Below are positions 1 to 64,000 of a stretch of 64,000 nucleotides of DNA, in pieces. The notes beneath the pieces were generated by a model. That model searched no databases, was not told the DNA's origin, and was given only the letters and a program-made list of their open reading frames with translations. Origin of the DNA: Yamadazyma tenuis (taxonomy: Eukaryota; Ascomycota; Pichiomycetes; Serinales; Debaryomycetaceae); the NCBI RefSeq assembly GCF_029203305.1, contig NC_089467.1:744001-808000 (forward strand). The letters run 5' to 3'. Each line of letters begins with the position of its first letter. The first letter of the stretch is position 1. Made by a program: the position numbers and the translations under genes.

Positions 1-276
1 TACTTGGTGGCTCCTTGCACGATTCTTAACGTGGTGGTGAACTTGGCCACCACCTTTTCGCCGTTTGAACTCATGCCCAGGTCCTATAGAATTGGATATG
101 CGCTTCCCATGTACAACACCTATCAGTTGATGCGGGTGGTGTTCTTTGATTCGTGGAAGGGGACCATGGGGGTGAATATAGGGGTGATGTGGATATGGAT
201 TGTTGTTGGGACCATTGTGTCGAGTTGGGTGTTTGTGATTGTTAAGAGACTAGATGAGCTGAAGCGTCCCAAGTAA
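1..276 (+). CDS. SNG1-like membrane protein (DUF3533), 3' end only
   Basis: Only the last 91 codons are in the window; the reading frame is open at the left edge, so the start lies outside. The tail reads as the end of a polytopic membrane protein: a hydrophobic stretch, then a segment with PMYNTYQLMRVVFFDSWKG, then a final membrane helix rich in V, I and W and a short basic tail. This resembles the C-terminus of the fungal SNG1/DUF3533 family (S. cerevisiae Sng1, nitrosoguanidine resistance), whose members sit in the plasma membrane and affect drug tolerance and lipid asymmetry. It converges with HSM3, with 53 bp between the stop codons. The family call rests on the C-terminal pattern only; another ABC-2-like membrane protein is possible. 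Confidence 0.6.
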   Translation, partial: YLVAPCTILNVVVNLATTFSPFELMPRSYRIGYALPMYNTYQLMRVVFFDSWKGTMGVNIGVMWIWIVVGTIVSSWVFVIVKRLDELKRPK

Positions 277-329
277 TTGACTATGTAGAGTAGAAGATAA
301 ACACATTTGCATTAATATAAGAACTTAGA

Positions 330-1724
330 TTACACCGCTTCATCTGCAATTTCAACCCTTGCTTCGTGTCTGATATTTCGTCCGTTCTTCATCAACTTAT
401 AAGCATCCACAAGTTGGTCGTTCCAGATTGTTAGATCATGATCTTGGAAGAGCAAGTGTTCAAAAACCTCGAGTTTGGCGATATAGACATCGGAGCTAAT
501 GGCCAGGTCGTTGATGATAAAGTCGGTGACTATGCTCGGCAAGCTGTTGAGTAGGTAGTGAACCCCGAAATCTGTCGAGGTTAACTCGACCAAGAGGTCA
601 AAGAGCATGTCCAACGATAAGTTCTTGATGAGACTAGCAGTGATTTTATCATGTTGTACCAAAAAGTGAAGGGCCTTTTGAGACTTGACCAAGTTCAACA
701 AGATACGAAAGTATTTGGTGCTGAACAACGAATAGTCAACTACAAACTCAAGCAAATCGTCGTCGAATTTCGCCGGGTTGATCTTGCTCAAAAGCAACAC
801 GTCTGAGGCCAAGTCAAGGTATAAGTTGTACGACTTGAGCCCCGGAAGCTCCCAGTCAGGAAATGCAAAGGTGATGCTGGCAATGAGGTTGGCGATTTCG
901 GTTGCCAAAAACGACTCAATTTCGGCATCAGTAGTTCTGGTGTTGTACAAGGCCAAGATACGATTCACTGGAGTTGAAATGGCTTCGAAGATATGGGTGT
1001 TTTCCTTATTGATGAGGTTTTGATAAAAGTCGATCTTCAAGAGGTCCAAGAGAACGTCTCCTCCAATAGGAAAACCTAGGTCGAATTGTACGGCGGGAGC
1101 CAAGACGACCATCAAGTCCAAGAGCCGCGATATCAACACCGAGTCTCCCGAAGTTTTGGCATTTGCAAATAGCTCCTTAAATTTGGCAGTGTTCAACTCT
1201 GAAATGATGTTGTGATCATCACTGAGCACTAGCACCAAGTTCTGAATTGCACTGGCAATTGGAATCATTACATCTGCGTCTTTCAAGTAAAGCAGCAAGA
1301 TGGTGTGGAGCAAGCCATTGGACACCAACTCGATCTGGGAGTGGTTTCGAGTGATGATTTTCAATATTAATAAGCTGAACTGGTTGGCGTACTGGATGTT
1401 CTCGGTGATGAAATGGATGGGGTAGTATTCCAAGACAGTTGCAGGCGGCAACTTCGATAATAACGTCTCGTAGATGGCAATGAGCACGAAATCGGGGTCG
1501 GTTTCGTAGTAGTCGGGAGCTTTTACTGCTTGGTCAATCGCTGGGATCAACGACTCCACAAACAGTTGAGGTACGGTACTATTTATTAGCAAACGGTTGA
1601 AGAGCTCCAAGTCGGTTTTGTGGACGATTCCTTGGTCGAGCTGGTGAAAGACATTGCTGGCGGCTTCACTAAGCGCGTCGGAGATATCTGGGTGGGTATA
1701 GGGATTAGTAATTGCAGATACCAT
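330..1724 (-). CDS. HSM3: Hsm3, 19S proteasome assembly chaperone
   Basis: Encodes 464 residues, close to the 480 of S. cerevisiae Hsm3 (animal S5b/PSMD5). Hsm3 is an all-helical ARM/HEAT protein that binds the C-terminal part of Rpt1 and helps assemble the proteasome base; it was first named for a mismatch-repair phenotype. The sequence is leucine-rich helical repeats throughout with no catalytic motif. The last 45 residues carry the pattern W, NGRN, E and IAD that ends the S. cerevisiae protein. I place the start at 1724 (MVSAITNP); an in-frame extension to 1781 exists but adds a tryptophan- and phenylalanine-rich stretch unlike the family. It is divergent from the YEL1-like gene across a 678-bp region holding a perfect inverted repeat. 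Confidence 0.85.
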   Translation of the reverse strand: MVSAITNPYTHPDISDALSEAASNVFHQLDQGIVHKTDLELFNRLLINSTVPQLFVESLIPAIDQAVKAPDYYETDPDFVLIAIYETLLSKLPPATVLEYYPIHFITENIQYANQFSLLILKIITRNHSQIELVSNGLLHTILLLYLKDADVMIPIASAIQNLVLVLSDDHNIISELNTAKFKELFANAKTSGDSVLISRLLDLMVVLAPAVQFDLGFPIGGDVLLDLLKIDFYQNLINKENTHIFEAISTPVNRILALYNTRTTDAEIESFLATEIANLIASITFAFPDWELPGLKSYNLYLDLASDVLLLSKINPAKFDDDLLEFVVDYSLFSTKYFRILLNLVKSQKALHFLVQHDKITASLIKNLSLDMLFDLLVELTSTDFGVHYLLNSLPSIVTDFIINDLAISSDVYIAKLEVFEHLLFQDHDLTIWNDQLVDAYKLMKNGRNIRHEARVEIADEAV

Positions 1725-2402
1725 GGAGTGAGGTGGAAAACTAAATAGTGCGAACTCGAGCCACATCGCCACTGGCTGCAAAACTCAATCACGCTAATGC
1801 ACTAAATTGTGTATATTTCAGAATATACAATTGGGGATGGGGCAAACTGAGATGAGAGACGGCAGTATATGCTAGTTGGACTGGACGGTTTCTGGTTTCA
1901 GCAGCTTTACTGGGTGCTTCACTGACCATATCCACGAGATACTGATCATATGGAAACTGACCCATACACCCACTGTCCCAAGTACCAATCTCGTGGGTGT
2001 ATGGGTCAGAACCTATCCCTGACTTCCATTCATTTCTCTCCTTCGTGTCGCACTTAATTGTTCATCCAGCCGCTCAGGCGTCGCGCTAACTAATTTGACT
2101 GTAACCGCACTAATTAAAGTTTCCACTGTGGCATTCATTAACGAGACAACCGAGAGGCCAGGAGACGTTTGCCAACCCTCCGCCCCTCAGCACCCTCACA
2201 ACACCCACGGCCACCATCCCCATCGACCCCCCAGTCGTGCCGCACTGGCGGCGATCGTCACCAACCTGTCTGCCTTCTAGGAGTGGCTGCAACCACCGCA
2301 CGACTCAGGCACAGACGACGTTACACAAAACCCTCCGCAAAAACATCCTCCGATCGAAACTTTCCAAGTGTTCATCCCAACTATCATATCCAATTGCCAG
2401 CC
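1725..2402. promoter_or_regulatory. HSM3 / YEL1-like divergent intergenic region
   Basis: 678 bp between two divergent starts. It contains a perfect 17-bp inverted repeat (1957-2009, listed separately). The frame of the downstream Sec7 gene stays open back to 2169 but has no ATG before 2403, so this stretch is taken as 5' leader. No RNA gene was seen. Confidence 0.6.
1957..2009. repeat. Perfect 17-bp inverted repeat with Rap1-like cores
   Basis: The arms are CTGACCCATACACCCAC (1957-1973) and GTGGGTGTATGGGTCAG (1993-2009), exact reverse complements with a 19-nt spacer. Each arm holds ACCCATACACC, which fits the core ACCCANNCAYY of the yeast Rap1 site. The element could bind a dimer or two facing proteins and act on both divergent genes. 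Binding is inference. Confidence 0.75.
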
Positions 2403-5153
2403 ATGACCACCGCTGTAGCGCCGGACGCCCCCACCAGCGGCACCACCGAGAACTATGAAGTCGCCACCAAGCTCTTTAATGAGCAGTTTGTGTCGATCCA
2501 ACCCGAAGAATACATCCAGTTTTTGGCGGTCAATGACGAGGAATCCAATGCCATTAGAGAATATTACATGGATCTTTTCCAGTGGGACCCCAACTTGTTG
2601 AAGAGTACGCGGCTGTTGTGCGCCAAGTTGTACTTGAAAGGAGAGTCCCAGGAGATCGATCGGATCTTAACCAGCTTCACCCAGAGCTATATCAAGCAGA
2701 ACCCCGTCAATGTTTTTTGCACCAAGAACTTTGAAAATATCTATATCGTGTTATACAGCTTGATTTTGTTGAACACCTCCTTGCACAACGCTGAGGTCAA
2801 CAAGAAGTCCAAGATCAGTCAGAGTGACTACATTCGTAACACTTTTACTACCTTCATTCAACAAGACCCCAAGTTGCTGAAGAAATTGTCCATCAAACAG
2901 AGAATCACCATCGAGCGGGAGTTGGGCAATTACTACGAGGACTTGCTGAAGAACGAGTTGCACTTGAAGACTAATGTGGATGACAAGCTCGCCCGGATTC
3001 AGCCCATTACTAAGGATCTGTCCAAGGGTGTAGCCACTACGGATGAGAAAATCCCCAACTCTTCCTCCACCGACAAGATTGACGACTTGAACTTGTCGAG
3101 ACAGGTATCAGGCTCGTCCATCTGGTCTAGTGATACCAATAAGAGGAACTCGTTGAGCATGAAACGGATGTCGAGTGCCACTTCTTCTATTTCGCAGTTC
3201 ACCATCACCAATGGATCTAGAAACAATAACCGTGTAGGGTTCACCCGAGCCTTGGTGTCGGACCAGAACCAGCGGTTCTATCAACAGGGCAACTCGTCCA
3301 TGGTTTCGAATGGTACCTATGGCACCGTGAGAAATAGACAGTCCATTCGTGGAATCAATGGGTCTGGTCTCAATGGTGCTGCCGTGAACAGGTCATCCCG
3401 AGCCTCCATCGTGTCACGAGAGTCGTTGGCCACCAACAACGACGACTCGATGTCGGTGGTGTCGTTTGAGTCGGCAGATTTGGATAAAATTAACTTGGTC
3501 GACCCGCAACAGCAGCAGCAGCAGGTGACCCAATTGGAAAACTTCAACGTTGACCAGTTCCAGGACAACTTCGATTTGACATTGGAGTTACAAGGGTCGC
3601 CTTACTTGAAGGAAGGGTTATTAAAGTTGAAAATCCTTAATAACGACCAGCAGGACAATAACTTGCCTGATAGTACCATCAGCTCGGGAACTTCTAGTGT
3701 ATCAACTGCCTCCTCCACCAGCTCCCGATTCTTTTCGTTCTTTTCAAGGTCTTCCAGAGGCAACAACAGCGAGTCGAGCAGCTTGAATGCTACATCTAAC
3801 AGTGTGTTGAACAACAAGTTTGTGGAGTATTTCGTTGTTGTGTCCAAGGGAGAGATGAACTTGTACTCATTTGATCCCAAGGTCGTCAAGAGACATCAGC
3901 AGAAGTTGAAGAAGTTCAAGCAGAAACAGCAGAAGAACTTGATCAATCTCGATTTCTTGAATGACGATGACGATATAAGTACCTTCAACGACTCTACTGA
4001 AGATGTAGGGGATGGGAACTGGTTGAAGAATGCCGCCAACGTCGGTAACTACAACTTGTGTTCGGCCTTTTCCCAGTTGGAGAAGTCTTCTCTCTACATA
4101 AAGAAGACCTCTGGGTATATTTTCACCTTGACGTTCCCTAAGACCAGCAAGAAGCCTAATAAGAAGTTTGTGTTTGAAGCCGGAACTAAGGAAATCGCCT
4201 TGGAGTTCATAAATACTTGTAACTTCTGGGCTTCCAAGATCACTGCCATCCCCACGTTTGAAGAAAGTGTTTCCTCAATTGAGTACGGATGGAACGATTT
4301 GGACCAGTTGATTGGAAACAAGGCTAACTTCAAAAAGCTCAAAAGTATCCAAAAATGGGAGCCATTGCCTCAGGGACTTTACTTATCAACATACAACTAT
4401 GACACGTCCGAAAACCACTACAATATGATGAAGCAGTTCATCAAGACGTTGAACTACTACCACAACTTGAAGAAACTCTTCAAAGAGTTCAACGAGTTGC
4501 GAATTAAGTTCATCAAGAACTTCAGTCTGCAAGCTAGCTCGTCCAATTTTCTTCGAATTCAAGCCAACTACGAGTCGAAGTTGTTGGACTACAAGTTTGA
4601 GTTAAAGAAGTACAAGAACTACTTGATCATCTTGGGGTTTGCTTTGCAATTAAGATTCGACTTGGAGGATGAAGAAAAGGACCGTGAACAGCTTGAAATA
4701 GATTTGGAAAAGGACAGTGATAACGTCGAATTTTCTGATACTGTCAACGATACTACCGTCATTGCGAGCCTGAAGAGTAGTTCAGACAATAGTAATGATG
4801 ACGTTGACGAAGAAGATAACGATGAGGAAAGTGAGTTGTCAAGATTGGTCAAGTACGAGATTCGCAAGTTGTTCATTGGATTGAAGGACGTGGGTAAAAT
4901 CATTCCTACTTTCCAAACGTCCAAGTCCATTTCCAACTTAAACGAGCTCCAAAGCCAGATCCCCAATTTGACTGCCAGTGACTTCAACAACTCGTTCTCG
5001 TTGGTAAAGTCTCCAAAAACCTACACGTTATCCAACTATAAGGATAATGAGAGTCCGATCAACCAGTTGTTGCAGTCACAAAAACCCAAGGAAATCGTGC
5101 ACAGCTTTAGCCACAACACCATCAAGGAAGAGGACGAACCTGAAGCCAACTAA
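2403..5153 (+). CDS. YEL1: Sec7-PH guanine nucleotide exchange factor, Yel1-like
   Basis: 916 residues. The N-terminal Sec7 domain covers about residues 15-190. GESQEIDR contains the glutamic finger (Glu81) that ejects GDP from Arf; NPVNVFCTKNFENIYIV and LLNTSLHN form the second conserved motif. A PH domain lies at about residues 400-615, split by a Ser/Asn-rich insert. Between the domains is a low-complexity Ser/Thr region with a short Gln run, and acidic stretches follow the PH domain. This Sec7-PH order and an N-terminal Sec7 match Yel1, the Arf3 GEF acting at the plasma membrane at polarised sites, better than the longer Syt1. The start at 2403 is the first ATG in a frame open since 2169. 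Family assignment is firm; Yel1 versus Syt1 is less so. Confidence 0.75.
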   Translation: MTTAVAPDAPTSGTTENYEVATKLFNEQFVSIQPEEYIQFLAVNDEESNAIREYYMDLFQWDPNLLKSTRLLCAKLYLKGESQEIDRILTSFTQSYIKQNPVNVFCTKNFENIYIVLYSLILLNTSLHNAEVNKKSKISQSDYIRNTFTTFIQQDPKLLKKLSIKQRITIERELGNYYEDLLKNELHLKTNVDDKLARIQPITKDLSKGVATTDEKIPNSSSTDKIDDLNLSRQVSGSSIWSSDTNKRNSLSMKRMSSATSSISQFTITNGSRNNNRVGFTRALVSDQNQRFYQQGNSSMVSNGTYGTVRNRQSIRGINGSGLNGAAVNRSSRASIVSRESLATNNDDSMSVVSFESADLDKINLVDPQQQQQQVTQLENFNVDQFQDNFDLTLELQGSPYLKEGLLKLKILNNDQQDNNLPDSTISSGTSSVSTASSTSSRFFSFFSRSSRGNNSESSSLNATSNSVLNNKFVEYFVVVSKGEMNLYSFDPKVVKRHQQKLKKFKQKQQKNLINLDFLNDDDDISTFNDSTEDVGDGNWLKNAANVGNYNLCSAFSQLEKSSLYIKKTSGYIFTLTFPKTSKKPNKKFVFEAGTKEIALEFINTCNFWASKITAIPTFEESVSSIEYGWNDLDQLIGNKANFKKLKSIQKWEPLPQGLYLSTYNYDTSENHYNMMKQFIKTLNYYHNLKKLFKEFNELRIKFIKNFSLQASSSNFLRIQANYESKLLDYKFELKKYKNYLIILGFALQLRFDLEDEEKDREQLEIDLEKDSDNVEFSDTVNDTTVIASLKSSSDNSNDDVDEEDNDEESELSRLVKYEIRKLFIGLKDVGKIIPTFQTSKSISNLNELQSQIPNLTASDFNNSFSLVKSPKTYTLSNYKDNESPINQLLQSQKPKEIVHSFSHNTIKEEDEPEAN

Positions 5154-5283
5154 CCATTTTGTATAAATTAATGTAATAAGTGTAGTAGTATAAGTGTGAG
5201 GGTGGGACACGACCCACACCCGGCAGCGGTTTTCAAAAGTGCGCATTGAAGAATGCGACTTCAACTAGTATACGCCACCAAAG

Positions 5284-6014
5284 ATGTCAGATCCCAGCTC
5301 AATTAATGGTACGTTCTCCTACGTTTGAGCAAGCAATGGTTGTGCCATCCGACATGTACAGTGTCACACACCACCGCTGCTCTTTTCCCGCACGCGATTC
5401 GCCCTACTAACACCCATCTAGGAGGTTCTGCCGTGGCCATGGTCGGAAAAGACTGTGTGGCTATTGCCTGTGATTTAAGATTAGGATCCCAGTCATTGGG
5501 ATTGGCCAACAACTTCGAGAAGATTTTCACCATCAACGACAAGGTGATGTTGGGGTTGACGGGGTTAGCCACCGATGTGACCACTTTGAACGAAGTGTTC
5601 AGATTCAAAAATAACTTGTACGAGTTGAGAGAAGAACGTAAGATCGAACCTCAGACGTTTGCCAACTTGGTGAGCTCCACATTATACGAAAAGCGGTTCG
5701 GGCCTTACTTCTGTGGTCCGGTGGTGGCCGGCTTAAACAAGGAGAACAAACCGTTCATTTGTGGATTTGATCTTATTGGGTGTATCGACTTTGCCAAAGA
5801 CTTTATAGTGTCTGGAACTGCCTCCGAGCAGTTGTACGGGATGTGCGAGTCGTTGTATGAACCCAACTTGGAGGCTGACGACTTGTTTGAAACCATCAGT
5901 CAGGCATTGTTGAATGCTGCTGATAGAGATACCATGTCGGGATGGGGGGCCGTGGTTTACGTGGTGACCAAAGATAGTGTCACCAAGCGGGTGTTGAAAA
6001 CCCGGCAAGATTAG
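5284..6014 (+). CDS. PUP3: 20S proteasome beta-3 subunit Pup3 (spliced)
   Basis: Join of 5284-5308 and 5422-6014, giving 205 residues, exactly the S. cerevisiae length. Exon 1 encodes MSDPSSIN plus the first base of a Gly codon; exon 2 continues GGSAVAM. Landmarks such as DCVAIACDLRLGSQSLG, GLTGLATDVTTLNE, RFGPYFCGPVVAG and SGWGAVVYVV are those of the beta-3 subunit. Beta-3 is non-catalytic: it lacks the N-terminal threonine and is not processed, but it contributes to the inner rings of the 20S core. Without splicing, the reading frame would start at a downstream non-orthologous codon, so the intron is required. It lies 130 bp after the YEL1-like gene on the same strand. Confidence 0.96.
5309..5421 (+). 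other. PUP3 intron
   Basis: 113 bp. The donor is GTACGT at 5309, the branch point is an exact TACTAAC at 5405-5411, and the acceptor is CTAG ending at 5421. Splicing joins G|GA into a glycine codon and restores the conserved N-terminus. Confidence 0.95.
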
Positions 6015-6089
6015 CTCATTGGTGTTAGATATATTTAATGAACGAAAAGAAAGCATAGTAACCTCTATATACATGGGTGGTGAGGTGGG

Positions 6090-6398
6090 TTATTTGTTGG
6101 ATCCTTCTTGTTCCATCTGTTTTTCAATCACCTTCTTCAAGTAGTTGTTCTTCCCGTACAACTCTTCTTCCCGAGCCTTTCGGCGCTGCTCGACCTCCTT
6201 TTGCCGGAGCTTAGACTGTCTAATTCTGTCGTTGGCATTGTTGACTCGGGTGTGATGAAGACATTTGTCAAGCTCATCCTTTTCGAAGTTACACATACCC
6301 AACGCCTTCTTCATGAACTCCTGGCGGTGGCACTCTTCCAAGGCGTCCATGAGCGCTATACACGGGTCGAACCGGACCTTGTCCAACTGAGGATGCAT
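6090..6398 (-). CDS. CMC2: Cmc2, twin Cx9C mitochondrial protein
   Basis: 102 residues beginning MHPQLDKVRFDPC, as in S. cerevisiae Cmc2. It has the twin-cysteine CHCH pattern: C13 and C23 (C-x9-C), then C36 and C46 (C-x9-C), which form two disulfides after import by the Mia40 relay. Cmc2 is a small intermembrane-space protein needed for cytochrome c oxidase biogenesis. The C-terminal half is a charged helix (RQSKLRQKEVEQRRKAREEEL). It is divergent from MTC1 with only 72 bp between the two start codons, so they share one promoter region. Confidence 0.92.
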   Translation of the reverse strand: MHPQLDKVRFDPCIALMDALEECHRQEFMKKALGMCNFEKDELDKCLHHTRVNNANDRIRQSKLRQKEVEQRRKAREEELYGKNNYLKKVIEKQMEQEGSNK

Positions 6399-6470
6399 TT
6401 TGAGATGTCAGTGGAGTGATTTCAATCAAGATTTTTCGCGCGCTTGTGGATTGTAATTTAACCACTGACG

Positions 6471-7655
6471 ATGTCAAAGTCCACAGATGATCAAGATGTG
6501 TTAGAGTTCATTAACTCATTGCCCGACTCCAAGTCCAACACTCCCAAGCCTGAGGGTAAGGAAGAAGATTTGTTGGATTTTTTGGACGAGTTGGCCGCTC
6601 ATGATAAGAAGCCACTGAAGTTGTCCCCCAAGAAAAAGGAAGACCCCAAACAAGAACAAGAACAAGAACAGGAACAAAAACCCACCAAACCATCGGCCGC
6701 TGCCATCGAGTCTGCCAATGAAGAACTCGAGATAGACCCCATCAACTCCATCACCAACTGGTGGAACAAAGAAGGGTCCACTGCCGTATCAAGTCTCTGG
6801 GGGTCTATCACCACAAATGCAACTACCTTGAGTGAAACCACCTACAAAATTGCCAGCGATACCACCAACCAGTTGAACACCAAACGGCAGGAGTTCATGA
6901 AGGACCAGGAAGAAAACGGCGGCAAGAACTTGCAACAGATCACCAACTTGACCAATAGACTAAACAACATATTGTCCAACATAACCGAACAGATCAACAC
7001 CATTGGTGGGGAGGATGAATTGATCAACTTGGTGATTGTGAACGACTTGAACAATCTAACCTACCTCAATGACTTGATTTCCAAGAACTTTGGCAAGGTG
7101 ATGAACCAGGTCGAAGGAGGTATTAAGGTTCAAATCAATAATTATAACCACAATCACAATCAAGGGGATGAGGTTGACTTGAACATGTTCACTGGCAAGC
7201 TCATTGATGGGGAGAAGTTGTGCTTGGCCAACTTGGATAACTCGGTCAAGAACTTCAACAAGGCCATCGAGTTTGAAAAACAAGAACAAACTGAGTTGAA
7301 CGAAAAGTTGAATCTCATCAACCGTTCCAATGTGTTTATTTCCATTCAGCCCATAAACGTTTCTGGAGAGGTGAACAAAGATGACGATGAGATTGTCATT
7401 GACCAGACCAACCCCAGCTCTTTCTTCTTTTTGATCATTTTAAACGATGTCACCAACAAAATAGTCATCAAAACCAAAACCCAGGCATTCCCATTGGTAT
7501 GGGCCAGCTGGTTAATGGGCCAGCAATTGGACCAGTTCCAGGAGTATGAGGACATTGACCCCAGAGAATGGGTAAAGGACTGGATCAAACTGGGATTGAA
7601 TTTGTCGTTCGGAGTATTGTCCCAGCAGTATGTGATCAAGAGAATGGGCTTTTAG
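6471..7655 (+). CDS. MTC1: Mtc1, maintenance of telomere capping 1 family
   Basis: 394 residues. It starts with MSKSTDDQDVLEFINSLPD, the conserved N-terminus of the Mtc1 family, and has a second short motif LLDFLDEL at about residues 31-38. A Lys/Glu/Gln-rich linker with a run of EQ dipeptides (about residues 60-70) precedes the folded part (about residues 95-394). In S. cerevisiae Mtc1 is a soluble protein of unclear biochemistry, found with COPI vesicles and linked genetically to Cdc13 telomere capping. No membrane segment or catalytic motif is visible. The start is the first ATG, 72 bp from the divergent CMC2 start. Confidence 0.87.
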   Translation: MSKSTDDQDVLEFINSLPDSKSNTPKPEGKEEDLLDFLDELAAHDKKPLKLSPKKKEDPKQEQEQEQEQKPTKPSAAAIESANEELEIDPINSITNWWNKEGSTAVSSLWGSITTNATTLSETTYKIASDTTNQLNTKRQEFMKDQEENGGKNLQQITNLTNRLNNILSNITEQINTIGGEDELINLVIVNDLNNLTYLNDLISKNFGKVMNQVEGGIKVQINNYNHNHNQGDEVDLNMFTGKLIDGEKLCLANLDNSVKNFNKAIEFEKQEQTELNEKLNLINRSNVFISIQPINVSGEVNKDDDEIVIDQTNPSSFFFLIILNDVTNKIVIKTKTQAFPLVWASWLMGQQLDQFQEYEDIDPREWVKDWIKLGLNLSFGVLSQQYVIKRMGF

Positions 7656-7772
7656 TATCAATTATATATTAAGTATCATGTTAATGAACCGTAGTTGTGT
7701 TGTGTATCAGACTATTGCTGATGTATAATTATTATTAAATTCTATAAACCGTTTGTATTCCGTCGTGTATCA

Positions 7773-8210
7773 TTAAAACAAGTCCGCAAACTCAGCTCTG
7801 TGAGGATGGACCAAGTTGTGGAGATTGATGTGATTGTGTGCCATGGGATCGTGGTTGCTCAACAACCGTGAGATGGTGAGATCGTTATTGGCCAACAAGT
7901 TGTTGTTGGCGTCAAACACCAAGGGGCCGTTAAACTTCAACCGGTTAAACTCGCCAGCGGAAACCATGTTTAAGTCGTTCAAGTACATCTTGGAGTTTTG
8001 GTGGGATGCCTTGAACAATTCAGGGTAGGATGCTACCAAAATCGATAAGTTATCGGGGTGGATATGAAGAAAGCTATTATGGATCATTTTGTAGTCCTGG
8101 TAGCATGGTTTATCTTTTAATACCACCTTGATGTTGTAGCTGTTCAATTTGTTTAACAAGGAGAGGTTCAACTTCTGAGCCTGGAAGATAGTGATTGCTT
8201 GTCTAAACAT
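7773..8210 (-). CDS. Small protein, possibly Fmp46-like mitochondrial redox protein (DUF1687)
   Basis: 145 residues. The N-terminus (MFRQAITIFQAQKLNLSLL) is short, positively charged and amphipathic, which would suit mitochondrial import. The C-terminal part, GPLVFDANNNLLANNDLTI, resembles the end of the Fmp46/DUF1687 family, which has a thioredoxin-like fold and reads roughly 'PLVVDWENGLVGNE'. A single cysteine (CYQDY) is present in the middle, not in a CxxC motif. The match is distant and could be chance; a lineage-specific small protein is the alternative. It converges with MTC1, with 117 bp between the stop codons. Confidence 0.5.
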   Translation of the reverse strand: MFRQAITIFQAQKLNLSLLNKLNSYNIKVVLKDKPCYQDYKMIHNSFLHIHPDNLSILVASYPELFKASHQNSKMYLNDLNMVSAGEFNRLKFNGPLVFDANNNLLANNDLTISRLLSNHDPMAHNHINLHNLVHPHRAEFADLF

Positions 8211-8875
8211 AAGAAAAAGATGTGAGTGAAGTTGTTTGTAAATGAGGAGGGAGGCAAGGTATTTATACTGTTTTTTGCTTTTGCAAATGAAGGAGGGGAA
8301 TTACTGCATATACTTTTCGCAACCAACAAAATTTAGACAGCGATAGTGAGCACCCAGGAGGCTATGGAATAGGGGCTTTCGGGGGTGGGAAAAAAAGGGT
8401 GGTAGCGTTGGTAAAGTAGTGAAGAGGGGTGGACACAAAAGCTTGCGGGGATGGATGATGAGGTTAGATGTGTGTCTGATTTATGTTGAGTTGTACAAAT
8501 ACCACCGATCTGCTCGGATTATCTTGACGCAGGCGAACCTATACGAGGCGGTGCGCACACGCCCAAACCAACATATCTTCCCCTCCCGCCTGAGTTCCCC
8601 TCATGGGTCGCGCTGTGGTGGCGGTGGCGGTAGCCCTCGCACCAGGGGAGTCAGACGTCGCCAGGAAAATGAGGAGATGGTTCCCCTCCCTCTCACCGGC
8701 TGGGCTATGTTGAGTGGCACAAAGCTGGTACAAAAGTAAATAGTTGAGCAGAGGGGAGCGCACCCACCTGGTGGGGGGTGGCGCCTCGCGAGCAACGCCG
8801 CGAGCATCGTGGTGGCTGCAAACTACGCGGCTGCAACAAATAGGCATATTATTTGACAAACACTATCACTAGGTT
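8211..8875. other. 665-bp intergenic region with a GC-rich core
   Basis: Lies upstream of the Fmp46-like gene and downstream of NIT2. The part from about 8580 to 8830 is clearly GC-rich (73% in the line 8761-8820) against a much lower neighbourhood. Overlapping 106-codon frames exist on both strands but look like by-products of the composition. No RNA gene or repeat family was recognised. Confidence 0.6.
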
Positions 8876-9802
8876 CTAGAAAATATCATCCCGCCGGTGC
8901 TCCAACAACGGCATGTTCGTCCGGATGGCTTCCACCCTATCTATATCCAAGTCTGCCACCACCACCTCCCAGTAGTCTCCATCAGCATCGACTGTCAATT
9001 CTTCATCATACTTCTTTGCCTCCCCGATCACCTCACCCCAGGGATCAATGATAAGCGAGTTTCCGTAGCTCACGCGCTTGGTGACCTCGCCGTCATCATC
9101 GTCGTCCACCAACTGATGCTCACCGCACTGCGCTGCCATCACCACGTACGATTGGTTGTCAATGGCGCGAGTACGGCCCAAGTTCTTCCAGTGGGCCTCG
9201 CCAGTCTTGACAGTGAAAGCCGATGGGAACGTCAACACATTGGCACCCAACTTGAAGAGTTTCAAGCTCAATTCCGGAAACCGAATATCATAGCAAATTT
9301 GGTATCCCACCTGAAATCCGGTACCTGGCACTGCAAATGGCGGGAGCACCTCAGTCCCAGGAACCACCGAGTTGGACTCCCGCAAAATCGGCCCGTTCTT
9401 GATGTTCACATCAAACAAGTGGATTTTACTATATGCGTATTGTACCTCTCCCTGGTTGTTGAGCCACAAGAGTTTATTAATGGTTTTCCCTGACGCTACG
9501 TCGGGCTCGTGGATGCCAATCAGCACAAAGAGGCCACGATCCGGGTCATCGCTGGTGGAAGCTTTGTAGATCCGGCGCAACTCGTTTGAGAGTGGCGTGA
9601 GAAGAAGGTCTTTGGTGGTCAAGCTCAACTTGAAGCTGTGCTGCGGGTTTTTGGAAAGGTAGTCCGAGGCTTCAGGAAGAAACAACACGCGAGCGTTCTG
9701 GGCGACTGCCAGGCGCACGAGCTTCTGGATCACCCGGAAGTTGTGACTCACATTGGCTGAAACCGTGAACTGGCCACAGGCAATTCTGAGCTTCGAGTCC
9801 AT
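8876..9802 (-). CDS. NIT2: Nit2, nitrilase-superfamily deaminated-glutathione amidase
   Basis: 308 residues, against 307 in S. cerevisiae Nit2. The carbon-nitrogen hydrolase triad is complete: Glu44 in FLPEASD, Lys126 in SKIHLFD and Cys170 in CYDIRFPE. The enzyme hydrolyses deaminated glutathione, a side product of transaminases, to alpha-ketoglutarate and cysteinylglycine, a metabolite-repair job in cytosol and mitochondria. The start at 9802 gives MDSKLRIACGQF, which aligns with family N-termini; an upstream in-frame methionine codon at 9841 adds 13 hydrophobic residues and could make a mitochondrial form. It is divergent from the E2 gene across 266 bp. Confidence 0.9.
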   Translation of the reverse strand: MDSKLRIACGQFTVSANVSHNFRVIQKLVRLAVAQNARVLFLPEASDYLSKNPQHSFKLSLTTKDLLLTPLSNELRRIYKASTSDDPDRGLFVLIGIHEPDVASGKTINKLLWLNNQGEVQYAYSKIHLFDVNIKNGPILRESNSVVPGTEVLPPFAVPGTGFQVGYQICYDIRFPELSLKLFKLGANVLTFPSAFTVKTGEAHWKNLGRTRAIDNQSYVVMAAQCGEHQLVDDDDDGEVTKRVSYGNSLIIDPWGEVIGEAKKYDEELTVDADGDYWEVVVADLDIDRVEAIRTNMPLLEHRRDDIF

Positions 9803-10068
9803 ATCCCTTTGATTGATAAGTAGAAAGTGCGCGACGATCAAGGTGTGCCACAGTAGAGCTTCCAGGGAGACACGACCTTTGGGTGAGAGTTGAATATGAG
9901 AGGGGGAGGGGTTGGTGATAGTGACAGTGACAATGAGAGTCGATTCTTACCTACCACTACCACTACCATGTAAGTGAGCCCCCATCGGTGGCCTCTATTG
10001 GTTGCCCCCATCTTCGTATCGTGGCGGACGTGATGTAGGTTGTGCGCGCGACTGAATCAATTCATCAG

Positions 10069-10533
10069 ATGTCACATCCCTTTTACAAACGGATCTTGAA
10101 AGAGTACCGAAGCCTCCAGAAAGCCACCTTACCGGGGATCGAGCTCGTGTCAAATAATGAGGAGTTGAGTGAGTTTGAATTCGAGATGGTAGTGCTCAAC
10201 AACCACCAACTTTATAAAGAGCCAGTGAAGTTAATCGTAAAACTCACAGATGAGTATCCAGTGGCACCTCCAAAAGTGAAGTTTTTGCAGGAGGTGGGAG
10301 CATACGACATTCCCATGCACCCGCACGTGTATTCAAACGGGCACATTTGCCTCAATTTACTTGGAAATGATTGGACTCCAGCATGTTCTATAGAGAGCAT
10401 TTTGTTGAGTCTTCAGAGCATGCTTGAATCCAACACCAAGCAGGAGCGGCCGCCGGACGATGCGCGGTACGTGCGGTACGCGCCAGCGTACGCCAGCGCG
10501 AGCGGGTTTGTTTACCATGATGATTCGGTGTAA
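10069..10533 (+). CDS. UBE2W-type ubiquitin-conjugating enzyme (E2)
   Basis: 154 residues forming a single UBC fold. The catalytic cysteine is Cys94 in NGHICLNLL, preceded by HPHVYSN, and followed by DWTPACSIESILLSLQSML and RPPDDARYVRYAP. This matches UBE2W/UBC16-type E2s, which can ubiquitinate disordered protein N-termini, much better than the Ubc1-Ubc13 set. S. cerevisiae has no member of this group. The true start is the ATG at 10069; an upstream open stretch from 10042 has no ATG. The last 30 codons are GC-rich (alanine, arginine, tyrosine). It is divergent from NIT2. Confidence 0.88.
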   Translation: MSHPFYKRILKEYRSLQKATLPGIELVSNNEELSEFEFEMVVLNNHQLYKEPVKLIVKLTDEYPVAPPKVKFLQEVGAYDIPMHPHVYSNGHICLNLLGNDWTPACSIESILLSLQSMLESNTKQERPPDDARYVRYAPAYASASGFVYHDDSV

Positions 10534-11446
10534 GGATCCGGTAAAGTCCCAGGAATCCCGGCACTTGAGACACCCGGCCCCTAAGACGACACCCGGCACC
10601 TAAGACACCCGGCACTTGAGACACCCGGCAGTCAAAACAACCCGGCTGCTAAACCCAAGGGTGGGCAGAGTGCGGCGTCCACCCGGAAGTCAACCTCCGG
10701 CGAACCTGGCACTCACTCCCCTCACAAATCCCCTCCTGCACATAACCGCATAGTGCCAGCTGGTTAATCCGATTCTCGAAGGTGGAAGTGGTCTCATTTG
10801 CTACGTTCATTATCGGCACTTTCAACCCACGGGCATCTGCAATCACTTCAACGGTAACGGTTGTGCCGGACTGTCATTTCGGAGCGGAACATTTACCAAC
10901 CTTTTGTCCCAGATCGGCCCACCTTCAGCCCAAAAAAGAAACCTAGTCAGCGTAGAAGAGGGGTACCTTAGAGATGAGGTATTTTTTTTGTTGATAAGAA
11001 CCGCCAACAATAGCAACGGTTGGGTTCCTGATGCTTCTAGATGGTTTACCGATGGTTTTTACTGCTGTCAATGGATGCTACTAGTTATAGATGAATACTT
11101 TGAATGGATGTCGCATAACTGTCAGTGGTTCCTCAATCGTCTCTATGTCTGAGCTCAGGTGAGACACGCACTTCTTAGGCGGCCACCAGATCTGAGATCT
11201 GGGACGGAACTATAATTTATACGAACACCCGAACTTCAAGGTGGGTGCAGGGGGCAATATAAGTATTTAACGCAATATGTACGGAGTATATACCTAGTTT
11301 GTTCGTGTTGACCATGCCGGTGGTCGCATTAATAAAAAATAAAAAAAATTGGGTGTTGTTTTGTGTAAGAATCGGCATTCGGTGATCGGAGAATTATAAA
11401 TTATCCAAATATCCCTGAAATTTCAACATCTTTATTTATCTGTACC
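10534..11446. other. 913-bp intergenic region upstream of GAL4
   Basis: The first 120 bp hold a short tandem repeat (10557-10653, listed separately). The rest is a long GAL4 upstream region that ends in AT-rich sequence with an A run near 11336-11348. An 82-codon frame at 10904-11152 has no recognisable protein signature. No tRNA was found. Confidence 0.55.
10557..10653. repeat. Degenerate 16-bp tandem repeat, six units
   Basis: Units start at 10557, 10573, 10592, 10608, 10624 and 10641. The consensus is CCCGGCACYTRAGACA, with unit lengths of 16, 19, 16, 16, 17 and about 13. Units 1 and 4 are identical, and unit 3 differs from them at two positions. It begins 24 bp after the E2 stop codon, so it would lie in the 3' UTR. 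Confidence 0.85.
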
Positions 11447-12316
11447 ATGAGTGATGCCTCCATCGAACAAGCGTGTGATTCGTGCCGAAAGAGAAAGTTA
11501 AAGTGTTCCAAAGAGTATCCCAGATGCCTGAAATGCCTCACCCATAGTTGGGACTGCTGTTATAGTCCCCGGATGGTTCGGTCTCCACTCACAAGAAACC
11601 ATCTTACAAAAGTTGAAAACCGGGTCCAAAAGTTGGAGTCGATTTTGGAATACTTGGTGTCGCATGCGTATGACATTGACCAATTGGTTGCCGACCAAAA
11701 TTACAAATCCACCTTGTCTGAACATCGGCAGGCCTTAGAGGGCTTGCACCAGAAACAGCCCCAGTCGCAGCACCAGACGCAACAGCCGCAGCTCGGGGCG
11801 CTACAGTCGCAGTCGCAGTCGCACAAACTGCCACTGGAACCCGCCGCGTCCAATTCGGCGTCTCCCAGCTCGCGCCCCATGGCGAGTGACTCTTCGCGCG
11901 ATACCGCCATCGCCTCGGCCTCGACTCCGGCCACCTCCCACAATGACAAGTTTGACATCACCGGGATACCGGTATCACCAAAACCGCTTGAAATTGACTC
12001 CGATTACCTCGACTCCAACCTAAACTCGTTGGCCCACTCTCCCACTTATTCAATCTTTTCTAACGAGAGTGAGGTCAAATTGGATCTCAATTTGATCCAG
12101 TCGAATGAGCTTAATGATAAAATGCTAGTGGACTACTTGGACCTCGGTATCTCGGGGGCCCGCAAGGCTCAGTTCGAAATGCCCGAGTCTGGTTCACTCG
12201 CGGGAATAAAGAAGATAAAACTTGAACCTTCGGATGGGTTTGAGTTGCTGGCATCTCGCCAGAATAATGAGATTGGAGACTACTCCATTTTTGATGAGGT
12301 TATAAATTTTAACTAG
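11447..12316 (+). CDS. GAL4: Gal4-type Zn2Cys6 transcription factor, short Candida form
   Basis: 289 residues against 881 in S. cerevisiae Gal4. The DNA-binding head is clearly Gal4: [19 protein letters not shown], zinc ligands C10, C13, C20, C27, C30 and C37 (or the adjacent C38), then [23 protein letters not shown], the linker and dimerisation coiled coil. After residue 85 come a Gln/His-rich run, a Ser/Ala-rich stretch and an acidic, hydrophobic C-terminus ending [12 protein letters not shown], a likely activation patch. The large central regulatory domain and the Gal80-binding tail are absent, as in C. albicans Gal4, where the factor controls glycolytic rather than galactose genes. Residue 28 is a CTG codon (11528-11530), read as Ser in the CTG clade. 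Confidence 0.92.
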
Positions 12317-12487
12317 AGTATAGACGAATAAATTACGAAACGAGTGCTGGGTAGAGGGTAGGGTAGTTGCTCCATATTTAAAACTTGTACCACCTATTTG
12401 CAACAGTCGTGCACCGATTGTGCGATCGTGTGGTTGCACCATTTACCGCGCGCAAGCCGAAACGGATCACACTACTCACCCCCAACC

Positions 12488-13327
12488 ATGTTCAAACAAC
12501 TCGGGAAGTTCAAGGACAAAGCCAAAAAGGCCTTGGATGACTTGGCCAACACTATCGAGCACCAGCTAGTGCCTCGTGCACGCTCGCCCGTGCCAGTGCG
12601 TGTTCCGGTCTCCGGGCCTAGAAGGAAACCCTTCAGAAACAATTACCGAGACTATAGTACTAGTGCCCCCAAATTCACTTCTCAATTCCAAGTGCCCGTG
12701 GAAAGCACAGGACTCGCCCAGTACGCTCTTCGTACCGCCACTGCCAATTCGGCCCCACGCGGGACGCTGGTCCGACTCTCACAGAAGCTTTGCAGTTTCT
12801 ATCGGACAAAACTCGTGGAGTCTGCATTCCAATGGTCCTTTGTGAACGTGATGACTCGTTTCACCGTCATAAATGATAAGTCGCGCTTCTACAATAGCCT
12901 CACAAACACCTACGATAATGTCGGGTGCAGAGTAATGATGAACAATCCATTACCTGTCAAACAGGAAGTGCATGGGTTAACAGTGAGCGATATTATTGGA
13001 GGATTGGAGTCAAAAATGGCCGAAATCACATGGTGTGTTGATGCGCTTAAATCTCTCCAGCAATTGGGAGACTTGCCAGCATCTTGTGGAGCTCGAATTG
13101 CCGTTCATTTCGACAATTTGACCAAAAAAGAGCTCTCTGACTTGTTAGCCGACCAGCAAGCGGATTTCTTGCCCATAACTGAGAACCTAGCCACGGGATG
13201 GCTTTCGGCGATGAACAAGGAACTTTTTCCCGGTAGAATTGCTCCTGTTAGGGTAGGTTTAAGTCCTTACCGGGTGGATTCAGAGGACTTATCGGGCTCT
13301 GGATACGTTTCCCAGCTCCTGCTTTAA
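12488..13327 (+). CDS. Unknown protein, possibly mitochondrial
   Basis: 279 residues, not recognised. The start at 12488 gives MFKQLGKFKDKAKKALDDL; the frame is open upstream to 12398 but without a better ATG. The N-terminal 75 residues are basic and rich in Pro, Arg and Ser. The C-terminal part is a compact mixed region with ITWCVDALKSLQQLGDLP and a GARIAVHFDNLTKKELSDLL segment, suggesting one alpha/beta domain of about 180 residues. There are no membrane helices, zinc ligands or known catalytic motifs. It sits between GAL4 (171 bp upstream) and GYP5 (160 bp downstream), all on the plus strand. It is a real gene by length, codon use and position; its function is open. Confidence 0.7.
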   Translation: MFKQLGKFKDKAKKALDDLANTIEHQLVPRARSPVPVRVPVSGPRRKPFRNNYRDYSTSAPKFTSQFQVPVESTGLAQYALRTATANSAPRGTLVRLSQKLCSFYRTKLVESAFQWSFVNVMTRFTVINDKSRFYNSLTNTYDNVGCRVMMNNPLPVKQEVHGLTVSDIIGGLESKMAEITWCVDALKSLQQLGDLPASCGARIAVHFDNLTKKELSDLLADQQADFLPITENLATGWLSAMNKELFPGRIAPVRVGLSPYRVDSEDLSGSGYVSQLLL

Positions 13328-13342
13328 CGATTTACGAGATAT

Positions 13343-13389
13343 CTTTGGTGGGTGGATGGATCTGGACCTTTGGTGGGTGTATGGGCCAG
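13343..13389. promoter_or_regulatory. Tandem GGTGGGTG elements upstream of GYP5
   Basis: Two adjacent imperfect copies of about 25 bp start at 13343 and 13368. Each holds TTTGGTGGGTG followed by ATGG. The second contains GTGGGTGTATGGGCCAG, one base different from the arm of the inverted repeat at 1993-2009. A Rap1-like protein may bind; this is inference. Confidence 0.55.
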
Positions 13390-13487
13390 ACGGGAAGGAT
13401 TATGTTTTATAGGATCAAATATTCACGGTGTGTTAATGCTTTGTAAAATAGTGCGACTTTAAACCCCAAACAAAAATAGTACCAGCA

Positions 13488-15212
13488 ATGAATCTGCCAC
13501 CAACAGGTACAGACGACAATAGTGCCCAGCACGAGATCTCCCCTCCAACATCACCATCTCATAACGACAGTGATGGACCCGCAGACGCCGATTCCGATTC
13601 CGTCTACGAAAGCCCCGATCCTTCCCACGCCCTGGAGACCCCGGATCACCCACCACCACCTCCCCTTTCCCACACACCATTGGACCCACCGGTGCCCGCA
13701 CGAGCCGTCGTAGAGGACTACCTCCACCTCAAAGAACCCATCACCGTTTCTCCCGTTGACTTGGAACCCACCGCCAACTTGTTGATGCAGTTCAACCTAA
13801 AGCGAATTGATGATATGTTCCACCAGAAATCCAAAGCTGAGCAGGCATCCGTTAAGGACGGTATCGCCAACCATATCTCGCTTTTCAACCATCTCAAGTC
13901 AGCCATTACTGCCAACGACTCGTCGCGTACCATCGACTGGGACCAATGGCAGCAGTTATTGGAACAGAAATTGACCCATGATCAGATGGCAGGGCTTGTA
14001 GCCAACGGGATCCCCGACGAGATTCGTAGCAGCGTGTGGCAGGTGACGGCCCGGTCCAGCACCTTGAAGTTGAACGACTATTACTTGATGAACAAACAGA
14101 CTCCGTCCATACACGAAAGACAAATCAAGAAGGATATCACCCGGAACAGCTTCTACAACTCGATCCAGCAGTACGACAAGATTAACGAGGTGTTCAGCAA
14201 CTTAAAGATATACAGTGAGTATGATCAGGAGATCGGGTACAACCAAAGCTTTATATTTTTGATCTCACCCATCATTCTCAAGTTGCCTGAACTCGAAAGC
14301 TTCAGTCTCTTTGTATCGCTTATGAAGGACTACAACTTGCGGGAGCTTTATGATAGCGACATGAAAGGATTGCAGCTAATGCTCTACAAGTTTGACCGGT
14401 TGATGGAAATATACCATCCCTCCTTGTTCAACCATTTGATCAAAAGAGGGATCCGGTCCAATTCGTTTGCCAGCCAGTGGTTTTTGACGTTGTTCAGCTA
14501 CAAGTTCCCCATCGACGTCATTCTCCGAATCTACGACTTTGTTATTTTTGAAGGAGTGGATTTTCTCTTGAAGCTCGCCCTTCGGCTCATGGCACTAAAC
14601 GAGTCCATTCTTCTCAGGTTAAACTCAGATTCACTTCTCGCGTACTTGAACACTAACATACTCGATGTGCTTGTGCGGAAAGACTTCCAACCGGGATCCA
14701 ATCAGTATTATGATACTTCCAAGATCTTCACGGGCTTCACCAATTTGAACCCAAACCTTCTCCAGAAGTTCGAAGCAGAATTCCAGAAACTCTATGCGCT
14801 TAACGAGAAGAAGTTGGATGATATCAACCTCTTGAACTTGACCAATGGTAAGCTCAGAAACCAGATCAAGTACTTGCAAATGGACTTGTTCAACTTGAAT
14901 AAAGACCATCTTCAAGTGGTCCAGGGACTCATCAACTTGAAGGTGCGACTTCCAGAACTTATGAGTCAGAACTCCGATCTTGAGGATGACATCCAGCTGC
15001 TCATCAACACTCTTAACGACATGAAGGACTTTAAAGAAGACGATGTGCCTCACAATATCGAGCAGCATATTGAACAGCTTTTGGTTGAGAACAAGCTGGA
15101 GACAGAGCGGAACATTGCTCTAGAAGACCAGTTGAATGAGCTAGTGGAACAGGAACACCAGGTGGATTCACAGCTCAAGGCCTTGAAAAAAGGCTGGTTT
15201 TGGAACAAGTGA
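13488..15212 (+). CDS. GYP5: Gyp5-like Rab GTPase-activating protein (TBC domain)
   Basis: 574 residues. An acidic, Pro/Ser-rich N-terminus (about 1-75) precedes a TBC domain at about residues 173-400: GIPDEIRSSVWQV opens it, IKKDITRNSF carries the arginine finger, and EIGYNQSF is the place of the glutamine finger. A long C-terminal coiled coil (about 440-570) has regular heptads and ends KKGWFWNK. This layout fits Gyp5/Gyl1, which act on Ypt1 and Sec4 at sites of polarised growth. The usual GYxQG motif is GYNQS here, a mild deviation. At 574 residues it is shorter than S. cerevisiae Gyp5 (894), mainly in the N-terminal disordered part. Confidence 0.8.
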   Translation: MNLPPTGTDDNSAQHEISPPTSPSHNDSDGPADADSDSVYESPDPSHALETPDHPPPPPLSHTPLDPPVPARAVVEDYLHLKEPITVSPVDLEPTANLLMQFNLKRIDDMFHQKSKAEQASVKDGIANHISLFNHLKSAITANDSSRTIDWDQWQQLLEQKLTHDQMAGLVANGIPDEIRSSVWQVTARSSTLKLNDYYLMNKQTPSIHERQIKKDITRNSFYNSIQQYDKINEVFSNLKIYSEYDQEIGYNQSFIFLISPIILKLPELESFSLFVSLMKDYNLRELYDSDMKGLQLMLYKFDRLMEIYHPSLFNHLIKRGIRSNSFASQWFLTLFSYKFPIDVILRIYDFVIFEGVDFLLKLALRLMALNESILLRLNSDSLLAYLNTNILDVLVRKDFQPGSNQYYDTSKIFTGFTNLNPNLLQKFEAEFQKLYALNEKKLDDINLLNLTNGKLRNQIKYLQMDLFNLNKDHLQVVQGLINLKVRLPELMSQNSDLEDDIQLLINTLNDMKDFKEDDVPHNIEQHIEQLLVENKLETERNIALEDQLNELVEQEHQVDSQLKALKKGWFWNK

Positions 15213-15346
15213 GTTGCAGCAGTTTTGCAACCAAATATATATTTTTTACGCCAGATACACGCTACCACAACAATAAGTAGGTTTCAGTACATATTATCAA
15301 TCACCCCACAAGCTGACAGTAGTATTTCAAATGGGTCAGAACTGGG

Positions 15347-15364
15347 GTGGGTGTCCGGGGTCAG
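15347..15364 (+). promoter_or_regulatory. Rap1-like element upstream of RPS4
   Basis: GTGGGTGTCCGGGGTCAG lies about 100 bp before the RPS4 ATG. It resembles the GTGGGTGTATGGGTCAG element found at 1993 and 13373. Ribosomal protein promoters commonly carry sites for Rap1 or Tbf1, so a role in RPS4 expression is plausible. Confidence 0.45.
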
Positions 15365-15464
15365 CGGTCACAGGGCTGGTGCCCTGCACATCATCACCTC
15401 CCGCACCCGCGACCTCAAAAAAAAAGTCTCGAAAATTTTCAGTCTCCATCATCAGTAAATCAAA

Positions 15465-16253
15465 ATGGCTAGAGGACCAAAGAAGCATTTGAAGAGATTA
15501 GCAGCTCCATCCCACTGGATGTTGGACAAATTGTCCGGAACCTACGCCCCAAGACCTTCCGCCGGTCCCCACAAGTTGAGAGAATCCTTGCCATTGGTTG
15601 TTTTTTTGAGAAACAGATTGAAGTATGCCTTAAACGGTAGAGAAACCAAGGCCATCTTGATGCAACAACACGTCAAGGTCGACGGTAAGGTTAGAACCGA
15701 CGCCACCTTCCCCGCCGGTTTCATGGATGTTATCTCCTTGGAAGCCACCAACGAAAACTTCAGATTGATCTATGACACCAAGGGTAGATTTGCTGTTCAC
15801 AGAATCACCAACGAAGAAGCTTCTTACAAGTTGGGTAAGGTCAAGAAGGTCCAATTGGGTAAGAGAGGTATTCCATACGCCGTCACCCACGACGGTAGAA
15901 CCATCAGATACCCAGACCCAGCCATCAAGGCCAACGATACCGTTAAGATTGACTTGGAAACCGGAAAAATCACCGATTTCATCAAGTTTGACACCGGTAG
16001 ATTGGTCATGGTTACTGGTGGTCGTAACTTGGGTAGAGTGGGTGTAATTGTCCACAGAGAAAGACATGAAGGAGGATTCGACTTGGTTCACATCAAGGAT
16101 TCTTTGGAAAACACTTTCGTCACCAGATTGTCCAACGTTTTTGTCATTGGTACCGAGGCCGGTAAGCCATACGTGTCTTTGCCAAAGGGTAAGGGTATCA
16201 AGTTGTCTATTTCTGAAGAAAGAGACAGAAGAAGAGCCCAGAGCGGTTTGTAA
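15465..16253 (+). CDS. RPS4: 40S ribosomal protein eS4 (Rps4)
   Basis: 262 residues, full length, starting [23 protein letters not shown]. It has the S4-like RNA-binding region near residues 42-105 ([20 protein letters not shown]), the central eS4 domain and the KOW motif near residues 175-210 ([16 protein letters not shown]). It binds 18S rRNA in the small-subunit body. Codon use is strongly biased: leucine is TTG or, rarely, TTA, and I see no CTG. The coding sequence is uninterrupted; the S. cerevisiae RPS4 genes have an intron just after the start, which is absent here. A short A run and CATCATCAGTAAATC precede the ATG. Confidence 0.98.
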
Positions 16254-16463
16254 GTTAATGACTGTATAGTTAATATTAGACCGTTGATTTAGAAGCGAGC
16301 GAATGGGGGGCCAGTGTGCCTCAGTTCCACCGACTGATAGGAGTTTTGTGGTCAGATATGTAAAATGTGTCTGGTGGGAGTTTAATGTGTGGTTGTATTT
16401 CGTTTTTCTCAATAACCACTTTTCCGCGCAGATAAGATAGCGAAACAACCCCAAGCCGTACCG

Positions 16464-18218
16464 ATGAAACTTGTTATTTTTCCCTTCATCGGGCTTGTGG
16501 CCTTGTTATTCTTAGTCCAGCGGCAACAAAAAATCCCAGAGAATACTACCACCGCTTTTTCCCCCATCCGAGACATTCGTTGGGGAGATATTAACTTCCT
16601 CCACACCACCGACACCCATGGCTGGTACTCGGGTCATTTAAATCAAAAACAGTATAACGCCAATTGGGGGGACTTTGTGTCTTTCTCGATCCAGATGAAG
16701 AAAAAGGCACATGAAAACAACCAGGATTTGCTCCTAATTGATACCGGTGACAAGCACGACGGCAATGGTCTTGGAGATGTCACTGTTCCTAATGGAGCCA
16801 AGTCATTACCTATATTCACAAAACAGGACTACGATCTCATTACTATTGGAAACCACGAATTGTACGAATGGGAGAACTCGGAATCAGAATATGACTTTGT
16901 GGTTCAACGGTACAAAGACGCATACATTCTGACTAATGTTGAAATTCTCGTCAATGGCTCGTTCCACAGTTTTGGGACCAAGTACAGATATTTCGAGACT
17001 CCAATCAACCAGTATAAGATTTTGCTGTTTGGATTCTTGTTTGACTTTAACAGAAACAACGACAAGACTAAAGTGACACCCATTTCAGAGGTTCTTCAAC
17101 AGGACTGGTTCTTGGACATCTTGAAACTGCATCCTTCACCTTCGGTGGATTATATTGTTGTGATCGGACACATTCCTATCACCCACGAGTGGACAGAGTT
17201 GGACCTTTTGCATAAGGTTCTCAGAAAACATTACCCAGAAACGGTGATTCAGTACTTTGGTGGCCACAGTCATATTCGAGATTTTGTGGTGTACGATGAA
17301 AACCTGACTTCGCTTGAGAGTGGGAGGTTCTGTGAGACGGTTGGGTGGTTAAGCATCGATAGAACTCGTCTGGGGTTGAATCAGTTTTTCCGAAGTTATT
17401 TGGATTTCAACCTCGACTCGTTCAAACACCACTTAAACTCTTCTGAGCTTTCCACCAAGAAGGGCAACGACATTAAAGATTTGATTGTGAAGACCCGGGA
17501 GGAGTTGAATTTAAATGAGTACCTTGGCCATGTATCTTCAAACTACTACATGGACTATGTACCCATTACTCACCCTCATAGTATTTTCAAATTGTTGACA
17601 GACAAAGTGTTACCATCGTTAGAGGTCAATGGAGCAGAAGAGAGAGCCATTATTATCAACACAGGATCCGTTAGATATGATTTATACAAGGGGAACTTCA
17701 CCATCGACACCAAGTATAGTATTTCTCCCTTCAAGAATGACTGGGTTAAGCTAAACTTGCCTAAATCCATTGCATTGCAAGTATCCAAGCAATTGAACCG
17801 CAAAACCTACATCAATTTACTTCCTACCAGTCAGTTTTCATACATGACAAGAAACAAGTGGAATTTTTTGGCGACCATGAGTCCAAAGTTGGGATCTTTA
17901 CAGCAGGTATTCAGAAGTCCAAGTACTTTGAAGCTCTCCAAAGGGTATGTGACTCACGATGATTTTGGGACGGATGGAGATGATAACATCCACAAACCCA
18001 CAATCAACTTTCCGGTGCCAAATGTGGTTGAAGCGGTGCAAATAAATGATAGGAAGGAAACCAATATCGACTTGGTGTTCTACAACTTTCTTGCGAAGAA
18101 TGTGCTTCAGGTGGTTAAGGATCTTACGGGGAGTGATTATTCGGGGGAGGTACAGTTTTACTCGAGGAAGTATTTGGGTGAGTTGTTGGGGGAGTACGTA
18201 CAACAAAATTCTGTGTAG
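16464..18218 (+). CDS. Secreted or vacuolar metallophosphatase, YHR202W-like
   Basis: 584 residues with an N-terminal signal or anchor helix (about 4-19, LVIFPFIGLVALLFLV). The calcineurin-like metallophosphatase motifs are present in order: FLHTTDTHGW (DxH), DTGDKHDG (GDxxD), GNHEL, VIGHIPITH and GGHSH (GHxH), which together bind two metal ions. The C-terminal half resembles a 5'-nucleotidase C-domain with a GSVRYDLYKG segment. Overall it looks like S. cerevisiae YHR202W, a 602-residue vacuolar protein of the 5'-nucleotidase family. Several NxS/T sites fit a secretory-pathway protein. The physiological substrate cannot be told from sequence. It is followed after 12 bp by an AT-rich repeat array. 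Confidence 0.85.
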   Translation: MKLVIFPFIGLVALLFLVQRQQKIPENTTTAFSPIRDIRWGDINFLHTTDTHGWYSGHLNQKQYNANWGDFVSFSIQMKKKAHENNQDLLLIDTGDKHDGNGLGDVTVPNGAKSLPIFTKQDYDLITIGNHELYEWENSESEYDFVVQRYKDAYILTNVEILVNGSFHSFGTKYRYFETPINQYKILLFGFLFDFNRNNDKTKVTPISEVLQQDWFLDILKLHPSPSVDYIVVIGHIPITHEWTELDLLHKVLRKHYPETVIQYFGGHSHIRDFVVYDENLTSLESGRFCETVGWLSIDRTRLGLNQFFRSYLDFNLDSFKHHLNSSELSTKKGNDIKDLIVKTREELNLNEYLGHVSSNYYMDYVPITHPHSIFKLLTDKVLPSLEVNGAEERAIIINTGSVRYDLYKGNFTIDTKYSISPFKNDWVKLNLPKSIALQVSKQLNRKTYINLLPTSQFSYMTRNKWNFLATMSPKLGSLQQVFRSPSTLKLSKGYVTHDDFGTDGDDNIHKPTINFPVPNVVEAVQINDRKETNIDLVFYNFLAKNVLQVVKDLTGSDYSGEVQFYSRKYLGELLGEYVQQNSV

Positions 18219-18230
18219 AGAAGGTGGGTC

Positions 18231-18355
18231 ACTTAGAAATGTTGATTCATTAATAAAATGTAGATTCAATTACAAAATGTAGACTCATCACTTGAAATGT
18301 TGATTTAAATACAAAATGTTGGTTCACTTACTTAGAAATGGTTATTGTATTTACA
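18231..18355. repeat. Degenerate ~20-bp AT-rich repeat array, copy 1
   Basis: About six units of 18-22 bp built on ACTTARAAATGTTGATTCA. They are imperfect, differing by single bases and small indels. The same family forms a cleaner array at 21799-21905, on the other side of adhesin 1. Confidence 0.8.
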
Positions 18356-19083
18356 AGATATTGTTTCCAGAAGAGTCAGCAATATGCCCGCCAGTTTGGC
18401 AGCCACGATGTTGGCGGAAAACCACTCTTCCGTAAAAATGGCAGAAAATAAAGAGAAATTTTGAGTAAATTACAATGGCTGGATGCTTTAGTCTCAACAA
18501 CGCTGTTTCCAGTGATTTGTATATTTTAGAGGCCTGAAAGCTTCCTTTAATATACAACTGCACTGGTCAATGGTTATATGTTATTAGCCCAAATGAGTTA
18601 ATGGTTTTGTAACCTAATGTATCCATGGGAAATAACACACAACATCCTCATAACTAGGTATGCAGTCAATAACGTCCCAGTACTATAATAGCCACAATGT
18701 TGGAATTATACCAATGACATCTGATGAGAGGCATCTTGAGTACAAACTACAACCCACTAAAAGCCTTCTTGAGCCCTATCTTTGAGAAGGGAAATCAAGG
18801 GTTTATTATCTAAATACTCCTGATAAATGTACTGAGTTATGAGCCCGACAAAACCGGGTTTATTGAGATAAGTAAATATTTTGTTCGTCCTGATTACAAA
18901 ATACACCCGCTGTTCGATAGCCAACCAAAGGTCCACATCTCGCGGAAGCATGTTAATGTCACCCGCGAAGGCGATCCCGCTCTGTATTTAATGAAACGTA
19001 AAGTGTTCAAGATACAGTACTAGGGGCGTTATTTCCAAGAATGTGTCCCAATTAAGCGTATTTTTGACCCACAATGCAGGCAG

Positions 19084-19100
19084 TTAGATAATCTTGTAGT
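19084..19100 (+). promoter_or_regulatory. Conserved block in adhesin 1 promoter
   Basis: TTAGATAATCTTGTAGT is identical to 44302-44318, upstream of adhesin 2. It is the longest identical run I saw within a wider alignable stretch of about 450 bp. Confidence 0.6.
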
Positions 19101-19226
19101 TCAAATAATGCCTGGTTCGTAATGGAGTTGAGGGTTTGTTTTACCCCTGGCTGCCTCTCACATCTATTAAAGTGGCTAAATGCTGGTGATTGAGGATATT
19201 TTCACATTACCTTTCAAACCCTTCAT

Positions 19227-20678
19227 ATGGTTCAACATTTTTCTCCAGTATCTTGTAACCCAGAAGCGCTTTCTCGAGGCCTTCAAGTGGATGTAATTCC
19301 TGTGATTTTGGGGCAGAACATTTCCTATCTTCAACACGTAGACGAGACCACTTCAGTGAGTACGATCTACGGAGTTACTTATACGTTCTTCAGTTTCACA
19401 ATTAAAAATACGGATACCGACTATCATTATCTATATGGAAAAAGCCTAATAGTGAATCCTCTTGGGTTAAGATATACAGGCTATTTCTACGCTCAGCAAG
19501 ATGGGTACCATAAATTTAAGTTTCTAGGTATCGATGATTTTGTTGCTGTTTTCATTGGTAAAGATATTGCTTCAGATTGTGCTAGTGATGGGTACAAGAT
19601 GTCCTTTGATAATGAACATTATTCTGCCGACACCAATGATTTGGATTATTTTTGGGTACTCTTAGAGGCAGGAAAGTACTATCCTTTCAAAATGGATTAT
19701 TATAACAGTATCGGCTCCCTGATACTTAGACTTGTTGTGATGTATCCTGATGGGAGCTATCCTCCAATAGGAGATATACCATTTTACTATAATGTGCCTT
19801 CCAATGGGCTTTCAAGCAGTTTGGAATCATCAAGCAGTTTGGAATCATCAAGCAGCACCGAAACCTCCGAATCTTCAATTAACTCAATCATCGCTGAAGC
19901 TTCAAGCAGTTCGGAAGTCTCAAGTTCGTCTGAGGGTTCGAGTTCCCAGGTCTCCGATAGTTTCACCAATTTGGAACTGTCATCTAGTTCCCAACCCACA
20001 AGCAGCTCACAAGCAATAAGCAGCTCGGAGATTTCAAAAACATCAAAAACTACATCCAAATCTCTCAGGAGTCAGCAGGCTTCTTACACAAATTCGTCCA
20101 GTATTATCAGCTCATCTTTTGGATCTGAGTTGTCTGGTTGGGTTACTCAATTTTCTGGTTCAACTTCGATAACCACTCTAGTTTCTTTTGAGTCCTCAGT
20201 AGCTACAATCCCCAGATCAGCTGCGGCTGAAACGGGGAACACATTAGATTCTATAATATCCACCGATATAGGAAATAACGGTACTGACAGTGGAGTCTCC
20301 AGTGAAGCGTCCGGTACAACCGATGCATCTTGCGGCACAATCACTGTTTTCTGGACTTCCACTATCACGTCTACAACCACCACGACATGCTCAAACGGCG
20401 ACGAAACTGTGGTAATTTACAAACCGACTTTGGGAGTAAGTGCAATGGCGGTCTCCCAAGAATCTACTTATGTCGCCGAAGCAGTCAAAACATCTGTGCT
20501 ACCTACCATTACCGAATTCTCAGGTTATATCAGTGCTACCGGTACAAGCACAATTGGTTCTGGTACTACTGGAATTGAGACCTCAATTGTGCCTTCGCTT
20601 TACAAGGGTGAAGGTTCTCACGCTTCCAATACTTTAGCTTTGGTATTAGTTTGCATGTTTGTTTGGGTTTTGGCTTGA
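19227..20678 (+). CDS. GLEYA/PA14-type cell-wall adhesin, GPI-anchored (paralogue 1)
   Basis: 483 residues. The N-terminal domain (about 20-190) has the GLEYA/PA14 lectin layout seen in yeast flocculins: GYFYAQQDGYHKFKFLGIDD, with the acidic pair of the PA14 calcium site, then FIGKDIASDC and YYPFKMDYYN. A Ser/Thr-rich stalk (about 195-330) follows, with short SSSLE and SSSE repeats. Next comes a Cys-containing module (CGTITVFWTSTITSTTTTTC, about 368-387). The tail ends in a small-residue stretch and a hydrophobic run (ALVLVCMFVWVLA) typical of GPI addition. Unexpectedly there is no N-terminal signal peptide: the frame has a TGA 12 codons before the ATG and nothing hydrophobic between. It is paralogous to the gene at 44478. 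Substrate specificity is unknown. Confidence 0.8.
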   Translation: MVQHFSPVSCNPEALSRGLQVDVIPVILGQNISYLQHVDETTSVSTIYGVTYTFFSFTIKNTDTDYHYLYGKSLIVNPLGLRYTGYFYAQQDGYHKFKFLGIDDFVAVFIGKDIASDCASDGYKMSFDNEHYSADTNDLDYFWVLLEAGKYYPFKMDYYNSIGSLILRLVVMYPDGSYPPIGDIPFYYNVPSNGLSSSLESSSSLESSSSTETSESSINSIIAEASSSSEVSSSSEGSSSQVSDSFTNLELSSSSQPTSSSQAISSSEISKTSKTTSKSLRSQQASYTNSSSIISSSFGSELSGWVTQFSGSTSITTLVSFESSVATIPRSAAAETGNTLDSIISTDIGNNGTDSGVSSEASGTTDASCGTITVFWTSTITSTTTTTCSNGDETVVIYKPTLGVSAMAVSQESTYVAEAVKTSVLPTITEFSGYISATGTSTIGSGTTGIETSIVPSLYKGEGSHASNTLALVLVCMFVWVLA

Positions 20679-21239
20679 TTTTCTGATTAATCGCTTCTTG
20701 TATTTGTATACCTTTTCTCAAAAATAAAACAGTTGTTTCAGGTTTCGAGGTTGAGCATTGAAGTAATTGGCAAAAATATGGCTGCAAAAACTCAAGCACC
20801 CGGGTCTGCTTTGACAGAATTCATTGATTTAGGAAAACCTGTAAATCATTTCTTCAATTGGGTATCTGCATCAAGGATGATATTACTATCATTGGGAACC
20901 AGAAGTATCGGCAGAAATCTACACTGATTTTGTTTACCAAGCTCGTGTTAACTTATACTGTTTAGAAGAAATATGCTTTCGCTGGTCCATTCTTACATGA
21001 TCATAATCCACAAGCTATTAGTAGTTTATGTGCAACGAGAAACTAAGGCCGTTAGTAAAACTCTCCGCTTTGATAAATGGTTACGCTAGGACCTGTTCCA
21101 CTATTATAGTGAATTTGTGTTTGCTCACCAAATGTATTCAAATACCTTGACTATAGACAAGCAACTATTCCAAAACATTCTGTGTTTTTTACAATATATA
21201 TATCTGACTTGTATTCTATGATTCATCATTTTAATTAGT

Positions 21240-21796
21240 TCAGGTCTGAGTCACCAACGGTGCTGGCAAGTTTGTGGGTTTGTACGTGCTTTGAGTAGAA
21301 ACGCTTAAATTAAATGTACCGGTGAATTTGTTAAGCTGACACCTCCCGCTTTCAAGGAAAGAAGCAATACATCCGTAGTGAGAAGAGTTGTGGAACTCCC
21401 TTAGCTAAAGAATTTCTTGTCTTTGAATTTTGAGTAAACCACCAACAAACTTCAAGCACCGAATGTTCTTACCAACACGAAGAGGTAACCTGGTTCTTCT
21501 TCAGAAATCGAGATTCTCGATCACACAGTTCAAACAGAAAGTATATACACAAGTGCTTCTGGAGATTTCACTCATGCCTATAAGGGTTTTGGTACAAATA
21601 GAGCATTCACTATTATCAAGGTCTATTTTGTCGTATAATTTGTACTTTGCTTCCATCATCTCAATGTGATCCTTAAATATGCCCTGTCAACTGTGTCTTC
21701 GGGAAGCAAATTCTGCTCTATCATATTGGCAGCGAGGCTTTTAATCAAATCCTGGTGACACAAATTTAGTTTCAAAACAAGGGTCCAAATATGTTC
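21240..21796 (-). pseudogene. Decayed RING-finger-like gene
   Basis: On the minus strand one frame runs from 21659 to 21240 (about 139 codons), broken by in-frame stops at 21503-21501 (TGA) and near 21413 (TAG). Its first part encodes SECSICTKTL and then STCVYTFCLNCVIENL, the first half of a C3HC4 RING. The expected histidine is a tyrosine (codon TAT, one transition from CAT). Upstream, another frame (21796 to 21656) reads on as a plausible helix (HQDLIKSLAANMIEQNLL) and joins only through a frameshift. It ends abruptly at the repeat array. The features together indicate a former gene, perhaps a ubiquitin ligase. The second cysteine half of the RING is not clear. Confidence 0.55.
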
Positions 21797-21798
21797 TC

Positions 21799-21905
21799 AT
21801 CACTGAAATGGTGATTCAATTACTTAAAATGTTGATATAATTACTTAAAATGGTTATTCAATTACTTAAAATGTTGATTTAATTACTTAGAATGTTGATG
21901 TCTAG
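21799..21905. repeat. 21-bp tandem repeat array, copy 2
   Basis: Five units of about 21 bp with the core ACTTAAAATGTTGATT and an AATT join. The units differ mostly at one to four positions. It lies about 3.5 kb from the related array at 18231-18355 and just beyond the 3' end of MTR2. Confidence 0.85.
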
Positions 21906-21981
21906 ATATAGTATGATTGCACACATAATAGACTTTTCACGTTCTTCAACCGTTATACTCTACTCTCAAATGTCTTATATG

Positions 21982-22621
21982 CTATATCTCAACCACACTA
22001 TCTTTCGGCTTATACGTGATCCGGTAGTCAAAGTTGTTGATCAACTCGCTGTCACTGTTGGTCAACACCGTCTCATCCACCACCAAATGAAGATAGAACC
22101 CAAACCACGAGCCCCACACCGGCTTCTTCTGATCGGTTATAGACGTTTGAATTAAATCAGCCAGCTCATTAAGCCTGCTGTTTCCTGACTCATCAAACCG
22201 CACCTTTCCCGTTACGTTGATCAACACGGTCCCGGTACCAGGGATTAGATGGCAGTCGAAATTTCCAATTTGATGTGACGTTAAGGGCGACAGAAGCCAG
22301 TTTTTTTGAAACTCGAGTTTGGAGTTGTTGGACACAATGGGGTTTCCGTTCAACACAACCCCACTGGATGGCTTAAGCTGACGGGCAAATTGCGTGGCAT
22401 ATGCCTCGACGTTGGGGTATGCTTTGTTGTTGAGGTCCAACGATGACACAAGGCCTTTGAGAAACGGCTCGATGGGTTGTGCTGGGGAAGTTAGTAACTG
22501 GAATGACGCACTTGTAGTGGGTGGACGGAATGGAACTGGGGGTAAAAGTCACGCGTTAGGACTGGCAACTCTTGGATTGCGGTTGCGGGCAGTAAAAATA
22601 CATACTTGGATCCTGGTTCAT
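21982..22621 (-). CDS. MTR2: Mtr2, mRNA export factor (spliced)
   Basis: Complement of the join 21982-22481 and 22606-22621, giving 171 residues. The 16-nt first exon encodes MNQDP plus one base; exon 2 continues TQPIEPFLKGLVSSLDL. This matches C. albicans Mtr2 at the N-terminus, and the core shows PNVEAYATQ, LIPGTGT, GKVRFDESGNSRL and WGSWFG. Mtr2 has an NTF2-like fold and pairs with Mex67 to carry mRNA through nuclear pores. Without the intron the frame would begin mid-protein at a GTG, so splicing is needed. The gene is flanked downstream by a 21-bp repeat array and upstream by a 155-bp gap to the small plus-strand gene. Confidence 0.93.
22482..22605 (-). other. MTR2 intron
   Basis: 124 bp on the minus strand. 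The donor is GTATGT at 22605, the branch point is TTACTAAC about 8 nt before the acceptor, and the acceptor is CCCCAG ending at 22482. The joined codon is A|CA (Thr). Confidence 0.93.
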
Positions 22622-22720
22622 GTGTGCTCGAGTGCGGTGAAGTTTCAGCAGAGTTCGCGAAGTTGCTTTTGTGTTCGTGCAATATCATATTTCACAACCA
22701 AATAGCAATAATAACTTTAA

Positions 22721-22742
22721 TATAAAAGCCGTAAAATCCCCT
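22721..22742 (+). promoter_or_regulatory. TATA box and stress element before small gene
   Basis: TATAAAAG at 22721-22728 and CCCCT (STRE core) at 22738-22742 lie 35-56 bp before the ATG at 22777. The pair supports transcription of the small gene and suggests stress or nutrient control. Confidence 0.5.
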
Positions 22743-22776
22743 ATCATTTGGGGATATTTAATAACTACATTCAACA

Positions 22777-22959
22777 ATGCCAGACGATAAAGCTAATTTC
22801 GCCAAAAACATCGCTGTGAGCGTCGCTGGGTCCGTGGGGGCCAACAAGTTGGCAGATAAGGCCGGCTTGGGCCAAGTGGGTCATATAGTGAGTGGAGTGG
22901 CCGGGGGAATTGGTGCTAATGAGGCGGAAAACAAGGCTGAACAGGAAGTCAAGAAGTAG
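22777..22959 (+). CDS. Small glycine/alanine-rich protein
   Basis: 60 residues, not recognised as a named family. It is hydrophilic at both ends (MPDDKANFAKN and ENKAEQEVKK) with a middle rich in Gly, Ala and Val that shows GxxxG spacing (AGSVGANK, GLGQVGHIVSGVAGGIGANE). This is a glycine-zipper-like pattern found in small stress or membrane-associated proteins. Support for a real gene is a TATA box, a stress element and an A-rich ATG context just upstream, and a protein-like composition. It could be a small peripheral membrane or hydrophilin-like protein. It may escape automatic annotation because of its size. Confidence 0.55.
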   Translation: MPDDKANFAKNIAVSVAGSVGANKLADKAGLGQVGHIVSGVAGGIGANEAENKAEQEVKK

Positions 22960-23655
22960 AGAATAAACGATTGTTAGAGAAAACGTAGACAAGACCCTCT
23001 CATGTTTGGGGCACCCACCGGTAGATCTGAATCACTACCCGCTCCAGGTGATGAAAATACCCAAATAGGCACACCTTCCACCACACATTCAAGGGTTCCC
23101 GCCAGTGATGACACAACAATGATCTCTCCCTGTAAAACCTCCAGATCCAGCGGTTGCACCCAAAAAAAATGCCCGAAATAGATGCGCGGGCTGGTAAAAA
23201 AAATTAACCAGCCATGAGTTTGTATTGAATCAATATCGCACAATGCTGGTTGAGAATCAATTAGGCACAGAAACTGATTCTGTCACCATTCGCTGGAATC
23301 ACATTGCCGGATTGGGATGTAAGAGTGCTGGATCAACTCGTCCTTGCATTGTTTAGATCATTTGTCCAGGTGGCTGGAAGTTTATATATACCGTAACATC
23401 CACCGATTTTTTCTTGAAGACCTTTTTTCCTCCTGAACCGTACCTTAAGTTCTTTTTGAAAGTTAACCCATCCAGGTAGGTTTGACATTGCATTCAGTTC
23501 ATCCCACTTCCACTTCAACACCACACCTGCAACCCATCTTGTAGCACCCAGATCTTGTCCAGCACACGCTCCTCTCCATTTTTCCGTCAGCATAGCGTTT
23601 TGCAGCCATATCAGAACCACTTTAATTTTCCCATTTATTTCACCACCAGCAAATT
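22960..23655. other. 696-bp region upstream of ASH1
   Basis: No convincing gene. Minus-strand frames at 22974-23243 and 23333-23620 have no recognisable content. It presumably holds the ASH1 promoter and leader. Confidence 0.6.
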
Positions 23656-25119
23656 ATGAGTGTTGAAACTAGCATGTACAATAACCAAATAGACCCTTCA
23701 TTCCAACCAGCTCATCTCAGATCTGGTTCGTTTAATGAGTTATTGAACCTGTTTAAGCAGTCGGTATCGTCTGAGCAGACGAGGTTGAGATCCAGAAAAA
23801 GAAGCTACAACGATTTGATCAGGACCGACTCAGACGCTTCTATCGAGCCCATCGACAATGTCGCCAACAAGCGTTCAAAGACAGCACCCCCACAAAGCCC
23901 TTCACCAGTGTCAGCTAAAACAGTGGAAGTCATAGATGTTTTCGACAAGAATACCATCAAAAGACCTCGTTCTTTGAGCCCCAGCAAGAAAACTAGGTCT
24001 CCTACTCCCTCTTCTCCCACATTGCACACCAGGAAAAGCAGCAATAAGGTCACCAAGCCTCAGGTGGAGAAGACCAAAAAGTCCAATGTGACCTTACCTA
24101 GTTTTTCCACTGTATTACGAGAAAACGTCGAGAACCTAAAACCCATCACTCCCACCACTTCGTTGGATTATTTTGACACATATAAGCCCAACGATGAAAA
24201 CTGGAGATACGGCTTGTTGGACACCATGACCAAAAATAAAACATACAATATGAACCACTATACGGTGTCCAACAACCACGCACGACCCGTTTTTGATTCA
24301 AAGATTTCAAAACCCATCTTACCTCCCATCAGCTTCGAGCCCGAACGCAAGATCAACTTTCCCTACGAGTCCAACTACACGTACTTGAACCAAACTTATC
24401 TCTATGATGTGGAGAAATATCCCGAGTACTTGGAGTTGGCAGAATCGTTGGTGCAACTATCCAATTCTTCCACAATGCCATACCACAGAGTCAGTAAGCC
24501 TGCTCATTTCCCACCACTTTACCCTCACCAAGTGGTGGAGCCCACCAGTCCCAAGGACAACGAGGAAGCGGCCTTTGAGAGGCAACAGCGTGAACAAAGG
24601 GCTTACGAACAACAACATTATCATCAACAGTATCTTCCTCCATACCAATCCTCATACCCACCTTATCCAGCATTCATGGCATCGCCATCTGCCACCGTGG
24701 TAAACATTCTTCCACCATCGGCATATCCAACTTACATTCCTGAACAGCCGGTGACTCCTCCAAAGAAGCACACCAAGTTCATTCCAATCACTCCGCCATC
24801 ATCGAAGTCCACCAAATCGAAAGCAGAGCCTCTTAAGTCTCCCACCAAGAATCATCCTCCGAGAGTGTGTATTTCTTGTGGCTCAGACCAGTCTCCATGT
24901 TGGAGACCATCGTGGAGCTCGAAAGAAGGCCAGTTGTGTAATTCCTGTGGTTTGCGTTACAAAAAGACATCAGCTAGATGCTTAAACAATAGCTGCAAAA
25001 AAATCCCTGCTAAAGGTGAATGGTCTTTGATGCAAACCAAGGGTGTTACCACTTTCGACGATGGCTCTGAGGGCTACGGATGTTTGGAATGTGGAAATAA
25101 GGTTGAGGTTAAAAAATGA
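23656..25119 (+). CDS. ASH1: Ash1, GATA-like zinc-finger repressor
   Basis: 487 residues. The DNA-binding part is at the C-terminus: CISCGSDQSPCWRPSW, then LCNSCGLRYKK (four finger cysteines, about residues 404-432), followed by the Ash1-specific extension with RCLNNSCKKIPAKGEW and a last Cys pair (YGCLECGN). This extension distinguishes Ash1 from ordinary GATA factors. The rest is disordered: basic Ser/Pro-rich segments (PRSLSPSKK), a Gln/His/Tyr-rich stretch and Pro-rich segments. In S. cerevisiae Ash1 represses HO in daughter cells through localised mRNA; in C. albicans it marks hyphal tip cells. The start codon gives MSVETSMYNN, in an A-rich context. Confidence 0.92.
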   Translation: MSVETSMYNNQIDPSFQPAHLRSGSFNELLNLFKQSVSSEQTRLRSRKRSYNDLIRTDSDASIEPIDNVANKRSKTAPPQSPSPVSAKTVEVIDVFDKNTIKRPRSLSPSKKTRSPTPSSPTLHTRKSSNKVTKPQVEKTKKSNVTLPSFSTVLRENVENLKPITPTTSLDYFDTYKPNDENWRYGLLDTMTKNKTYNMNHYTVSNNHARPVFDSKISKPILPPISFEPERKINFPYESNYTYLNQTYLYDVEKYPEYLELAESLVQLSNSSTMPYHRVSKPAHFPPLYPHQVVEPTSPKDNEEAAFERQQREQRAYEQQHYHQQYLPPYQSSYPPYPAFMASPSATVVNILPPSAYPTYIPEQPVTPPKKHTKFIPITPPSSKSTKSKAEPLKSPTKNHPPRVCISCGSDQSPCWRPSWSSKEGQLCNSCGLRYKKTSARCLNNSCKKIPAKGEWSLMQTKGVTTFDDGSEGYGCLECGNKVEVKK

Positions 25120-25465
25120 TACGCTTGTCTTTTTTAAGTGCAAACGTATATTTTAGGTTAGGGTTGGTGTTAATGATTTTATGGTAATTAGTGCATTTTT
25201 TATTTTCGTGATATTCTTCATTTTTCTGGGTATAATAAACAACTTGATGACAAGACGTAGCCATAGTTAGTGAGTACGGCCTGATGCACACGGATTAACC
25301 GCTCCAAATTCTAAGTCAAGTCGCCGGTGGGCTGTTTTATTCGCATTCCGGCGATGACACTCTCTTATCTCGGGCATAGCACCGGCGAATTTTCCGCATT
25401 TGCGATCAGATCGCGAATGGCTACTATATAATCTGCAAATGTCCTACTAATTCCTCAGCAGCAAT
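25120..25465 (+). promoter_or_regulatory. Cluster promoter 1 (monooxygenase A)
   Basis: 346 bp. It holds CGGTGGG (25325-25331), CCGGCGA twice (25348-25354 and 25382-25388), TTTCCGCA (25391-25398), a 13-bp palindrome GCGATCAGATCGC (25402-25414) and a TATA box TATATAA (25425-25431). The first three motifs recur in the promoter at 33009-33262 and CGGTGGG also at 29911-30148. They are candidates for the cluster regulator, because CGG half-sites are typical Zn2Cys6 targets. Confidence 0.55.
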
Positions 25466-26713
25466 ATGACCGTCAACACCTGGAAATCATTAGACGTTGC
25501 CGTGTTGGGAGGTGGTCTTGGAGGCTTATCTGCCGCTCTTGCCATGAGAAGACAAGGCCATAATGTCACAATTTATGAAAGATACGACTATGCCGGAGAA
25601 GTGGGGGCCTCGTTACTGTGTGCTTCCAATGGGGGTAGATGGTTACACGATTGGGGTGTTGATTTCAGTAAGGCTAAACCGGTTATTTTGAAAAAACTCA
25701 TCAAGAGAAAGTGGGAAAACGGTGAAATCATTCTGGAATATCCCCTTGGAGACTATGAGCAAAAGTATGGTTTTCCATACTATAATCTTCACAGAATCGA
25801 TATCCACCAGGTATTAAAGGACTATGCTACATCTGAAGAAGGTGAGGGAAAACCTTGCGAGTTGCTCTTGAATCACAAAGCCACCAAGGTCGACTACAAC
25901 ACTGGCTTTGTCGAGTTTGAAAATGGAACAACCATTACCGTTGATTTAGTAATTGCAGCTGATGGGATTCGGAGTCTCACCAAACCACAGTTGGGCATAA
26001 CTCCTGTTTTTAAGAGCTCCGACTCAGGATGTATTCGTGTTTTGTTTGACACCAAGAAGGTCAAAGAGTTGGGATTGACTGACTACTCTAATAACGAAGC
26101 CATTGAGTACTGGGGAGAAACTAAGTTTAAGATAGTGCTTTCCCCATGCGCCAATAACGAGGTGATTTCGTGCTACTGTTTTTTTGCAGCCGGTGAGGGT
26201 GATGAGAAAAACGACTGGAACAACGACGTTTCGTTGGAGAAGCTCATATCATCCTGCGAAGGATTGGACCCGGTGTTGGTGGAGCTATTCACCAAATGTG
26301 GATACGATATCAAGCAGTGGAGATTGTATGTTCACGAGCCGATACCATATTTCTATAAAGCCAGTGAAACAGGTACCAAAGGAGTGGCTTTACTCGGAGA
26401 TGCTGCCCATGCTATGATGCCAGACCAGTCTCAGGGAGCAGTTGCTGCATTTGAAGACTCGGGTGCTTTGGGATACATATTTTCCAAGAAATTCAACTTG
26501 TCTATTGCGGAGGGATTGAAGATATATGAGTTGGAAAGAAAGGAAAGAGTAACCAAGATTCAAGCAGCCTCGTTAAGAGCCAGAGAGAACTTGAACGAGA
26601 GAATCGGATGGAGTTCCGACAACATCAAGCACGAGCAGAAGTTGACGATAGACGAAGTTTGTGGGTATGATATGAAAGCCCATATAGATGAGTTGATCGC
26701 TGCGAATATTTGA
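25466..26713 (+). CDS. FAD-dependent aromatic-type monooxygenase A
   Basis: 415 residues of the class A flavoprotein hydroxylase family (PHBH fold). The FAD Rossmann motif is GGGLGG at residues 15-20, followed by an acidic residue ending the second strand (IYERY). The conserved DG motif is ADG at 165-167, and the FAD ribityl motif is LLGDAAHAMMPDQSQGA at 309-325. This arrangement is closest to salicylate hydroxylase and related hydroxybenzoate hydroxylases, which use NAD(P)H and O2 to hydroxylate or decarboxylatively hydroxylate a ring. No signal peptide or membrane helix is seen, so it should be cytosolic. It converges with the regulator gene, with 21 bp between stops, and opens the putative cluster. 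The substrate is not deducible. Confidence 0.85.
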   Translation: MTVNTWKSLDVAVLGGGLGGLSAALAMRRQGHNVTIYERYDYAGEVGASLLCASNGGRWLHDWGVDFSKAKPVILKKLIKRKWENGEIILEYPLGDYEQKYGFPYYNLHRIDIHQVLKDYATSEEGEGKPCELLLNHKATKVDYNTGFVEFENGTTITVDLVIAADGIRSLTKPQLGITPVFKSSDSGCIRVLFDTKKVKELGLTDYSNNEAIEYWGETKFKIVLSPCANNEVISCYCFFAAGEGDEKNDWNNDVSLEKLISSCEGLDPVLVELFTKCGYDIKQWRLYVHEPIPYFYKASETGTKGVALLGDAAHAMMPDQSQGAVAAFEDSGALGYIFSKKFNLSIAEGLKIYELERKERVTKIQAASLRARENLNERIGWSSDNIKHEQKLTIDEVCGYDMKAHIDELIAANI

Positions 26714-26734
26714 TTCATATAAATATAAACTATT

Positions 26735-28627
26735 TTAGAACATCACTAAACCAGGATACTGGAAGTACCGAATCTTTGCCCAGTTAACTGAATGGTTCTC
26801 TTGGTTGTCACTCTCCCACACTCGAAGAATCAATTTTTCAAACTCTCCAAGATAGTTGAACTTCAATCTCTCCTTAATTTTCCTTATCCGAGACATTATA
26901 TATGTTCTATCATCGGTTTTATATGCCACCGACCCAGCCATAATCAATGGGAACATTAGCCCCGTCTCCAAGTCACTGTTGGTGCTAATCTGCTTTGTAG
27001 AGCTCAAAATCAAGTCGAGGCATGCCTCTACTCGAGGATCTTTTCTATTGTATCCATTACGAATCTGATGCAACCGCAAGAACGCAGACCACTGTAGGGC
27101 CACCGTAAACTTGGAAAGCATGAGCTTCCCATCATCAAGAGAGTTGTCAATTTGGTATCGTTTCCCGTCTAAAGATGGAGACCAGTTCTGGAGTCTCATT
27201 TCGATCAAAGTAGCAAGAGAGTTGAACTTCTTTTCGTTCTCTTTCGAATCATAACGCAGTGTCCTTAGACTGGCTAGTGTGGATATGTTGCCTATCACTT
27301 TAAAGATTTCACCAGCTATACCAAACTTGAACCCAAACTTACTGTTTAAGATCCTCTCTATATGGTCCTCATCATAACCCCCAAACTCCATATTATCGAC
27401 ATACGGAGTCGAGCAAGTGCTCAAACTTGATATTAGATCAAGGTAGCAGAACAACTGGATGGAAAGTGGCGCAAACAGACTAACTTTGGCCAACCCACCT
27501 CTTTTACCAATGATTTGAGCAGCCTTTTCTAAGGCAAATCCCCAGTAGAGAGAAGTTCCTTCGAAAATCTCCTGAATCGCCAAAAGAAGTATACTCAAAA
27601 GAAGGTTTTCGCTGTCCTGGAAATAGTCAACTGTATTTGCAATAAACAAGCTCTGAGCCTTGGCCCTATAGATGGCAGCATCTCTGGCGTACTCGACATT
27701 TTCTTCCAAATTTGAGTTGGATCTGTGGGAAGCCGAAATACCAATCACTGGGTACCGAACGTTGGGATCTTCAATTGAAAGAGGCACAACAGTTCTTAAA
27801 AAAGCTGTGCTGGTTTTATCAACAAAAAGAAGTGATGAGACATCTGTGATGAAGTACTCCAAAAGTTCGAGTTCTTTTGCCGGAATACTACATGGCTTTA
27901 GTAAGCACGACGAAATCAACATGCTCTTTTCTTGTTCATATACCTCAGCCCCTTCAACTGAATCTGGTGATACTTCTGTCAACTGCGACCGAGAATGATA
28001 CTGAGTTTCCAACTCCAGATTAGGTTCTTTTTCAGGAATGTCAATGGCAAAAGTCGGGGAACGTATCAAGGAGTTCAAGAAGAGCTTCTCCTTGCTACTC
28101 AAAAGACTGTTTTCATCGTTGAATAAGTCGCCGGTCAAGTCCATTATGTTGATATTGGATTCTGCCAGAGAGCTGAAAACATCTGTAATCATGGGACTCA
28201 ACCGGCCCAAAAGCTCGGATTCAAGAGGCCCCAGATTCAAATCCTTGACTGCCGGCGAAGCACCTCCCACCACTCCCTCAGAAACAATGGTGTTTGTATA
28301 CTTAGTTTCAGATCCTTCAGGCGTAACTCTGATAATTTTCAAAGGCCCAGAGCACTTGATGCCAAGCCGACTACACATCAGACACGTAGGCCACTTCTCA
28401 TCACATTTCTGTTTTCTTTTCTTACACCCGGCACACGCATTGTGGCTGTACTTAGATTTCGTTTTCTGGTCCACCTTATCTTTGGGGGCTCTAGGTCTCC
28501 CCATTTTAGCCACTGGCCGCTCATACGTACACAGAATACTAGCCCGCACACATGCCAGGCATTCTAGCTGGCTGTCACAGGTCTGCTTGAGCCGGTGGCA
28601 CCGGTCACACGCTCTTTTGGTTGACAT
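26735..28627 (-). CDS. Transcription factor with two tandem Zn2Cys6 clusters
   Basis: 630 residues. Cluster 1 uses C7, C10, C17, C23, C26 and C33; cluster 2 uses C65, C68, C75, C82, C85 and C92. Both have complete ligand sets. A basic AT-hook-like segment (KMGRPRAPK, about 41-49) lies between them. The rest resembles the fungal-specific regulatory domain (about 200-600) with mostly helical, leucine-rich sequence. Most fungal factors of this class have a single cluster, so the tandem head is unusual. It lies inside the metabolic cluster and is the natural candidate for its regulator. Only 83 bp separate its start from the stop of monooxygenase B on the same strand. CTG codons occur at residues 24 and 83, where Ser is expected. 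Confidence 0.87.
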   Translation of the reverse strand: MSTKRACDRCHRLKQTCDSQLECLACVRASILCTYERPVAKMGRPRAPKDKVDQKTKSKYSHNACAGCKKRKQKCDEKWPTCLMCSRLGIKCSGPLKIIRVTPEGSETKYTNTIVSEGVVGGASPAVKDLNLGPLESELLGRLSPMITDVFSSLAESNINIMDLTGDLFNDENSLLSSKEKLFLNSLIRSPTFAIDIPEKEPNLELETQYHSRSQLTEVSPDSVEGAEVYEQEKSMLISSCLLKPCSIPAKELELLEYFITDVSSLLFVDKTSTAFLRTVVPLSIEDPNVRYPVIGISASHRSNSNLEENVEYARDAAIYRAKAQSLFIANTVDYFQDSENLLLSILLLAIQEIFEGTSLYWGFALEKAAQIIGKRGGLAKVSLFAPLSIQLFCYLDLISSLSTCSTPYVDNMEFGGYDEDHIERILNSKFGFKFGIAGEIFKVIGNISTLASLRTLRYDSKENEKKFNSLATLIEMRLQNWSPSLDGKRYQIDNSLDDGKLMLSKFTVALQWSAFLRLHQIRNGYNRKDPRVEACLDLILSSTKQISTNSDLETGLMFPLIMAGSVAYKTDDRTYIMSRIRKIKERLKFNYLGEFEKLILRVWESDNQENHSVNWAKIRYFQYPGLVMF

Positions 28628-28710
28628 TGAGCGTATTTCACTTGAGATAAGATATGAGAATTTAGATACCAGTGCGCGGTGTTTTTTTCATAATCTACTA
28701 TTTTATTGAG

Positions 28711-29910
28711 CTACTTAGTGTTCTTTCTCATACTCAAAAGGGGCAGATCTGTGTCAGGCCTGATTTTCGAGAAATTATGGGCATCTAGACATGCTTGTCG
28801 GGAGAGCAAAACAGCAGGAGCAGCCCGGGCCTTAATCCCGCTACAGAAGTCTTTTGCAGCCACTTCCCAGGTTTTGCGACCTGCCAAATACTCGTCGATA
28901 TGTTTCATAAGCTCAAAGGCGTCAGTAATTCCATGATTGCCTGCTTCACCCCGAAACATCGTCATAGCATGGGCGGCATCCCCAGCTAACAAGACCTGGG
29001 TTTGGTGGGGCCATTCCACCACTGGCCAGTCGCATAAGTTAATTTCTAAAATGGTGTCTGGGTCCTCAACCGCTCTGTCAACCAACCATTTCAATTTGGG
29101 GTTCAATCCCTGTGAGTGCACTTTCATGGCTTCGGTCTTATCAACATTGGTGACAAAAGGCTCGTCGTAGTCAGGGACATTCCATGACAAGTTAACTTGG
29201 GCATAATAGACATCTTCTTCCTGAGTGTACTCTGGTGTTGCCAACATTGAGAACCAGAAAAACGTGTTGTTTTCAGGCACAGTTCCCTGAAATAACAAGG
29301 GATCAAAGTCGGCGGCAATTTGGTCGGTCTCTGCCTTTGTCATCTTGACACGTGATCCACAGAATCTCACCGGGAGCTGGTACAATTGCCCATTTTCCGG
29401 ACATATGATTCTTCTAGTCATCGAGTTGGCACCATCACATCCAATAAGCACATCCCCGGTGAAAACAGTCCCATCCAGGCAGGTAACCGTCACCTGAGAA
29501 TTGGTGGTATCAATATTGTCGAGTTTGCAGTTCCACTGGACGTCAATTCCACTCAATAGCATTCTTCTGATCTGCTCTCTTCTTACCCGCAATCGCTTTG
29601 AAGGAGGAATGGACACCACCGGATCCCCAGAGGCGGCATTGATGTAGATGAACTTACCGGTATCTTTTTCATGAAAGCCTGGCAACACCTGGGCCGCGTA
29701 AATCTGTTCCACCAAGTCGGGTGGTAATAAAGATTTGAAGTTTTCCAAAGCCCAGTGCAAGGTGATGGCCCAACCGGCGTTTTCTCTGTAATGAACATCG
29801 ATGTCTCTGTCAAAAATGACAAAATCTATGTTTCTGGCCTTGAATGCCTGAGCAATGAGTAAGCCCACAAGCCCGGCGCCACTAATAAGAAACCTTTTAT
29901 TTTCAGACAT
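28711..29910 (-). CDS. FAD-dependent monooxygenase B
   Basis: 399 residues of the same broad flavoprotein monooxygenase superfamily as monooxygenase A but a different branch. GAGLVG at 11-16 is the FAD-binding loop, CDG at 158-160 the DG motif, and LLAGDAAHAM at 307-316 the second FAD motif, followed by EAGNHGITDAFEL. This branch (FAD_binding_3 type) includes TetX-like and fungal secondary-metabolism hydroxylases. The start at 29910 (MSENKRFLISGAG) places the Rossmann strand normally; an open extension to 30099 is rejected because it runs through the divergent promoter. It is divergent from the hydrolase gene across 238 bp. It may act before or after enzyme A in one pathway. Confidence 0.85.
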   Translation of the reverse strand: MSENKRFLISGAGLVGLLIAQAFKARNIDFVIFDRDIDVHYRENAGWAITLHWALENFKSLLPPDLVEQIYAAQVLPGFHEKDTGKFIYINAASGDPVVSIPPSKRLRVRREQIRRMLLSGIDVQWNCKLDNIDTTNSQVTVTCLDGTVFTGDVLIGCDGANSMTRRIICPENGQLYQLPVRFCGSRVKMTKAETDQIAADFDPLLFQGTVPENNTFFWFSMLATPEYTQEEDVYYAQVNLSWNVPDYDEPFVTNVDKTEAMKVHSQGLNPKLKWLVDRAVEDPDTILEINLCDWPVVEWPHQTQVLLAGDAAHAMTMFRGEAGNHGITDAFELMKHIDEYLAGRKTWEVAAKDFCSGIKARAAPAVLLSRQACLDAHNFSKIRPDTDLPLLSMRKNTK

Positions 29911-30148
29911 GGTTAGTTTGGTGGATCGTGAGCATAATGGGCCATTAAGTAACAGAAGCAGCGCGCGATAAGAGCGGAATGTTGCAAAGTTCCCACCGAT
30001 AACCAAGTGCGGTTTGCGGCGCTGGGGCCGGGCTCTTTTGCCGCAGACCACCAGGTAGATTCCGGCCACTAAAACCCAGATTCCGATCCCGCGCCCCATA
30101 TAAATTGCAACACTTCCACTGCTAACACATCCTTAACAACCAATTAGA
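29911..30148. promoter_or_regulatory. Cluster promoter 2 (monooxygenase B / hydrolase)
   Basis: 238-bp divergent promoter. It has CCCACCG at 29992-29998 (CGGTGGG on the minus strand), several CGG-containing GC-rich blocks (such as GCGGCGCTGGGGCCGGGC) and a TATA box TATAAA at 30099-30104 for the plus-strand gene. Confidence 0.5.
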
Positions 30149-31204
30149 ATGTCTGGACACGAAGCCGTCAACCCAATCCACCCATCGATGGTGGGAAAAA
30201 TGGACCCAGCCTTCGTTAAACTTTACGATGAGCATGTCGCCAACACCCCCAATAGGCCCATTGACCTCCCAGTATTGCGTAAGAACTATTCCAAAATCTA
30301 TTCATATGGAACTGCTCCAGCACCCGAAACCTCCAACATCAGCGACATTACATTCCCGTCGTTCGATGGGGCCGACGTGCGTTTGCGGATCTACCGCCCC
30401 GAAGGTGTGGCCGACGACGTGGTGTTACCGGTGCACATTGATTTCCACGGTGGAGGTTGGGGTCTTGGAGACTTGGACACCGAGAGTCACGTGTTGAAGC
30501 ATTATGTGGATTTGGCCCAGATCTGTGTCATTGACGTCGACTACAGGCTTGTACCCGACTTTGCGTACCCTACGGGACTCAAGGACTGTTTTGAAGCCAC
30601 TAAATATGTCTATGAGAATGCTGAAAAATTGCATATCAACAAGCATAGTATTTCGGTGGGAGGAGTGTCAGCGGGAGGAAACATCTGCTTAGCAGTGAGC
30701 CATCTTGCGCGAGATGTGGGGATCTCGTTGGTGCTTTGTGTGGCCGGTACTCCCCAAGTTGACGATATTGAACCGTATAAAACCGCTGCCGATTCGCCCT
30801 ACCCATCGTGCCAGGAGTGCGAGTTTGCACCCACTTTGAATTGGGCCCGGTTAAAGTGGTTTGACAAGTTAAAGTGGGACTCGTTGTCATCGGATGCGGC
30901 CGAGCGGGCCCAGCAGTTTGAGGAAATCGGGTGGTTCAAGAGTATTATTACTGCACCAGATTTCACCAATTTGCCCAAGACGGTGATTTATACTGCTGGA
31001 TGTGATCCCATGAGAGACGAGGGAGAGGCGTATGCCACCAAGATGATTAAGAACGGAAATGACGTGGTGTTCAAGAGATATCCTGGAGTTCCTCATCCGT
31101 TTATGCACATGGATGCTACGTTGTGGCAGGCATCCGATTATATCAAGAGAACGGCATTTGATCTTGCGGTGGCCCACCGCACCGTGAAGGTGTTTTTTGA
31201 ATAG
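30149..31204 (+). CDS. HSL-type alpha/beta hydrolase (esterase/lactonase-like)
   Basis: 351 residues of the alpha/beta hydrolase-3 (hormone-sensitive-lipase-like) family. The oxyanion motif HGGGW is at 100-104; DYRLVPDFAYP is the usual family motif; the nucleophile is Ser174 in GVSAGG. The acid is probably Asp286 (CDPMRDEGEAYA) and the base His316 (GVPHPFM). There is no signal peptide, so the enzyme should be cytosolic. Family members hydrolyse small carboxylic esters, lactones or amides. Between two monooxygenases and a reductase it would fit hydrolysis of an ester or lactone intermediate, which is inference. Start at 30149 follows a TATA box by about 45 bp. Confidence 0.85.
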   Translation: MSGHEAVNPIHPSMVGKMDPAFVKLYDEHVANTPNRPIDLPVLRKNYSKIYSYGTAPAPETSNISDITFPSFDGADVRLRIYRPEGVADDVVLPVHIDFHGGGWGLGDLDTESHVLKHYVDLAQICVIDVDYRLVPDFAYPTGLKDCFEATKYVYENAEKLHINKHSISVGGVSAGGNICLAVSHLARDVGISLVLCVAGTPQVDDIEPYKTAADSPYPSCQECEFAPTLNWARLKWFDKLKWDSLSSDAAERAQQFEEIGWFKSIITAPDFTNLPKTVIYTAGCDPMRDEGEAYATKMIKNGNDVVFKRYPGVPHPFMHMDATLWQASDYIKRTAFDLAVAHRTVKVFFE

Positions 31205-31445
31205 GATGTGGAGAGTTGGGGGAGTAGACAATTAGTAGAGAATAAATGAGCAGACTTCAGAAGTTGTAGAGAATTTGTGGAGAGCAATTGGGATGTCAGT
31301 GGATGATAGTGAGACAGAACAGAGAACAGAACATGTGCAACACGAGTAGTGTAGTACATCTGTACATCACATCTGTATATCACTTGAGTTATAATAGACA
31401 ACTACAGCAGCTTTTCTTATCTCTATTACCTACATTCATAATACA

Positions 31446-33008
31446 CTAATACAAATACCGGAACCGCTTGTTCTCGAAATCAGTCAAGTCTGCCCAGGCA
31501 TTCTCCGTCTCATCTTTATACTCTCCCACATACTTGTCCCTCTTCTTGTTTCTGATATAATAAATTCCCACAATCACCAACGCAAGCCCAATGCTCACAC
31601 ACTGAGTTATAAGCATCGATACCTTGGCAGGCTCGTACTTTGGAGCATCCACCGCACGGTAACTAAGTGGCCCAGTAATGTTACCCAAAGCAAACCCAAC
31701 ACTGATGAAAACAGCCTGCATTCCAATCTTCTTGGTGCTTCCTGACACATTACTACTGGCCCACACTATCGCAAGCGCATATGGACAAGTGATGAAATTC
31801 ACAAGATAGATACCAATTAAAAGACCCGCTTTGTTGTTACTTGGTAAGTACGACATAAGGGCAGCCCCCACCACTGCTGGAACCAACGTACAACAAATTG
31901 TCAAGTACCTTGGAGATCCTCTTTTGATAAAGTAACTGGCCACCACCGACGCAAACACACTCACGACCCCCGAAGGCATTCCCAACAACGCTGCTTCCTT
32001 GGAGGTGAACCCAAATGAAACAATATCAATGGAAGAAAAGGTGGAAATGGTGTTGGAAGAAAACGAGATGGTTGCACAGATGAGCAAGAATAACCACCCT
32101 TGGATATCAAACAACAACTCCAACGCCTGTTTGGGCTTGAAGATCTTACCGGTGACTCCAAGTTTTCCTTCAGTCAACTTTACAAGCAAAACATACTTTT
32201 CTTTCGCAGTCAACTTCTTATTCTCCAATGGAGTGCTAGGAAGTACCAAAAACACGTACACCCCAGCCAAAATATTCAACATTCCAATCACAATGAACAT
32301 GATTCTCCAGCCGGAGACGGGAGCAGTCAAACTAACGTGCTGGAACAAGAAACTTAGAAGTCCTCCAACTATTTGCCCAATTCCAAGTCCACTATACCAC
32401 ACTCCCGTGAAAAAAGCAGCATCTTTCTTGTCCACAAAGTTGGACGTCAAAATCATCATACACGGAACAATAGCAGCCTCTGATGCCCCTAACAAAATCC
32501 GCACCACCAAGATTCCAGCAAAGTTCTGGGTGGCAGCACAGCATGCTGTTAAAATCCCCCAGATCACCACATTAACTCCAAGCACTTTGGCAACTGGGAA
32601 CTTCTGGATAACAAACATTTGAAGAAACTCAAACACAATGTACGCGATGAAGAACGACATGGGAAGGCGCGAGAACTGGTCGCCTACCAACCCGAGTTCT
32701 GCTTGAAGACCCATCACATTACCATAGTTCAACGTAACTTTATCGATAAATTGCAAAAAGTAGCAGAAAGTCATGGGAAACAAAAATTGCTTGGCCAACT
32801 TCACCACCACCTTTTCATAGGACGTGTCCTCAGCCTCGTGAGCCTCGACATCGAAGTCGTTGATATACTTGAAGTTGGGATCACTTTGCGCCTGGGTGTG
32901 GATCTTAAGGTCTAAGTCTTTGATCTCACCGGCCGCGAACTCCAAAGAAGGAGCCACTTCACTTACGCTTTTTTCCTCGTAAACTGTCGTGTCCTTTTCG
33001 GTCGACAT
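31446..33008 (-). CDS. MFS transporter, allantoate permease (Dal5/Tna1) family
   Basis: 520 residues with about 12 hydrophobic segments and a hydrophilic N-terminus (about 90 residues). Family features are seen near the first helices: FIDKVTLNYGNVMG, then RLPMSFFIAYIVFE, and RILLGASEAAIVPCMMILTSNF. These are typical of the anion:cation symporter family that includes Dal5, Tna1 and Vht1, which import organic anions such as allantoate, nicotinate and biotin, and of fungal hydroxybenzoate permeases. The start at 33008 (MSTEKDTTVYEE) is preferred; in-frame upstream methionine codons exist. It is divergent from the SDR gene across 254 bp. It probably imports the cluster's substrate. Confidence 0.85.
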   Translation of the reverse strand: MSTEKDTTVYEEKSVSEVAPSLEFAAGEIKDLDLKIHTQAQSDPNFKYINDFDVEAHEAEDTSYEKVVVKLAKQFLFPMTFCYFLQFIDKVTLNYGNVMGLQAELGLVGDQFSRLPMSFFIAYIVFEFLQMFVIQKFPVAKVLGVNVVIWGILTACCAATQNFAGILVVRILLGASEAAIVPCMMILTSNFVDKKDAAFFTGVWYSGLGIGQIVGGLLSFLFQHVSLTAPVSGWRIMFIVIGMLNILAGVYVFLVLPSTPLENKKLTAKEKYVLLVKLTEGKLGVTGKIFKPKQALELLFDIQGWLFLLICATISFSSNTISTFSSIDIVSFGFTSKEAALLGMPSGVVSVFASVVASYFIKRGSPRYLTICCTLVPAVVGAALMSYLPSNNKAGLLIGIYLVNFITCPYALAIVWASSNVSGSTKKIGMQAVFISVGFALGNITGPLSYRAVDAPKYEPAKVSMLITQCVSIGLALVIVGIYYIRNKKRDKYVGEYKDETENAWADLTDFENKRFRYLY

Positions 33009-33262
33009 AGTAGGTACTGATAGCTGTACAGAACCATTATGGTCTTTTGGTGTCTTTATATATCTCATAAGAACTGACCGGTGGGATTTCCGCACACGCT
33101 GATGCTGCGCGCGTGGATGCCTTACGATAAGATAAGCCGGCGACAATACCTAATCTGGCAACCAAAAAGTCCCCGGCATCGATCGGCCATCGCAATTCTC
33201 ATACTCGGCTTTATATAGAAACATAAGAAAATCCCCCTACAACTACTCAAACCTGTGCACAT
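33009..33262. promoter_or_regulatory. Cluster promoter 3 (transporter / reductase)
   Basis: 254-bp divergent promoter. CGGTGGG lies at 33079-33085, TTTCCGCA at 33087-33094 and CCGGCGA at 33137-33143, the same three motifs as in promoter 1. TATA-like boxes lie at 33055-33062 (for the transporter, minus strand) and 33212-33217 (for the reductase). Confidence 0.55.
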
Positions 33263-34309
33263 ATGACGATTCCTATTCTGGTGAGCCCTGGCTCAAAAGT
33301 TCTTGTAACTGGAGCAACTGGATTTATTGGTGCCCACTGTGTCCAACAATTATTAGACAGAGGGTATGAAGTCAAAACCGCTGCAAGATCCAAAAATAAG
33401 TTTAATACCTTGAAAGCATGTTTCGAGGAGCACCATCAACTGAAGCTCTCATTTGCATTGGTGTCAGATATCGGAAACTACGAACAGTTGGTGGAGGCTG
33501 TCAAAGACTGTGACGGAGTGCTTCACTTGGCATCACCATTCTCATATACTGTCACAGATATGGAAGCCCAACTTCTTAAACCTGCGTACGACGGTACCGT
33601 CACCATGTTGGAGGCCAGTTTGACCGAACCGAAGGTCAAGAGAGTGATTATAACCTCGCTGTTTGCTGCTGTTTATGATGCTTCTAAAGGGTTGCAACCT
33701 GACTATGTTTACACCGAGAAAGAATTTAGTCCCCTTACGTGGGAAGATGGGGCCAACACCAAAGATGTTCTGTTGGCTTACAGAGCCTCGAAAATCGTGG
33801 CGGAAAAAGCAGCCTGGCAGTTCATGGAGGAGAAAAACCCTCAATTTGATCTTTGTGTTTTGTGTCCTACGATGGTGTTTGGTCCACTTTTGTCGAACCA
33901 ATTGTTCACTACGTTTGAGGATTTGAACTTGAGCAATTCGGTGGTTTGGACGATTGCCACCAGCAAAGAAGTGCCTCCCACCAAGGGTCCGTTATTTGTG
34001 GATGTACGGGACTTGGCGTGGGCTCACGTAGAGGCTTTGGGGAGTGAAGCTGCTTCAAACTCTCGGTATCTTATTTCTGCTGGGGATTTCGATAACCAGG
34101 AAATTGCTGATATCTTGAGAGAGAGTTGGAGTGACAAGAAGCTTAGAGAGGGAGTCCCTACGGGAAACCCAGGCCATAGACTTACTGGAACCCACTTCAA
34201 GACAGATTCTAGTAAGGCTATAGCTGAGCTTGGTATGACATTTCGTCTGCTCAAAGAGTCTGTTTTGGACCTTTGCGACCAGCTTGCTGAAATACACAAT
34301 AGAGGGTAG
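33263..34309 (+). CDS. Extended SDR reductase, Gre2 / dihydroflavonol-reductase-like
   Basis: 348 residues. The NAD(P)-binding motif TGATGFIG is at 16-23 and AARSK near 40 suggests NADPH preference. The catalytic set is Ser132 in ITSLFAAV, with Tyr173 and Lys177 in YRASK. This is the extended SDR family of Gre2 (methylglyoxal and ketone reductase), dihydroflavonol reductase and cinnamoyl-CoA reductase, which reduce aldehydes and ketones. Yeasts often have several paralogues, so presence here need not imply cluster membership, but it shares a promoter with the transporter and the same motifs. The start at 33263 gives a normal N-terminal strand. No targeting signal is seen. Confidence 0.87.
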   Translation: MTIPILVSPGSKVLVTGATGFIGAHCVQQLLDRGYEVKTAARSKNKFNTLKACFEEHHQLKLSFALVSDIGNYEQLVEAVKDCDGVLHLASPFSYTVTDMEAQLLKPAYDGTVTMLEASLTEPKVKRVIITSLFAAVYDASKGLQPDYVYTEKEFSPLTWEDGANTKDVLLAYRASKIVAEKAAWQFMEEKNPQFDLCVLCPTMVFGPLLSNQLFTTFEDLNLSNSVVWTIATSKEVPPTKGPLFVDVRDLAWAHVEALGSEAASNSRYLISAGDFDNQEIADILRESWSDKKLREGVPTGNPGHRLTGTHFKTDSSKAIAELGMTFRLLKESVLDLCDQLAEIHNRG

Positions 34310-34881
34310 AACGAGCGGAACTGAACAGAACTGAACAGAAAAAGCAAAACAGAAAAACCCTGTCTCACAAAGTTAGCTATACATAGAAATGCACGAGGAC
34401 TGTACCGAGGACAGTAGAAGACAGCAGATCACCTAGATATTCTCACACCCAATTTCGCAAGTTTGGCTGCGAATATAAGATGTGATCTTAGTCTACAACC
34501 AAACATTCTATTCAAATGGAAACCAGAGAGGTGCCCTTAAAATTCCTATGGATATACGAATCCATTCTTATACCACCCGGCAGCAACAATTCACAACATC
34601 AGCTCTGATTATACTCAAGATACAGCCGTCTCCCGTATTCAGTCTAAATCTACTCGACTCACACCATTGCCAATTGGCCAACACCACCGCTCTGGCCCCC
34701 AAATTCCACCAATATGCTCGTCTTCCTCGCCTCTTTCCAATAATCTCATCCATTCACAACCCCATCACCACTACCTCCAGCCCCATACCCATGCCAATGG
34801 AGTCCGACCCCGCACGACCGAAGGCGCATTCTAGAAACTTCAAATCTCAAACTCAGATTTGTGCGGTTTATCTATCATCCA
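34310..34881. other. 572-bp region upstream of DSK2
   Basis: It marks the right border of the cluster. A plus-strand frame at 34482-34922 overlaps the DSK2 start in another phase and has no recognisable content. A direct repeat GAACTGAACAGAA occurs near 34317-34337. Confidence 0.55.
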
Positions 34882-35928
34882 ATGTCCGAGTCAATCACCG
34901 TAAACATCAAATCTTCGGGTGACACAAAGTACGAGGTGACCACTGCCACGTCCAGCACCATATTGGAGTTGAAGGAGCAAATTTCTGCAAAGGCAGACGT
35001 TCCCTCTGACCGTCAGAGATTAATCTATTCTGGTAAGGTGTTGAAAGATACAGAAACAGTGGCATCGTATAAAATCCAGTCAGGCCACACCATCCACCTC
35101 GTGAAAAGCGCTGCCAAGGCCGCCGCCACGGGGGGCGACTCCTCCACCGTCAGCACCACCGCCACCGACTCACAATCGACACCTGCGTCCAACCAATCGT
35201 CCCAGGTGCCTTCTAACATTTCTGCTGGGCAGGGCGCTTTTAACCCGTTGGCAGACTTGACCGGTGCCCGGTACGCCGGGTACACCCAGTTGCCGTCCGC
35301 GTCGATGTTTGGTCCTGACGGGGGCATGAACGCCGCTATGCCCGACCCCGAGCAGATGTCGCTGATGATGTCCAATCCCATGTTCCAAGAAAGTATGAAC
35401 TCGTTGTTGTCCAACCCGCAAATGTTGGACTACTTCATCCAGCAGTCGCCCCAGTTGCGGGCGTTGGGGCCTCAGGCCAGAGAAATGTTGCAGAGCCCAT
35501 TTTTCAGACAGATGTTGTCGAATCCAGAGATGATGCGGTCGATGATGGAAATGGGCAGAAACAGCATGGGCAGTGGGGCTGGGTTCCCAGAGCCTGGCAC
35601 CGGCTTCCCAGCTCCTGGGGCCAATCCCACTGGCGACTCGACCGACGCCACCACCACCACCACCAATACCGGTACAAACCCTCCCAACCCATTCGCCTCT
35701 ATGTTCGGCAATGGTATGCCTCCTATCGACCCATTCGCCATGTTTGGCGGTGCCGGTGGCGCACAGCCCCCCGCCGAGACAGACTCTCGTCCTCCAGAAG
35801 AAAGATATGCCAGCCAGTTGAGTCAGTTGAACGATATGGGTTTTTTTGACTTTGACAGAAACGTGGCAGCCTTGAGAAGAAGCGGTGGTAACGTCCAGGG
35901 AGCCGTGGAGTACCTCTTGTCCGGGTAG
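34882..35928 (+). CDS. DSK2: Dsk2, ubiquilin-type proteasome shuttle
   Basis: 348 residues, against 373 in S. cerevisiae. An N-terminal ubiquitin-like domain (about 1-75: SITVNIKSSGDTKYEV, DRQRLIYSGKVLKD, GHTIHLVKS) binds the proteasome. Two STI1-type helical segments rich in Met, Asn and Pro follow (about 155-240: MMSNPMFQESMNSLLSNPQML, reading in short steps). A Pro/Gly/Thr-rich linker leads to the C-terminal UBA (about 305-347: YASQLSQLNDMGFFD to AVEYLLSG) that binds ubiquitin chains. Dsk2 delivers ubiquitinated proteins, including in ER-associated degradation. The start is the ATG at 34882; a further 21-nt open extension upstream is not an ATG. Confidence 0.93.
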   Translation: MSESITVNIKSSGDTKYEVTTATSSTILELKEQISAKADVPSDRQRLIYSGKVLKDTETVASYKIQSGHTIHLVKSAAKAAATGGDSSTVSTTATDSQSTPASNQSSQVPSNISAGQGAFNPLADLTGARYAGYTQLPSASMFGPDGGMNAAMPDPEQMSLMMSNPMFQESMNSLLSNPQMLDYFIQQSPQLRALGPQAREMLQSPFFRQMLSNPEMMRSMMEMGRNSMGSGAGFPEPGTGFPAPGANPTGDSTDATTTTTNTGTNPPNPFASMFGNGMPPIDPFAMFGGAGGAQPPAETDSRPPEERYASQLSQLNDMGFFDFDRNVAALRRSGGNVQGAVEYLLSG

Positions 35929-36061
35929 ATATCTCCATACACTATATATCTATTTATCTCCTCCATGTTTGTTTCACGACTGGCTATTTAGTTATTAATT
36001 CTATGAACTTATAGAAAGAGCGCGAACTGCCAAAAACAATCGAAACATTACACCAGCACAA

Positions 36062-37702
36062 ATGGACGAGAAAGAATCAACTTCGTCACCAGCGCCGACA
36101 CACTCTCTGGCCCTGGCTAGCGGTAGCACGGTGCCTGCTGGAGATACGTTGGGTCAACGCCGCCGCATGTTGAATGATGAGACCTTACAGCTTCTCAACA
36201 ATCCGGTTTCTCACTATGCTCGCACGCCGATGGATTTCCAAGTTGCAAAGTTGATTGGTATTATTCTAGAGACCCAGGGGTTCAGCGTGTCGGCAGAGTT
36301 CTTGGACGAGCTCACAGATCTTGCCTTGATATACTTACACCAAACAGTCGATGGAATCAAGAAGTTTACTGAGATTCAAAGAAGAACAAAGCCCTCGTTG
36401 AACGATATAAGATACTCGTTCAATCTACGAGACATCGATTATTCCGACCTTTACCGACTGGGATTGGTTGGCAAGAAGGTCTACAACCTTCTGAAAGTAC
36501 ACATCGATGCTGTCAATCAGGAAAGCTTACAGAAGTTGGTAAGTCTACAACAGGTGTCATTTGAGCCTGAAAGTGAGCCGTTTTTCATGAACCAAACATA
36601 CGAAATCACCAGCTTGGTGCCCCGCCATGTTGCCAAACCCAACTATATCCCCAGCTACTTTCCGGACTTCCCGCCAGACTACACATTTCAAAACACTGCC
36701 AATTACAGGGATACCTTGACAGACATGGAGAAGTTGAGGGTCAAGTTGGTGCAAGAGTCAAGGCTCACCGAGAAGTCTTTATACAATTTGATCGAAGAAG
36801 ACGTCAAATATGATACGCCCATGAGCGAAGACACCGAGTTAGATAGTATAATGAGTCTGGAAATGGAGACTCCAGGACCCCGGTTCGAAGAGCACAAACC
36901 CCCTGAGCTTCCCGAGTACGCTGACGACGCTGACGATAACCCCGATGGGATTATACAAGCGGAGGCCAAGAAGCAGCCTGTAGCCAGTGAAAAGCCGTTT
37001 GACGTGTTGGCATATGCTCAGAAAAGGTTGGAGATAAAAGCACGTCGACTGCAAGAAATCGAACAGACTCGCAAGAAGCGGGCCGCCAACATATACCTCC
37101 AAGCGGAGACGTACTACTCACCTTACGGAACAGAGTCTATCACCTTGGAGAAACAGAAGGAGTTCGATGGACTTATTGAAAAGGATCTCCATCTTGCAAT
37201 GGTGTCCGTGAAGGCTGGAATGGAGAACCAGAAACTTCATATTCAAGAGATACTAGCCGAAAGGGCTAAGTTGGAGAAGCAAAGAGAAGCGGCCAAAGCT
37301 GCTGATACCATCGAATTTGGCTTCAACTTCAACAACAACAGCATTGACAGTGATAGTGATAGTGATGCTGATGGCGAAGACATGCAAGAAATACTCTTTG
37401 GAACTGATACCAAAGAGAACTCCTTTCCCACCGATAGGGAGACGAAATCGCCCGAGTCGTCCATGCCTCCATCGTTTACTCCATCTTCAGGGGCACTTGC
37501 TCCGGAGTCCTCTATACCTGGGGCATCTCCAGAACCCGAGCTTAAACTCAAGCTCAACTTCTCAGCCCCTGCTTCAACAGCCTTTGAGGCCCCAGAAATC
37601 AGCTCTGATGATGATGAGATGGACTTTGATGTTCTCGATGGCTTGGGGTCTCCACCTCCTCAAATGGCCATAGACAAGCCTAGCGATGGCAGCGACGCTT
37701 AA
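36062..37702 (+). CDS. TAF8: Taf8, TFIID subunit
   Basis: 546 residues, against 510 in S. cerevisiae. A histone-fold (bromo-associated) domain covers about residues 50-130 (FQVAKLIGIILETQGFSVS and so on). The conserved TAF8 C-terminal motif follows at about 195-240: YIPSYFPDFPPDYTF, NTANYRDTLTDMEKLRVKL. Taf8 pairs through its histone fold with Taf10 and helps tie the TFIID lobes together at polymerase II promoters. Beyond residue 270 the protein is acidic and disordered, with a coiled-coil stretch (about 315-415), an SDSDSDSD run and a Pro/Ser-rich tail. It is transcribed in the same direction as DSK2 and FCP1. Confidence 0.88.
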   Translation: MDEKESTSSPAPTHSLALASGSTVPAGDTLGQRRRMLNDETLQLLNNPVSHYARTPMDFQVAKLIGIILETQGFSVSAEFLDELTDLALIYLHQTVDGIKKFTEIQRRTKPSLNDIRYSFNLRDIDYSDLYRLGLVGKKVYNLLKVHIDAVNQESLQKLVSLQQVSFEPESEPFFMNQTYEITSLVPRHVAKPNYIPSYFPDFPPDYTFQNTANYRDTLTDMEKLRVKLVQESRLTEKSLYNLIEEDVKYDTPMSEDTELDSIMSLEMETPGPRFEEHKPPELPEYADDADDNPDGIIQAEAKKQPVASEKPFDVLAYAQKRLEIKARRLQEIEQTRKKRAANIYLQAETYYSPYGTESITLEKQKEFDGLIEKDLHLAMVSVKAGMENQKLHIQEILAERAKLEKQREAAKAADTIEFGFNFNNNSIDSDSDSDADGEDMQEILFGTDTKENSFPTDRETKSPESSMPPSFTPSSGALAPESSIPGASPEPELKLKLNFSAPASTAFEAPEISSDDDEMDFDVLDGLGSPPPQMAIDKPSDGSDA

Positions 37703-37946
37703 TAACGACACATAACGAAATACGCAAATAGATAAAGTACTCTGTACCACCGTTCGGCCCTCTATCGCCAGTATACTACTGTGGCTACTCTTGTGCACCA
37801 TCTCATCCAATGGATAACTTCGCAGCGCGCATGCTCATCATTTCTCCAGTAAACAACTGGGAAGCCCACCCCTATCATATTGCAATCTGCTATTCACCCA
37901 TCCAATTGTACTAATTCCAGCATCCATACCCACATAACTCCAGCAC

Positions 37947-40313
37947 ATGTCAGAAACGGTGCCCATCACGTTGCCGCTGTCGGTACCCTTTCCCGTGACA
38001 ATCTCATCTATTTTGTGCTCCTCGGGTGATAGCATTCGAAAACGTCAGACCATCTTCAAATACAAATACTGGGACTATCAGGATGACCCAAACTCCAAGG
38101 ATGATCCACCGCCCAAGATCCGCGTGGAACGCATTGGTGCGTACGAGAGTCCCGTTGAAGGTGAAGTGCTAGGAATCAAAACCCACGAAAACGCAGAAAT
38201 CAACCACAGTGGTATCGTATTGTGTTCCATCAGAGAGCCATGCGCCCACGCGGTGCAGTACGGCGGGTTGTGCGCCTTATGTGGGAAGGCGGTAGAGGAC
38301 GAGAAGGACTATACTGGCTTCAACTACGAAGATCGAGCCACCATCTCAATGTCTCACGATAATACTGGGTTGAAAATAAGTTATGAAGAAGCCGCAAAAA
38401 TCGAGCAGAACTCCACCACCAGGCTCACCCAGCAACGGAAGTTGATTTTGGTGGTGGACCTTGATCAGACGGTGATCCATGCCACGGTGGACCCCACGGT
38501 AGGAGAATGGCAACTGGATCCATCCAATCCCAACTACCGAGCTGTTAAAGATGTACAATCGTTTTGTCTTGAAGAGGAGCCCATCACGCCGCCCAACTGG
38601 AGCGGGCCCAAGTTGTCGCCCACGAAGTGCTGGTACTACGTGAAGTTGCGGCCGGGCTTGGAAGAGTTTCTTCGGGAAATGGCCGAGATCTATGAAATGC
38701 ATATCTACACCATGGCCACCCGAAACTACGCATTGGCCATCGCCAAGATCATCGACCCCGAAGGCGAGTACTTTGGAGACCGGATCTTGAGTCGAGATGA
38801 GAGTGGCTCGTTGACACACAAGAACTTGAAACGGTTGTTTCCGGTGGATCAGTCCATGGTCGCTATCATTGATGATAGAGGCGATGTGTGGCAGTGGGAA
38901 GACAACTTGATCAAGGTGGTACCGTACGACTTCTTTGTGGGGATTGGAGACATCAACTCGAGCTTTTTGCCAAAGAAAAACACCCAAATCACCGGTCCCA
39001 GCAAGAAGAGAAAATCAATTGCAAAGTTGGAAGCCATGGAAGAAGACCTTGAACACGAGTTTGCCGAATCGGACAATGGTGATGCTCCAGACAGTGAAAG
39101 CGATGTGTCGGATACTGGAGATTCAAAGGAGGACAAAGAGAATATCGATCACTCGCATTCTGCGGTCGATAGACTCGTTGAAATCGGCGGTGGTGAAGAC
39201 AATAAGAATCTTTTGATCGAGCAGTCACGGTCCCGGACTCTTTCATTGGAGCAACAGCAGCACGACCGGCCATTGGCCAAGTTGCAGCATGATCTTGAAA
39301 AGATAAACCACGATCACGAAACTAAGTCCGATAGCGAACACTCAAGTAACGAAAACGACGATGCTGCGAACGACGAAGAAGAGGATAATCTTTTGTACGA
39401 CGATGACAACGAGTTGGAATCGCTTAAGGTGGCCCTCTCCAACATTCACAACGAGTACTACAAGATTCTTGACTCCAAAAATCCTGAAAGACCGGATTTA
39501 ACGTACGTGATACCTAATTTGAAGAGCAAGTGCTTGGAAGGAGTGGTGATACTTTTCTCGGGAATTATTCCCTTAGGGATCAACCCTGACTCAGCTGACA
39601 TTGTCATCTGGTGTAAGCAGTTTGGAGTCAAGGTGGTGAACGAGGTGTACCCTGAGGTGACTCATGTTGTGTGTCGAGACCCCAATAGCACGAACTTCAA
39701 AGGAGGACTTACATTTAAGGTCAAAGCCGCCAAAAAACTCATCCCCAACATCAAGATCGTCACTCCCGACTGGCTCTTTGTGTGTTTGAGCAGTTGGAAA
39801 CAGGTGGATGAAGCTGACTACCTGATTGACGAGGGTAGCCAGAATTGGTATGTCGACGAGAGAGACTTGGATAAGTACCAAAAAGCGTTACAGGAGCAAA
39901 AACAGCAGCAACACGAAACGATCATTGCAAGACCCAGGTTTGACTCCATTGCGTCCATGGAAGACTATGACCTTGATGAGGCCAATGAAGAAGTGGATGA
40001 TTTTCTCGCTGGGCTCAGCGACGATGACGAAGAGGAGAATGAAGACCACGAAAACAGCGACGACGAGGACGACGAAGCGGTCCCTGCCGCCCACGACTCG
40101 TTTATTCGAGAAGCATACTTGTCGACTTCGAAAAAGAGATCTCGTGACGACGAAGCTGATGATTCTGACCAAGGCCCTAACGAGGTTCCGCACGCAAAGA
40201 AGAATAAGATAGTTGGTAAGGGCGAAGTAGCACCAGAACAAGAGAACGAAGAGGCTGAGTTGTATGAGCTAGAACAGGAGTTGTTGGACGGGTTTGACGA
40301 TCTTGACGAGTAA
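37947..40313 (+). CDS. FCP1: Fcp1, RNA polymerase II CTD phosphatase
   Basis: 788 residues. The haloacid-dehalogenase-type catalytic motif DLDQT is at 171-175, with Asp171 the expected phospho-acceptor and Asp173 the acid. Helper motifs follow: KLRPGLEEFLREM, YTMATRNYALAIAKIIDP and IIDDRGDVWQW. The BRCT domain is at about 522-630 (LEGVVILFSGIIP to VTPDWLFVCLSSW). Acidic, Ser-rich stretches separate and follow the domains, and the C-terminus is an acidic hydrophobic segment (ELYELEQELLDGFDDL) that in the family binds TFIIF. Fcp1 removes Ser2 phosphates from the polymerase II tail and recycles the enzyme; it is essential in yeast. Confidence 0.95.
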   Translation: MSETVPITLPLSVPFPVTISSILCSSGDSIRKRQTIFKYKYWDYQDDPNSKDDPPPKIRVERIGAYESPVEGEVLGIKTHENAEINHSGIVLCSIREPCAHAVQYGGLCALCGKAVEDEKDYTGFNYEDRATISMSHDNTGLKISYEEAAKIEQNSTTRLTQQRKLILVVDLDQTVIHATVDPTVGEWQLDPSNPNYRAVKDVQSFCLEEEPITPPNWSGPKLSPTKCWYYVKLRPGLEEFLREMAEIYEMHIYTMATRNYALAIAKIIDPEGEYFGDRILSRDESGSLTHKNLKRLFPVDQSMVAIIDDRGDVWQWEDNLIKVVPYDFFVGIGDINSSFLPKKNTQITGPSKKRKSIAKLEAMEEDLEHEFAESDNGDAPDSESDVSDTGDSKEDKENIDHSHSAVDRLVEIGGGEDNKNLLIEQSRSRTLSLEQQQHDRPLAKLQHDLEKINHDHETKSDSEHSSNENDDAANDEEEDNLLYDDDNELESLKVALSNIHNEYYKILDSKNPERPDLTYVIPNLKSKCLEGVVILFSGIIPLGINPDSADIVIWCKQFGVKVVNEVYPEVTHVVCRDPNSTNFKGGLTFKVKAAKKLIPNIKIVTPDWLFVCLSSWKQVDEADYLIDEGSQNWYVDERDLDKYQKALQEQKQQQHETIIARPRFDSIASMEDYDLDEANEEVDDFLAGLSDDDEEENEDHENSDDEDDEAVPAAHDSFIREAYLSTSKKRSRDDEADDSDQGPNEVPHAKKNKIVGKGEVAPEQENEEAELYELEQELLDGFDDLDE

Positions 40314-40867
40314 TGTGTTATAGTTAGTTGTAATATATTAAGGAGCTACCGCATTTTGCGGCCAATTTGCACCCACAATGCCTTTTTTTAAATTAGAGTT
40401 AATTTAGACATAGCCACAAACCCACAGTTGTTAAGGCCTGATATTAACCGCCCAAGCAACTGATCGGCAGGTCTTGATTGGCTCTTGTCTAGGCAATGTA
40501 GCCACTACACACAAGGACAATTGACAGACGGTGCGCGCACGACAATAAGCCAGCCATTTCTCACTGATTTGGCAAGGAGCGCCAGCAACAGGGGATAGAT
40601 CGGGTACCCAAATCAGGTATAAGGGGGGGAGTGCACATGATAGATAGTATATTAAGAGACTTGATTCCCCCTGATGGGGTTTCCAGTAACTTTCAATTCC
40701 CAACTTTGCTACAGGTATTTTGATCAGGTCCGTGACAGAGACATTATTTGCACCCATTACTGACATTAACGGCAAGGGAAAATAGAAACAACACAAATAC
40801 CAATTGGATCTACTTATCCATTCCAGCTTGCCATCACTCAGCTGCTCAATAACTACTCAATCCCTTG
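40314..40867. promoter_or_regulatory. Sur7-family gene upstream region with stress elements
   Basis: 554 bp without a gene. AGGGG at 40622-40626 and CCCCT at 40668-40672 are STRE cores in opposite orientation, about 200-245 bp before the ATG. They suggest stress or stationary-phase control of the downstream gene. Confidence 0.5.
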
Positions 40868-41965
40868 ATGTTCAAGTTTTTCAGATTCTTGTTGATAGTC
40901 CTATCACTAGCAGCAGCAGTCTTGTCGGTGTTTGCCCTCACCGGGTCCTACGCCAATAAGAGCTACCTCACCAAGACGTACTTGTTCAACATCCACTTGG
41001 ACAACCTCGATTTATCCAAATTGTTGGATTCGTCCAACTTCTCAAAGCGAGACTTTGCATCGCAAATCATCGATGTCACAGGCGATAGCACCACCACTGC
41101 GACCGGTGCTAGTGCCACAGCCACCTCCACCAGCGCTACGAGCATTGACGAAATTTTAGCTCTTTCCTACAGCGACTTAGGGTTATCTAACGTCTACCAA
41201 GTCAGTTATTGGGGATATTGCAGAGGAACCACCACAAGCCAAGACTCCAGCAGCAATAGCACGTTCGACAACAGCAACGTGAACATCACATGGTGTTCCA
41301 AGCCCAAGCCCGGATACAAGTTCGATCCACTTGTGGTGTTCAAGGCCGAATTGAACAACACTTTACAAGATAGTGATACCATCAGTACCACTCTCAGTGA
41401 AGAAATCACTTATTTGGTTGACAACTTGAGCTACGATAATTTCAATCTTCCGGGTGATATGAACTCCAAGGTCAAAACGTTTGGAAACTTGATGCTTGCA
41501 TCTTTTGGGTTGACATTAGCAGGAGCTGTATTGGCAGTTATCTCGGTTGCCGTTCAGCTCTTAGGATGTTTCATGAGTCCCGACTCGTGCTGCCTTTCGT
41601 TCTTGAATTTCTTGTACGAGTGTGTGATATTTATCATTCTACTTGTTGGAGCTGCCTTGGCTACTAGTACGGTAGCCTACACCAGAAGTCAGGTAAATGA
41701 TGATGTGAGTTCATACGGAATCAAGGCGTTCATGTCGATCAACTTCTATGCGTTTGTGTTCTCTGGTGCTATCGCCGCCTGGATTTGTTGTGTGTTCAAC
41801 TTGTTGGGCCACTGTTGTGGACTTTTCGCCACTGGTAGAAGACGGTTCAGGACTATGGTTCACCACGAGCCAGAAATGGCATACACCCATGGAGGCCACT
41901 CCAGCGATGAGGCTTCATACAAGTCTCACGGTCATGACCATGAACATGGCCATGGCCACCATTAG
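40868..41965 (+). CDS. Sur7/PalI-family plasma-membrane protein, His-rich tail
   Basis: 365 residues with four membrane segments at about 7-26, 208-231, 248-270 and 288-312. The large extracellular loop (27-205) has the family signature SYWGYC (114-118) and a second cysteine at 143 (TWCSKP), and a Ser/Thr/Ala-rich insert. The family (Sur7, Fmp45, Pun1) marks the eisosome/MCC compartment of the plasma membrane and affects cell-wall organisation and ascospore walls. The cytosolic tail ends in an unusual run of His, Gly, Asp and Glu (about 353-365) that could bind zinc, copper or nickel. The annotated start is the ATG at 40868. Which paralogue this is cannot be settled here. Confidence 0.85.
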   Translation: MFKFFRFLLIVLSLAAAVLSVFALTGSYANKSYLTKTYLFNIHLDNLDLSKLLDSSNFSKRDFASQIIDVTGDSTTTATGASATATSTSATSIDEILALSYSDLGLSNVYQVSYWGYCRGTTTSQDSSSNSTFDNSNVNITWCSKPKPGYKFDPLVVFKAELNNTLQDSDTISTTLSEEITYLVDNLSYDNFNLPGDMNSKVKTFGNLMLASFGLTLAGAVLAVISVAVQLLGCFMSPDSCCLSFLNFLYECVIFIILLVGAALATSTVAYTRSQVNDDVSSYGIKAFMSINFYAFVFSGAIAAWICCVFNLLGHCCGLFATGRRRFRTMVHHEPEMAYTHGGHSSDEASYKSHGHDHEHGHGHH

Positions 41966-42080
41966 ACTGTTCATACAACGTGTTTTTATATTTGGTTTGT
42001 GTATAGGGTTAAATGTAATGTGTTTTGAAGATGCGAAATCGATGCGAAAACATCTAAAATCTCATCTTCAACCACCAGCG

Positions 42081-43566
42081 ATGTTTTGTGCACGTATGTA
42101 TAACTTATAATGTCAACCCAGTGGGAGTGATATACTAACTTCAATGTCTAGTTTCAGGAGAAGTGGCCAAGGAGCCGGTGCTTTCACCCAGGAGTGGTAA
42201 GATCTTTGACAGAAAACTTATCACCACCTATGTGTCAACCAACAATAAAGATCCAATAACTGATGAACCATTGGGAGTGGAAGAACTCATTGCCATCAAT
42301 GTCGAAGACCGAACAGTAGTACCACCCAAGCCTCCGTCGTTCAACTCGATTCCATCACTTCTTACGACTTTCCAAAATGAATTTGACTCTATGGCGCTTG
42401 AGATATTCAGCTTGAGAAAGCTGTTGCACAAAGCCCGTCAAGAACTTAGCTCGGCCTTGTACAACTACGATGCCGCCGTGAAGGTGGCCGCCAACGCTAT
42501 TAAGGAACGGGATGATGTCAAGACCGCTCTTCAGGAGTTAACATTGTCCATAGGGAACGATGCGATGGGAGAAGAGGATCATGAAAATGGCTCCAACGGC
42601 TTGGATGTGGCAGTTCCTGTTCAGGAAATAGAGGCTGCAAGGCAGGAGCTCTTCCAACAACACAAAACTCAGAAGGTTTCGTTGCCGGCGGCTGACGATG
42701 TGAGTATCATTTTTGAAGGAGATGTTTCGATCAAAAAGTACAATGCCTTCTTCTTTGATGAACGAGTGCAGAAATTGTTGGTCAGTAGTGGTAAGGAAAC
42801 CACTACTTTAGACTTGGTGACCAAGACTAACACTGTGGCCACTCAAAAAGGGGTTGTGCAACATGTAAGTTATATTGAGTTTGAAGGTTTAGTGGTGCCT
42901 GTGTTTGCAAGCAAAAAACAGATCAAGTTCGAGGGAATTACAATCAAGTTTCGGGACGAGATAGTCGACATACAACCACACCCGAAGTTGAAGAACATCT
43001 ACGCTGTTGTGTGTACCAAGTCGTGGTCTTTGAATGTGGGTGACAAAAAGTGTTTGTTTGTGCAGTTGGACAATGAATACACTGCGACCACCGGCAGTTT
43101 CCATGTCGATGGAGCCTTGATGGCCATTGGAACCACCTCTGGGACCGTCTTAGTGTATGGAGTTGCTGATGGGTCTGTGGCTTCCACTTTGGAAATAAAG
43201 TATCCGACGGTGGATAAGGTCCAGTTTGGTTTGAATGGATACTGGCTCTTTGTATCATCCAGTGATAAATCCGCTCACAGCTTGCAAGTTTTTGACTTGA
43301 GGAATCACTCGGTTGTTCACACCATCGACTTTGAAGAGCTTAATGACTTCGCAATTGACCAATCATGCTCTTTACTATTGACTTGCAACAGTAAGGAGAT
43401 CAGTTTCCATAAGTATACTAAGAAAGGGAAGACTTGGAATGATTTCTTCAAGAGCGTTGAAGTGGAGTCTACGAGGAACTTGGTGATCACAAAATTTGAG
43501 AATGGAGTGATTCATGGAGTGCAGTTGGGGGATTCCATCAAGAACTTCAAGATCGAGTTCAATTAA
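42081..43566 (+). CDS. PRP19: Prp19, spliceosomal U-box E3 ligase (spliced)
   Basis: Join of 42081-42093 and 42152-43566, giving 475 residues. The 13-nt first exon encodes MFCA plus one base, and exon 2 continues LSGEVAKEPVLSPRSG, the start of the U-box (about 1-65: PVLSPRSGKIFDRKLI, DPITDEPL). A coiled coil for tetramerisation (about 70-135) and a C-terminal beta-propeller-like domain (about 185-475) follow. Prp19 is the core of the NineTeen complex that stabilises U5 and U6 in the active spliceosome. Without splicing the first U-box residues (CALSGE) would be lost. It lies 115 bp after the Sur7-family gene. Confidence 0.93.
42094..42151 (+). other. PRP19 intron
   Basis: 58 bp. The donor is GTATGT at 42094, the branch point TACTAAC at 42133-42139, and the acceptor TCTAG ending at 42151, 12 nt after the branch site. 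Using the next AG (TTTCAG, 42156-42157 region) would put the U-box out of frame. Confidence 0.9.
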
Positions 43567-43851
43567 ACGACAACTGAGCTATCAAAACTGGGTACTTCTA
43601 TAAAAAAGCAACCTTCCTACAAATTGCCATTCAACAAAACATCATTTTGGCACCTTATATACGTTTAGATTCTGTATTATATCGCAACATTAGCTGCAAA
43701 ATACTTGGGTGTGCGAGTTATTTACTGCAAACCCCTATTTATCACTGGTGCAGATATGAGACACTTTGAGTATGATTTGTACATGTCTCAACTAGATTTC
43801 TGTGAAACTAACATTTCATTTATCAAACAATAAAGGTTGCAAATGGAGTCG

Positions 43852-43930
43852 GTTTGATTTTGCGGAACGAGGTACAAAAACTGAGTACTAGATTCTAGGT
43901 TTTTTCTATTCTATAACTCAAACCCTGTGC
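43852..43930 (+). repeat. PGM3-promoter-like direct repeat, copy A
   Basis: About 79 bp aligned to 46418-46493 with one short gap and about ten substitutions. Shared runs include GTTTGATTTTGCGGA and AAACCCTGTG. Copy B is the immediate upstream sequence of PGM3, so copy A is probably a displaced promoter end. Confidence 0.8.
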
Positions 43931-44301
43931 TTATGTAGTAGTTAGGATTGTCGAGTACAACTTTCAACATCTTAAATGCCCTGTTCCCTGTCCTTGAAAA
44001 GGATATCTATAAGGCTTTGCCGAAAGCCACAAATCTATCAAGACTCCTATTCATAAATCCTTTGAGTAATGGGTCCCAATAACCCTGGTTTAATTTTTTG
44101 CTCGTGCAGACTACAAAAAATACCCCAGAAAATACCTAAACACTGCCGTTTGCAAATCTCCACACCTCGTATTACAGCATATTATCCTCGCTTATAGAGG
44201 CGACGCTCAACTGCATCTCGAAAAGTGTTCAAAATACTAAAGGCGACATCATCAGAAAATTGTCCGGATTGAGGGTATTTTTCACACAACACGGCAAACT
44301 A

Positions 44302-44318
44302 TTAGATAATCTTGTAGT
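44302..44318 (+). promoter_or_regulatory. Conserved block in adhesin 2 promoter
   Basis: TTAGATAATCTTGTAGT, identical to 19084-19100 upstream of adhesin 1. Confidence 0.6.
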
Positions 44319-44477
44319 GTAAATAATATTTAAATGCCTGGTTTGTTAAATGAATTGAGTCTTTGTTTAGGCAGAATAATTCACTGGCCGCCTCCAACAG
44401 TTAATAAGATGGAGATATCCTGGGTATTGGATATTTCAAACTTACCTTCAAGCTCTTCATATTTTAGAGTGATTTAA

Positions 44478-46262
44478 ATGTCTGCCACGAGTGTTGATAG
44501 TGAACCAGTAGAGTGTTACCCAGAAGGGCTTTCTCAAGGGCTTCAAGTGGATATAATTCCTGTGTCCTCATGGCAGGATTCTTCCTATCTTCAATACATT
44601 GATGATACCACTCCAGTGGATACTATCTATGGAGTTACCGACGTGGACTTCATTTGGGATTCTTATTCTACCAGCCCTGTCGATCTATACGGAAGTAGCA
44701 CAGTGGTGAATCCCCTTGGGTTGAAATTTACTGGTTATTTCCATGCTGGGTTAAGTGGAGAATATACATTCAATATCGATGCTATTGATGACAATATTGC
44801 TATTTTCATTGGTAAAGATATTGCATCAAGTTGTGGTTGTGATGGATTCAAGACTTCTTTGGATAAAGCACAAATTCGTTACAGCAATGTGATTTATGGA
44901 TCAGGGACCAGTTTTAGTGTGTTCTTAGTAGGAGGATATTTCTACCCTTTCAAAATGGATTATTATAACTTGGATGGGCCTCTTGAACTTGAGATATCTG
45001 TGAACGATCCTAACGGAGAAACTCTTTCACAAGGCGATATTCCATTTTACTATAACACCGTACCAGCTTGTGAGTCCTCAAGCAGTTCAAGTAGTTCGGA
45101 GGCCTCAACCCTGTCAAGCAGTTCGGATGCCTCAAGTTCATCTGAAGCATTGAGCAGTTCGGAGGCTTCGAGTTCGTCTGAGGCTTCGAGTTCGTCTGAG
45201 GCTTCGAGTTCGTCTGAGGCTTCGAGTTCGTCTGAGGCTTCGAGTTCGTCTGAGGCTTCGAGTTCGTCTGAGGCTTCGAGTTCATCTGAAGCTTTAAGTA
45301 GCTCTGAAGCATCAAGCAATTCAGAAGCATCAAGTTCGTCTGAAGCTTCGAGCAGCTCTGAAACATCAAGTTCATCTGAATCCTCCAAATCTTCAGCCTC
45401 CTCTGAGTCTTCTAATTCCACCAGTTTGGAATCCACCAGGAGCTCAGAATCCACAAGCTCAAAAGTCTCATCCTTCAGTAGTCAGACTTCTAACACAGCT
45501 TCTTCCAGTATTGACAATTCATCGTTTACATCCGAACTGTCACTTTCTTCTGGGACGTCCACTTCTGCTACTGAACTGTTAGATTCGGCTACTCAATTTT
45601 CTGGTTCCTCTTCGGAAACCAGTCAAGTCTCTGGGCCTTCAGTAGCTACAGATTCCTTAGACATCAGCTCAGCAACAGCTTCAGATTTATCGGATTCAAC
45701 TTCCGTCATTACAGATTCTTCCAGTAGAATCTCCACTAAGGTCTCTGGTAGAGTTACAGGAGAAAGTACTTCATCTGCGACTCCTGCTGTCGTAACAGAT
45801 ACGGAATATACCCCTGATACCATTACTGCTTCATCTAGCACTTCCAGTGGAGGTACTACTAAAACATCTTGCAGCACAATCACTGTTTTCTGGACTTCCA
45901 CTATTACCTCTACAACCACCACGAGTTGCTCAAATGGCGAAGAAACTGTGGTGGTTTACAAACCAAGTAACAGTGATGAGAAAACTTTGATAAGTGCTAT
46001 TCCTGTCTCCCAAGAGCTTGTAGAAGTTTTGACATCTACTTATGCCGCCGAAGCAGCCAAAACACCTGTGGTGTCAACCATCACCGACTTCTCAGATATC
46101 AACGCTACCAGTGTAAGCGGTATTGGTACTGGTACTGGTACTGGTTCCGGAACAACTGGTGCCACCTCAATTGTGTCCTCGCTTTATAAGGGTGAAGGGT
46201 CTCAGACCTCCAACACCTTAACTTTGGTGTTGATTTGCATGTTTATGTGGATTTTGACCTAA
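44478..46262 (+). CDS. GLEYA/PA14-type cell-wall adhesin, GPI-anchored (paralogue 2)
   Basis: 594 residues, aligned along its whole length with adhesin 1. The ligand domain (about 20-190) has GYFHAGLSGEYTFNIDAIDD, FIGKDIASSCGCDG and YFYPFKMDYYN. The Ser-rich stalk is longer because of an expanded EASSSS array (about 216-310). The Cys module (CSTITVFWTSTITSTTTTSC, about 465-484) and the GPI-type tail (TLVLICMFMWILT) are conserved. A TAA directly precedes the ATG, so no signal peptide can be added without an intron that I do not see. The gene lies between two direct copies of the PGM3 promoter. It should expose a lectin-like domain at the cell wall if it enters the secretory pathway. Confidence 0.82.
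   Translation: MSATSVDSEPVECYPEGLSQGLQVDIIPVSSWQDSSYLQYIDDTTPVDTIYGVTDVDFIWDSYSTSPVDLYGSSTVVNPLGLKFTGYFHAGLSGEYTFNIDAIDDNIAIFIGKDIASSCGCDGFKTSLDKAQIRYSNVIYGSGTSFSVFLVGGYFYPFKMDYYNLDGPLELEISVNDPNGETLSQGDIPFYYNTVPACESSSSSSSSEASTLSSSSDASSSSEALSSSEASSSSEASSSSEASSSSEASSSSEASSSSEASSSSEASSSSEALSSSEASSNSEASSSSEASSSSETSSSSESSKSSASSESSNSTSLESTRSSESTSSKVSSFSSQTSNTASSSIDNSSFTSELSLSSGTSTSATELLDSATQFSGSSSETSQVSGPSVATDSLDISSATASDLSDSTSVITDSSSRISTKVSGRVTGESTSSATPAVVTDTEYTPDTITASSSTSSGGTTKTSCSTITVFWTSTITSTTTTSCSNGEETVVVYKPSNSDEKTLISAIPVSQELVEVLTSTYAAEAAKTPVVSTITDFSDINATSVSGIGTGTGTGSGTTGATSIVSSLYKGEGSQTSNTLTLVLICMFMWILT
45162..45287 (+). repeat. 18-bp tandem repeat in adhesin 2 stalk
   Basis: Seven units of GAGGCTTCGAGTTCGTCT, six identical and the seventh with one change, encode repeated EASSSS. 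Less regular copies flank the array on both sides. Near identity implies recent expansion. Confidence 0.95.
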
Positions 46263-46417
46263 TTTCCGTTTCTTGTATTTGTATACCCTTTATTGACAAT
46301 AAATATCGTCTTCAGTCCTTCGGCTCTGTAGTAACTGGAAACGCTATCGCTGCATTGAGTTGTGTCTACGATATCCTGTTTGTCCTTGTTAGTCTACGCC
46401 GCACTCCAAATAGACCC

Positions 46418-46493
46418 AGTTTGATTTTGCGGAGTGAGGTGCGAAAACTGAATACTCTAGGTTTCTTCTATTCAAAACTTAAACCCTGTGATC
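46418..46493 (+). repeat. PGM3-promoter direct repeat, copy B
   Basis: Directly abuts the PGM3 ATG at 46494. The matching copy A is at 43852-43930, about 2.57 kb upstream, with adhesin 2 between them. Confidence 0.8.
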
Positions 46494-48341
46494 ATGGACG
46501 CTTCTGATAAACAAACCGTCGATAAACTTGTACAGCAGTGGCTAGAATTTGATATCAACCCCAAAACCAGAAATGAAATCCTTGAGCTACAAAAATCAGG
46601 AGATTATGAGACTTTGCACAAGAAGCTCTTCAAACGGATAGCTTTTGGAACAGCCGGATTAAGATCTTCAATGGAAGCAGGTTTCTCCCATATGAACGAC
46701 GTGACAGTTCTTCAGGCAGCACAAGGGTTAATTGCCTACTTGACCAAAAATGGCGGGGATTCTATCGTTATTGGCTATGATCACCGGTTTAACTCCCAGA
46801 GATACGCCGAGTTGACCGCCAGTGTGGCTATTTTGAAGGGATTCACCGTATACTACTTGGGCTCGACGACCTGCTTGTCAGAGGAATCACTCGCTTTATC
46901 GCCCACTCAATTCCAGGGGGAATTGAGTGGTGATAGGCTGTATGTTCATACGCCCTTGGTGCCATTTGCTATAGATCACTACAAAGCTTCGGCTGGGGTC
47001 ATGGTGACGGCCTCCCACAACCCCGCCAACGATAATGGATATAAGGTATACTATGGGAATGGGTGTCAGATCATTCCGCCTATTGATCACGGTATTGCTC
47101 AGTCTATCGAACAAAACTTGCAGCCATGGAGCGATGAGGCGTGGGACGTGGTAGGAAACTTGGCGGGCCTGGACTTGATGAAGTCTGTAAAGGAGGCCAC
47201 CACCAAGGCGTACATCGAGGCGGTTGCAGAGAAGTTGTTGGTGTTTAAAGACCTTGACTTTGAGTTTGTCTATACACCAATGCATGGGGTGGGATACGAG
47301 ATATTCGATAAAGTTTTGCAACTTTTTAATAACGTCAAAGTGACGGTGGTCAGTGCCCAAAAGGATCCCGACCCGACATTCTGGAGTGTGAAATTCCCCA
47401 ATCCTGAAGAAAAAGGAGCTTTGGACATGGCCATAAAAACCGCCGACGAAAAGGGCATACTGCTTGTGGTGGCCAACGACCCCGATGCCGATAGGTTTTC
47501 GGTAGCGGTGAAGACTGATGATTGCTGGAAGCAGCTCACCGGGAACGAAATAGGGTTTCTCTTTGGTCAATATGTCATTGAGAACACTCCCAAGAACACC
47601 TTGAAACACACATATCTCGTGAACTCAACCGTGTCTTCGCAAATATTTGCATCAATGTCTGTAATTGAGGGCTTTAACTTCCAGGATACCTTGACTGGAT
47701 TCAAGTGGATTGGAAATAAGGCCATTGATTTGAAATCAAAAGGCTACCATGTTCCGTTTGGATACGAAGAAGCTATAGGATTCATGTTTGACGTGGTTAA
47801 CGACAAGGACGGGATTTCGGCTGCGGTGGTATGGTTGCAAATGTATAACCAGTGGTTTGCGTCCCACCAACAGACTCCATTTGACAAGTTAAACCTGGGT
47901 TATGCCAAGTACGGCTATTCCAAAGAGTGTAACGGGTACTATAAACTTGACAGGTTGGAAAAGACCGACCAGATTTTTACAGCCATTAGAGCCTCCTACC
48001 CCGGAGATTCACCCCTGACCATTGGGCCTTTTGTGGTCACCTACTGGAGAGATTTAACACTTGGATACGAATCGAGCACCAATGACCACAAATCGATTCT
48101 TCCCCACGACCCGACTTCCCAGATGATAACTGCCATTTTATCTAGTACAAGTGACCTGGGTAGCACCGTACGGTTCACCTGTCGAGGCTCTGGCACTGAG
48201 CCCAAGTTGAAGGTGTATATCGAAGGAGTGTCACGTGACACGGGAGTTGCGTCCCTGTTGGCGCGTACATGCTGGCAGGTTTTACGTCAACATTGGTTCC
48301 AGCCAGATGTATACGGCTTGCAAGAAGTGGTAAACTCGTAG
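46494..48341 (+). CDS. PGM3: Phosphoribomutase / phosphoglucomutase Pgm3-type
   Basis: 615 residues, against 622 in S. cerevisiae Pgm3 (Prm15). The phosphohexomutase motifs are complete: the phosphoserine loop VTASHNP with Ser174, the metal loop DPDADR at 329-334, the sugar-binding GYEEAIGF, and the phosphate-binding RGSGTEPKLKVY near the C-terminus. This PGM2-like branch interconverts ribose-1- and ribose-5-phosphate, linking nucleoside salvage to the pentose phosphate pathway, with some glucose phosphate activity. The start is the ATG at 46494; an upstream GTG in frame is not used. Its proximal promoter is duplicated on the far side of adhesin 2. Confidence 0.92.
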   Translation: MDASDKQTVDKLVQQWLEFDINPKTRNEILELQKSGDYETLHKKLFKRIAFGTAGLRSSMEAGFSHMNDVTVLQAAQGLIAYLTKNGGDSIVIGYDHRFNSQRYAELTASVAILKGFTVYYLGSTTCLSEESLALSPTQFQGELSGDRLYVHTPLVPFAIDHYKASAGVMVTASHNPANDNGYKVYYGNGCQIIPPIDHGIAQSIEQNLQPWSDEAWDVVGNLAGLDLMKSVKEATTKAYIEAVAEKLLVFKDLDFEFVYTPMHGVGYEIFDKVLQLFNNVKVTVVSAQKDPDPTFWSVKFPNPEEKGALDMAIKTADEKGILLVVANDPDADRFSVAVKTDDCWKQLTGNEIGFLFGQYVIENTPKNTLKHTYLVNSTVSSQIFASMSVIEGFNFQDTLTGFKWIGNKAIDLKSKGYHVPFGYEEAIGFMFDVVNDKDGISAAVVWLQMYNQWFASHQQTPFDKLNLGYAKYGYSKECNGYYKLDRLEKTDQIFTAIRASYPGDSPLTIGPFVVTYWRDLTLGYESSTNDHKSILPHDPTSQMITAILSSTSDLGSTVRFTCRGSGTEPKLKVYIEGVSRDTGVASLLARTCWQVLRQHWFQPDVYGLQEVVNS

Positions 48342-48461
48342 TGTTTAATTATTTAGCATAAATACACCAGTTGTTTGGTGGACGCCATATTTTTGCGGCA
48401 CGTCTGTGAGGTGCGAATCAATGAAGTTTTCGCAAACAAACCTGGCAAGAACAACATCAAT

Positions 48462-49868
48462 ATGGGTCAGCAATTTAATTCTGAGCTCCCGGTGCACCAC
48501 CGGTTCAGCCCGAAAAAGAACGTGTTAATTATCACCACAAAGCGATTGTTGGTGGGCATCACTGCGCTCGTGGTGCTCTTCTTACTCGTTGGCAATGGTT
48601 CCAAGGTGATACCTGAGCTTCAAGCACAGGAGATTGATACTCAAATAATCGACAATAATCTCGAGGTCTCGTACGAGGAGACCAGCGACGAGAAGGTCTA
48701 CGAGGTCACAAAGGATGGTGTGGCTGAGAGGTCAGCGGGCCCCGACTTTGAATATTACGATTTGAACCTGTTTACTGGATCGGCCCAAGGTATGAAAAAT
48801 CAGGATGTGGTGCTTTTCTTGATGCCGCTTCGAAACGCCGAGCACGTCTTGTCCATGGCCTTCCACAACATCATGAACTTGACGTATGATCACTCGTTGA
48901 TAGATATAGCGTTTTTGGTGTCGGACTGTTCAGAGGGTGACACCACTTTGGAAAAGACATTTGAATACAGTGTGGCTCTACAGAACGGAACGTTGGTGGA
49001 CAAGTTGCAAAGGGAAGAGGCTATCAAGGCCAAGTACCGTCGGGGCTCGTCCGACTTGTACCAGTTGTACATGGACCAAGATTATATGAACAATGTGCGG
49101 AAATCGTATAACCCTAGATACTATCACAAAGATTATCTGAAGCCATTTAGATCCATCACCATCTACCGAAAGGATTTCGGTCAAGCTATTGGCCAGGGGT
49201 TCAGTGATAGACATGCTGTCAAAGTGCAGGGGATCAGAAGAAAATTGATGGGAAGAGCCCGAAATTGGTTGACCACCAACGCTCTCAAGCCCTACCATTC
49301 GTGGGTTTACTGGAGAGATGTGGATATTGAAACGTGTCCAGGGTCTGTGATCCAAGACTTGATGAAACACGACTATGATGTAATGGTGCCCAATGTGTGG
49401 AGGCCATTACCATCGTTTTTGGTGGATGAGCCCCCATTTGAACAGCCATATGACTTGAACTCATGGATTGAATCGGACCCAGCATTGGAATTGGCATCCA
49501 AGTTAGACGAAGATGATGTGATAGTGGAAGGGTATGCCGAGTACCCTACGTGGAGAGTTCATTTGGCGTATATTCGTGATCGGAACGGTGACCCCAATGA
49601 AGCCGTCGATTTGGATGGGGTTGGAGGAGTGTCTATTCTTGCCAAAGCCAAGTTATTCCGACAAGGAGTTCACTTCCCAGCCTTCACATTCTTGAACCAC
49701 GCTGAAACAGAAGCGTTTGGGAAGATGTCCAAGAAAATGGGTTTCCGGGTTGGAGGTCTTCCTCATTATACTATCTGGCACATTTACGAACCTAGCGAAG
49801 ATGATTTAATGAAGATAGCCAAGCTTGAAAGAAAGAAAAGACGTCAAAAACAGACGAAGAACCCATAG
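48462..49868 (+). CDS. VAN1: Van1, mannan polymerase I subunit
   Basis: 468 residues. It is a type II Golgi protein: a short cytosolic tail, one membrane helix at about 27-43 (LLVGITALVVLFLLVG) and a lumenal Anp1/Van1/Mnn9-family glycosyltransferase domain. Key segments are PLRNAEHVLSMAF, FLVSDCSEGDTTLEKTFEYS, DFGQAIGQGFSDRHA, ARNWLTTNALKPYHSW, the DVD metal motif in WRDVDIE, and VEGYAEYPTWRVHL. The insertion around the YHKDYLKPFRS segment matches Van1 rather than Anp1. With Mnn9 it extends the alpha-1,6-mannan backbone of cell-wall N-glycans. The start at 48462 (MGQQFNSE) is preferred over an in-frame upstream region because it gives a normal short tail. Confidence 0.9.
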   Translation: MGQQFNSELPVHHRFSPKKNVLIITTKRLLVGITALVVLFLLVGNGSKVIPELQAQEIDTQIIDNNLEVSYEETSDEKVYEVTKDGVAERSAGPDFEYYDLNLFTGSAQGMKNQDVVLFLMPLRNAEHVLSMAFHNIMNLTYDHSLIDIAFLVSDCSEGDTTLEKTFEYSVALQNGTLVDKLQREEAIKAKYRRGSSDLYQLYMDQDYMNNVRKSYNPRYYHKDYLKPFRSITIYRKDFGQAIGQGFSDRHAVKVQGIRRKLMGRARNWLTTNALKPYHSWVYWRDVDIETCPGSVIQDLMKHDYDVMVPNVWRPLPSFLVDEPPFEQPYDLNSWIESDPALELASKLDEDDVIVEGYAEYPTWRVHLAYIRDRNGDPNEAVDLDGVGGVSILAKAKLFRQGVHFPAFTFLNHAETEAFGKMSKKMGFRVGGLPHYTIWHIYEPSEDDLMKIAKLERKKRRQKQTKNP

Positions 49869-51562
49869 GGTACAATGAAGAATCTAGATATAATCAACAG
49901 TAACATTTTCATATCAGTAGGAAGGCAGGTTTTTTAATCCACGCAAAATCGTTTGATTTTACTCAGAGATTGTTCACATCCGTATTGTTCATCATTAAAA
50001 ATGTCACGCTGTGGACTCGAACCCGGTCGGGTTAACCCGGCCCAGTTGCGAGTGTGCCACCAGCAAAATTTCAGAACGAAAACCGCACAATTGCCTTGAG
50101 GCCTTGGCTTTTTGTCACGTGACCTGATTACTTTCGGTAATCCTTCAACTGAAGATTCTAATGGATACCATTTGAGTCGATCATGAAGGTTAGTTGTTTA
50201 CGAACTGAAGAGTTCATGGAAATTTTGTTAGTTGCTGTCAATGAACGCAATTGTGCGCAATTGTGGAAAAAGGTTGTTCCTTAGTGGGGTATATGATCCT
50301 TCTTGACGTGTGTTCTCGATCATCACGGTTAAAAATGTCTGAGTATCACTAGCATAGGCAGTACAAGGTACAGAGAAGGCAGTGTCGTCAACGACAAAAA
50401 AATTGTTCCATTAACAAAGTCCCCCACGACAGATTCCCATTAGCAAAGTTCCCATAACAAAATTCTCATTTACACGGTTCCAACCACAAAATTGCAAAGT
50501 TTCACACACAAATCTCCAAATCTACTCCGGTTCTTTCACACCATCTTCGTATCATAACATTCCGAATGCCCCAAAATAAAATCACCTATTCTTAGCAACC
50601 CAGACCCCAAATCTTACCGCATTGGGCGAGCACCCGCCCATCTCGGAAGCCCGAAAGCTTAAATCAAGATGCTTCGTGGTTCAAAATTTACCAAAACAAA
50701 CACACATTGGCGTCCCATCAGACAATCCAAACACCCGGCTCGCGAAACACGGCGGCTGCACCGGCTTGCCACACTCTACTACACGAAAACACGTCTGCCT
50801 CGTCAGCCGAACCAACAAACACACGAGGGCGGGTGTCCTGCACACACCTGCAGCCCGTCTCCCCTTGTTGCGTCGAGGTGCACTAAACTGATGGGCTTCT
50901 TTGTTGCTAAATAGGGCTGATCTTCGTGGAACGGGAAAGCCTATTGCTGCAACTGGAATGCACAAAGTGCATGGCCTCAAAATACAAATAGCTCCAGATA
51001 ACAAACACGACTCTATACACCCATGCATGCATTGGCCTCTGTCCCGCGTATCTATGCCCGTCCCCACCACCACAAAGGTGGGCTAAACGAGTGCTGGGCT
51101 CCACACCTCATAACAAAAAAGCCGCCGGGGACGTAGTTACACCGTGTTTAAAATTTAACTATATTGAGTAAATCATCCTCGCAAATAGTAGGCACAGCAT
51201 CGTCTCAAGCAAGGAATAATACATATAACCCTGGTGGAGTTATCACGTTGTGTTATATATATTGTTTCTGTGGTTGAAACATTTAGCATTTTGTGGGTGT
51301 TTTTATAAACTGTTAGTGGTTGATTTAGTGGGCCATTACACGTCTCTAGCTGTTTTGAAACTTAGTGAAAAAAAATACTCGAGAAATTACAACCTCGACT
51401 CTTTCTGTCTTTTTGGATACATTGCATTAATACATAGTCCATTCTAGTGCCTGGCCCGTGTTTCCAAACGTCTGCTGCCATAGCTACTAGCATCACCAAA
51501 AAAACAAGGGATTTTCCCGCTGTCATTTTGCATTTTTCCTTCCTTCTGCTTTTACTAGCCAG
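49869..51562. other. 1.7-kb gene-poor gap
   Basis: The longest gene-free stretch of the window. It includes a B-box-like sequence on the minus strand near 50005-50020 followed by a T run, the palindrome GTCACGTGAC at 50114-50123 (Cbf1-type CACGTG), and a patch of degenerate repeats at about 50403-50505 built on TTCCCATTARCAAAGTTCCC. Cys-rich frames at 50622-50891 (plus) and 50681-51073 (minus) overlap each other and have no recognisable content. No tRNA or known structural RNA could be confirmed. Confidence 0.5.
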
Positions 51563-53179
51563 ATGAAAACAGCATTCTTCTTGTGCTACTTGGCGTCCTA
51601 TGCTTTGGGGCTCCACCCCGTCAAGGACTTTCGGGTCAGCGACTTGAAGGTTTCATCATCCAAACAACGTGTGGTTTCGGCCAACTCCAACGCTGTTTCC
51701 TATAAAAAAGCCGACGATACCGAAAACGAACTCAGCGTCGTGGGGTCTGCCACCGCTACCGTCGTTACCACCAGCTCCTTGCCAAGCTCGGCACCCACGA
51801 TCGCCTTAAACGCCGACGTCCAGATGGTTTTTTCCGATACCACCAAATCCATCTACTATTTGACGAGTCAGGTGATCGACAACAACACGAATTATAATGA
51901 GACATTCCAATTATTGTTGGACACCGGCAGCTCTGTGTCCTGGGTGTATAACGAATCGTGCACGTCGGATGCATGCACGCAGCAGACGGTGAACAAGTTT
52001 GATGACTTTAGCCAAAATTTGCACATTCTTTCCGATTTTCTGTTGACGTACAGCGGACAAAGCGTCTCGGGAGACTTGATCAATGGGAAGGATAACGACA
52101 TCAAATTGGTATTCAGCAACTTCGAACTCTCCAACTTTACGTTCGGTATTGCCAGCACCGTCCCTGATTTGTTTGACGGGTTTAACGTCAGTGGTATTTT
52201 GGGGATTCCCTCGTCCACCGCCAAAGGCGACGACAAAAACTTGATTTACCAATTGAACCAGGGTCAGTTAATCGACCTGCAAATGTTTGGCTTGTCATTG
52301 GTGTCGTCGAACCAGACGGTTGAGTACACCGATGACGACGGTAATGTGTTGTCGTTACCATCCAACTATGGAGGGTTGATTGTGTTTGGATCCAAGGCCA
52401 TCGATGACCAGTCCAACTTCATCGAGTCCGGCTCCAACATCTCCTTCACCCCCATCGTTGAGAACGACAACGACTATTGGTTGATCGACTTGAAAAACAT
52501 CCAGGTCGACAACGGTACAGTTGTTAAAGCATTGAATTCGTCTGACTCTTCACGTAAAACCATCATCGATACTGGGACCACTGGATTTGTGTTGCCGTTG
52601 ACGGATGCCAATACTCTCCATGAGAAGTTGTTTGGAAGCGACTTAGTCACCGATAACAATGGTAATTATGCTTTTCCTTGCGATGCTGAAGATCAGAAGT
52701 TCACCTTCACCATCAACGACCACGACTTTGAAATCAGCGTCAGTGACTTCAAAGGTGAGCAGTACACCACCCAGGGATTGACCGGAAACTGTGCGTCGAT
52801 GATTCAGGGATTGAATTCCCAGCACTGGGTGTTTGGAGCCGCTTTCTTGTCGAAGTTCTACACGGTGTTTGACTTGGATGCCAACCGAATCGGCTTTGGG
52901 GATGCTAGAATCACCAGCTATTCATTGCAGCAGAGCAATTCCGCCGGCACATCGGCTGTATACACGGGTGCTATTACGAACTCGTCGGTGAGCTCCACCA
53001 GCACTAGATCTGGATCGAGCATCGTCTCCACCTCATCCTCATCCATATCCTCACATTCACATTCTAACAACTCCACATCATCGACTGATGATGATAATGA
53101 ATCTCATAACAGCGGGGCTGTTGTGGCCTACTCTGGACTCACTCTTCTCATGTCATTAATTCTGCACATTGTTTTATAG
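51563..53179 (+). CDS. GPI-anchored aspartyl protease (yapsin-like)
   Basis: 538 residues. It has a signal peptide (1-16, MKTAFFLCYLASYALG), a propeptide of about 65-80 residues, and a pepsin fold with the two active-site aspartates at Asp120 (LLLDTGSSVSW) and Asp336 (IIDTGTTGFVLP). ILGIP and the tail motif HWVFGAAFLSKFYTVFDLDANRIGF are those of fungal secreted proteases. The C-terminus is a Ser/Thr-rich stalk (about 460-515) and a hydrophobic GPI-type segment (VVAYSGLTLLMSLILHIVL). Several N-glycosylation sites are present. Such enzymes process cell-wall and secreted proteins at the surface. Whether it is orthologous to Yps1, Sap9 or a barrier protease cannot be decided here. It converges with YIP4. 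Confidence 0.88.
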   Translation: MKTAFFLCYLASYALGLHPVKDFRVSDLKVSSSKQRVVSANSNAVSYKKADDTENELSVVGSATATVVTTSSLPSSAPTIALNADVQMVFSDTTKSIYYLTSQVIDNNTNYNETFQLLLDTGSSVSWVYNESCTSDACTQQTVNKFDDFSQNLHILSDFLLTYSGQSVSGDLINGKDNDIKLVFSNFELSNFTFGIASTVPDLFDGFNVSGILGIPSSTAKGDDKNLIYQLNQGQLIDLQMFGLSLVSSNQTVEYTDDDGNVLSLPSNYGGLIVFGSKAIDDQSNFIESGSNISFTPIVENDNDYWLIDLKNIQVDNGTVVKALNSSDSSRKTIIDTGTTGFVLPLTDANTLHEKLFGSDLVTDNNGNYAFPCDAEDQKFTFTINDHDFEISVSDFKGEQYTTQGLTGNCASMIQGLNSQHWVFGAAFLSKFYTVFDLDANRIGFGDARITSYSLQQSNSAGTSAVYTGAITNSSVSSTSTRSGSSIVSTSSSSISSHSHSNNSTSSTDDDNESHNSGAVVAYSGLTLLMSLILHIVL

Positions 53180-53240
53180 ATAATCGTAATACCCCATGGA
53201 ATTGTATTTGCAAATTTAATAAATATATACAAAAGTTTGT

Positions 53241-54188
53241 TCATGTTATTACCGTCAACCAGCTTAACACCGCATACATCAATGCTACTGGGTATACCGC
53301 AAGTAACACTCGGCCGGGTAAAACCCCCGAGCATTTCAAACTCAACACTCCAGAGTAAATACTCCAACAACATAATACAAGCATCAATGCCAATCTCACA
53401 AGTTTCCAGGAGATTAATAGAGAGCACAACACTTCACCAATGGTGATGGGGAACATGGAATATCCCACAGCACTTATGGCAGACATAAACGAGATGTTCC
53501 CTCCAAGTAATTGAATATTTAAACCTATTATCACATAGAAGATCCACATGAAGCTGAACGACCCCGAAAACACCGAGTTTGTTTGCTTGGTGCTGCTGGA
53601 CATTCCCAACACCACCGAATAGACTAACGAAAAGATCAAGGGGCCCCAGAGATCCCAGTCCAAGTTGTTTAATTCTATATTTTCAAAGGTGTTGATATTC
53701 TCCAAGTCTTCTTCGTTACCAACAGAAATCCGTCTTTCTCTGATGATCAGCTCCGGGATGTTGACACCATTCCTCTGAGCAAAATCCACGAGTTTACTTT
53801 GTTGTCTCTTCGCCAACTTGGCTAATTGAATTGGCCAGATCACAATAGTCAACCGCTTCCAAATCTTCAACAAATCTCTGGATAATGTCGTCAAGACCGG
53901 CTCATCGAGTGTGTCACCTCCGGTATATTGGTGCTCTCTGACAGTGTTGTTGAATGCATTGGAGGTGGTGAATGGAGTGAAAGTAGAAGACAAATCTACC
54001 TTCATATTCCAAGGAATTGACGAGAACATTGTATCGGATGCATTTTGGGAGGGTCCAGACGCAGTCGCCTGGGGAGTTGATTTGGGGGATGCTTGTGGTT
54101 TACTTGTGACAGGAACTTCTTCATCGGGGATGATGAAGTCGTCGATATCGTTTTCCGAGTAACTTGGTTGGTTCCAGGAGCCAGACAT
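53241..54188 (-). CDS. YIP4: Yip4, Yip1-family Golgi membrane protein
   Basis: 315 residues. An acidic, Pro/Ser-rich N-terminus leads to TLDEPVLTTLSRDLLKIWKRL, which matches the same point of S. cerevisiae Yip4. NLDWDLWGPLIFSLVYSVVL is the YIPF6/Yip4 signature at the first helix, and four more hydrophobic segments follow. The protein is longer than Yip4 (235) because of an insert of about 60 residues (KLAKRQQSKL to TFENIELNN). Yip1-family proteins bind prenylated Rab GTPases and act in ER-Golgi traffic. The start at 54188 gives MSGSWNQPSYSE; an upstream in-frame methionine codon adds 21 residues. Convergent with the protease gene, with 61 bp between stops. Confidence 0.85.
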   Translation of the reverse strand: MSGSWNQPSYSENDIDDFIIPDEEVPVTSKPQASPKSTPQATASGPSQNASDTMFSSIPWNMKVDLSSTFTPFTTSNAFNNTVREHQYTGGDTLDEPVLTTLSRDLLKIWKRLTIVIWPIQLAKLAKRQQSKLVDFAQRNGVNIPELIIRERRISVGNEEDLENINTFENIELNNLDWDLWGPLIFSLVYSVVLGMSSSTKQTNSVFSGSFSFMWIFYVIIGLNIQLLGGNISFMSAISAVGYSMFPITIGEVLCSLLISWKLVRLALMLVLCCWSIYSGVLSLKCSGVLPGRVLLAVYPVALMYAVLSWLTVIT

Positions 54189-54493
54189 TTGAAGTTCAAA
54201 ATGTTTATTTGTCGCGAACTGGTTTAGATAAGTAGAAAAGGTGGTTAACAAACCGGGGAAATTCCAGAAATGGGAAAGCTCTGTTGGGCAGGGAGAGTAG
54301 AAAGTGTGAAGAGTGAGGCATGTACGTAGACCGGGAGATTGCTTTTATAAAAGTCTGCAATCTGTTCTATTTATTTAAAAATGTGAATTTCACGAAAAGT
54401 AGAAGGACTCTCAATCGAGGTCCATTTCATCAACCAACTCTTGAAATTTACAGATAATTCGAAGCGTGCAAATGACAAAGCAAACATATATTT

Positions 54494-55249
54494 CTAAACA
54501 ACGAAAGGTAATTCATCACCTTCATAGGAAAGAAACTTTCCCGTATCAGCAGCAGTAAGACCAGCCACAACCTTCAATGATTTCTCAACCGATTCTGAGG
54601 GAGAAATAAAGCCAGCAGAACCCCAAACAGCCTTTGGCTCCTCTGCCATATCAGTTTCAACCAACCCTGGGTGCAACATCACCGTTGCTGAGTTCCTGAC
54701 TAATTCATTTTCAGCCCCAGCATTTTGTTTAGCAATCTGGACCGCCAAATGGTTAACAGCAGCCTTGGAGGCACTATAAGCATTCCCCCCAGCAGGAAAA
54801 CCGATTTGGGCTGCAATGGTGGAAAGGAACACGATTTTCTTGGTACCGGTACCCTTGAAAAGGTAAGGATACAAAGCATTATAAGCCTTTGCAGAACCTC
54901 CCACATTGATAGTGAGGACTTCAGCGTAAGATTCAGCATTATATTGTTCAGCTGGAACTAAGAATTTGGGACCGGAAATCCCAGCGTTTTGGATAAACAC
55001 ATCAATACCGTTTGGAGCCAAATGTTCAAGTTGTTTGAAAGCAGCCTCAAACTTAGCGGAAGAGTCAGCCATGTCGAGGTAGATGATCTTCAAGTTGTCC
55101 CTGTTAAGGGCGGTCAAAGGACCAGCAGCCTTTTCACTTCTAACGGTTGCAATAACCAAGTTGGATTTGTCGGAAGTCAAGTGTTCGACATAGGCTAAAC
55201 CGATACCTCTGTTGGTACCGGTGATGAAGTAAGTAGTTTGAGAAGACAT
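54494..55249 (-). CDS. Short-chain dehydrogenase/reductase (classical SDR)
   Basis: 251 residues, the usual length of classical SDRs. The cofactor loop is ITGTNRGIG (9-17), NAG is at 88-90, and the catalytic residues are Ser143, Tyr158 and Lys162 (YSASK). PGLVETDMA follows at the usual place. Its type (C-factor or norsolorinic-acid-ketoreductase-like) includes many fungal carbonyl reductases of broad range; no substrate can be assigned. No targeting signal is seen. Codon use is biased to preferred codons (TTG, AAG, GCC), which suggests good expression. It lies upstream of YIP4 on the same strand, 305 bp away. Confidence 0.85.
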   Translation of the reverse strand: MSSQTTYFITGTNRGIGLAYVEHLTSDKSNLVIATVRSEKAAGPLTALNRDNLKIIYLDMADSSAKFEAAFKQLEHLAPNGIDVFIQNAGISGPKFLVPAEQYNAESYAEVLTINVGGSAKAYNALYPYLFKGTGTKKIVFLSTIAAQIGFPAGGNAYSASKAAVNHLAVQIAKQNAGAENELVRNSATVMLHPGLVETDMAEEPKAVWGSAGFISPSESVEKSLKVVAGLTAADTGKFLSYEGDELPFVV

Positions 55250-55595
55250 TGTGATAGATGTTATAATTGTTGTTGGGAATGAATTAGAATTGAAGGGGAT
55301 AATCTACGTGTTTTATAGCCATATCAACTTACTGCGTTTGTAAGCTCTGCAGCATATTGGCTGCAAATATGTGTTTGAAATGGGAGTTATCCGAGTAGCC
55401 GGGGTGCGCGGCTGGGAATATTTATAAGCGTGCAAAAGTGCGGGTTACACTGGGGTCAAACGCAGGTTAGATCTATTTTTTTGCAGGCTTCCCCACATGA
55501 TTAGTCAACTATCGGGCAAGTAGTAAGCACAGGGTTGGAACTTTGTATTACTACAAATATATAGGTCGTGGATATACCCAAGAATCCCCCGTTGC
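55250..55595. other. 346-bp region upstream of the SDR gene
   Basis: Promoter of the minus-strand SDR gene and 3' flank of the acetyltransferase gene. A 140-codon plus-strand frame from 55543 is antisense to the acetyltransferase. No repeat was recognised. Confidence 0.55.
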
Positions 55596-56312
55596 TTACG
55601 AGAGCCTTCCGTGGCTGGAGTCCCGAATTGCCGCTTCACGAGCATCGTCCAGTGCCATCACTTTGATGACTTTCCCAGGCACACCGGCTACCACCGTGTT
55701 GGCAGGCACATCGCGATTCACCACACATCCAGCAGCGATCACCGCCCCGTCACCAATCGTCACGCCCGGTAACACCACGATGTTGGCACCAAACCACACA
55801 TTGTTCCCCACGGTGATGGGCTTGGCATACTCGACTCCAGCCAATCTCTGGTGGGGGTCGGTGGGGTGGGTGGCAGTAGTAAAGCATACATTGGGGCCCA
55901 CCATCACGTTGTCACCGATGGTGATCAACGTGCAGTCCAAAAACGTGAGGTTAAAATTCCCATAAAAGCTCTTGCCAATGGTCACATTGCACCCATAATC
56001 CACGTAGAATGGAGGTTCAATGAACATATCGTCTTCGATCTTGCCGAAAATTTTCTTGAGGTACGCCAAGCGGGCGGCAGCGTGCTTGGAGATGTCGAAG
56101 TCGTGATCTTTCATGCGGATGTTACCATAGTCCAATGCCATTTCATGGCTCAAGTGACGGGCCATATGTAATTTGGGATCCCAGCAGTTATAAGGAACAG
56201 ACAGAATCATTTTTTCGTACTCACGGCCTTTGGGGAGGTTGTTGAGGTTGGCGTAAGCATGGGCTACAAGGTCCTGATCGATTTCGGAGGGCTGAGGTCC
56301 ACTGAAGGTCAT
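55596..56312 (-). CDS. Maltose/galactoside O-acetyltransferase-like enzyme
   Basis: 238 residues. A short N-terminal MAT domain (about 18-75: PKGREYEKMILSVPYNCWDP, LHMARHLSHEMALDYG) precedes a left-handed beta-helix of hexapeptide repeats (about 105-215: VTIGKSF, ITIGDNVMVGPNV, ITVGNNVWFGANIVVLPGVTIGDGAVIAAG). The catalytic histidine is expected in FTTATHPTDPHQR. It resembles bacterial LacA/Maa and S. cerevisiae YJL218W; such enzymes transfer acetyl from acetyl-CoA to sugar hydroxyls, and the fungal role is uncertain. The start at 56312 (MTFSGPQPSE) is preferred; in-frame extension to 56381 adds a basic stretch. Its ATG is only 101 bp from the MDS3 stop. Confidence 0.87.
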   Translation of the reverse strand: MTFSGPQPSEIDQDLVAHAYANLNNLPKGREYEKMILSVPYNCWDPKLHMARHLSHEMALDYGNIRMKDHDFDISKHAAARLAYLKKIFGKIEDDMFIEPPFYVDYGCNVTIGKSFYGNFNLTFLDCTLITIGDNVMVGPNVCFTTATHPTDPHQRLAGVEYAKPITVGNNVWFGANIVVLPGVTIGDGAVIAAGCVVNRDVPANTVVAGVPGKVIKVMALDDAREAAIRDSSHGRLS

Positions 56313-56413
56313 TTTGAAGGAAGTTTGGTGAGTGCGCTTGGCACTTCGCAAAGCGAGTATTTGCGCGCGAGACCCATACACAAGAGAAAAGGTACTGACT
56401 TCGTTATCATTAA

Positions 56414-59400
56414 CTACTTTTTAAGGCCAAAGAGTGAATGCTTCTTCTTGTCAGAGCCCACACTATGGATGCTGTTGACATCTGAACTGACAACTCGTTT
56501 GAATTCGGCAGACTCTTCGTTGGTGCGAGATTTGATGCGATCTCCGAGATGGTGCAAGATTCCATGGCGATGCTTCTTCGACGACGAAGACACTACGCTG
56601 GCAGAATCGAAATCACTAACGCCTTCATCGAACGTTTTGGACGGAGCTCTCGAGACAGTTTTCCGCCGATCGGTGTCTTTATCAGCCTTCTTTTCGGCCC
56701 TCAACATCTGAGAATGTCTGGTCTTCTCTTCTTTCTCTGCCCGATGTTTCAACTTCTCATCTTTTTTGATCAACTTGGTGATCCGCTTGTCAAGCTGTCG
56801 GTTGGTTTCGGCTCGGTTCAACTTAGGATCCGTTTTGATGGGCTTAAATGGTGTTAGCCCACCAAAGGCTCCGGGTCGAAGACTGGTGCTGGTACGGGCT
56901 CTTTCAAGTGGCAACGAAGCAAGATTGGATGTCGAACCGGTGGGTGTGTGAAGTCCCGATGTGAGGCCACTACCACCGCCGCCCTCACTGACGGGCCCCG
57001 AGGCTATTGCCGATTCGTTGTCGTTGACGGTAGGAACTCGGCTCAAGCTCACGCTGGTGGCTCTGCTGCCCATGGTGTTCAACGAAGAAGCAGATCCCAC
57101 TGGATGCAATCTCACTTGTTCACTGTCATAGCTGCTTGTTCTGGGAAGAGGAAGGCGTTGGATCATGGCAACTGATCCACTACGGCGATCTCTGGTTCTG
57201 AACGCCTCTTGTCTTTCCTCGTATCGGTCTTGGATCCGAGCCATTTGTTCTTCCACATCCTTTTCAAATGTGGTCAACAATTTCCCCATTTGTTTAACGT
57301 TATTGACTCTAAGCATCAACTTCAAATCGGCTACAAACGTTACCGTTTCAAAAATCAAGTCAATAATGTAGGGGCTTGGAACTGGTGATACTGGGGACAC
57401 TAGTTGTTCGAGAGTTAAAGTCAAATCAATTTCTTTCTGCATCTGTTCGTCAATTTCTACCTCTTTTGTAGTTGCAGTTTCCGGCTTCTTCTTGGTATCG
57501 ATATCTCCACGGTCAAACACAGATTTTGATCTGGGTCCGATGTTGGGAAGATCGTGCTGGATGTCCAAGAACCCGGTACCAAAGTCGGTGTCGCTAGCAT
57601 CACTGGTTGAGCTCAAATCCACTGAGGAATCTGTTTCTTTCTCCTTGTCTTTAGCTTCTACTCCTTCTTGCTCAGGGTAAGGAGCTGTGTCTGGCTCTGC
57701 TTCCATTTCTTTGTCATTCACTTCGTTGAAGTCAAATGTAGATGAGAGCTTGGATGATCTTCTGGAAGATTTAGAAGACTTTCTGGACGTCAGATCTCTC
57801 TTTGAATAAATACTTGTCGAGTGGATCTTCAATGTTTTCTTCAACAACACCATATCCAAGTATCCATCATCAACAGTATCCATGAACCCTTCATATTCAT
57901 CGAGAGGAAATTCAAAGTCTGGGTCATGCGAAGTTCCAGTTTCTTGGAGCAACTTGAAGTATTTCTCCTTCAAACTTCTGGATTGCTTCACAATCCAACT
58001 CTCTCTTCTTCCAATTATACCGTACAACACCTCACAGATCAAATCATACAACAAATTAACTTTATAGTGCTTGGTCAAGGCCAAGTTGTCCAACGTCGTG
58101 GGGGTCAAAAGCCATTTGTTTCCAATTTGTCCAGTGTATAAATATTCACAGAAGGCTTTTACTGAAGCAGTGGCAAAAGGGATATACAATTTCCTTGGAA
58201 TCAAAGAACTCTCCATTTGGAAGGTCCCATTTTCCAAATTTTCAAAGTTCAATAATACATTATCAAATGGATCAAAGCCCTTATCATTATCATTCTGTTC
58301 ATTGAGTGATGGGTCCACACTATTATCATCCGTACAATTCAGTTTCCTTTTGTTACTTGTGTCAGCATCTCCTTCACTAGAGACGGTTTCAGTTCCAGGT
58401 AACTGTCTGCTTTTAGGTTCATCAGGAGTAGGAGAACCACTGCTGCGAGAACTACCACTTGCACTGGCAGACATTGTAGTAAGCTTTAAGCCTGGGATAG
58501 GAGAACTGTTCAAGTCAGCATCAATAATCCCCATTCCAACAAAATTTCCATGTCCCTGCTGAGAAACAGAGGCTCTAGGAGAATTAAAAGGTGATCCTCT
58601 TGGAGACTTGGAGATGGGAATACTTCTTAAAGCTGTTAAGGTGTGAATCAATGAACCTCTGGGAGATGCCAAATCCGTCGAATTCTTTCTAGAGGAGCTT
58701 TTGAATGAAGAAGGATTTGAGGGTACGGATGGAATTGGTTCTGTTGGTAAAGGCAACTGAGGAGGAATATCCTGCAAATGCGAATTCATCAATGAGCCTC
58801 CACTTGAGAAAGAGCTCACCGAATCCTTGCGATTACCACCCGAAGCACCTGTTTGCATTGGTGTAGAGCCAGGAGGCAGGATCAATGGATCAATGATTTT
58901 CTCTTGAGGCAATCTTAATGATTGTTCGGAAGATCTGTCCAAAGACGACGTTGAAGCCGAATCTTGAAACGGTAATCTGAAGAGAGGAGCATCTTTTTGT
59001 GATTTCTTCAGATTTAATGGCATCGACAAATGGTATTTTTCGGATTTGGGATCTTCTGAATCATTGTATGCGGCGGTCAAGTTGGATTGGGATAATAAAG
59101 GGGTGCTGGCTATGGAATGGTTATTTTCGGATGAAAAAGATGAGGCGTTGGAAACAAAGGAAGACTTAAAACCCGGATCAGATTTGAGACTGTTACCCAC
59201 ACCTGAGCTTCCTTTAGTCAATAACCTCAGGTCCACAGAAGTCAATTTCTGGCTCTGGTCAAATTTTTCTACAGCTGAGACGTACCCTTTAGCCAACAAG
59301 TCGATGAAGTAGTTACCCCATCTTTGGATCAAAACCATCAACGAAACTGGAATCCTGTCTCCGCTAACAGAGATCAACTCAAAGTCGGCCACCAAGTCCC

Positions 59401-61207
59401 CATACCTATCCAAGAAGTTTCTGCCCAAAGTGATGGCAGCAGGAGGAAATACCGACCTAATAGTGGTAAAGTTTGTAGTTGGCGCCGCATAGTGAACATA
59501 TTCACTAAAACTAATGGCTCTTGGAGATTTAGTGGTTGAAACAGAGCCTCTAGAGCCTCTTGAGGCATACGAGGGTCTTCTGGAGTCAGTTGGTGGGGTT
59601 AAAGGCCTGTCAATAGACTTCAACAAACTGTCTCTACCCTCATCTCTCTCATTTTCTGTATCTGAGGATGAGGGATTGTTACTGGAGTCAGTGTCATCGG
59701 TTGTAGATTTGTTGATGTCATCAAAGAATACTCTGTTACCCTGAGCATCATGATAGTGACCCCCACCAGCCAACTCAGAACTGGCCAAGATATTGGTGAT
59801 AGGTAAGCTAACAGTGATCATACAACTGAAGTATCTGACGGAAGAAGTAGTCCTTGAAGTGACATAGTTTCCAATCAATACCACCTTATGATGACTTTGC
59901 CAGGCATAACCACCCCAGAATCTATGCGATCCATAGTCGTGATTACAAAAAATATTCAACCTGGACCATTTTCCGGTTGGTTTGTTGAAAATAAAGATCG
60001 AGATGTCATAGTCATTGGGAAGAAATCCGGTAATGATGAGGTTCTGACCAAAAAGACCCCCAGTAGGATACCGAAGATTATGGGGCACAACTTTTGTGGA
60101 CGGTTCTTCTTGCTGCTGAACCTTTCTGTGCACAGGCAATACCTTACCGTCTTTGATAGTCTTTCCTACTTTAAATGATAGCAACGGGTTTTTCAGTTTT
60201 GTGGAATCGTTAACAGGAGAGTATACCACGATTGATTCTCCGGACTTTTTGCGCAATTCGGATATCGTAGTGGGCTTGTCTTTGAGTTCTCCCTCATCGG
60301 GGTTGTCGTGGTGGCTGTTGGTATCACTAGGATTGGACTTTTTGGGGGGATGAAGATGGTCTGCGTTTTCATTATAATAGTGATTAAACTGATTGTTGAT
60401 GTTGACGATGATCGAATTGTAGTAGTCAACGTTCAAAGCTCCCGACTCTCGAACTCCCGAGAAGTCCCCGTGGGTATTGGAGAAATGCAACTCAATCTCG
60501 TGATCGAAAAACTTGCCATCAACGAGGTCAAACACAACGTTATCGTACAACAAGTTGGAGTTGATATCTTTACCACCAGCAATGAAAACCCCAAAGTGGT
60601 CGGGCTTACCCATGAACGATAGCGACGTCAAGGTGGTCATTTTGTGGCAGAACCGGGGAGTTGGCACGAATGGGTGGTTGCAAGTTTCTGGAGAATAGAG
60701 TAACTTCCAGGTATTTAGTTCCAAGTTGAATTCCCACAAGTCGTTACTAGGAACCAAGAGGTCGTGGGGGATGGAGTCCACCTGGGCCGATTCCTGGAGA
60801 TTATACTTGGGGTTGATGACCAACCCACCAAATAAGTAGAGATGGTTGTTATAGGCCAAGATCTCGTGGAAAAGCCGGGGGTTGGGCCGAGGACAACCGT
60901 CAGCAAGCACGACACGCGACCAGCACCTGTCGATCAAGCTGAGGTAGAAGAGCTCGCCCGATATGTATTTGAGCAAGTTCTTCAGTTTCTGGTTAATGAG
61001 CCTGGCATTGAAAATGGTGAGGATCTCGGGCACTGAGAGCGACGGGATGTCCAAGCCAATTGTGAGGCCACCAAACGTAAACACAAGCGAGTTGTAGAGA
61101 GTGGATGCCGATCCGGTTCGTACGTTCAAGTTAAGGCGGTCATCGCCCTCCATGGGGGGCAACTGGAGTGTATGACACGAACTGGATATCGGTAGGACCG
61201 TAGTCAT
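56414..61207 (-). CDS. MDS3: Mds3/Pmd1, Kelch-BTB signalling protein
   Basis: 1597 residues, within the range of the family (Mds3 1487, Pmd1 1753). The N-terminal 500 residues hold Kelch-type repeats (SLVFTFGGLTIGLD, HLYLFGGLVIN, GVFIAGGKDINSN, GLFGQNLIITGFLP). A BTB-like domain lies at about 1000-1070 (KLYIPFATASVKAFCEYLYTGQIGN). The middle and C-terminal parts are low-complexity, with many Ser-rich, SPRGS-type and charged coiled segments ending KKKHSLFGLKK. In S. cerevisiae Mds3 and Pmd1 restrain early meiotic genes; in C. albicans Mds3 acts in pH response and TOR-linked morphogenesis. The start is the ATG at 61207; an upstream GTG extension is ignored. Divergent from EIS1. Confidence 0.92.
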   Translation of the reverse strand: MTTVLPISSSCHTLQLPPMEGDDRLNLNVRTGSASTLYNSLVFTFGGLTIGLDIPSLSVPEILTIFNARLINQKLKNLLKYISGELFYLSLIDRCWSRVVLADGCPRPNPRLFHEILAYNNHLYLFGGLVINPKYNLQESAQVDSIPHDLLVPSNDLWEFNLELNTWKLLYSPETCNHPFVPTPRFCHKMTTLTSLSFMGKPDHFGVFIAGGKDINSNLLYDNVVFDLVDGKFFDHEIELHFSNTHGDFSGVRESGALNVDYYNSIIVNINNQFNHYYNENADHLHPPKKSNPSDTNSHHDNPDEGELKDKPTTISELRKKSGESIVVYSPVNDSTKLKNPLLSFKVGKTIKDGKVLPVHRKVQQQEEPSTKVVPHNLRYPTGGLFGQNLIITGFLPNDYDISIFIFNKPTGKWSRLNIFCNHDYGSHRFWGGYAWQSHHKVVLIGNYVTSRTTSSVRYFSCMITVSLPITNILASSELAGGGHYHDAQGNRVFFDDINKSTTDDTDSSNNPSSSDTENERDEGRDSLLKSIDRPLTPPTDSRRPSYASRGSRGSVSTTKSPRAISFSEYVHYAAPTTNFTTIRSVFPPAAITLGRNFLDRYGDLVADFELISVSGDRIPVSLMVLIQRWGNYFIDLLAKGYVSAVEKFDQSQKLTSVDLRLLTKGSSGVGNSLKSDPGFKSSFVSNASSFSSENNHSIASTPLLSQSNLTAAYNDSEDPKSEKYHLSMPLNLKKSQKDAPLFRLPFQDSASTSSLDRSSEQSLRLPQEKIIDPLILPPGSTPMQTGASGGNRKDSVSSFSSGGSLMNSHLQDIPPQLPLPTEPIPSVPSNPSSFKSSSRKNSTDLASPRGSLIHTLTALRSIPISKSPRGSPFNSPRASVSQQGHGNFVGMGIIDADLNSSPIPGLKLTTMSASASGSSRSSGSPTPDEPKSRQLPGTETVSSEGDADTSNKRKLNCTDDNSVDPSLNEQNDNDKGFDPFDNVLLNFENLENGTFQMESSLIPRKLYIPFATASVKAFCEYLYTGQIGNKWLLTPTTLDNLALTKHYKVNLLYDLICEVLYGIIGRRESWIVKQSRSLKEKYFKLLQETGTSHDPDFEFPLDEYEGFMDTVDDGYLDMVLLKKTLKIHSTSIYSKRDLTSRKSSKSSRRSSKLSSTFDFNEVNDKEMEAEPDTAPYPEQEGVEAKDKEKETDSSVDLSSTSDASDTDFGTGFLDIQHDLPNIGPRSKSVFDRGDIDTKKKPETATTKEVEIDEQMQKEIDLTLTLEQLVSPVSPVPSPYIIDLIFETVTFVADLKLMLRVNNVKQMGKLLTTFEKDVEEQMARIQDRYEERQEAFRTRDRRSGSVAMIQRLPLPRTSSYDSEQVRLHPVGSASSLNTMGSRATSVSLSRVPTVNDNESAIASGPVSEGGGGSGLTSGLHTPTGSTSNLASLPLERARTSTSLRPGAFGGLTPFKPIKTDPKLNRAETNRQLDKRITKLIKKDEKLKHRAEKEEKTRHSQMLRAEKKADKDTDRRKTVSRAPSKTFDEGVSDFDSASVVSSSSKKHRHGILHHLGDRIKSRTNEESAEFKRVVSSDVNSIHSVGSDKKKHSLFGLKK

Positions 61208-61636
61208 TTGCGGCACAGATGACAACACAAAACAGCAGGGGAGACGGGGGGACGCAAGGTGGAAGGTGCAGCTGGAAGGTTCAAGGGGGTGGCAGGCTGC
61301 ACGTCGAGGATACGGGGGACAATGGGGGTGGAATGGTGGGTGTGGTGAAACTATGGGTTAGATCCCTTGGTGAGTAGGGAAAAATTCTCACCCTCCGCAA
61401 ATGATCTTGAGGATGGTGGAGACGGTTGGGATGGTGCGCGGTGCGCGGTGCACGGTGCGCGGGAGGCGGGAGGAATACTACGGTGGTGGGAGCAGCGGTG
61501 GCAGCGCGCTATGTGTCTCGTGCAACGGTGCTGGCTGCGCGGTGGAATGGTTCGTCCTGCACACACCCAAGCACTTCCTTGCTCACCCCTTTATCATGAA
61601 ATTTCATTAGCGCTCATTAGTTTCAACAAAACCAAC
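61208..61636. promoter_or_regulatory. MDS3 / EIS1 divergent promoter
   Basis: 429 bp. It contains GC-rich G/T-biased stretches and four tandem 7-bp units (GGTGCGC, third unit GGTGCAC) at 61433-61460. No clear TATA box for EIS1 was found. Confidence 0.5.
61433..61460. repeat. 7-bp tandem repeat, four units
   Basis: GGTGCGC repeated four times, with one G-to-A change in the third unit. It lies within the MDS3/EIS1 divergent promoter. Confidence 0.85.
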
Positions 61637-64000
61637 ATGTCTGAGGTAGTTGAAAGTGATAACGTGTCAGTGACATCGTCGACCACGTCCAAGAGCCAAG
61701 CAGGCTCTAAGTTGAAGCAATTGGCCTCGGCCGACAAGTGGGTTTCTCCTTTTAGAGAAGGCAGAAGTAGGAACTTGAGAAAGGAGTTTGCCTACAACAA
61801 CACCATTAAGGGAGTACAGGTTCCGAAGAAGTTCACCACGCATCCAACGTTGGAGGCGCAGGCGAAGAAGGAGAAGGCGGCAAAGGAGGCGGCGAAGAAG
61901 GAAGAGAAGAAGGAGGTTGAACAGGAAGAAAAGGTTGAAGAAGAAGCTGAAGGAGCTGAAGAAACGGAAGAAGCTGAAGGAGCTGAAGAAACGGAAGAAG
62001 CTGAAGAAGCTGAAGAAGCTGAAGAAGCTGAAGAACCTGAAGAAGTCGAAGAAGTCGAAGCAACTGAAGCCACTGAAGCCACCCAAACAACTGAAACAAC
62101 TGAAGACGTCGCCAAACCAGCCCCAACTGAAGAAGTCGAAGCCACTGCCGAAACCGAAACCAAAGCGGCCGAACTCACCTCCGCCCCCATCGAACTCGTC
62201 GTCCAACCACAAACCAAGTACGCCCCCGTAGAATTGCCCAACCAGGAAATCTTGGACAAATTGAAGGACAAACCCAAGTTATTGAACCGGTACCAGGAAT
62301 TGAACGCCGCCGCCATCGGCTCCGTGTCCAAGCGTATTGATGACCCCAACAAGATCATCGACTTGGGCAGTGGTCTTAAGATGACCCAGAAACAGTTGTT
62401 GGAAATCGCAGCTTTGCGGGTGGCTCCCGTTTTGACCAGCATCAACGACGAGGTTTCTAAGACCCGAAACGAAGATGAGATCAAGAGACAGGAGGTCATC
62501 AGTGGAAAGGTTGCGGGCCACGAGCGCAAGTTGAAGGACGACTTCAACAAGCACTTGTCCAAAATCGCCAGTAAGAAGGCCAAGTTTGACGGTGAAATCA
62601 CCAAGAAACTCGGCGACATCACCCAAAAAATGACCCAAAACGACAAGCAGGCGGAGACTTTCGAGGCCACCACCTTGGAAGAGATTGAAACTGCCAAGAA
62701 GGACTTTGAGTCGCGTGAGTTGAATGCGGTCGAGCAGCACGAGGTCGATAAGGACAACTTGATCAAGAACCACGACGAGTTGAAGGAGACCAAAAACCAG
62801 GAGCTCACTGCTGCCAAGGAGGGCCAGGAAACCACCACCCAGGAGATCGAGACCTTGCAAGAAAAAAAGACGGAGTTGGACAACTCAAACTCGGACTTAT
62901 CTTCCAGGATCGACGAATTGACCAACCAGTTGACCGAAAAATTGAAGGTTTTGGAGAACTTGAAGGTGGATTTGGGCGACAAGAACGACGGAATCGCCAA
63001 GAACGTTGCCACCAAGGAAGAATTAACCACCAAGTTGCAATCGGCCAAAGAGGGTTTGTCCACAAAGAAAACCAGCCACTCAGCTTTGACAGCCGAGGTG
63101 GGTGCCTTGGCCGGTGTATTGTCTGCATACGCTGCCAAGTTGACCTTCTTGGGCAATGAGAAGGAATCCAGAACCTCACGGTTGGCGGAGGCCAAAACTG
63201 CTTTCTCCAACTGGGAGGCAGAAAAACTGGCTGCTGCCAAGGCTGTGGCATTGGAGCACGAGCGAAAGAGAGCCGAAGCACAAGAAGCAGCGGAAACCGC
63301 CAGAATCGAGCAAGAATTAGAAAGACAGCGGTTGCAAGAAGAAGCTGAGACCAAGAGAGTCCAGGATGAACTTGCTAGACAAGAACGGGAAGCTCAAGAA
63401 AAGGCTGAACAGGAAAGAAAGGAAGCCGAAGAGAAGGCAGCTTTAGAAAAGAAGGAAGCCGAAGAAAAGGCTGCTTTAGAGAAGAAAGAGGCTGAAGAAA
63501 AAGCTGCTGCTGAAGCCGAAGCCACCGCTCTTGCGGTGGCTGCGAAGGAAAAGGCAGAAAAGGAAGAAGAGGAAAGACTCGCTCAAGAACAGGCCGAAAA
63601 GGAGGAAGAAGAGAGAATCAAGAGTTTACCTGAGTATCAACGTCAACAAAGAATCAAGGCCAGAGAGGCTGAGAAGCAACGGTTGGTGGAAGAACAACAG
63701 TATTATGAAAGTGTTTTCCAACGGAGAAAAGAAAAGGAAGAGAGAGAGGCTCTTATTTTACAGAAGGAGATCGAAGAGTTGAAGCTCAAGCAGCAGCAAC
63801 AAAGCGAAGCCGAACGGTTGGAAGCCGAGAAAATCGCCCAAGGAAAGTTGGATGAAATCTCCCGGTTGAAGGAAGAACACGAGGAGAAGATAAGACTCTT
63901 TGAAGAAAGATTGGCTTTTGAAGAATTGCAGAAGCAGAGATTGTTGGAGGAAGTCACAAACTTGAAGAAGATCAGAGAGTTGAGAGAAGAAAAGTTGAGA
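61637..64000 (+). CDS. EIS1: Eis1, eisosome protein 1 (5' part)
   Basis: The frame is open from the ATG at 61637 to the right edge (788 codons), so the end lies outside. The N-terminus LKQLASADKWVSPFREGRS and the later block PNQEILDKLKDKPKLLNRY, then SVSKRIDDPNKIIDLGSGLKMTQKQLLEIA (in two parts, about 205-255), match the Eis1 family, which helps form and stabilise eisosomes under the plasma membrane. Between them is a Glu/Ala-rich acidic repeat (about 95-155) encoded by GAAGCTGAA-type units. The rest is long coiled coil with EAEEKAALEKK-type repeats. Strong Glu/Lys bias creates long antisense open frames that are not genes. Confidence 0.82.
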   Translation, partial: MSEVVESDNVSVTSSTTSKSQAGSKLKQLASADKWVSPFREGRSRNLRKEFAYNNTIKGVQVPKKFTTHPTLEAQAKKEKAAKEAAKKEEKKEVEQEEKVEEEAEGAEETEEAEGAEETEEAEEAEEAEEAEEPEEVEEVEATEATEATQTTETTEDVAKPAPTEEVEATAETETKAAELTSAPIELVVQPQTKYAPVELPNQEILDKLKDKPKLLNRYQELNAAAIGSVSKRIDDPNKIIDLGSGLKMTQKQLLEIAALRVAPVLTSINDEVSKTRNEDEIKRQEVISGKVAGHERKLKDDFNKHLSKIASKKAKFDGEITKKLGDITQKMTQNDKQAETFEATTLEEIETAKKDFESRELNAVEQHEVDKDNLIKNHDELKETKNQELTAAKEGQETTTQEIETLQEKKTELDNSNSDLSSRIDELTNQLTEKLKVLENLKVDLGDKNDGIAKNVATKEELTTKLQSAKEGLSTKKTSHSALTAEVGALAGVLSAYAAKLTFLGNEKESRTSRLAEAKTAFSNWEAEKLAAAKAVALEHERKRAEAQEAAETARIEQELERQRLQEEAETKRVQDELARQEREAQEKAEQERKEAEEKAALEKKEAEEKAALEKKEAEEKAAAEAEATALAVAAKEKAEKEEEERLAQEQAEKEEEERIKSLPEYQRQQRIKAREAEKQRLVEEQQYYESVFQRRKEKEEREALILQKEIEELKLKQQQQSEAERLEAEKIAQGKLDEISRLKEEHEEKIRLFEERLAFEELQKQRLLEEVTNLKKIRELREEKLR
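61930..62060 (+). repeat. GAAGCTGAA-type repeat in EIS1
   Basis: Two copies of a 33-bp unit, starting GAAGAAGCTGAAGGAGCTGA, are followed by several 9-bp GAAGAAGCT units. They encode EEAEGAEET and EEAEEA runs, an acidic helix. Confidence 0.75.

Follow-up and report, generated by a model that had tools for sequence, protein, structure and literature searches.

Two FAD monooxygenases in a six-gene locus of Yamadazyma tenuis: a possible cluster for the catabolism of an aromatic or heteroaromatic acid

"Salicylate hydroxylase" genes are frequent in fungal genomes, with few of them tested so far. In Trichoderma, a genome survey recorded 116 families of degradative clusters with such a gene (PMC10735191; this paper and those cited below are used from excerpts of their text). 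In the yeast Candida parapsilosis, the gentisate and 3-oxoadipate clusters contain the dioxygenases GDX1 and HDX1 (PMC8929692), and the hydroxybenzoate permeases are of the AAHS type (PMC5566891). The nicotinate (hxn) clusters have a C2H2 regulator, HxnR. They are described as absent from Saccharomycetaceae and Debaryomycetaceae, and their HxnV carries the phenol-hydroxylase domain PF07976 (PMC8478523). In Aspergillus niger, the NahG-like FAD monooxygenase GacA is needed in the gallic acid pathway, and growth on gallic acid persists when the 17 candidate genes for ring cleavage are all deleted (PMC10512348). In Ophiostoma piceae, sawdust cluster 3 (OPP_07705-07708) is induced on pine sapwood sawdust (PMC3680317). 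Here we describe a locus of Yamadazyma tenuis in which two FAD monooxygenases (FMO1 and FMO2) lie beside a hydrolase, a permease, a reductase and a regulator. Coordinates are positions within the window, i.e., the 64,000-nt stretch analysed (NC_089467.1, 744,001-808,000, forward strand).

Gene content and protein families

An earlier note on this DNA had proposed a six-gene metabolic cluster between ASH1 and DSK2. An ORF check under the CTG=Ser code found all six genes in place, five of them exactly as given, and domain searches bore out the family of each; the FMO2 start had to be moved from 30099 to 29910. The genes are as follows:

25466..26713, plus strand: FMO1, a FAD monooxygenase of salicylate-hydroxylase type, 415 aa, PF01494, with GGGLGG, DG and GD motifs
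26735..28627, minus strand: regulator, 630 aa, PF11951 (Fungal_trans_2) and two PF00172 stretches
28711..29910, minus strand: FMO2, a FAD monooxygenase, 399 aa, PF01494, start corrected in an ORF open to 30099
30149..31204, plus strand: HSL-type alpha/beta hydrolase, 351 aa, PF07859
31446..33068, minus strand: MFS permease of the anion:cation symporter (ACS, Dal5-like) type, 540 aa as listed, PF07690
33263..34309, plus strand: extended SDR of GRE2 type, 348 aa, PF01370/PF01073, with TGA and YRASK motifs

The cluster is flanked by a GATA-finger protein and a ubiquitin/UBA protein, whose domains would fit ASH1 and DSK2, respectively.

The nearest folds of FMO1 are those of decarboxylative 4-hydroxybenzoate/vanillate 1-hydroxylases, with VibMO1 first (TM 0.83), followed by vanillate 1-hydroxylase, GsMNX1 and then NicC. 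The best matches in sequence and fold together are VibMO1 (8gsm), 8x38 and GsMNX1 (8r2t), at 24-26% identity, and no listed structure exceeds 26%; the decarboxylative aromatic 1-hydroxylases are thus the closest relatives by both measures, in keeping with the ring-hydroxylating type proposed earlier. The corrected FMO2 start is that of the database copy P0121 (399 aa, beginning MSENKRF), and most aligned homologues start close by. FMO2 has an HpxO/4hb9/TropB/TetX-like fold with at most 21% identity to any listed structure, and the fold comparison assigned it to no sub-family. The fungal biosynthetic enzymes TropB and SorC are found among the fold matches of both monooxygenases, and AfoD among those of FMO2.

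The hydrolase has the features of an HSL-type serine hydrolase: an HGGG oxyanion motif (residues 100-103), Ser174 within GVSAG, Asp286 and His316, with the HGGG and the three catalytic residues unchanged in all 24 proteins aligned. Against the NCBIfam LipP1 lipase equivalog it scores 189.6 bits, below the curated cut-off of 350 bits. Bacterial counterparts were sought and rejected: GTDB genome contigs, scanned twice (query alignment A3, then P0348), yielded no relative, and P0348 ("Nevskiales"), the one bacterial entry among 120 listed matches, looks like contamination or transfer out of a fungus, because it nests inside Hypocreales in the tree.

The best NCBIfam model for the permease is TIGR00893 (180.1 bits) versus 37.4 bits for TIGR00895 (aromatic acid/H+ symport), both under the curated cut-offs, so that it does not score as an AAHS-type permease (HBT) of the yeast hydroxybenzoate clusters; its translation may begin at the second Met, about 33008. 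The best solved relatives of the SDR are methylglyoxal reductases/GRE2. The regulator carries two complete tandem Zn2Cys6 clusters with the expected six-cysteine spacing (residues 7-33 and 65-92), and none of its 20 other matches in the genome is a full-length paralogue.

Linkage in other fungi and a common promoter site

Linkage was compared for FMO1, FMO2 and the hydrolase. Among rows with positional locus tags within the best 120 homologues per gene, 19 of 22 same-genome pairs lie at most four tags apart, in 15 of 16 genomes that include yeasts and filamentous fungi. The other three pairs are far apart: FMO1 is distant from FMO2 and the hydrolase in Priceomyces, and from the hydrolase in Fusarium avenaceum. 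When contigs are compared, the longest contig listed is the same for both members in 32 of 43 same-species pairs, and at least one such pair occurs in 26 of 35 species. The other 11 pairs, from Aspergillus caelatus, Halenospora varia, Clavispora and Penicillium nalgiovense among others, give different ones, and not all of these prove separation because one row can represent several genomes. Among yeasts the linkage is seen in the CTG clade and in Ogataea, among moulds in Aspergillus, Penicillium, Trichoderma and Fusarium; in Ogataea polymorpha the locus tags of the FMO1 and FMO2 relatives are three apart. In the trees the sampled yeast rows of the hydrolase separate from the rest with 100/100 support, as do those of FMO2. 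The earlier note had named orthologues scattered in close relatives without conserved linkage as evidence against a cluster; that is not the pattern of FMO1, FMO2 and the hydrolase, although some species do have these genes apart. One of the many fungal salicylate hydroxylase genes thereby gains recurring partners across yeasts and moulds.

As proposed earlier, two of the three promoters are divergent, that of FMO2/hydrolase (238 bp) and that of MFS/SDR (254 bp, provided that the MFS starts at its second Met); FMO1 has its own upstream region of 346 bp. The sites in them are:

25371..25398, plus strand: FMO1 promoter, two overlapping CGG-N8-CCG sites, the second being CGGCGAATTTTCCGCA at 25383
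30015..30030, minus strand: FMO2/hydrolase promoter, CGGCCCCAGCGCCGCA, with a further CGG-N8-CCG at 30017 and a CGG-N9-CCG at 30029
33079..33094, plus strand: MFS/SDR promoter, CGGTGGGATTTCCGCA

CGG-N8-CCG is present in all three promoters, a result equalled by 1 of 4000 shuffle sets (10 of 4000 if any spacer of 0-20 is allowed). The extended form CGG-N8-CCGCA has 92 copies across the 10.86 Mb genome, one of them in each cluster promoter, against 0.007 expected in 838 bp of promoter, the CCGCA extension having been picked after two of the sites were already seen. Genome-wide it shows no enrichment (the reversed control gives 175 hits to its 92), and of 30 other sites examined, 20 fall inside ORFs. 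The promoters have the spaced motif in common and no exact 8- to 10-mer; a longer site, CCGG-N5-TTTCCGC, has its third genome copy at C1:567307, within an ORF. On this motif evidence, co-regulation of the six genes, which the earlier note had proposed, is likely. Judged by sequence, the six genes are more than chance neighbours, because three of them are linked in other fungi and the promoter site is common to all three promoters.

Ring-cleavage enzymes and the proposed pathway

As noted before, no ring-cleavage dioxygenase is linked to the cluster. The family models run against the whole genome were PF00775, TIGR02272, Cupin_2, PF20510 and PF02900. There were no matches to intradiol (hydroxyquinol/catechol) dioxygenase (PF00775, run without a yeast positive control), to gentisate 1,2-dioxygenase (TIGR02272, with prokaryotic control genomes, none of them yeast) or to homogentisate dioxygenase (PF20510). 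Since intradiol and gentisate dioxygenases went unmatched, the yeast routes known to run through 3-oxoadipate and gentisate are left without their defining enzymes and are unlikely as the unlinked continuation that the earlier note had considered. The PF02900 search found one LigB-type dioxygenase gene, on a different contig, with CGG-N8-CCGCA upstream. By eye, the three Cupin_2 matches are an acireductone dioxygenase, a Mif2/CENP-C-like protein and a BNA1-like 3-hydroxyanthranilate dioxygenase; BNA1 normally serves NAD synthesis. The view that there is no ring-opening dioxygenase at all was dropped because of the LigB-type and BNA1-like genes. As a continuation of the pathway, the C3 locus that contains an FAA hydrolase was set aside because CGG-N8-CCGCA is not among the sites listed there.

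We give roughly even chances to the reading that all six genes belong to one cluster, are regulated together and serve the catabolism of a carboxylic acid with an aromatic or heteroaromatic ring, which is one of the two functions that the earlier note had named. In such a pathway the ACS-type permease would import the carboxylate anion and FMO1 would hydroxylate the acid, probably at the ipso position with loss of CO2, as do 4-hydroxybenzoate/vanillate 1-hydroxylases and 6-hydroxynicotinate 3-monooxygenase. FMO2 may then insert a second oxygen, with either a lactone or a ring that is tri-oxygenated or quinonoid as the product. The bond cleaved by the HSL hydrolase would be that of a lactone or an ester, or a vinylogous C-C bond, and the GRE2-type SDR would reduce the carbonyl so formed. 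The regulator with its two Zn2Cys6 clusters would activate the three promoters through CGG-N8-CCGCA. Ring opening might take place without a classical dioxygenase, or by the unlinked LigB-type enzyme whose gene bears the same upstream site. We infer the substrate class, the decarboxylation, the order of steps, the binding of the regulator to these sites and the role of LigB. More tentatively, and at clearly less than even probability, this could be an ascomycete pathway not described before, which probably dates back to the divergence of yeasts from filamentous fungi. Two FMOs and a serine hydrolase would in that case break down an aromatic or heteroaromatic acid with no intradiol, gentisate or homogentisate dioxygenase taking part, and the regulator would read CGG-N8-CCGCA with its tandem zinc clusters.

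The same genes might instead serve detoxification, in which a toxic phenolic, quinone or lactone from plants or microbes is hydroxylated, hydrolysed and reduced, and the MFS protein moves the acid or product with no gain of carbon. The unmatched intradiol, gentisate and homogentisate dioxygenases would fit this, as would the SDR, since GRE2-type reductases act on reactive carbonyls; ACS-type permeases, however, are chiefly importers, and the upstream site of the LigB-type gene also speaks against this reading, so that we regard detoxification as unlikely. The sawdust induction of the O. piceae cluster (PMC3680317), a parallel at the level of gene names in the excerpt, fits detoxification and also fits growth. 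The fold matches to TropB, SorC and AfoD are consistent with a cluster that uses a primary aromatic, for example 4-hydroxybenzoate, to make or tailor a small metabolite (hydroxyquinone, lactone or chelator). Such biosynthesis, the other function named in the earlier note, seems to us quite unlikely, given six genes without a scaffold-making gene, a permease of importer type, and an FMO1 closest to the decarboxylative hydroxylases, although VibMO1 is itself biosynthetic.

A small probability likewise goes to a conserved core of FMO1, hydrolase and FMO2 beside which the MFS, SDR and regulator are bystanders of unrelated function in this lineage. The linkage elsewhere does rest on the three core genes, and the SDR and MFS come from large families here (14 other matches, top paralogue 42%, and 33 other matches, all at most 33% identity); yet the MFS/SDR promoter has the same site as the core promoters. 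Membership of a known fungal cluster, whose broad ingredients (FMOs, MFS, SDR and Zn2Cys6 regulator) are alike, is very improbable and, within the sensitivity of the searches, already contradicted. Gentisate, 3-oxoadipate and homogentisate clusters were rejected on their unmatched gentisate 1,2-, intradiol and homogentisate dioxygenases, the cupin matches being other proteins by eye. The hxn cluster was rejected on its C2H2 HxnR and phenol-hydroxylase-type HxnV, as its excerpts describe them, since the regulator here is Zn2Cys6 and PF07976 matches neither FMO1 nor FMO2.

For the catabolic reading, the system is small enough, with its six genes, three promoters and single regulator, for growth tests to identify the substrate. 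As searches found neither an intradiol nor a gentisate dioxygenase, it would also show whether fungal monooxygenases can open aromatic rings without those dioxygenases.

Comparison with described systems

A literature search, with most subscription papers outside its reach, found no description of this gene combination. FMO1 resembles the decarboxylative 1-hydroxylases VibMO1, GsMNX1 and 8x38 in sequence and fold, at the 24-26% identity given above. The hxn pathway is not known to use a dioxygenase for ring opening. The hxn cluster of Aspergillus nidulans, like this one, has two FMOs and an SDR, together with hydrolases and permeases, and differs in its C2H2 regulator, its phenol-hydroxylase-type HxnV and its cyclic-imide hydrolase HxnM, as far as the excerpts go (PMC8478523). 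In O. piceae, OPP_07705-07708 match by gene name only (salicylate hydroxylase, NAD-dependent epimerase, arylacetamide deacetylase and sugar transporter), and the excerpt lists no second FMO (PMC3680317). The clusters of C. parapsilosis, also a CTG-clade yeast, have in common with this locus a FAD monooxygenase, an MFS permease and a Zn2Cys6 activator; by the excerpted descriptions, the locus is unlike them in its ACS permease, two FMOs, HSL hydrolase and GRE2-type SDR, with no such dioxygenase found genome-wide (PMC8929692). Finally, the GacA pathway of A. niger, whose gacA gene, unlike FMO1, is not described as clustered in the excerpts, may serve as a precedent for aromatic breakdown led by a FAD monooxygenase (PMC10512348).

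Gene content of the cluster and recurrence of its core

The six-gene metabolic cluster of Yamadazyma tenuis is real and lies on contig 7 of a genome of 10.86 Mb in eight contigs. When ORFs were translated with CTG as serine, all six genes claimed in the earlier note were found, and domain content bore out the families assigned to them. The start of FMO2 was corrected, giving a protein of 399 aa, because P0121, its copy in the database, and the majority of the aligned homologues begin close to the second start.

25466-26713 (+), FMO1, salicylate-hydroxylase-type FAD monooxygenase, 415 aa
26735-28627 (-), Zn2Cys6 regulator
28711-29910 (-), FMO2, second FAD monooxygenase, 399 aa
30149-31204 (+), HSL-type hydrolase
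31446-33068 (-), MFS permease
33263-34309 (+), SDR

In the regulator, residues 7-33 and 65-92 each make up a complete Zn2Cys6 cluster, the two standing in tandem ahead of a Fungal_trans_2 domain, and a genome search found no full-length paralogue. Five PF01494 matches were listed in the genome besides FMO1 and FMO2, three of which, on inspection by eye, look like housekeeping enzymes (kynurenine monooxygenase, COQ6 and squalene epoxidase). GLEYA/PA14 adhesin-like ORFs (19227-20678, containing a serine-rich stretch, and 44478-46262) flank the region at some distance, one on each side.

Linkage elsewhere was sampled from the best 120 matches listed per protein search with FMO1, FMO2 and the hydrolase as queries, a pair being counted when two of the three families showed positional locus tags from the same genome. 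Homologues of the three carry neighbouring tags among these matches, i.e., 19 of the 22 pairs, in 15 of 16 genomes, are at most four tags apart. Examples are Ogataea philodendri (FMO2 554, hydrolase 555, FMO1 557) and Aspergillus nanangensis (FMO1 7971, hydrolase 7974, FMO2 7975). Gene order, the check proposed in the earlier note, upheld the FMO1/hydrolase/FMO2 core in most pairs and failed to do so in the three far pairs, two in Priceomyces (FMO2 and hydrolase adjacent, FMO1 elsewhere) and one in Fusarium avenaceum. In a contig comparison among the same matches, where a single row may stand for several genomes, the longest contig was shared in 32 of 43 same-species pairs and differed in 11 (including Aspergillus caelatus, Halenospora varia, Clavispora and Penicillium nalgiovense), and 26 of 35 species had at least one shared contig. 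Ogataea polymorpha was scored as different, yet its tags are three apart. Thirteen contig sizes were common to all three match lists (57, 51 and 37 rows compared, out of 120 each). The three-enzyme core recurs across ascomycetes.

All trees were rooted at the midpoint, for display only. In those of the hydrolase and FMO2, a branch with 100/100 support separates the yeast rows sampled (10 and 12, respectively) from all others. In the FMO1 tree 16 filamentous-fungus rows are set apart by a 100/99 branch, with Ogataea and Scheffersomyces adjoining them outside the CTG-clade group. Linkage and trees fit either descent from a common ancestor or old transfer. The FMO1 relative P0031 is annotated in a basidiomycete, Cerrena zonata, and groups with sequences of CTG-clade yeasts (contamination or transfer). 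P0348, a hydrolase that carries the label Nevskiales bacterium, is placed inside the Hypocreales.

A shared promoter motif and a LigB-type gene

The spaced palindrome CGG-N8-CCG is common to the three cluster promoters (FMO1, and the divergent FMO2/hydrolase and MFS/SDR), whose 838 bp contain four of the five copies that lie between genes anywhere in the 64 kb window. In 4000 sets of dinucleotide shuffles, the N8 form turned up in every promoter of the three in 1 set, and some common spacer of 0-20 in 10 sets. The co-regulation suggested in the earlier note is probable. The longer CGG-N8-CCGCA has 92 genome copies, one per cluster promoter (0.007 expected in the three at the genome-wide rate). 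Two of the sites were already known when this extension was chosen, which leaves the third promoter and the LigB site described below as the only ones independent of the motif choice. As such it is not enriched genome-wide, because a reversed control pattern occurs 175 times; 30 other sites inspected fall inside (20) or between (10) ORFs. One site, at C1:787711 (locus L036), lies between divergent genes, one MFS-like by eye. The cluster's own regulator may bind these sites.

Family searches, with prokaryote genomes as controls, found no intradiol, gentisate or homogentisate dioxygenase in the genome. Three cupin matches were judged by eye to be an acireductone dioxygenase, a Mif2/CENP-C-like protein and a BNA1-like 3-hydroxyanthranilate dioxygenase, the last of which opens a ring, normally in the course of NAD synthesis. 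Two loci on other contigs were listed:

C5:872184-873182 (= L026:4184-5182), LigB-type extradiol dioxygenase gene, sole PF02900 match in the genome
C3:1305444-1318779 (L013:6444 to L014:9779), another cluster that looks catabolic, with two MFS permeases, an FAA hydrolase, a C2H2 regulator (by eye), a TauD gene, a Zn2Cys6 regulator and a hydantoinase/oxoprolinase

The FAA hydrolase of the second has 2,4-didehydro-3-deoxy-L-rhamnonate hydrolase as best NCBIfam, with a score below cut-off. The LigB-type enzyme is closest to 4,5-DOPA dioxygenases, and CGGCTCGGTGTCCGCA, a CGG-N8-CCGCA site, lies 112 bp before its start codon within a 605 bp upstream region (0.005 expected at the genome-wide rate; 0.04 to 0.09 with the looser CGG-N8-CCG rates). 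This site might connect the gene to the cluster, as a lead and not proof.

Enzyme chemistry and likely role

By sequence and fold FMO1 (predicted structure, pLDDT 88.7) is closest to decarboxylative 4-hydroxybenzoate and vanillate 1-hydroxylases, followed by tropone 2-monooxygenase, 6-hydroxynicotinate 3-monooxygenase and 3-hydroxybenzoate 6-hydroxylase, all at no more than 26% identity. FMO2 (pLDDT 90.5) is predicted to share its general fold, and its fold matches (HpxO, 4hb9, TropB, AbsH3, NicC and TetX) are bunched too closely to be resolved. Ser174, Asp286, His316 and the HGGG motif of the hydrolase are kept in 24 of 24 aligned sequences, and the SDR groups with GRE2. The permease scores highest as an anion:cation symporter and not as an aromatic acid:H+ symporter, the type of the known yeast hydroxybenzoate carriers (PMC5566891). 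The most likely role of the cluster is to break down an aromatic or heteroaromatic acid as its putative substrate, with detoxification as the main rival.

Comparison with known systems

No description of an FMO1-hydrolase-FMO2 set was found in the literature excerpts searched. The gentisate and 3-oxoadipate clusters of C. parapsilosis carry their own dioxygenases (PMC8929692), and the Aspergillus hxn cluster differs from that of Y. tenuis in enzymes and regulator (PMC8478523; PMC5746545). A set of clustered genes, a salicylate hydroxylase among them, is induced on pine sawdust in Ophiostoma piceae (PMC3680317) and, by gene names alone, resembles FMO1, SDR, hydrolase and transporter; an FMO2 relative of that fungus (P0183) is among the best 120 FMO2 matches listed. 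According to PMC10512348, A. niger uses gallic acid via a NahG-like monooxygenase, and this use persists when every one of 17 candidate genes for ring cleavage is deleted, which shows that a monooxygenase-led route is possible.
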